Part shown: one piece after another, positions 1 to 21,968 of the stretch
How positions within the stretch are numbered: the stretch's first letter is position 1
Layout: each line of letters begins with the position of its first letter
Origin: a virus
Virus record (IMG/VR): IMGVR_UViG_3300042352_000346
Location: 1 to 21,968 of that record
Length of the DNA stretch: 21,968 nucleotides
Reading direction: 5' to 3' (one strand)
The notes under the pieces: model-generated
The model's input: only the letters and a program-made list of their open reading frames with translations
The model's database searches: none
What the model was told of the DNA's origin: nothing
Position numbers and translations under genes: made by a program

Positions 1-49
1 TCCGTTCCCAACCCATTCCGTTCCCTTCCTTTGACATTCCGAGGAAGTC
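1..49 (+). promoter_or_regulatory. Leader of the packaging operon, with a short direct repeat
   Basis: This stretch precedes the small terminase gene. CCGTTCCC occurs at 2-9 and again at 18-25, inside a pyrimidine-rich run, and is followed by the TTTGACA start-associated element and a GAGG Shine-Dalgarno at 41-44. In lambda-like phages the cos or pac site and terminase-binding repeats lie just upstream of the small terminase, so the repeats could belong to such a site. The window starts here, so nothing further can be judged. Confidence 0.25.
31..36 (+). promoter_or_regulatory. TTTGACA start-associated motif, 13 nt before ATG at 50
   Basis: TTGACA preceded by T. The gap to the small terminase ATG is 37-49, exactly 13 nt. 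This is the only member of the set that also has a clear Shine-Dalgarno (GAGG at 41-44). Confidence 0.7.
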
Positions 50-652
50 ATGCGGAAATCCCGACACGAATCAGCCCTCATCGAGGAGTGCGCCAAGGTC
101 CACTCCGTCTCCGTCCGCGCCGTCAGGAACTGGCGCAACTCTGACGATCCCCGCTGGCGCGATTTCCTGCGATCTCGCGCCCAGGATTCGACCTTTTCCT
201 TTGCGCGACCTGAGGCAAATGCCAAGCCGATGACTCCGGAGGAGACCGAGCAGGCCGCCGCTGTCCGTCATGCGAGGCTCTCACTTCTCTGTGATCAGGC
301 CGAGGGGCGTGGCGACATGAACTCCCTGCCGACTTTACTGAAGGCCAGCATCGAGGCGCACAAGCTCTGGACCCTTGTCTCGGAGAACAACCTGAAACTT
401 TCCACCGCTGCCGGTCGGCTGGTCGAGGTTTCGAAGGTGAGCGAGTTCATCCTGGGGAACATGGCCATGGCAAAGCAACTCATGGAAAACCTTCCCGACG
501 TGCTGGCCTCACGGATCGAGTCCTCGGTCGATGTCGGCGGGATTGTCCGGGAGGAAGTGGTTGCGATCCTGCGCGAGCTGGCCGCCGCCTCCGCTTCCGC
601 GCCTTGGAATACCAAGAACCTACGCGATGTCACCGGCACTCAAGAAGCTTGA
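50..652 (+). CDS. Probable terminase small subunit (DNA-recognition packaging protein)
   Basis: A 200-residue protein directly upstream of the large terminase. Residues about 8-32 read as a helix-turn-helix (EECAKVHSVSVRAVRNWRN), as in Nu1/TerS proteins that bind the packaging site and hand DNA to the large subunit. The central and C-terminal parts are predicted mostly helical, fitting an oligomerisation domain. The call rests on position and the HTH; sequence similarity to a named TerS family is not obvious by eye. The ATG at 50 is supported by both a GAGG Shine-Dalgarno and a TTTGACA motif at 13 nt. The 3' end overlaps the next gene by 26 bases, which suggests translational coupling. Confidence 0.65.
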   Translation: MRKSRHESALIEECAKVHSVSVRAVRNWRNSDDPRWRDFLRSRAQDSTFSFARPEANAKPMTPEETEQAAAVRHARLSLLCDQAEGRGDMNSLPTLLKASIEAHKLWTLVSENNLKLSTAAGRLVEVSKVSEFILGNMAMAKQLMENLPDVLASRIESSVDVGGIVREEVVAILRELAAASASAPWNTKNLRDVTGTQEA

Positions 653-2360
653 GGCCGATCTGGCTTCCATGTGGGAGCCGAAAGAGCGCCCGGATCCGCT
701 GACATGGGCCGAGCGGGAGATCGTCATTGATCCGCGCTTCTCACCGCGCCCCGGGAGATTCTCCTGCGACTTCACCCCCTACCTTCGGCAGCTTCATCTC
801 TGGTTCGGCGACCGAAGCGTCCGCCAGATCACCTTTGTGAAGAGTGCCCAGATCGGAGGGACCACCCTGCTGGCGAATCTCATCCAGTATGCCGTCGCCG
901 AGGATCCCGGTCCTATCCTCTACGTCACCTCGACCGCTGAGAATGCCAAGAGCTGGAGCGAGCGTGAACTCATCCCCCGGCTGCGCTCCTGCGCGGCCAT
1001 CAAGCCGGTCATGCCTGACGATCCCGATCTGTTCAAAAAGACCGAAATGCAGTTCAAGTCCTGCACCGTCAAGTTGGTCGGGTCGAACAGCGAGGCCAAC
1101 CTCGCCTCCCGTCCCACCCGATACCTCTTCTGCGACGAGGTGGACAAATGGCCAGACGCCTCCGCGACCGAGGCCCCTTCGCTCGAGCTTGCCATGGCCC
1201 GCACCAACTTCTACCGGAGCATCTGCAAGCGCGTCCTGGTCTCGACCCCCACCGTCGCGACTGGTGCCATCTACTCCCAGTTCATGGCCGGGAGCCAGCA
1301 CCGCTACCATGTCGCCTGTCCTGAGTGCGGCCATCTCCAGCACCTCCAGTTTGAGAACGTCCGCTGGTCCGATTCGCTTCGCGGTTCTGATGGTGCTTGG
1401 GATCTGGACGGCGTGGCCGATTCAGCGTGCTACCAGTGCGAAGAGTGCGGCGACCTCTGGCCACAGGAAATGCAGAGAGCCTTGGTGGCCGGGGGACGGT
1501 GGATCATTGGGAACCCGGCAGCCCCCCGTGACCATATCTCATGCCACCTGAATGCCATGTATTCCCCCCAGTCCACATGGGGGGAACTGGCCAAGCTCTT
1601 CTTGCAGAAGAAAGGAACCCCCGGCGGCCTCCATGATTTCCACAACACCTACCTCGGCATGCCCTGGGAGGATCGGGCGACCACCATCAAGGACGAGAGC
1701 CTCATGGATCTGCGCGGAGCATACCGTCAGAGGGAGATCCCCGAGGCGGCGGTCATCGACGGCCAGCAGCCCATGCTCACCCTCTGCGCCGATCCCGGCG
1801 GGAAGCGCACCCACTGGACCGTCGAGGCGCGGATCATGTCCGGCGAGAGCTGGGTCATCGACTGGGGAGAGGTCGAGGACGTGGACGACCTAGTCAGGGA
1901 GGATTTCCTGAATGCCCGCGCCTACCTCATGCCCGACGGAGAGACCATCGTCCGCCCCATGGCCGGACTGATCGACTCAGGTTTCTTCACCGAGAGAGTG
2001 TATGCCGTCTGTGCCAGATCGTCTGGCCTCTTCTACCCGAGCAAAGGAGGAGCCGCCACCTTCAAGCACTTCTCAGCCAGTCCGCTGCCAGGACTCGGCA
2101 CCATGCTCTACGCGTATTCCGATTTCGTGTGGAAGATGCATCTGTATGTCGAGAGGATCCAGAAGAAGCTGCCGCCGATTCTCCACTTCCCGGCGGATGC
2201 CTCGCGGGAGTTTCTTTCTGGACACAGCGGCCAAGTGCTCGTGGAGAATAGGAACAACCGGGTCACCCCCTTCCAATTCAAGAACGTCGAGAACGACCAC
2301 TACGGAGACTGCACCAAGCTGCACTGCGTCACCTGGGCGATCTTGAAGGAGAAGCTGTGA
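627..2360 (+). CDS. Terminase large subunit, GpA family
   Basis: A 577-residue packaging motor and nuclease of the lambda GpA type (Terminase_GpA). It pumps DNA into the prohead using ATP and cuts concatemers. The ATPase Walker A-like loop is at about 72-80 (KSAQIGGTT) and Walker B at about 166-173 (YLFCDEVD). A zinc-ribbon-like insertion has C231xxC234 and C271xxC274, usual in GpA proteins. Nuclease-type acidic residues are D389 (LCADPGG) and D450 (GLIDSGF), with a late ENDHYGD near the C-terminus. The open frame extends back to 531, but the ATG at 627 starts a typical GpA N-terminus (MSPALKKLEADLASMW) and gives only a short overlap with TerS. No Shine-Dalgarno or TTTGACA is seen before it, so coupling to TerS is likely. 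Confidence 0.93.
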   Translation: MSPALKKLEADLASMWEPKERPDPLTWAEREIVIDPRFSPRPGRFSCDFTPYLRQLHLWFGDRSVRQITFVKSAQIGGTTLLANLIQYAVAEDPGPILYVTSTAENAKSWSERELIPRLRSCAAIKPVMPDDPDLFKKTEMQFKSCTVKLVGSNSEANLASRPTRYLFCDEVDKWPDASATEAPSLELAMARTNFYRSICKRVLVSTPTVATGAIYSQFMAGSQHRYHVACPECGHLQHLQFENVRWSDSLRGSDGAWDLDGVADSACYQCEECGDLWPQEMQRALVAGGRWIIGNPAAPRDHISCHLNAMYSPQSTWGELAKLFLQKKGTPGGLHDFHNTYLGMPWEDRATTIKDESLMDLRGAYRQREIPEAAVIDGQQPMLTLCADPGGKRTHWTVEARIMSGESWVIDWGEVEDVDDLVREDFLNARAYLMPDGETIVRPMAGLIDSGFFTERVYAVCARSSGLFYPSKGGAATFKHFSASPLPGLGTMLYAYSDFVWKMHLYVERIQKKLPPILHFPADASREFLSGHSGQVLVENRNNRVTPFQFKNVENDHYGDCTKLHCVTWAILKEKL

Positions 2361-2653
2361 ACTACCCGATCCGGAAGACCATCGCAGTCGATGTGGATGG
2401 CACCTTGATCCATGGGTCATCGGTCAACGAGCCCTTGATTGCTTGGCTCCGGGTGAGAAAGGAAGAAGGCCACGAACTGATCCTCTGGTCAGCACGTGGT
2501 AGAGAACACGCCCGCCGCGCCGCCAGAGTGACAGAGACCGAGAGCCTGTTCGACGCGATCATCTCCAAGCCCGGACGGATCGTGGATGACCTTGGGTGGT
2601 CATGGATCAAGTGGACGCAAATCATCCACCCCTCTCGGATTTCCACCCTTTGA
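2357..2653 (+). CDS. Mini HAD-superfamily phosphatase
   Basis: A 98-residue protein with all core HAD motifs and no cap domain. Motif I is VDVDGTL near residues 11-17, motif II is the Ser of LWSARG, and the Lys and acidic pair lie in KPGRIVDD. Members of this superfamily remove phosphate from nucleotides, sugars or DNA ends through an aspartyl-phosphate; the substrate here cannot be told. It starts with GTG in a GTGA overlap with the terminase stop and has a good AAGGAG Shine-Dalgarno at about 2345-2350. Lying between the large terminase and the gpW-like gene, it interrupts the usual lambda order, so it is either a packaging accessory or a moron. Its TGA stop lies inside the next TTTGACA motif. 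Confidence 0.8.
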   Translation: MNYPIRKTIAVDVDGTLIHGSSVNEPLIAWLRVRKEEGHELILWSARGREHARRAARVTETESLFDAIISKPGRIVDDLGWSWIKWTQIIHPSRISTL

Positions 2654-2655
2654 CA
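2650..2655 (+). promoter_or_regulatory. TTTGACA motif, 13 nt before ATG at 2669; contains the HAD gene stop
   Basis: TTGACA preceded by T, gap 2656-2668 (13 nt). The TGA at 2651-2653 is the stop codon of the HAD gene. No AGGAG-like Shine-Dalgarno lies in the gap. Confidence 0.7.
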
Positions 2656-2668
2656 TGACGGGGCCTTC

Positions 2669-2971
2669 ATGGCCTCCACTCCCAATGTCTCCGGAATCAA
2701 GCAATGGCTCCGCTTCAAGAACCTTGAGGAACTGCGTCAACTCTCTGACAGCATCGCGGCCCTCGCCTGTGAGGAAGTTACCATTACGGGAACGAGCGCC
2801 GAGGGAGGATCTGCAAATGGTGAAGTGGCATTCCCTCGCCTCGATTATCTGGATGTGGTCATGGCTGTCCGCAGAGAGAAGGGGGATGAGCCGCTGAATG
2901 CCGACGGAACCGTGACATCAAGACAACTCGGAACCCGACCTGACTTCAGCAACCTCCGCTGGTCGGTTTGA
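2669..2971 (+). CDS. Small head protein, possibly gpW-like head-tail joining protein
   Basis: A 100-residue protein between the terminase block and the portal, the place gpW occupies in lambda. gpW completes the head by stacking under the portal so that the tail can join. Residues 17-40 form a helical stretch (KNLEELRQLSDSIAALACEE). A short beta-like part follows (EVTITGTS), then a second helix-like part (LDYLDVVMAVRREKG). This helix-beta-helix order resembles gpW, but the protein is about 30 residues longer and I see no decisive motif. The start is chosen from the TTTGACA motif at 13 nt. It could instead be an unrelated small head protein. Confidence 0.45.
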   Translation: MASTPNVSGIKQWLRFKNLEELRQLSDSIAALACEEVTITGTSAEGGSANGEVAFPRLDYLDVVMAVRREKGDEPLNADGTVTSRQLGTRPDFSNLRWSV

Positions 2972-3056
2972 TTTTCTCGGGGACGCCTGAGAGATCCCGG
3001 TGCCGCTCGACTTTTTCGGCGGCTTGATATGGTCAGCCCAGCCGGGAACCAATTTA

Positions 3057-3132
3057 GCAGTCCAATGTTCCAAGGCTGGCGAGAAGGTCTCCAAAACCAT
3101 CTGGCTCGGTTCAATTCCGAGGGGCTGTGCCA
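3057..3132 (+). tRNA. tRNA-Trp-like gene, anticodon CCA
   Basis: A 76-base cloverleaf including an encoded CCA. The acceptor strands GCAGTCC (3057-3063) and GGGCTGT (3122-3128) pair at all seven positions, two of them G-U. The T arm is a perfect 5-bp stem, CTCGG/CCGAG (3105-3109 and 3117-3121), around TTCAATT. The anticodon loop CTCCAAA (3089-3095) is the standard tRNA-Trp loop with anticodon CCA, and the discriminator is G73, as expected for bacterial Trp tRNA. Weak points: the D stem (3066-3069 with 3078-3081) is almost all wobble pairs, position 8 is A instead of the near-universal U, and the anticodon stem has one A-A mismatch. It may be a functional phage tRNA or a decaying copy. Confidence 0.65.
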
Positions 3133-3151
3133 TTTGATTTTCGATTGATTT

Positions 3152-3157
3152 TTGACA
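3152..3157 (+). promoter_or_regulatory. TTTGACA motif, 13 nt before ATG at 3171 (decides the portal start)
   Basis: TTGACA preceded by TT, gap 3158-3170 (13 nt) to the second of two nearby ATGs. The upstream ATG at 3167 is out of frame. The in-frame GTG at 3159 would leave only 1 nt. No Shine-Dalgarno is present. Confidence 0.7.
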
Positions 3158-3170
3158 GGTGCGCTCATGC

Positions 3171-4655
3171 ATGAGCGAACCGAAATCAAAGCGTGGCGGC
3201 TATCGACCTGGAGCGGGTCGCCCGAAGAAGGCAACGAACTTCTCATCTACCGATGGCATTCAGAGTCCGCAGCGGATGTGGATCTACACGCCGACGCTGG
3301 ACGCCTCCAAGTCCCTGACCCCCTCAGCCCGGATCGAGCAGACCAAGAAATCCTTTTTCCTCTACGAAAACATCGGCCTTGCCGCTCGGGCCGTGGACGG
3401 CGTTGCCAAGTTCGTCGGCCCTCTCATCCCGCAGGCCAAGACCGCCGATGAGTCATGGAACCGCCTCGCCGAGCAGGCGTTCGAGGATGCCTGCGGCAAC
3501 TCCGCTTTCGGCGTCGATGTCTCCAAGCAAGTCAACTTCTATGACGCCCAGGAGTTGCTCGTGAAGCAGATGGCGTTGGCCGGGGATGTCTTCTGGCAGA
3601 AGCAGACGAGCAACAGCGACCGCGCCATGTTCCGGATCGTGCCCGGCGAGAACGTCGGCTCGGCTCATGGAGACGTGAAGGATGGATGGGTGGACGGAGT
3701 GAAGGTCAGCAAGCTCGGTGCTCCGACCCGCTACCGAGTGCTGAAGGCCCCCGGCAACTACGGCGAGTATAACGAGATCAGCGCGGATGACCTGACCCGC
3801 GTCGGAAAGGTGGACAGGATCGGTCAGGTGCGCTCCCGCCCGTGGCTCCACCGCGCCGCCGATCACCTTCAGGACATCACCGAGATCCTCGGCTACGAGA
3901 AGATGAGCGCCAAGCTCGGTTCCTCGCTGGCCTTCGTCATCACCTCACCGGAGGCAGGAAGCATCGGCCTCGGTTCATCGCTTCAGAAGGTGCAGGCGGG
4001 AGGCGGCAGCATCACCAAGGATCTGATGACCGATGGGTCGATCATCCCGCAGTTGAAGCCGGGAGAGAAGATCGAGTCGTTCAACAATGCCCACCCATCG
4101 GCAAACCTCGACACTTTCCTGAAATACCTCAGACGCGACATCGCGCACGGCTTCAACATGCCCGCCTCGGTCCTCTTTGATCCCGAGGAGGCCGGGGGCG
4201 CGACCATGCGCTTCGCGATGGAGGATGCCGCCAAGACGATTGGCCGGATTCAAGAGATCATCATCCAGAGTTTCGCCGCCCCCTTCTGGAGGTTCTGGGT
4301 CTGGCAGGAGATCCAGAGCGGACGCCTGCCAATGCCGAACGACGGCAGCGATTGGTGGAGGTGCGAGTTCACGGCACCGCAGAAGGTCTCCGTCGACATC
4401 GGGCGGGATGGCCGCCTCTACAGCGACATGCTCCTCCGTGGTCAGATCTCTCCGCAGGACTTCTACAACATGCAGGGGAAGGATCACGACAAGGTTCTCG
4501 ACGACACGATCCGCGCAGCCGTCCGTCGCAAGAAGCGGGTGATGGAGATCGCCGCCGAGGAGGGGGTCGAGATCAGCGTGAACGAAGTATTCCCTCCTGC
4601 TCCCGGCTCGCCAGTTGTCCCCACCGCGGAGCCAGTGGCAGACCCCGCCGTTTGA
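3171..4655 (+). CDS. Portal protein, lambda gpB-like (Phage_portal_2)
   Basis: A 494-residue portal. Its ring forms the DNA entry vertex, docks the terminase and later carries the connector and tail. Family signatures are the WNRLAEQAFEDAC region, the block around SRPWLHRAADHLQDITE (typically RGxPWLxRA in lambda portals), the Gly-rich region before SFNNAHPSANLDTF, and the HGFNMPASVLFDPEEAGGATMRFAMEDA segment type that follows. Length matches the family. The first 20 residues are odd: a basic stretch ending GGYRPGAGRPKK, an AT-hook-like signature more often seen at the start of small terminases. The ATG at 3171 is chosen because the TTTGACA motif lies exactly 13 nt upstream. The stop at 4653-4655 lies within the next TTTGACA motif. 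Confidence 0.93.
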   Translation: MSEPKSKRGGYRPGAGRPKKATNFSSTDGIQSPQRMWIYTPTLDASKSLTPSARIEQTKKSFFLYENIGLAARAVDGVAKFVGPLIPQAKTADESWNRLAEQAFEDACGNSAFGVDVSKQVNFYDAQELLVKQMALAGDVFWQKQTSNSDRAMFRIVPGENVGSAHGDVKDGWVDGVKVSKLGAPTRYRVLKAPGNYGEYNEISADDLTRVGKVDRIGQVRSRPWLHRAADHLQDITEILGYEKMSAKLGSSLAFVITSPEAGSIGLGSSLQKVQAGGGSITKDLMTDGSIIPQLKPGEKIESFNNAHPSANLDTFLKYLRRDIAHGFNMPASVLFDPEEAGGATMRFAMEDAAKTIGRIQEIIIQSFAAPFWRFWVWQEIQSGRLPMPNDGSDWWRCEFTAPQKVSVDIGRDGRLYSDMLLRGQISPQDFYNMQGKDHDKVLDDTIRAAVRRKKRVMEIAAEEGVEISVNEVFPPAPGSPVVPTAEPVADPAV

Positions 4656-4657
4656 CA
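4652..4657 (+). promoter_or_regulatory. TTTGACA motif, 17 nt before ATG at 4675; contains the portal stop
   Basis: TTGACA preceded by T, gap 4658-4674 (17 nt), the longest of the set. The TGA at 4653-4655 is the portal stop codon. The gap is pyrimidine-rich with no Shine-Dalgarno. Confidence 0.55.
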
Positions 4658-4674
4658 CTCCGCATTTCTCCAAT

Positions 4675-5694
4675 ATGCAGAAGCTGACTCTTTTCGCCGC
4701 CGCGACTGGCTCACGGGTTGACCGTGAAGCTGGCGTCCTGCGCGGTGTCTCGGTCATCACAGCCGGCGTCGAGGCCAAGGGTCACGGCATCTGGATCGAC
4801 CAGACCTCGCTCGAAATGGTCAAGGCTTCCGCTGAGACCTACATCGACGGCCTCCAGGTCAAGAGCGACCACGGCAGCGGCTTCGGTGAGATCGAGGGAG
4901 TTCTCCGCGACTTCGTGATCGAGGGAAATCAACTCCGCGCAGACTTCCACCTCATCAAGAGCGGCGAGGAATACGAGCGCATCATGGAGATGGCCGAGAT
5001 GATGCCTTCCTCATTCGGCCTTTCCATCGAGTTCTCCGGCATCTCCGAGGAGATCGACGAATACCGTTACGCCCGGCCGGTGGAAATCTACGCCGTGGCA
5101 CTGGTTGATCAACCTGCCGCCAATCCCAGCGGCCTCTTTCAAGTTATGCCAGAAGACATCAAACCCGAAGAGGTTCCCGCCGAGGCTCCCGTTGAGGAAG
5201 TGAAGGTCGAGGAAGTCACCGAGTCCCAGCCCATCGAGGAGAAGGCCGAAGAAGCCGTCGTCGAGCCTGCCGCTGATGTGGTGGAGCCTGTCGCTGAAGT
5301 GGTCACTCCCGAGCCTGAAGCCGAGGTGGAAGAACTCCCCGAGGAGAAGCTCTCCTCCAAGCTCACCTCTGTTGTTCTCAATTTCGAGAACACCAAGGCC
5401 GAGGTCATCAACCTCCGCGCCGACCTGGAGACCGCTCACAGGAATCTCTCCGCGCTGAAGGCTGAAGTCGAGAAGCGTGATCTGACCATCGCCAAGCTGG
5501 AGGATCTCAAGCGCATCGCCCTCCGGGCCGCTGGTCTCCTCCCCTCCGATGTCGAGATCGAGATCGAGGCGCAGGCCGCTCCCTTCAACCCCGCCGAGGC
5601 TTATGCCGCCGCCGTCGAGGCAGGCGACAAGAAGCTCGCCGCCGAACTCTTCAAGCAGCACAAGGCCGCGATCTTCGCAGCCCGCCGCAACTAA
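4675..5694 (+). CDS. Prohead protease fused to a scaffold-like coiled-coil domain
   Basis: A 339-residue protein with two parts. Residues 1-157 look like an HK97-type prohead protease: H66 in KSDHGSG, a Ser in MPSSFGLSIEF (112-117), and the late signature VEIYAVALVDQPAANPSG, like the VSLVxxPANP ending of that family. Residues about 158-240 are an acidic linker rich in Glu, Pro and Val. Residues about 245-300 are a heptad-rich coiled coil (VINLRADLETAHRNLSALKA), followed by an Ala-rich C-terminus. The protease matures the prohead by cutting itself, the scaffold and sometimes the capsid protein; the tail part is in the right place to be the scaffold. An in-frame ATG at 5146 (residue 158), exactly at the domain border, could give a separate scaffold as Nu3 does within lambda gene C. 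No Shine-Dalgarno or TTTGACA precedes that ATG. Confidence 0.85.
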   Translation: MQKLTLFAAATGSRVDREAGVLRGVSVITAGVEAKGHGIWIDQTSLEMVKASAETYIDGLQVKSDHGSGFGEIEGVLRDFVIEGNQLRADFHLIKSGEEYERIMEMAEMMPSSFGLSIEFSGISEEIDEYRYARPVEIYAVALVDQPAANPSGLFQVMPEDIKPEEVPAEAPVEEVKVEEVTESQPIEEKAEEAVVEPAADVVEPVAEVVTPEPEAEVEELPEEKLSSKLTSVVLNFENTKAEVINLRADLETAHRNLSALKAEVEKRDLTIAKLEDLKRIALRAAGLLPSDVEIEIEAQAAPFNPAEAYAAAVEAGDKKLAAELFKQHKAAIFAARRN

Positions 5695-5758
5695 TTTCAT
5701 GAGGCACTAACGCTCTCAGGAAAGCCAAGCAAACCCCAACCCAACCCAACCCACCACC
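5695..5758 (+). promoter_or_regulatory. A/C-rich leader of the major capsid gene
   Basis: The 30 bases before the capsid ATG hold only A and C apart from scattered G/T near the 5' side, with CCCAA repeated in tandem at about 5735-5750. There is no Shine-Dalgarno and no TTTGACA. Since the capsid protein must be the most abundant product here, an unstructured A/C-rich leader may be the efficient initiation signal. Similar but weaker leaders precede the genes at 7919 and 14382. Confidence 0.45.
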
Positions 5759-6616
5759 ATGCCCAACACCATTGATTCCGCGCTCATCGCGAGCACGATC
5801 TCTGAGCAGGCGCAGACCGTGCTTGGCAACCGCCTTGCAGCTCTGAACCTCTTCAGCACCGACTTCTCCTCAGAGGTCAAGAAGCCCAAGGACACCGTTC
5901 AGGTGCCCGTCGCCACGGCAACCGCCTCCACCCAGACCAACCCGACCAGCTTCAACAGCACCGGCGGCACGACTCTGGACAAGGCGACTGTCGCCCTCGA
6001 CCACATCTACCAGCCCTTCGGACTGGACTATGTGGACATCCAGAACGCGATCAAGCTCGAGAAGCTCGTCAAAATCAACTTGAACGCCCTCGCCGACAAG
6101 ATCTGGAGCATCGTCACCACCCCGATCACCGTTGCGAACTACGGCACGGCAGTTGTTGCTCCCGCGACAGCCGCTGCCAACTTCGCCGCTGGCGATCTCG
6201 CCAAGCTCTGGGCCTCCGTGAGCAAGAGCAATAGCAAGGGCCTCGTGCTCTCGCCGACCCTCTACTCCGGGATCATCCCGACGGCGACGACCTCGATCAC
6301 GCTCGACAAGGGCGCTTACGGCTTCGACAACGGCGTCTTCTACGCCAACCAGTTCAGCGGTCAGACCCGCCTCGCTGGTTTCGCTTGCAGCCCCGAGGCT
6401 CTCGCGATTGCTTCCGCCGCTCCTGCGCTCGATCACGTCCGTGACGAGTATCTGATCAGCGACGTGGTGGTCCTCGAGCAGCTCGGCCTCTCCATCTACT
6501 ACAACGTGATGGCAGACCGCAGCTCCCGCGCTCTCGTCGCCTCCGCCGAGGTGATGTTCGGTGCGGCCAAGGCCGTCACTTCCGGAACGATGGGCCTCAT
6601 CGTCACCGCCGCCTAA
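5759..6616 (+). CDS. Major capsid protein (probable HK97 fold)
   Basis: A 285-residue protein right after the protease-scaffold gene, where the capsid subunit is expected. The sequence fits a small phage capsid protein: a helical N-terminus (NTIDSALIASTISEQAQTVL), then FSTDFSSEVKKPKDTVQVPV, a central ALDHIYQPFGLDYVDIQNAI segment, and a late LISDVVVLEQLGLSIYYNVMADR segment. It is rich in Ala, Thr and Val and has few Cys. I assign it by position, size and composition; no residue-level motif proves the fold. No separate decoration protein gene lies next to it. A strong terminator follows 22 bases after the stop, which would set capsid mRNA above that of the downstream genes. Confidence 0.88.
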   Translation: MPNTIDSALIASTISEQAQTVLGNRLAALNLFSTDFSSEVKKPKDTVQVPVATATASTQTNPTSFNSTGGTTLDKATVALDHIYQPFGLDYVDIQNAIKLEKLVKINLNALADKIWSIVTTPITVANYGTAVVAPATAAANFAAGDLAKLWASVSKSNSKGLVLSPTLYSGIIPTATTSITLDKGAYGFDNGVFYANQFSGQTRLAGFACSPEALAIASAAPALDHVRDEYLISDVVVLEQLGLSIYYNVMADRSSRALVASAEVMFGAAKAVTSGTMGLIVTAA

Positions 6617-6638
6617 GTCCTCCACTAGGCACACAAGC

Positions 6639-6678
6639 AAGGCCGTCCCCCGTGCGTGGGGGACGGCCTTCTGCTTTT
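6639..6678 (+). terminator. Intrinsic terminator after the major capsid gene
   Basis: A perfect 13-bp GC-rich stem, AAGGCCGTCCCCC (6639-6651) with GGGGGACGGCCTT (6658-6670), closes a 6-base loop and is followed by CTGCTTTT. The T run is short, so partial read-through is likely. The last T's overlap the TTTGACA motif of the next gene. Confidence 0.85.
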
Positions 6679-6682
6679 GACA
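6677..6682 (+). promoter_or_regulatory. TTTGACA motif, 13 nt before ATG at 6696
   Basis: TTGACA preceded by TT, gap 6683-6695 (13 nt), without a Shine-Dalgarno. It directly abuts the terminator hairpin T tract. Confidence 0.7.
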
Positions 6683-6695
6683 GGGGCCTCTCTGC

Positions 6696-7034
6696 ATGGC
6701 CCTGTCTCGATCCAGCATCGCCGCCTTCCATGCGAAGGGGCTTGCCAGCATAGCCGATGCTCTCGGCACACAGGTCACCATTTCTGGGCGAACCTTCTAC
6801 GCCCATGTCAGCACGCCCCAGGTTGGGACCGAGATGAATGATCTCGGTGGGTTCAACATTGATCGGGAGATCACCCTCCGTTGGCCCGTCGGTCGCGCCC
6901 CGAAGCCCTCGAAGGGGACCACCGTCCTGCTGGTGGCTGAGAATCTCACCTACACGGTCGAGAGCGTCACCTCACTCCTCGGTTCCCCTCTTGGGAACGA
7001 GGTCAAAGTCACCGCCGTCCGCGCCTCGAAATGA
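6696..7034 (+). CDS. Probable head-tail connector protein
   Basis: A 112-residue protein after the capsid gene, at the place of lambda FII and similar connectors that seal the portal and receive the tail. The N-terminus is helical (SSIAAFHAKGLASIADALG) and the rest is beta-rich (QVTISGRTFYAHV, VLLVAENLTYTVESV), similar in layout to FII-type attachment proteins, which are about 115 residues. This is position and fold-style evidence only. Its 3' end overlaps the next gene by ATGA. Confidence 0.5.
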   Translation: MALSRSSIAAFHAKGLASIADALGTQVTISGRTFYAHVSTPQVGTEMNDLGGFNIDREITLRWPVGRAPKPSKGTTVLLVAENLTYTVESVTSLLGSPLGNEVKVTAVRASK

Positions 7035-7447
7035 ACCCACTGCTTATCGAAACCAGCATGAGGACGGCCCTTGCCGCCTCGGCCTTCACCGCCACCCAGA
7101 TCAACCTCGGCAGCGACTACGCCGAACTGAACCCGGAGGCGGTCAGCCTCATCGTCTCCTGCGGTTCCGTGGATCAAATTGCCGGGGGCCTGCACAAGGC
7201 CGAGTTGACCGTCAAGATCACGGCCCCTTCCCTGCTGGGTAGCGCCTCGATGGCGGCCTTTGTCTCTACCATCAACTCACTCCGGGCCGCGCTCACGCCC
7301 GGCTACCTGAACACGAACTGGCCCACGGGTGACAGCTTCCAGCCCTCATTCGGCGGGATCTGGGTCAGCGGCACAAAGACCTCCCAGGAGGACCACGCAT
7401 GGGTGGCTGAGATCGCCTGCATGCTCGGGGTCTCCGAGTCCGTTTGA
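7031..7447 (+). CDS. Probable tail terminator or tail completion protein
   Basis: A 138-residue protein that starts in the ATGA overlap with the connector gene. Lambda-like phages have the tail terminator (gpU type, about 130 residues) here; it caps the tail tube and docks to the head. The visible pattern is an N-terminal helix (IETSMRTALAASAF) and a beta-strand-rich body (HKAELTVKITAP) followed by a long helix (SMAAFVSTINSLRAAL). I see no family-specific motif. Its TGA stop at 7445-7447 is inside the next TTTGACA motif. Confidence 0.45.
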   Translation: MNPLLIETSMRTALAASAFTATQINLGSDYAELNPEAVSLIVSCGSVDQIAGGLHKAELTVKITAPSLLGSASMAAFVSTINSLRAALTPGYLNTNWPTGDSFQPSFGGIWVSGTKTSQEDHAWVAEIACMLGVSESV

Positions 7448-7449
7448 CA
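7444..7449 (+). promoter_or_regulatory. TTTGACA motif, 13 nt before ATG at 7463; contains the upstream stop
   Basis: TTGACA preceded by T, gap 7450-7462 (13 nt). It points to a small reading frame at 7463 that would otherwise be overlooked. Confidence 0.65.
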
Positions 7450-7462
7450 CACCAGCACTTCC

Positions 7463-7564
7463 ATGAGCGACGAGCCCAATGAGCCAATTCCCAACCCTCT
7501 CATCCTCGAAAAGGATGTCGTGAAATCTCCCGCCCCTGCTCCCGAACCCGAACCCTCCAAATAA
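7463..7564 (+). CDS. 33-residue Pro/Glu-rich mini-protein
   Basis: A short reading frame that begins MSDEPNEPIPNP and ends PAPAPEPEPSK. It is acidic, Pro-rich and probably unstructured. Support comes from the TTTGACA motif placed exactly 13 nt upstream, and from its fit between neighbours: it begins 15 bases after the upstream stop, and its TAA ends one base before the ATG of the next gene. No function can be read from the sequence. It could be a linker-type virion peptide, or it could serve only to carry ribosomes to the next gene. Confidence 0.55.
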   Translation: MSDEPNEPIPNPLILEKDVVKSPAPAPEPEPSK

Positions 7565-7565
7565 C

Positions 7566-7898
7566 ATGCCTGCCATCGGCGTCACCTCCACCTTCCAAGC
7601 CCTCGTCACCCCCGGCTCCGGCACCGTCATCAACGAGGTGACGCAGGATGCCACCCGCGAGGTCAAGACCATCAAGAACGCCTCGGGCGTCACCGTCCAG
7701 GCGGGAGTCCTGCCGATGACCGAGACCAAGATCTCAGTGAAGGGCAAGGGCTCACCGGCCCTCACGCTGGCCGTCGCAGGCACCGCAGGCGTCGGCGTCA
7801 CGATCACGAGCGGCACCGTGGCCATCACCTCGGTCTCCGTGGAAGAGTCCAACGATGACTACCCCGACTTTTCCATCGAAGCCTCCCGCTTGAGCTAA
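7566..7898 (+). CDS. Beta-rich tail protein, paralog A (candidate tail tube or tail decoration)
   Basis: A 110-residue Thr/Val/Ser-rich protein that is clearly related to the next gene. Shared features include a basic REVKxIK segment near residue 35, SVxGxG near residue 58, and a late SVSVEESNDDYPDF block. It sits between the tail terminator and the chaperone region, where lambda encodes the tail tube subunit gpV. A tail tube role is plausible but not shown; gpV-type proteins are usually longer. It starts one base after the mini-protein stop, so translation is probably coupled. Confidence 0.45.
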   Translation: MPAIGVTSTFQALVTPGSGTVINEVTQDATREVKTIKNASGVTVQAGVLPMTETKISVKGKGSPALTLAVAGTAGVGVTITSGTVAITSVSVEESNDDYPDFSIEASRLS

Positions 7899-7918
7899 CC
7901 TACCAACCGACCACGACC

Positions 7919-8248
7919 ATGCCAGCCATCACCGCCTCACTCGGCATCTCCTCCTTCACCAGCGGAACCATCTCCAAGGTCACGACCTCCCGCAAGGTCG
8001 AGACCAAGGTGCTCAAGGATCGCACCGGAGCATTTTCTGAAGCCGCGAAGTTCGACCCGACCGGCGAGTTCTCCGTGGACGGCGCGGGCGACTACCCCTC
8101 CATCACGCTAGGCGTGGCCACCCTGAACATCCCCTCCACGATCACCGGCGGGACCATCATCATCGACAGCTACTCCCAGACCGAAAAGAACGACGATTTC
8201 CCGACGTGGAAATACAGCGGGAAGCACTTCCCGAACACGGTGGCCTAG
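7919..8248 (+). CDS. Beta-rich tail protein, paralog B
   Basis: A 109-residue paralog of the preceding gene. Both begin MPAI and share VETKVLK/REVKTIK, SVDGAG/SVKGKG, TLGVA/TLAVA, ITGGT/ITSGT, and KNDDFP/SNDDYP at matching positions, so the pair arose by tandem duplication and then diverged strongly. One copy may be the tube subunit and the other a decoration or terminal ring. The leader before the ATG is A/C-rich (CCAACCGACCACGACC), with no Shine-Dalgarno or TTTGACA. Confidence 0.45.
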   Translation: MPAITASLGISSFTSGTISKVTTSRKVETKVLKDRTGAFSEAAKFDPTGEFSVDGAGDYPSITLGVATLNIPSTITGGTIIIDSYSQTEKNDDFPTWKYSGKHFPNTVA

Positions 8249-8263
8249 TGAACTAAACCCTGG

Positions 8264-8269
8264 CTGACA
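8264..8269 (+). promoter_or_regulatory. Weak variant of the start-associated motif (CTGACA), 7 nt before ATG at 8277
   Basis: GCTGACAT differs from the consensus at one base, and the gap is only 7 nt. I list it as a possible degenerate member; it may be chance. Confidence 0.2.
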
Positions 8270-8276
8270 TTCTGAT

Positions 8277-8729
8277 ATGATCGAAACCAACACCAAACTG
8301 AGCGTGCTCGCAGACCACGAGCACCCGCTCAAAAGCGCCAACACCCACCTCGTCGCGGCGGCAGCGACCTCCGGAGGGGAGATCGCCCCGCAGGGATACC
8401 TCGACACGATCGAGCAGGGCCCCGATGGGAAGCCCCGCCGGACCGTTGTCTGGCTCATGGCCGACAAGGAGATCACGTTCAACTCCTTCTCCGGCGAGAA
8501 GATTTCCACCGCCGAGTTCATCAAACGTTGGCTCGACAAGGAATGGCTCGCCGCCAATCCCGACCACCCCATCACCTACATGAGGTTTTACCAGAAGACC
8601 CTTGAGTCTCTCAGGGATGCCATCCGGGAGCAGACCCCGACGATCAAGGTCGTGAGGGGAGGCCGCGCTGCCTACATCCCCTCCACTGCGACCGAGGCAC
8701 AGAGGGCTAAGCTCCTCTCTAAACTCTAA
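8277..8729 (+). CDS. Tail-region protein of unknown function
   Basis: A 150-residue protein between the paralogous tail proteins and the tail chaperone. I do not recognise a family. It has a His/Ala-rich N-terminal third, a central VVWLMADKEITFNSFSG stretch, a helical EFIKRWLDKEWLAANP region and a helical RFYQKTLESLRDAIREQ region. No signal peptide or membrane segment is seen. Its position suggests a tail assembly or virion role. Confidence 0.65.
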   Translation: MIETNTKLSVLADHEHPLKSANTHLVAAAATSGGEIAPQGYLDTIEQGPDGKPRRTVVWLMADKEITFNSFSGEKISTAEFIKRWLDKEWLAANPDHPITYMRFYQKTLESLRDAIREQTPTIKVVRGGRAAYIPSTATEAQRAKLLSKL

Positions 8730-8733
8730 AGCC

Positions 8734-9120
8734 ATGAGCGAAGAAACACTCAGCGAACGCATCTACGCGGAGGAGCCGGTGATTGCCGGGGTGAGGGTCA
8801 GGCCCTACTCGAACAAAGTGAAGCTCAAGCTGGGCCGCATCCTGCGCTGGCTCGACATCGCCGAGGAGGACCGGAACGAAGAGATCCTCTTTGCCTTTAT
8901 CTACCTGATCGCGGCTCCCATCGAGCGGGTCGCTCTGAACACGCTGAACAAGAACGCCTACCTTGTGGACAAGGACGCCTTCCTGGAGACCCTGACCCCC
9001 GAGGATCTGAAGGCCGGGGCCGACTGGTTCGTGACCGTCACGGGCCTTGAGAAAGAGACCTCGGTCGAGGTGATTCCAAAGCCCTCCTCGGCAAGCTCGG
9101 AGACGACACCCCCAAACTAA
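8734..9120 (+). CDS. Tail assembly chaperone, short form (lambda G-like)
   Basis: A 128-residue mainly helical protein just upstream of the tape measure region. In lambda the same slot holds gpG, which binds the tape measure during tail assembly. Helical segments include SNKVKLKLGRILRWLDIAEEDR-type stretches and EEILFAFIYLIAAP. Its last codons ACA CCC CCA AAC TAA contain a -1 slippery heptamer, so a fraction of ribosomes should continue into the 9117-9350 frame and make a longer G-T-like form of about 205 residues. Sequence identity with gpG is not evident; the assignment rests on place, size and the frameshift signal. Confidence 0.75.
   Translation: MSEETLSERIYAEEPVIAGVRVRPYSNKVKLKLGRILRWLDIAEEDRNEEILFAFIYLIAAPIERVALNTLNKNAYLVDKDAFLETLTPEDLKAGADWFVTVTGLEKETSVEVIPKPSSASSETTPPN
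9111..9117 (+). other. Programmed -1 ribosomal frameshift site CCCAAAC
   Basis: The heptamer reads C CCA AAC in the zero frame, the canonical X XXY YYZ form, directly before the TAA stop. After slipping, the next codon is CTA at 9117, and the new frame runs open to 9350. A strong stem-loop starts 7 bases downstream. Confidence 0.8.
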
Positions 9121-9350
9121 TCGAGCCCCCCTCGTTGGCCTCGCTGATCTTCACGTTGGCCAAGGAGGGGGGCTTTAGCGAATCGGCATTGATGGAGATG
9201 CCTGTCTACCGGGTGAATGCCTACTACCACGCAGCGCTCCGCTCGCACGACTGCTGGACGGTCAAGGAGTCAGCCCCTGCCACTGTCCAGATCGACGACC
9301 TGATGGCCTTTGCCAAGGCCGCAGCGGTTGACATCGAGGAGGAAGAGTGA
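9117..9350 (+). CDS. Frameshift extension of the tail chaperone (lambda T-like part)
   Basis: This 77-residue extension is read only after a -1 shift at 9111-9117 and would fuse to the 128-residue short form. In lambda the gpG-T fusion bridges tape measure and tail tube subunits, and the ratio of the two forms is critical. The frame contains no ATG at its start; the first possible start is a TTG at 9135, which has no Shine-Dalgarno and lies inside the hairpin stem. That argues against independent translation. The sequence includes ALMEMPVYRVNAYYHAALRS-like helical parts and ends in an acidic DIEEEE. Its end carries, within codons for Val-Asp, the TTGACA motif for the next gene. Confidence 0.75.
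   Translation, partial: LIEPPSLASLIFTLAKEGGFSESALMEMPVYRVNAYYHAALRSHDCWTVKESAPATVQIDDLMAFAKAAAVDIEEEE
9124..9174 (+). other. Frameshift-stimulating stem-loop
   Basis: AGCCCCCCTC (9124-9133) pairs perfectly with GAGGGGGGCT (9165-9174). After one G-G mismatch, TTGGCC (9135-9140) pairs with GGCCAA (9158-9163), leaving a 17-base loop. The spacer from the slippery site is 6 nt, in the usual 5-9 nt range. Though followed by TTT, it lies inside an open frame, so I read it as a frameshift stimulator and not as a terminator. Confidence 0.8.
9328..9333 (+). promoter_or_regulatory. TTGACA motif inside coding sequence, 13 nt before GTG at 9347
   Basis: GTTGACA, gap 9334-9346 (13 nt). The motif lies in the last codons of the chaperone extension, and here a GAGGAAGAG run in the gap could also act as a Shine-Dalgarno. 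Confidence 0.6.
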
Positions 9351-9961
9351 GCAAGAACGGCCTGACCATCGACACGAGCAACTTCAACCGGGCCATGAGG
9401 GAGATGGCTCGGCTCTCCGGGGTCAAGTTCGAGGATGTGCTCAAGGCCGAGATCGGGAGCGTGCTCTCGGCCACCATCACCAGAACCAAGAAGGCGACCA
9501 AGGCATCCATCGAGAAGTCCATGTCCATGACCTATGTGGGTGAGAAGAAGTTCGTGAATGCCAAGTGGAGGCTTCCGGATGCCACATGGCAGAAGGTTCA
9601 GGAACGCAGGAAGGAGCTAATCGGTCGCATCGGGACAGCCAAAAAGTCCTGGTATCTGCTGGCCAAGCGGATGGACATCAAGCTTCCAAAGACTCCTCCA
9701 GCCTATGTGGCCGCTGCAACAGTGAACGGCAAGGAACTCACCGAGGAAGTGAGTCACACCCGGAAGGTGAGCGTCGGCAGGGTAGGGTTCCTGATTGAGA
9801 ACTCCACCACGGCGGCGATCCGGGGCGAAGGAAGGGCCGCGCTCTTAAAGGCGATCAACGGCAGGACAGGCTATTTTTACCGGAACATGAAAAAGGGGGT
9901 CTTTGAAAAAGTGGGGGCGATTGCCAAGAAATACCCCGGGATCAAGGTTCGCGGGATCTGA
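9347..9961 (+). CDS. Basic minor tail protein of unknown function
   Basis: A 204-residue strongly basic protein, starting with GTG in a GTGA overlap with the chaperone extension. The start is supported by TTGACA at 13 nt and by GAGGAAGAG just upstream. The N-terminal half is helical (NFNRAMREMARLSGVKFEDV, then RTKKATKASIEKSM), and the C-terminal part has SVGRVGFLIENSTTAAIRGEG and a Lys/Tyr-rich end. The helix-rich front and beta-strand middle are somewhat like HK97 gp10/gpZ-type tail completion proteins, but the gene lies downstream of the chaperone, where those are not usual. Confidence 0.6.
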   Translation: MSKNGLTIDTSNFNRAMREMARLSGVKFEDVLKAEIGSVLSATITRTKKATKASIEKSMSMTYVGEKKFVNAKWRLPDATWQKVQERRKELIGRIGTAKKSWYLLAKRMDIKLPKTPPAYVAAATVNGKELTEEVSHTRKVSVGRVGFLIENSTTAAIRGEGRAALLKAINGRTGYFYRNMKKGVFEKVGAIAKKYPGIKVRGI

Positions 9962-9965
9962 ACCT

Positions 9966-9971
9966 TTGACA
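9966..9971 (+). promoter_or_regulatory. TTTGACA motif, 16 nt before ATG at 9988
   Basis: TTGACA preceded by T, gap 9972-9987 (16 nt). It follows the previous TGA stop (9959-9961) by 4 bases. There is no convincing Shine-Dalgarno. Confidence 0.55.
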
Positions 9972-9987
9972 TCAGCACTCTGAAAAG

Positions 9988-11469
9988 ATGGCCAACGAAT
10001 CCCTCCAAGCTAGTTTCGGTCTGGATATTGCACCACTTCAGCAGTCCCTGAGCAGGGCGACCAGTGCCGTCCAGAAGTTCGCGCTCGGATTCGCCGGATA
10101 TATTTCCGTCAAGGCCACGATGGACGAGTTTAAGAAGTCGATCGACCTCGGGGGGCAGTTGGTCGACCTCTCCAACAAGACCGGCATCGGGGCCGGCGCC
10201 CTCTACGATCTCGGAGAGGCGGGGCGAGATGCAGGACTCACCCTTGAGGACATCACCTCCTCGGTGACCAAGATGCAGAAGGGCCTCGGCACATCCGCGA
10301 GTTCCGGTGTGCTCAAGGCCCTCGGCCTCGATCCCCAGGCGCTGGCATCGGCCAAGCCCGAGGTGGCTTTCCAGAAAATCGGTCAGGCCATTTCCAACCT
10401 CCAGAGTCCCACAGAGCAGACTCAGGCAGCGCTCGCCCTGTTCGGTCGTGGTGGAGCGGAGATGCTCAAGCTTTTCAACGACCCGGCATTCAGGAACGGC
10501 ATCGGATCATCGCAAGCGTCCCAGATCCTTGAGAAGAACGCCGCCGTGTTCGACCGGCTGGGTGATTCACTGGGCCGGATCAGGCCCCGGATCACCGAGT
10601 TCTTCAACGGATTCAACTCGGCCAACGCCGCCAACCTCGAGCGCATGGCCGATGCCATCGACCGTCTCGACCTGAGCCAGAAGGGGGTGGATGCCGGATC
10701 GATTGTCGCCACCTTCACCGAGGCATTTGCCCGTGGAAACTTCGGTGAGATCCTCTGGCTCTCCCTGAAGATCGCCGCCGCCGAGTTCACGAACAACATG
10801 ATCGGAGGGGCCTTGGCGATGGGCCGAGCATTGTATGAGACCATCGAACTGATCTTCCGTCCGGAGACTTGGCAGGCATTCGGGAACACGCTCATGAGTT
10901 TTGTGAACTCCTTCAACGCCACCCTTTTACGTGGGATCGGGATGGTCTTGGAGCAGTTAGAGAAAGCCCCTGTAGTCGGCAAATATTTTGCCGGGGCCGC
11001 CGCCTCGGTGAACGGCCTCGGTGACAGGTTCGCCCTCACCTCCGTCAACCAGGGCAACCGCTCCTCGGCCTTGGCCTCCGGTCTCTACGAGGACATCGCC
11101 AAGAAGGTGAAGTCCTTCTTTGATCTCGGGAAGGTCTTCGACACATCCTCCACGCAGTCACAGCTTCAGAGCCTGACAGACTCCATCTACCAGTCCCTGG
11201 AGAAAAGCAACCAGGACGCCCGTGACCGGGCAGATGCTGGAAAGCGGAACAAGGACGGCCTCTTCAACGCCTCGGACATCGGCATGGGTTCCAAGCAGTC
11301 CATCATCGCCGACTCGCTGGCCAAGGTGGGAGGAGGCGGGTTCGCCGTCGGTCCATCGAGCAATCCCATCCTTGAGGAGAACAAGAGGCAGACAGCACTC
11401 CTTCAGCAGATCAACCAAGGCATCGCCAACTCCTTCGGTGGTGCCGCGTTTTCAGCCTCCACCGCCTAG
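9988..11469 (+). CDS. Tail tape measure protein
   Basis: A 493-residue protein placed right after the chaperone block. Tape measure proteins set tail length and leave the tail during DNA injection. The N-terminus (SLQASFGLDIAPLQQSLSRA) and the LSNKTGIGAGALYDLGEAGRDAGLTLEDI-type region followed by LQSPTEQTQAALALFGRGG match the conserved N-terminal domain of phage tail tape measure and minor tail proteins. The middle is helical with long Ala-rich hydrophobic stretches (about 260-290). By the usual rule of about 1.5 angstrom per residue, this short protein would specify a tail of roughly 70-75 nm. That estimate is inference. The TTTGACA motif lies 16 nt upstream. Confidence 0.82.
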   Translation: MANESLQASFGLDIAPLQQSLSRATSAVQKFALGFAGYISVKATMDEFKKSIDLGGQLVDLSNKTGIGAGALYDLGEAGRDAGLTLEDITSSVTKMQKGLGTSASSGVLKALGLDPQALASAKPEVAFQKIGQAISNLQSPTEQTQAALALFGRGGAEMLKLFNDPAFRNGIGSSQASQILEKNAAVFDRLGDSLGRIRPRITEFFNGFNSANAANLERMADAIDRLDLSQKGVDAGSIVATFTEAFARGNFGEILWLSLKIAAAEFTNNMIGGALAMGRALYETIELIFRPETWQAFGNTLMSFVNSFNATLLRGIGMVLEQLEKAPVVGKYFAGAAASVNGLGDRFALTSVNQGNRSSALASGLYEDIAKKVKSFFDLGKVFDTSSTQSQLQSLTDSIYQSLEKSNQDARDRADAGKRNKDGLFNASDIGMGSKQSIIADSLAKVGGGGFAVGPSSNPILEENKRQTALLQQINQGIANSFGGAAFSASTA

Positions 11470-11475
11470 CCTTTT

Positions 11476-12132
11476 ATGCCAGACACGATTGTCTCCAAGT
11501 CAGCGACGTGGGATGCCAAGATAGGCAACTACATTACCACTACCGTTCTTGAGAACCTGACCACATACCCAGCGGTTCCCGGCACGGCGGTCGAGGTCAC
11601 CAAATCGCAGGAGAACGGAACCTTCCGTGTCACCTACAAGGACATAGGCGACTCCACGGGGACTGGCACTCCTGGCACCAGCACGGGGAACTACAACTAC
11701 GAATGCCACACCTCGGTCTCCACCGAGCCGCTGATCACCTTTGGCTCCTTTCAGTCAGGTGGTGCATGGGTTCTGGATGACACGGCCAAGGACAAGATCA
11801 AGAAAGCCGAGGCAGACCCGACACTTTGGAAGACCTACGCGGTCGGCACGGATGGGCTGGCGAAGTATGCCTCCTTCATCCTGAAGGGCATTGAGACCTT
11901 CTACGCCCCGACCATCACGCTCACGATCACGGCTGATGAGACGAATGTCCCTGACCTGACGACCTTGGGAAAAAAGGCCACCGGCCTGACCAACGCCCCC
12001 ACCCTTCCGAGCGGGGGCAACTGGCTATTCTCCGGTTGCAACTTCACCGCACTGGCCAATGGGAAATGGAGGATCAGCAGGGAATACCGGGCGAGCGGCA
12101 AGGCCGGTTGGGACAACGACCTCTACGGCTGA
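11476..12132 (+). CDS. Tail-associated protein of unknown function
   Basis: A 218-residue beta-rich protein downstream of the tape measure, where distal tail or tail-tip proteins are encoded. It has strands such as ENGTFRVTYKDI, a Gly/Thr-rich loop (DSTGTGTPGTSTGNYN), and an aromatic C-terminus (GKWRISREYRASGKAGWDND) that suggests interaction with another virion protein. No catalytic motif or membrane segment is seen. The start ATG follows the previous stop by a few bases in a CCTTTT context without a Shine-Dalgarno, so re-initiation is likely. Confidence 0.65.
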   Translation: MPDTIVSKSATWDAKIGNYITTTVLENLTTYPAVPGTAVEVTKSQENGTFRVTYKDIGDSTGTGTPGTSTGNYNYECHTSVSTEPLITFGSFQSGGAWVLDDTAKDKIKKAEADPTLWKTYAVGTDGLAKYASFILKGIETFYAPTITLTITADETNVPDLTTLGKKATGLTNAPTLPSGGNWLFSGCNFTALANGKWRISREYRASGKAGWDNDLYG

Positions 12133-12137
12133 CCGCC

Positions 12138-12734
12138 ATGAAGCGGCTGCCAAGACTCACCAAGTCGGGAATCCTGACCCAGCCTCAGTGGGAAGCCGTG
12201 GCGCGTGTGATCGAGGACAACTTCCGCGAGGTCACGCTTCAGCCTGGCGTCGGCTACACGTTGAAGAACGGCCCCGGGGGATCGTCTCTTGTTGTCTCCG
12301 GAGGCGGTGGTCCGACCGCCCCGGTGAAGTCCCCATGGGATCAGGTTGTCAGTTCCCAGACGTCGACCACGATCACCTTCCGTTTCCAGCCCGGCTCGGT
12401 CGGCGGGGTCATGCCATCCAATATCTTCACCGACTTCACGGCTCCTGTGAGCGGCACGACATGGTTCTGGGTCGAGGCCACCACGACCGCTGGATCGGTC
12501 TCCTCCTGCACGATCTCAAGCGGATCAACCCAGCCCGCGCCGGGGACGGCAGCGGCTGACGCGCCTCCCTCCAGCTTCAAGGTGCTCATCGGCGTCAGCG
12601 TGAACGGCACCTATTTCAATGTTCTGAAGAAGAATATCAGTGCCGTCCCGGTCGAGAGCTACCGGACAAGCAGGACGGGGGCAGGCCCATTCGAGCTTCC
12701 CTATACGAGCTACTGGAACTGGGTTTTCGCATGA
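12138..12734 (+). CDS. Tail-tip or adhesin-like protein of unknown function
   Basis: A 198-residue protein. A short helical N-terminus (LTKSGILTQPQWEAVARVIE) is followed by Gly/Ser/Thr-rich beta-type sequence (SGTTWFWVEATTTAGSVSSC) typical of phage tail-tip and fibre-associated proteins. The open frame extends back to 12036 inside the previous gene, but the ATG at 12138 begins the natural N-terminus and follows the TGA at 12130-12132. It overlaps the next gene by ATGA, so the two proteins are probably made together. No known family is recognised. Confidence 0.6.
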   Translation: MKRLPRLTKSGILTQPQWEAVARVIEDNFREVTLQPGVGYTLKNGPGGSSLVVSGGGGPTAPVKSPWDQVVSSQTSTTITFRFQPGSVGGVMPSNIFTDFTAPVSGTTWFWVEATTTAGSVSSCTISSGSTQPAPGTAAADAPPSSFKVLIGVSVNGTYFNVLKKNISAVPVESYRTSRTGAGPFELPYTSYWNWVFA

Positions 12735-14356
12735 ACTCTTGGGTGATCCCGCGCACGGTCACGGTGCCGGTCGGATCGTGGAGGCAGACGATCACGACTC
12801 CCTCTTATTCATTCATCGATGGAACAAGCATCGCGAATGTTCCAAGCTCTAGCGCCAGCGCCTCGGGCTACAACGAACCCGCCACAGCCTCAGCGGCCCT
12901 CTCCTCCAGTTTTGTCACGACAGGAGCCAGTGCGGCCATCACGGTGACAACGGCCACCGTGGCCTCATCGACTGCTCTCGGAGGGATGTTCGGTGGCACG
13001 ACCTTGGCCCCCCGGGTGCTCACGACAACGGCTGGATCATCGGGCACCTCCACCTACCCAACGACCACCGTGGTCACGACAACGAGTTCGGTGACGAGCA
13101 CCACCTCCGGAACGTCAGCCACGACCTCGGTGGCAGGCCACGGCACGACCGCACTCACATGGTCAAGGGGCCAGTCCACGGTCTATGACACCTTCATCAA
13201 CTCGGCCTCGGGATTTTACGGCCCCGGGGCCTTCTTTGTGGGGGCGTCGGCTTCATCGCCTGCGCCCGTCGCCACGACTGCGGCAGGCACGACATCCTCC
13301 AGCTACTCTCAGGAGGGATCGGTGAATGTGGTCAGCTACACCGTCCCGTATGTTACGGCTTCGGCCAATTTTGCCACCATCTCGGTCACGAACTTTGCGG
13401 TGACAACCGTTGCCGAGGCCCAGATAGATGTCCTCTACTACACCGAGCCGGATCAGCTTTTGAGCTTCCCGAACTCCACGATGGACGGGCTCCGTGCCGG
13501 TGAGGACATCACGACCGGGTGGTCTGTCAGCTCGACCATCTCAAGCTGGGTCGAGACCAGCGAGGTGGGATACCATGTCTCCTCCACCTCCTCGGTGCCG
13601 GTGGTCACGACCTCCCTCTCGACTACCGTCCTGCCAATCTGGGGAGGGTTCCTGACTTTTGCCCAGCCCTATGTGCTGACCTCCTCAACCCGGAGCGTGA
13701 TCGCAGCGGCCCCGGTGAACACGGGCGACACGAATGGAACGGTGGTCGAGACCCGGCTACTGACAACAGCCGCGCCGCCTTCCAGCTTCTATGCCATCGG
13801 CTCTGGCCCGACTCCGTCCGCAGGCTTCAGCTACCCGCAGGAGCGGATGGCCTTATTCACCGACAGCGGCACCTCGGCAGGAGTGACCCTCTCGGCGACA
13901 CCATCGGTCAGCGGATTTATCATCGACCAGTTCGGTCAGTCTGGCCGATACGCCCCGGTGATCGAGCCTCCTGCGACCGGATTGACCACGGGCACCGGGA
14001 CGCCTGTCACCTTTGCCACGGGAGGTGCCACCACGACACTCTGGAAAGTGCCAGCCTTTGGACCGAGCAGCACCTTCAGTTCCACCCAGCTTGCCGCCGG
14101 TCAGTCGTGGCAGGCCGGTCTCCCTGCCGGGATTTACCGGACAGCGGTCGGCTCCTCCACCGGAACCTCGCTCTTCCCGGGTCAGATCCTCTCCTCGACC
14201 GGCCCCTCGGTCTCGGCCACCCAGTTCAGAACAGCCCCGCAGGCGTTGCCCTCTCCGGTGATCGGAGCGAACCCTTTGCAGGAACTCGCCCCCATGCCGA
14301 TCCAGCCACCCCTGAAACCAGCAGTCTTCACCTGGTCGGTCACTCCCGGCTACTGA
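12731..14356 (+). CDS. Very Ser/Thr-rich virion surface protein
   Basis: A 541-residue protein dominated by Ser, Thr, Val, Ala and Gly, with long runs such as VTTTSSVTSTTSGTSATTSV around residues 115-135. It has few Lys and few charged residues overall, and no signal peptide or membrane segment. Such sequences form beta-rich fibres or extended surface layers. It starts in an ATGA overlap with the previous gene and is followed 25 bases later by a glycosyltransferase gene, so it is a natural candidate for O-glycosylation. That link is inference. It could be a tail fibre or a baseplate protein. Confidence 0.6.
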   Translation: MNSWVIPRTVTVPVGSWRQTITTPSYSFIDGTSIANVPSSSASASGYNEPATASAALSSSFVTTGASAAITVTTATVASSTALGGMFGGTTLAPRVLTTTAGSSGTSTYPTTTVVTTTSSVTSTTSGTSATTSVAGHGTTALTWSRGQSTVYDTFINSASGFYGPGAFFVGASASSPAPVATTAAGTTSSSYSQEGSVNVVSYTVPYVTASANFATISVTNFAVTTVAEAQIDVLYYTEPDQLLSFPNSTMDGLRAGEDITTGWSVSSTISSWVETSEVGYHVSSTSSVPVVTTSLSTTVLPIWGGFLTFAQPYVLTSSTRSVIAAAPVNTGDTNGTVVETRLLTTAAPPSSFYAIGSGPTPSAGFSYPQERMALFTDSGTSAGVTLSATPSVSGFIIDQFGQSGRYAPVIEPPATGLTTGTGTPVTFATGGATTTLWKVPAFGPSSTFSSTQLAAGQSWQAGLPAGIYRTAVGSSTGTSLFPGQILSSTGPSVSATQFRTAPQALPSPVIGANPLQELAPMPIQPPLKPAVFTWSVTPGY

Positions 14357-14381
14357 GAGAAACTTCAACCCACAATTCAAA

Positions 14382-15389
14382 ATGATCGCCATCGCTGTCG
14401 CGGCCACCCGCACCTACCTCCACGCCTGGCCCCAGTGCATTCGGGCCATTGCCGCCGCCTCCGCCCACCACGAGGAGGCCCACTTCATCTTTGCGACCGA
14501 CGAGAGCAAGGAGGCCGAAGCCGCTGCCGAGCTTGCCAAGTCGGAGCTTCCGGAAGGCTGGAAGGTCTCCGTCCTGAAGCACGCCATCAAGGACGACACC
14601 TCGACGAACTACAAGGAGGAGGCACAAATGAGGATCGCCCTGCTTCAGGGAGCGGCCTTCTCCTTTGCCCGGAAGATCAGGGCCTCGATGTGCTGGTCAG
14701 TTGAGAGTGACACGATCCCGACAGCGGACTCGCTCCGGGTTCTGGAGTGGACGCTTGCCATGCCACAGGCCGACGGATCGCCCCACTATGACATCGCCGC
14801 CGCCACCTACCCGAACGGACTCTTCCTGGGGGGATTCGGATCTCACCAGCACCAGATCGCTGAGGACTTCCTGCCGAAAGAGCGCAAGCTGAAGCCCCGG
14901 CTAAAACTCCTGCTTGAGAAATGCGAAGAGCGGCTGCGCTCTGCCACTTCCGAGAAGGAACAGAAGCGGATGGGTCGGCTCATGGAACGGGTGAAATCCT
15001 CTCCTCCGGATGGGAACATCTGGGAGGTCACCGCAAAGCATGGATGGAGGCGTCGCGGCTGGATGGACTTTGCCTATCCCGGGATCGGTCACGGGGCAGT
15101 CGTCCCCTCAGACTGGTGCGGACTCGGCTGCACCCTGCTTTCCAAGGCGGCTCTCTCCCATGCCGACTTCTGCGGCTATGACGGCAGGGGCACTCAGGAT
15201 CTCTTTCTCTGCTGGTCAAGGTGGCATCCCGCCGGTCTGCGGATCGCATGCGTCCCTCATGTCGCCTGCGACCACATCAAGCGGCAGGCAGGGAAAGCCG
15301 AGATCCTCCACCACCGCGCCTACCATGAGCAGGAGGGGGAATGCCGTGGGCATCTTCGGGTCAGGACTCAGCCCTTTGTCCCGGCCTAA
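14382..15389 (+). CDS. GT-A-type glycosyltransferase
   Basis: A 335-residue protein with the layout of phage and bacterial family 2-like glycosyltransferases. The N-terminus forms a Rossmann-like part (IAIAVAATRTYLHAWPQCIRAI). A metal-binding acidic motif, ESD at residues 108-110, lies in CWSVESDTIPTADSL. A late block reads GLGCTLLSKAAL, then GYDGRGTQDLFLCWSRWHPAG, then CVPHVACDHIK, matching the usual acceptor/catalytic acid region and the final Cys-x-His segment. It probably moves a sugar from a nucleotide sugar to a protein or glycan in the cytoplasm. Donor and acceptor are unknown. A location inside the tail operon, directly after the Ser/Thr-rich protein, favours virion glycosylation. The leader is A/C-rich (CTTCAACCCACAATTCAAA). 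Confidence 0.75.
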   Translation: MIAIAVAATRTYLHAWPQCIRAIAAASAHHEEAHFIFATDESKEAEAAAELAKSELPEGWKVSVLKHAIKDDTSTNYKEEAQMRIALLQGAAFSFARKIRASMCWSVESDTIPTADSLRVLEWTLAMPQADGSPHYDIAAATYPNGLFLGGFGSHQHQIAEDFLPKERKLKPRLKLLLEKCEERLRSATSEKEQKRMGRLMERVKSSPPDGNIWEVTAKHGWRRRGWMDFAYPGIGHGAVVPSDWCGLGCTLLSKAALSHADFCGYDGRGTQDLFLCWSRWHPAGLRIACVPHVACDHIKRQAGKAEILHHRAYHEQEGECRGHLRVRTQPFVPA

Positions 15390-15390
15390 G

Positions 15391-15460
15391 TCTCCTCCTT
15401 CATGTTCTTCATGGTGAATTTCCTCTCTCCATGTTCTCCATGCTCTTCATGGTGGGTCTC
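15391..15460. repeat. CATGAAG-type dispersed repeat (TTCATG units)
   Basis: The gap between the glycosyltransferase and tail fibre genes is filled with units of the kind TTCATGTTCTTCATGGTG (from about 15399) and CCATGCTCTTCATGGTG (from about 15438). The same unit type recurs at 18840-18915. No stop-free conserved product is encoded on either strand, so I read it as an intergenic repeat. Confidence 0.6.
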
Positions 15461-15466
15461 AGTGTT

Positions 15467-15472
15467 TTGACA
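15467..15472 (+). promoter_or_regulatory. TTTGACA motif, 13 nt before GTG at 15486
   Basis: TTGACA preceded by TT, gap 15473-15485 (13 nt). It follows the repeat directly and supports the GTG as start of the tail fibre; no Shine-Dalgarno is present. Confidence 0.7.
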
Positions 15473-15485
15473 TCCCCTTGAGTTC

Positions 15486-17813
15486 GTGAAGCTCTTCATC
15501 GATCTCGCCGACCGCACGTTCTTGGACGATCTCCCTTCTGCCGGGGGGATGCTGATCGAGTCGCTGGATCTCAAGCGCCGTGATGCGGAGCCGGTTGAGG
15601 TTCAGTTCCTGAATGCTGGCGTCGTCACCGATCTCGGCAGCGGGGCTACTGGCATCCTTGGGCTGAAGCGGAGCGGGGCCTATGCGAGCGGCTACATCGC
15701 CTCGGCCTTGTCTTGGACAAAGACCGGAAGCGGAACGTCGGCCAAATACACCTTTGCCCTCACGCTGAACACCGCCGAGATCGACACCCTCTTCACATCG
15801 GCCTCCGAGGGTTCCAGCCTCCGTGCTATGCTCGAGGTGCAGTGGACGGTCGGCAGCGTGATCACCTCCTCGGTGACTCTCCCGGCGGTCATCGCGAACG
15901 ATGTCATCCGGGGCGACGAGGGCGCACTTGCCCAGGCTAATCCCGACTATCCCGCCGCCGCCGATGTCCTGACCAAATCGGGCAACCTCGCCGGGCTGGG
16001 ATCGGTGCCATCTGCCCGTGGCAATCTCTCGGTCTACTCGCAGGCCGAGACCGACGGCCTGCTGGGTGGAAAGCCGAACATTGCCACAACAGCCCCTGCC
16101 GATCTCGGCTCCACCTCCGCAGTCGGATCTTTGGCCACGGCAGCCCGTGCCGATCACGTTCACCGCATCCCGACACTCTCCGAACTCGGTGCCGTCTCCA
16201 CGACCGACGCCCGGCTCTCGGATGCGCGGCCCCCTCTGGCCCATGATGCCTCACTGATCACCAGCGGAACCATCTCGCTTGATCGCCTTCCTTCTCTTTC
16301 CACAGGCGTGCAGGTCGTCTCCTCCGGAACCATCGCCGACCTGACCGCGCCCCAGCAGGCCCAGATCATCACGGGGGCCATCGTCACGACGATCGACGGT
16401 CGGCGTTGGCTCTACAAGGGGACAGGCTCCAAGACCCTCGAGGCATCCTACATCGAGATGGGTGACATCACCCCCGAGTGGACGGCGATTGCCAACAGGC
16501 CGACCACCTTCACGCCATCGGCCCACACCCACCCGCAGAGCGAGGTGACGAACCTTGTCAGTGATCTGGCCTCCAAGGCCGACGCCGCCGCCACGACCTC
16601 GGCCCTAGCTGGCAAGGCCGCAAGCATACACACCCACGCCCAGAGCGAGGTGACCGGACTGGTCTCAGACCTCGCCAACAAGAGGACGATCCTGAGCGGG
16701 ACAACGGTGCCCTCCGCTGGACTCGGCTCGGATGGCGACCTCTACATCGATACCTTGGGCAACCGTCTCTATGGCCCCAAGACCGCTGGCTCATGGGGCA
16801 GCGGCTCATTCACGAAGGGAGACCCGGGCACCGGGGCCACGGCGGTCATCCGCTCGGCCAACTTCACCGCAGCCACTGGCGTCCGCTACATCACGACGGC
16901 GACGCTCACCATCACCGATCCCGGCACCGCCACCCTTGGCGACAACTACGAGGTCATGATCGGCGCGGGGACTTGCACCATCGGCGGCGTGGCCTTTGCT
17001 CCATCACGGATCGAGATCATCAGGTATTTCAACGGCACAAGCTGGGTCACCTCACCGCTGGAATCTTCCAGCCAGACCGCCGCAACAGCCTCCTCACTGA
17101 TGACGCGCTCACTGGTGGGCGATGAGCAGTTTTTCAACCTATACAAAGTATTCGGCCCTCAATTAGTTCCCACAACAGGAGTTTTGCGCGGGGTGGCGTC
17201 GGTAAACTCCAGTGGGAATTATTTCCGACTTCAAATAAATAATTTAACCGCCGCCTCTTCCTACGCTCGATGCTCTGTGGCCCGCAACATGACCTCGGTG
17301 TGGGATCTCAGCGGAAGTGGCATTGAATACGCAATTCGATCTGGTTTTATGCTTCGCGGAAACTTCGTTTACCAAGGCACTAATGACCCGACGACGATAG
17401 CGAGAATGTATTACGGGGGAAACGGCGGCGTTCCTGCAACATCGGATGCCAATGCCCTGACCGACCGAGGCTTCGGAATTGAGTTTGGATCGAATGGCGG
17501 CGTGCAATCCATCAGGGCGTTTGCCCACAACGGCACAACCTACACGAACGGGCCGTGGGTCAATGCAACAAACCTCAGGATTAGTAGCTATGGGGTAATC
17601 TCCGACGGGGCTGGAAATGTCTCCCTCTTCTATTCATTCGGAAACAACCGCCCAGCCCTTGTCTCTGGGTATCCGATCACCGGAGGCCCGACAACAAACG
17701 GGACAACGGCATTAAATTGGTTGGATGCTGTAGTTGTCAACAGCAGCACAGCGGCAGCCGCAGTTACCACTTATTTCAATATCACCGACATGAGGATTCT
17801 CTACGGATCATGA
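15486..17813 (+). CDS. Tail fibre / receptor-binding protein
   Basis: A 775-residue fibre. Residues 1-160 look like a virion-attachment domain (SLDLKRRDAEPVEVQFLNAG and a beta-rich body). Residues about 175-420 are fibre-shaft sequence with typical collar/fibre phrases: LGAVSTTDARLSDARPP, and two HTHxQSEVTxLVSDLA repeats (about 345-400). A GDPGTGA linker lies near 447. From about residue 546 (base 17125) the C-terminus changes in base composition: two sampled 60-base stretches here are 45% and 48% GC, against 65% in a sampled shaft stretch. This suggests a receptor-binding tip gained by recombination. No reverse transcriptase or template repeat of a diversity-generating system is seen. Start GTG is set by TTTGACA at 13 nt. 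The stop overlaps the next gene by ATGA. Confidence 0.82.
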   Translation: MKLFIDLADRTFLDDLPSAGGMLIESLDLKRRDAEPVEVQFLNAGVVTDLGSGATGILGLKRSGAYASGYIASALSWTKTGSGTSAKYTFALTLNTAEIDTLFTSASEGSSLRAMLEVQWTVGSVITSSVTLPAVIANDVIRGDEGALAQANPDYPAAADVLTKSGNLAGLGSVPSARGNLSVYSQAETDGLLGGKPNIATTAPADLGSTSAVGSLATAARADHVHRIPTLSELGAVSTTDARLSDARPPLAHDASLITSGTISLDRLPSLSTGVQVVSSGTIADLTAPQQAQIITGAIVTTIDGRRWLYKGTGSKTLEASYIEMGDITPEWTAIANRPTTFTPSAHTHPQSEVTNLVSDLASKADAAATTSALAGKAASIHTHAQSEVTGLVSDLANKRTILSGTTVPSAGLGSDGDLYIDTLGNRLYGPKTAGSWGSGSFTKGDPGTGATAVIRSANFTAATGVRYITTATLTITDPGTATLGDNYEVMIGAGTCTIGGVAFAPSRIEIIRYFNGTSWVTSPLESSSQTAATASSLMTRSLVGDEQFFNLYKVFGPQLVPTTGVLRGVASVNSSGNYFRLQINNLTAASSYARCSVARNMTSVWDLSGSGIEYAIRSGFMLRGNFVYQGTNDPTTIARMYYGGNGGVPATSDANALTDRGFGIEFGSNGGVQSIRAFAHNGTTYTNGPWVNATNLRISSYGVISDGAGNVSLFYSFGNNRPALVSGYPITGGPTTNGTTALNWLDAVVVNSSTAAAAVTTYFNITDMRILYGS

Positions 17814-18052
17814 CCGACATCGCCAAATACTTCGACACGGTCCTCAAAGTCGCGACGACTCTGGCACTCCTCGCCGTGGCCCTGCTGGGCACCAAGTTTG
17901 TCACGAAAGAGGAGTTCACGGCTGCGAATGCCCGCATTGAGAAGATCGAGGCCGTGTTGATCCGGATGGAGGCGAATGCCGAGACAGACAAGCGTCACGA
18001 CATCCTGCTGGCCGACCACGAGTCACGACTCCGGTCGCTCGAAAAGCAGTAG
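17810..18052 (+). CDS. Small membrane protein with coiled coil (holin-like candidate)
   Basis: An 80-residue protein with one membrane segment at about residues 11-29 (VLKVATTLALLAVALLG) and a charged helical C-terminal part with heptads (NARIEKIEAVLIRMEANAE, then HESRLRSLEKQ). It opens the lysis region and starts in an ATGA overlap with the fibre gene. A single membrane helix plus coiled coil is found in some phage holins and in XhlA-like lysis proteins, but also in unrelated phage membrane proteins. A role in lysis is inferred from position. Confidence 0.6.
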   Translation: MTDIAKYFDTVLKVATTLALLAVALLGTKFVTKEEFTAANARIEKIEAVLIRMEANAETDKRHDILLADHESRLRSLEKQ

Positions 18053-18055
18053 CTT

Positions 18056-18061
18056 TTGACT
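18056..18061 (+). promoter_or_regulatory. TTTGACT variant motif, 13 nt before ATG at 18075
   Basis: TTGACT preceded by TT, differing from the consensus only at the last base. The gap 18062-18074 is again 13 nt and has no Shine-Dalgarno. Confidence 0.6.
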
Positions 18062-18074
18062 CCGCGCCTCTACC

Positions 18075-18524
18075 ATGAGGCGATTTCAAGACCCCATCGA
18101 ACTCCTCCTCCTGCTCTGCGCGGCGATGCTGGCCGCCACGATTGCCCTCTTCGGCGTGACAGGCTGCACCTCGGCCCCCAAGGCCGTGCTGACTCCCTCC
18201 CCGGCAGCGGTCGTCTCATCCGTCTCTGCCGCAAAGCAGTCGGCCTCTCTCCTCCGTGCCAATGTCAACCCGCTCGGACTGCGGACGCTCGAACAACTCA
18301 ACGCCCACCTTGACCAAGCCAGCACAGCGCTGACCGACTACGCCGCCAAGGTGGATGATCAGAGCGTCAAGCTTGTCCAATCCCAAGAGCAGGCCGAACT
18401 CTGGAAAGCGAAGCAGAGGAAGGCACTCAAGGAGGTCGCCTTCTGGCGCATGGTGATCATTGTCGAGGTCGCCTGCATGGGTCTCTGGCTGGCATGGCGC
18501 ATCTACCGCCCCCGCTTCCTATGA
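18075..18524 (+). CDS. Candidate unimolecular spanin (lipoprotein with C-terminal membrane anchor)
   Basis: A 149-residue protein with two membrane attachments. The N-terminus is a lipoprotein-type signal: hydrophobic about 8-29 and then a lipobox VTGC with Cys31. A periplasmic helical stretch follows (about 65-118, LEQLNAHLDQASTALTDYAA and onward). A C-terminal membrane segment at about 121-142 (FWRMVIIVEVACMGLWLAW) ends in a basic tail (RIYRPRFL). An outer-membrane lipid at one end and an inner-membrane helix at the other is the architecture of T1 gp11-type u-spanins, which fuse the two membranes in the last lysis step. Its place between holin-like genes and the endolysin agrees. It also implies a host with an outer membrane. 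Sequence similarity to gp11 is not claimed. Confidence 0.65.
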   Translation: MRRFQDPIELLLLLCAAMLAATIALFGVTGCTSAPKAVLTPSPAAVVSSVSAAKQSASLLRANVNPLGLRTLEQLNAHLDQASTALTDYAAKVDDQSVKLVQSQEQAELWKAKQRKALKEVAFWRMVIIVEVACMGLWLAWRIYRPRFL

Positions 18525-18625
18525 TCACATGTTTCCTCGCTGGTGCGCTCGGATCGCTCCTTATGTTCCTGACCATCTGCTTCCTGCCGGAGATCGGGGA
18601 CTTCCTCAAACGCTTCCGCAAATGA
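18521..18625 (+). CDS. 34-residue single-membrane-span protein
   Basis: A tiny frame starting in an ATGA overlap with the spanin candidate (MITCFLAGALGSLLMFLTIC) and ending FLKRFRK. One hydrophobic span covers about residues 4-23, followed by a basic tail, giving an N-out/C-in topology by the positive-inside rule. Its stop is in an ATGA overlap with the next membrane protein, so the four-base overlaps on both sides support real translation. It may be a lysis regulator or small holin; the sequence gives no proof. Confidence 0.6.
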   Translation: MITCFLAGALGSLLMFLTICFLPEIGDFLKRFRK

Positions 18626-18846
18626 CATTCCTGCGCGGGCTGCTCTCCGACGCCCCCGGGTCGCCCTCGATGACCCGCTTCTCGCTTGCGGTTGTCCTCT
18701 CGCTGGTCGTCCTGGTCATCGGGCGCTGGCTCGTCACCGGACAGGATATCCCACATGGAGTCGGCTCCCTCCTCGAAATCACGCTCGCAACCGCAGCCGG
18801 GGCCAAGGTGGTGCAGAAATTTGCCGAGGGGAAGAACTCACCATGA
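18622..18846 (+). CDS. Small phage membrane protein, putative holin
   Basis: A 74-residue protein beginning MTFLRGLLSDAPGSPSMTRF. A hydrophobic segment lies at about 19-38 (SLAVVLSLVVLVIGRWLV) and a second, weaker one at about 48-64, before KVVQKFAEGK. The LLSD...GSPSxxRF start and the final GAKVVQKF pattern resemble a common family of small phage membrane proteins found next to endolysins. A holin role is inferred because the endolysin has no signal peptide and needs a membrane pore. It starts in an ATGA overlap. The stop codon lies within the first arm of the CATGAAG inverted repeat. Confidence 0.6.
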   Translation: MTFLRGLLSDAPGSPSMTRFSLAVVLSLVVLVIGRWLVTGQDIPHGVGSLLEITLATAAGAKVVQKFAEGKNSP

Positions 18847-18915
18847 AGCACATGAAGGGGCATGAAGGGCGACCGCCAATCTTTAACAACTTCATGATCT
18901 TCATGCTCTCCATGG
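18840..18915. repeat. Imperfect inverted repeat of CATGAAG units
   Basis: The left arm ACCATGAAGCACATGAAG (from 18840, continuing to about 18868) and the right arm, whose complement begins ACCATGGAGAGCATGAAG (ending at 18915), form a long imperfect inverted repeat around a loop near 18869-18888. The unit type is that of 15391-15460. It lies between the holin-like and endolysin genes and could form a strong RNA hairpin, but it lacks a T tract. Confidence 0.6.
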
Positions 18916-18943
18916 TAAATCCTCACTCTCTCCACCTCTCCTA

Positions 18944-19519
18944 ATGAAACGCTCCGACATCCTCAACGCCGCAGAAGATGCGGGCCTCCCTGCCAGATTC
19001 CGGAAATCTCTCGGCCTCGTCCTCCGCTGGGAATGCGTCTATCTCCCCGACGGCGAGACGATCCGCTGGGAGAACGATCCCGATGACCCCGGAGGGGCCA
19101 CCTTTGCAGGGCTGACGGTGAAGCATGACCGGATCGCGCCACCGCCAGCCGAGCCGACAGCCCGGGCCATCGCGGCGCATTATTACTCGGAGGACTGGAT
19201 GCCCTTTGCGGGCCTTCCATCACCCGTGCAGGAGGTGGCCTTCGTTCAGGGCGTCAACCAAGGCACCCGCACCGCGGTCAGGATGCTACAGAACGCCATC
19301 AACGACTACGGGGCAAACATCATCGTGGACGGCATCCTCGGAGAGAAGACCCGCAGATCCGCGATGGCGTCGCCAGATAGCCACGGGCTCGCAATGGCAT
19401 TCCTCCAAAAAAGCCGCCGACGCTACGAGGCGATCATCGCGGGGAATCCGAAGCTTGAGAGGTTCAGGAACGGTTGGATGAACCGCCTCGAGGCGATCAA
19501 GCGGGATCTGGTGGCGTGA
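18944..19519 (+). CDS. Endolysin, GH108-type muramidase with peptidoglycan-binding domain
   Basis: A 191-residue lysozyme that should cut the glycan strands of peptidoglycan at lysis. The N-terminal half has the GH108 core: the catalytic Glu is probably E30 in LRWEC, followed by NDPDDPGGATFAGLT, the family's hallmark loop. The C-terminal half (about 93-190, VQEVAFVQGVNQGTRTAV ... VDGILGEKTRRSA) matches the PG_binding_3 domain that normally accompanies GH108. Two oddities are that the usual EGGY is ECVY, and that about ten extra residues (LPDGETIRW) separate it from the Asp/Pro/Gly loop. There is no signal peptide, so release depends on a holin. The leader is pyrimidine-rich without a Shine-Dalgarno. 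Confidence 0.88.
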   Translation: MKRSDILNAAEDAGLPARFRKSLGLVLRWECVYLPDGETIRWENDPDDPGGATFAGLTVKHDRIAPPPAEPTARAIAAHYYSEDWMPFAGLPSPVQEVAFVQGVNQGTRTAVRMLQNAINDYGANIIVDGILGEKTRRSAMASPDSHGLAMAFLQKSRRRYEAIIAGNPKLERFRNGWMNRLEAIKRDLVA

Positions 19520-19526
19520 ACCACCT

Positions 19527-19532
19527 TTGACA
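19527..19532 (+). promoter_or_regulatory. TTTGACA motif, 14 nt before ATG at 19547
   Basis: TTGACA preceded by T, gap 19533-19546 (14 nt). It supports the ATG at 19547 over the internal ATG at 19580. Confidence 0.6.
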
Positions 19533-19546
19533 CGGCCTCCAAGGTC

Positions 19547-20305
19547 ATGGCGAACGTCGTCTCCCGGTGGTCAAGGTTCATGGCCGTGGGGTGCAGTCAT
19601 GCAAAGTTCGCAGATCCCTCCGCGCTCAAGGCTGTCCTTGAGTTCAAGAAACGCTGGAACCCTGACCTGACGGTTCACCTCGGTGACTTCATCGACACCG
19701 CAGCCTTCCGCTCCGGTGCTCGTGGCATCGACGCCGACAGCGCGGAACCAGTCGGCCCAGACATTGACACAGGTCTGAACTTCCTGAATCAGGTTCGGCC
19801 CAATGTCGTCCTGCTCGGCAACCATGAGGATCGCCTCTGGACTCTCCGCAACTCTCCCAATGCGGTCATCGCTTACGCCTCCCACAAGGCCATTGAGCAC
19901 ATCGAGACCTCCATCACCAAGCTAGGCGCAAGGATCATTCCCTATGACGGGATGTTCCAGAGCTACATCCGGGGAGATGTCACGTTCCTGCACGGCTCGC
20001 TGTACTCGGAAAACGCAATCCGCGATCACGCCGAGTCGCTCGGCCCAGGCAAGATCATCCACGCTCATACCCACCGGGCAGGACAGGCCCCAGGGCGCAC
20101 ACTGAAGCCCTGCATGGGCTACTGCGTCGGCACGCTGACCCGACGCCGTGAAATGAGCTATGCCAAGAACCGACGGGCCACCCTCGGATGGAGCCAAGGG
20201 CTTGTTTTTGGAGAGATCCGCGAGGGCCGTTCCCCGGCAAGCGCGGTCTGGCTAGTCACAGGACCCGGAGAAGGCACCGACATGGAATGGCGTCTGCCGT
20301 TTTAG
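19547..20305 (+). CDS. Calcineurin-like metallophosphoesterase
   Basis: A 252-residue protein with most signature motifs of the family in order: GDFID at 46-50, GNHED at 91-95, FLHG at 147-150 and HAHTH at 172-176. These residues bind two metal ions that split phosphodiester or phosphomonoester bonds. Motif I, normally Asp-x-His, appears as C16-S17-H18 (AVGCSH), so one metal ligand is replaced by Cys or metal binding differs. Phage members act on nucleic acid or nucleotides, but the substrate here is unknown. It follows the lysis genes with its own TTTGACA motif. An odd internal TTGACA at 19764-19769 is not near any start and encodes Ile-Asp-Thr. Confidence 0.85.
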   Translation: MANVVSRWSRFMAVGCSHAKFADPSALKAVLEFKKRWNPDLTVHLGDFIDTAAFRSGARGIDADSAEPVGPDIDTGLNFLNQVRPNVVLLGNHEDRLWTLRNSPNAVIAYASHKAIEHIETSITKLGARIIPYDGMFQSYIRGDVTFLHGSLYSENAIRDHAESLGPGKIIHAHTHRAGQAPGRTLKPCMGYCVGTLTRRREMSYAKNRRATLGWSQGLVFGEIREGRSPASAVWLVTGPGEGTDMEWRLPF

Positions 20306-20309
20306 AATC

Positions 20310-20561
20310 ATGAAAAAGAAAACAGGAAATGATTGGCTCGCCGAGATCATGTCAGAGCGGGTCCTGTCTGGCCCACCCGATGTCATCCCTGAGGGCTGGC
20401 TAACCCTCAAGCAAATGTGCAAGGAGTGCAACGTCTCCGAGAGTGCCATGAGGTTGAGGATCTCCCGGCTGCTGGAGTCGAATAGGCTCCAGAGAAAGAG
20501 ATTCCGCATGTGGACGGGTCACCAACTCATGCTGACTTGGCACTATCATCCAGCCAAATGA
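20310..20561 (+). CDS. Small winged-helix-like DNA-binding protein
   Basis: An 83-residue protein. Residues 30-60 (WLTLKQMCKECNVSESAMRL and onward to SRLLESNRL) look like a helix-turn-helix with a following wing-like basic segment (QRKRFRMWTG). It could bind DNA and regulate phage genes, but it lies at the end of the late operon and no target is visible. It starts 4 bases after the phosphoesterase stop and overlaps the next gene by ATGA. Confidence 0.55.
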   Translation: MKKKTGNDWLAEIMSERVLSGPPDVIPEGWLTLKQMCKECNVSESAMRLRISRLLESNRLQRKRFRMWTGHQLMLTWHYHPAK

Positions 20562-20743
20562 GCGTGAGCGAGAAGATGCCAGAGGGCAAGATCCGCTGGT
20601 GCCTCTGCCTCGATGTGGCCATTGACGGGATCGATCTGCCGTTCAGGCTCCGCTTCTCCACAGACAACCACGAGGACATGCTCGACGCCCTCGCCGATTT
20701 CCACTCCATGCTCATGGACAAGATCGAGGAGAGGCTGAAATGA
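20558..20743 (+). CDS. Small protein of unknown function
   Basis: A 61-residue protein in a chain of ATGA overlaps on both sides, which is the main support for it being real. It holds a beta-strand-like CLCLDVAIDGIDLPFRLRFS stretch and then an amphipathic helix (DMLDALADFHSMLMDKIEER). I do not recognise the family. Co-translation with its neighbours suggests a small accessory protein. Confidence 0.6.
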   Translation: MSVSEKMPEGKIRWCLCLDVAIDGIDLPFRLRFSTDNHEDMLDALADFHSMLMDKIEERLK

Positions 20744-20991
20744 AGCTTCCCCGGACGCTGAAGATCAGGGATCGCAAACTCGGCAAGGAGAAGGCCCTCG
20801 GTCAGGCCATCGCGCCCGACCTGATCGAGATCGACCCGACCAAGAACAACAGCCGGGAGAGGCTCGACACGGTCTGCCATGAGGCACTCCATCTGCTCCT
20901 GCCCTCGGAGCCAGAGGTGCGAATCATCGCCCTCGCCAACCGGATGAGCGACCTCCTGTGGAGGGATCGGTGGAGGAGGATTGAGTGGTAG
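20740..20991 (+). CDS. Mini HExxH metallopeptidase-like protein
   Basis: An 83-residue protein containing HEALH (residues about 47-51) in RLDTVCHEALHLLLPSEPEV, followed by a helix ALANRMSDLLWRDRW. HExxH is the zinc site of zincin peptidases. Small phage proteins with this motif, a downstream Glu and a final LW are common, but their activity is rarely tested and the size is well below a normal peptidase domain. The start is in an ATGA overlap, with GAGAGG a few bases upstream as Shine-Dalgarno. It is the last + strand gene before the convergent regulators. Confidence 0.6.
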   Translation: MKLPRTLKIRDRKLGKEKALGQAIAPDLIEIDPTKNNSRERLDTVCHEALHLLLPSEPEVRIIALANRMSDLLWRDRWRRIEW

Positions 20992-20998
20992 TCTGGCC

Positions 20999-21190
20999 CT
21001 ATTTCTTGGGCTTGCAGTGTGGGGGGAGGAAGGGATTAAACTCCCCAGTCTCCAGCCGATCTAGGCCGGCCATGATGGCGAGCCGGTAGAGGTCGGTCTC
21101 CTCGATGGTGCTCCTGGCGGCCAACTTCCGGACGCGATCAATCAGTGCCTGCGGCACCCTGAGCGTCTTGACCACGTTCTTCTGAATCAT
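20999..21190 (-). CDS. Ribbon-helix-helix regulator
   Basis: A 63-residue protein. VVKTLRVPQALIDRVRKLAA gives the short beta strand and first helix, and TDLYRLAIMAGLDRLE the second helix, typical of the MetJ/Arc family. Such dimers insert their strands into the DNA major groove, and Arc/Mnt proteins act as phage repressors. I chose the ATG at 21190; the frame also has a TTG at 21199. A good AAGGAGG lies at 21214-21220 on this strand, rather far from either start. It converges on the late operon, leaving 7 bases between stops. A short palindrome lies upstream and could be its operator. Confidence 0.7.
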   Translation of the reverse strand: MIQKNVVKTLRVPQALIDRVRKLAARSTIEETDLYRLAIMAGLDRLETGEFNPFLPPHCKPKK

Positions 21191-21204
21191 CCCCAGCAAT
21201 CTGA

Positions 21205-21260
21205 CCGTCCAGCCCTCCTTTGAAAATTGTATTGTCTTGCGTAGTCATTAAACTACAAAC
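21205..21260 (-). promoter_or_regulatory. Promoter/operator candidate for the ribbon-helix-helix gene
   Basis: The 99-base gap between the two minus-strand genes contains an inverted repeat, GTAGT (21241-21245) and ACTAC (21252-21256), around an AT-rich centre. On the minus strand a TACAAT or GACAAT -10-like box follows. Palindromes of this kind are usual ribbon-helix-helix operators. The -35 is unclear, so confidence is limited. Confidence 0.35.
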
Positions 21261-21289
21261 GACCACGCCATGATGGGGCACTCTACCCT

Positions 21290-21547
21290 TTATTTCCCCG
21301 AACGCAAATGGGGTGGGGGAGTCTCCGCAACCCGCAGCTCCATCGCGGGTCCGCTGTAGTCGGTCGGGTAGAGAACAAGTGGTCGTTTCCTGTTTTTCAC
21401 GGCGTCGGCCCGTATGAGGCTAGCTACATACTGAGTGCTGGTGAGACTCAGGGCCTCGGCGCGTTGGCGCATCACGCCAAAGATCGCGTGTTCGATCTTG
21501 ATGGTGTGGTTTTCCGCAGTCGGGTTCTCGGGGCGTCCTTTTCCCAT
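21290..21547 (-). CDS. Second ribbon-helix-helix-like regulator
   Basis: An 85-residue protein. HTIKIEHAIFGVMRQRAEAL followed by SLTSTQYVASLIRADA has the strand-helix-turn-helix pattern of ribbon-helix-helix proteins, and the C-terminal half is Pro-rich and has no known domain. I use the ATG at 21547 (MGKGRPENPTAENHT); the frame runs further back to a TTG at 21583, which would add an unlikely Lys-rich leader inside the AT-rich control region. It is transcribed away from the excisionase-like gene, so the two share a divergent control region. It is likely a lysogeny regulator; this is inferred from context. Confidence 0.6.
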   Translation of the reverse strand: MGKGRPENPTAENHTIKIEHAIFGVMRQRAEALSLTSTQYVASLIRADAVKNRKRPLVLYPTDYSGPAMELRVAETPPPHLRSGK

Positions 21548-21647
21548 GTGCGTAAGTTTCGCCCTATTTTTACGCAGTTTCAAATTTTATCAAAAAATCT
21601 CTTGCAATATACGCTACGCGCTTATAAAAAGCTAAACCATACGACCA
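21548..21647. promoter_or_regulatory. AT-rich divergent control region of the lysogeny genes
   Basis: This 100-base gap lies between divergent genes and is markedly AT-rich (26 of 80 bases G or C in 21561-21640). For the + strand, TTGCAA (21602-21607) and TATAAA (21623-21628) are 15 bases apart, a short spacing. For the minus strand, TTGATA (21588-21593) and an A-rich -10-like box at 21567-21572 are also about 15 apart. It is the best candidate here for a switch promoter pair, but the boxes are imperfect. Confidence 0.4.
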
Positions 21648-21890
21648 ATGAACAACACGGAACTCCTCAATAAAACTCAGTTGGCTGAGCGTTTAGGCCG
21701 CTCGAAGGGCTATGTCAGCGCCATGTGCAGGGCTGGATTCTCGACGCCATGCGGTCGCACTACGCTCAAGTCAGCCATCGAATGGATGGCTGAAAACCCT
21801 GACTTCCGCGTGGCCGACGCCTACGCCCCAGCGCCGATCACTTCCCGAAAGAAATCTTCTGCAAAAACTCGGCAGACTGCGATGGCCTGA
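21648..21890 (+). CDS. Excisionase-like small DNA-binding protein
   Basis: An 80-residue protein with a helix-turn-helix at about residues 9-27 (KTQLAERLGRSKGYVSAMCR) and a helical ALKSAIEW-like segment ending the fold near residue 50. The C-terminal tail is basic and Ser/Ala-rich. Its size and its place next to an integrase gene suggest an Xis or Cro-like role. The last 53 bases overlap the integrase gene on the other strand, so the tail sequence is partly dictated by the integrase C-terminus. The ATG has no Shine-Dalgarno. It could equally be a regulator of early genes. Confidence 0.55.
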   Translation: MNNTELLNKTQLAERLGRSKGYVSAMCRAGFSTPCGRTTLKSAIEWMAENPDFRVADAYAPAPITSRKKSSAKTRQTAMA

Positions 21891-21968
21891 CCCGCTGATA
21901 CAAGCGATGCACCGCCGGACCACTATGATGCACAAAGGCCATAGCGACAGCCTGGGGGACTCCCGCAA
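21838..21968 (-). CDS. Tyrosine integrase, C-terminal 42 residues (partial)
   Basis: Read leftward from the window edge, the frame gives AGVPQAVAMAFVHHSGPAVH, then RLYQRVRP and a stop at 21838-21840. This is the end of a tyrosine recombinase: the box II segment (usually LxGHxSxxxTxxY) appears as FVHHSGPAVHRLY. The His (second of HH) and the nucleophile Tyr are nine residues apart, as in the family. The usual Gly before His is His here. Integrases insert phage DNA into the host chromosome by strand exchange at att sites. The Arg-containing catalytic core and the start lie outside the window. The 3' end overlaps the excisionase-like gene by 53 bases. Confidence 0.85.
   Translation of the reverse strand, partial: AGVPQAVAMAFVHHSGPAVHRLYQRVRPSQSAEFLQKISFGK

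Follow-up and report, generated by a model that had tools for sequence, protein, structure and literature searches.

The window is a whole IMG/VR viral record of 21,968 nt. Ahead of its tape measure gene lie two overlapping reading frames, called G and T here, which meet at a slippery heptamer. The features of the window that bear on this junction, together with a tRNA gene further upstream, are as follows.

3057-3132, + strand: gene for tRNA-Trp (anticodon cca), flanked by the packaging genes and the portal gene
8734..9120, + strand: G, zero-frame gene of 128 aa, putative tail assembly chaperone in its short form (an ORF with homologues in viral contigs)
9099..9102, + strand: GGAG, a weak and possible Shine-Dalgarno-like upstream stimulator, of which GGA is conserved
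9111..9117, + strand: slippery heptamer C CCA AAC
9118..9120, + strand: zero-frame stop TAA, the end of ORF 8734-9120
9117..9350, + strand: T, -1 frame extension, 77 codons plus TGA (from -1-frame purifying selection and alignments)
9123..9175, + strand: predicted stimulatory stem-loop (from folding, synonymous recoding and covariation)
9347..9961, + strand: putative tail gene of 204 aa, lying after T (4-nt overlap) and ahead of the tape measure gene
9988..11469, + strand: tape measure gene, product of 493 aa (matches to tail length tape measure families of PHROG, best E 2.2e-6)

We consider it very probable that a -1 programmed ribosomal frameshift at this site yields a 128-aa G and a 205-aa G-T fusion, and that the two products, by position and layout, are tail assembly chaperones. 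Both the slippage itself and the chaperone role are what we infer from the sequence. The initial annotation had placed CCCAAAC in the register C CCA AAC directly before TAA and had described the -1 frame as open to 9350, and both statements are correct, the frame being open over 9051-9350. The site has the X XXY YYZ form in the zero-frame register that is expected of a -1 programmed frameshift. Of the 34 XXXYYYZ heptamers (X and Y being different) on the + strand of the window just one is CCCAAAC, and we estimate that about 0.04 in-register heptamers of this kind would fall by chance in the 70-nt overlap. Conservation among relatives is far stronger evidence than this estimate. Since tandem slippage keeps the zero-frame P-N, the predicted fusion reads ...TTPPN-LIEPPSLASL..., with 205 aa (128 + 77).

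Searching with G as query recovered 9 viral contigs, and the alignment of the T half recovered 29 viral contigs and one Spartobacteria MAG contig (L040). Every one of the 29 related viral contigs has CCCAAAC in register. The zero-frame stop that follows is TAA, TGA or TAG, placed at 0, +3 or +27 nt, and because it varies in both identity and place the conservation of the heptamer is not due to the stop. Nor does codon preference favour the triplets concerned: away from the heptamer, CCA accounts for 19 of 130 Pro codons in G and AAA for 6 of 41 Lys codons in T, so that two otherwise minority codons are both fixed at the heptamer in the 23 distinct sequences with CCCAAAC, these being relatives of shared ancestry whose counts are not independent. 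In L040, which is more distant than the viral contigs, the junction is G GGA AAC TGA. The window is from a freshwater phage, and judging from the homologues its host is probably in Verrucomicrobiota (L040 could be a binning error).

The heptamer is followed by a predicted hairpin. In its lower stem 9124-9133 pairs with 9165-9174 (10 bp, or 11 with a G-U pair 9123/9175), and a G-G mismatch (9134/9164) leads to a further 6 bp (9135-9140 with 9158-9163). The spacer between heptamer and stem is 6 nt, or 5 if the G-U pair is counted. The stem of 10 bp, mismatch and 6 bp, with its 6-nt spacer, had been described accurately, the extra G-U pair being a possible addition. The minimum free energy is -40.3 kcal/mol (z -5.9, with 0 of 200 shuffles as stable), and z is -4.6 when a longer stretch is folded. 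Compared with synonymous recodings, the hairpin was more stable in 22 of 22 distinct sequences (z -0.66 to -5.53), 13 of them at p below 0.05, although the sequences are related and do not make 22 independent tests. When the drawn structure was placed on 21 sequences, 80.5% of its pairs were standard, against 41-57% in slid controls, and the covariation score was equalled by 1 of 500 shuffles. Varied pairs are seen at columns 12-54 (U-G, G-C, U-A or C-G) and 15-51 (C-G or U-A). Two of the other four measures were not clearly above their shuffles, and the upper stem is irregular. An RNA structure thus lies within the 5-9 nt downstream that is expected of a -1 site, is in excess of coding demand and covaries; Rfam gave no match. 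On the upstream side, GGA is found about 8-9 nt 5' of the heptamer in all freshwater-clade sequences and in L040, with a conservation barely above that of synonymous recoding (mean z -0.63, 19 of 23 negative).

More distant homologues carry similar junctions. In the isolated Akkermansia phage Moulinsart (ON453896.1, L041), two hypothetical proteins (WAK79076 and WAK79077) are encoded ahead of the annotated tape measure gene, and A AAA AAC TAG is followed by a hairpin. The T match is weak on its own (27% identity, E 0.9); the kinship is backed by the terminase (30% identity), the gene order and the like junction. We annotate here:

L041 5549-6249, equal to ON453896.1 10632-11332: likely -1 frameshift in Moulinsart, unannotated, joining the two 'hypothetical proteins'

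The tryptic peptide expected across this junction is ETSVEVIPKPSSASSETTPPNLIEPPSLASLIFTLAK. When 387 genomes of L040's phylum were searched with a profile, 11 had a match, the genome of L040 included. In-register heptamers near the junction were GGGAAAC in the genome of L040, AAAAAAC in three places, CCCAAAC in two and AAAAAAG in two. Two homologues are without a clear canonical layout, which counts against the reading: L049 (1486) has GGGAAAC but no long zero-frame ORF before it, and in L051 (1468) the only in-register heptamer is AAACCCT. Tape measure families are encoded downstream of the divergent homologues in the regions tested except in L060, an Akkermansia-type prophage, where a 778-aa protein had no PHROG match while the corresponding protein of Moulinsart carries a tape measure annotation. 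Two of the Verrucomicrobiota genomes hold both halves in one frame:

L058 10384-11028, - strand: single-ORF G + T locus
L059 5251-5955, - strand: single-ORF G + T locus

In genome G235 an ORF of 214 aa holds G (E 2.3e-11) and T (E 2.8e-9) without a frameshift, the E values being those of a search of 8 sequences. In genome G242 the ORF is of 234 aa and has T in its second half, while its first half resembles the zero-frame protein of G139 (34% identity, 87 residues). As the G profile did not detect that G139 protein, we regard the second fusion with less certainty. L058 also has a 260-aa intervening gene at the place that matches window 9347..9961. Single-ORF fusions of G and T are expected if G-T is a real product, and these genomes seem to have lost the frameshift or not yet gained it. 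The frameshift proposed in the initial annotation is supported by the invariant heptamer, selection in the -1 frame (see below), the covarying hairpin and the single-ORF homologues, and the comparison makes it all but certain.

Neither G nor T had a match in PHROGs or Pfam, and comparison of both with phage records and PDB sequences gave nothing usable apart from Moulinsart. A match to cytochrome c555 was taken as chance, as no matched stretch passes alone. Structure models are mainly helical (pLDDT 77 for G and 72 for T); fold searches against PDB and viral structures yielded nothing convincing, with no E value under 0.001 and, in another search, a best Z of 3.8. An uncharacterised protein, A0A6J5S158, was matched by fold with probability 0.99, TM 0.60 and E 0.15. 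With no family match for either half, the designation as tail assembly chaperones rests on position, size and layout. That part of the initial annotation fits, in so far as the pair precedes the tape measure gene, one gene intervening, and the layout predicts a short and a C-terminally extended form from one start (128 and 205 aa); no described family is matched. It is conceivable, if improbable, that the frameshift is real and its products form some other pair of tail or connector proteins, as the want of homology to named chaperone families and the gene separating T from the tape measure gene would allow. Against this, the place before the tape measure gene, the sizes and the layout are those of the chaperone pairs of other phages, and an intervening gene is also found in KL1 and Loki (PMC3483164, PMC5313236). 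The intervening product in the window (204 aa) had no PHROG match.

Counting codons that differ from the window, the zero frame upstream of the heptamer has 123 synonymous and 64 nonsynonymous, indicating purifying selection. Over the 69 nt after the heptamer the synonymous to nonsynonymous counts are 185:70 in the -1 frame, compared with 34:218 and 17:230 in the two remaining frames. Purifying selection past the heptamer acts in the -1 frame only; both frames are coding and overlap at the site, and the pattern of codon substitution passes from one to the other at the heptamer. In alignments of the relatives few stretches are as well conserved as K-L-x-E-P-P at the junction, and this implies that the -1 frame is entered at or before the heptamer. 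A separate T gene with a start inside the -1 frame, at TTG 9135, TTG 9156 or a later codon and perhaps coupled to the stop of G, is accordingly very unlikely. The window does have both TTG codons, and Moulinsart is annotated with two separate genes. However, TTG 9135, the one start that had been named against a frameshift, is found in the window alone and was rejected (the codon is CTN in 19 of 20 other sequences and ACG in one), and in several relatives the first 22 codons include neither ATG nor GTG nor TTG. A separate T would also leave the invariant heptamer and the hairpin unexplained.

Slippage during transcription at the run of C, or a single ORF split by faulty assembly, is very improbable and was rejected: more C does stand before the heptamer (the window has C5 and L027 has C8), but C5 is short for polymerase slippage, the frame relation is alike in 29 independently assembled contigs, the isolated phage Moulinsart has an A6 run and not C, and prophages carry G or A triplets.

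For the ribosomal frameshift we propose the following course. Ribosomes translating G would meet C CCA AAC and, 5-6 nt further on, a stable hairpin; a fraction would slip back by one base, the Pro-tRNA moving from CCA to CCC and the Asn-tRNA from AAC to AAA. Slipped ribosomes would miss the stop and read T to give the 205-aa fusion, while the others would stop and release the 128-aa G. By analogy with lambda gpG/gpGT, the partner of G would be the tape measure protein, and G-T, as the minor form, would bring in the tail tube protein.

The window shares with lambda gpG/gpGT (PMC5009743) a short product and a rarer -1 fusion from one start (both predicted in the window), a slip site near the end of G, a position before the tape measure gene and similar sizes; there is no detectable sequence homology, and the window differs in having C CCA AAC, a strong hairpin close to the stop and a single gene separating T from that of the tape measure. 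Compared by layout, gp18/gp19 of Burkholderia phage KL1 (PMC3483164) has GGGAAAC immediately before TGA, an intervening gene and a predicted -1 fusion, although with a GGG first triplet, larger products (142 and 264 aa) and a Burkholderia host. Likewise by layout, AAAAAAC is found in the tail chaperone pairs of Acinetobacter phage Loki (gp12/gp13, adjoining the stop; PMC5313236) and Caulobacter phage phiCbK (gp93/gp94; PMC3556154), which differ in the AAA first triplet and in host phylum. Moulinsart is a distant homologue with the same order of heptamer, hairpin and downstream tape measure gene, but with AAA as first triplet and with two hypothetical proteins annotated in place of a joined gene. 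In all, XXXAAAC sites in the tail chaperone pair have been reported for KL1, Loki, phiCbK, Colossus and the haloarchaeal viruses HCTV-1 and -2 (PMC5009743, PMC3556154, PMC3483164, PMC5313236), and C_CCA_AAG is named as highly shift-prone in E. coli (review PMC5009743). We found no paper on CCCAAAC in tail chaperone use, in a search that left most subscription literature outside, including the Xu, Hendrix and Duda 2004 survey. The remark in the initial annotation that this heptamer is less common is thus fair for CCCAAAC itself, with the qualification that XXXAAAC sites in this gene pair were already reported. The kind of frameshift is known (lambda G/GT), and the protein family is new, being undescribed in the databases searched. 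These observations provide a likely mechanism and role for a tail gene pair that is blank in the family databases searched, in a group of Verrucomicrobiota phages which includes an isolated Akkermansia phage whose frameshift lacks annotation. The single-ORF homologues offer a natural test of the need for a free short form.

In most homologues the A-site codon is AAC, while the first triplet varies between CCC, GGG and AAA. In E. coli an A-site AAC makes a weaker -1 site than AAG, which speaks against the frameshift. tRNA-Lys(CUU) is not known from E. coli; its pattern was found in 8 of the 11 genomes, and ARAGORN confirmed tRNA-Lys(ctt) at 4 loci. One could speculate that AAC is selected as a dedicated tRNA-Lys(CUU) of the hosts reads AAG, so that a slip site of the E. 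coli type with AAG would work poorly, an explanation we think doubtful. Genomes G216 and G328 have the tRNA-Lys(CUU) pattern and yet use AAAAAAG, so the link is loose and a correlation at best. If it were true, the choice of heptamer in tail chaperone genes would report on the tRNA set of the host. That AAC recurs in the A site, in hosts that have tRNA-Lys(CUU), makes a modest lead which simple reporters could test. A lack of queuosine as the cause of AAC was not supported, as the tgt family is found in 11 of 11 genomes (10 over the cut-off).

Elsewhere in the window, two adjoining small genes on the + strand (7566-7898 and 7919-8248) are paralogues, with 35% identity over 110 aa (E 3e-12), and possibly represent a duplicated tail tube or decoration protein.
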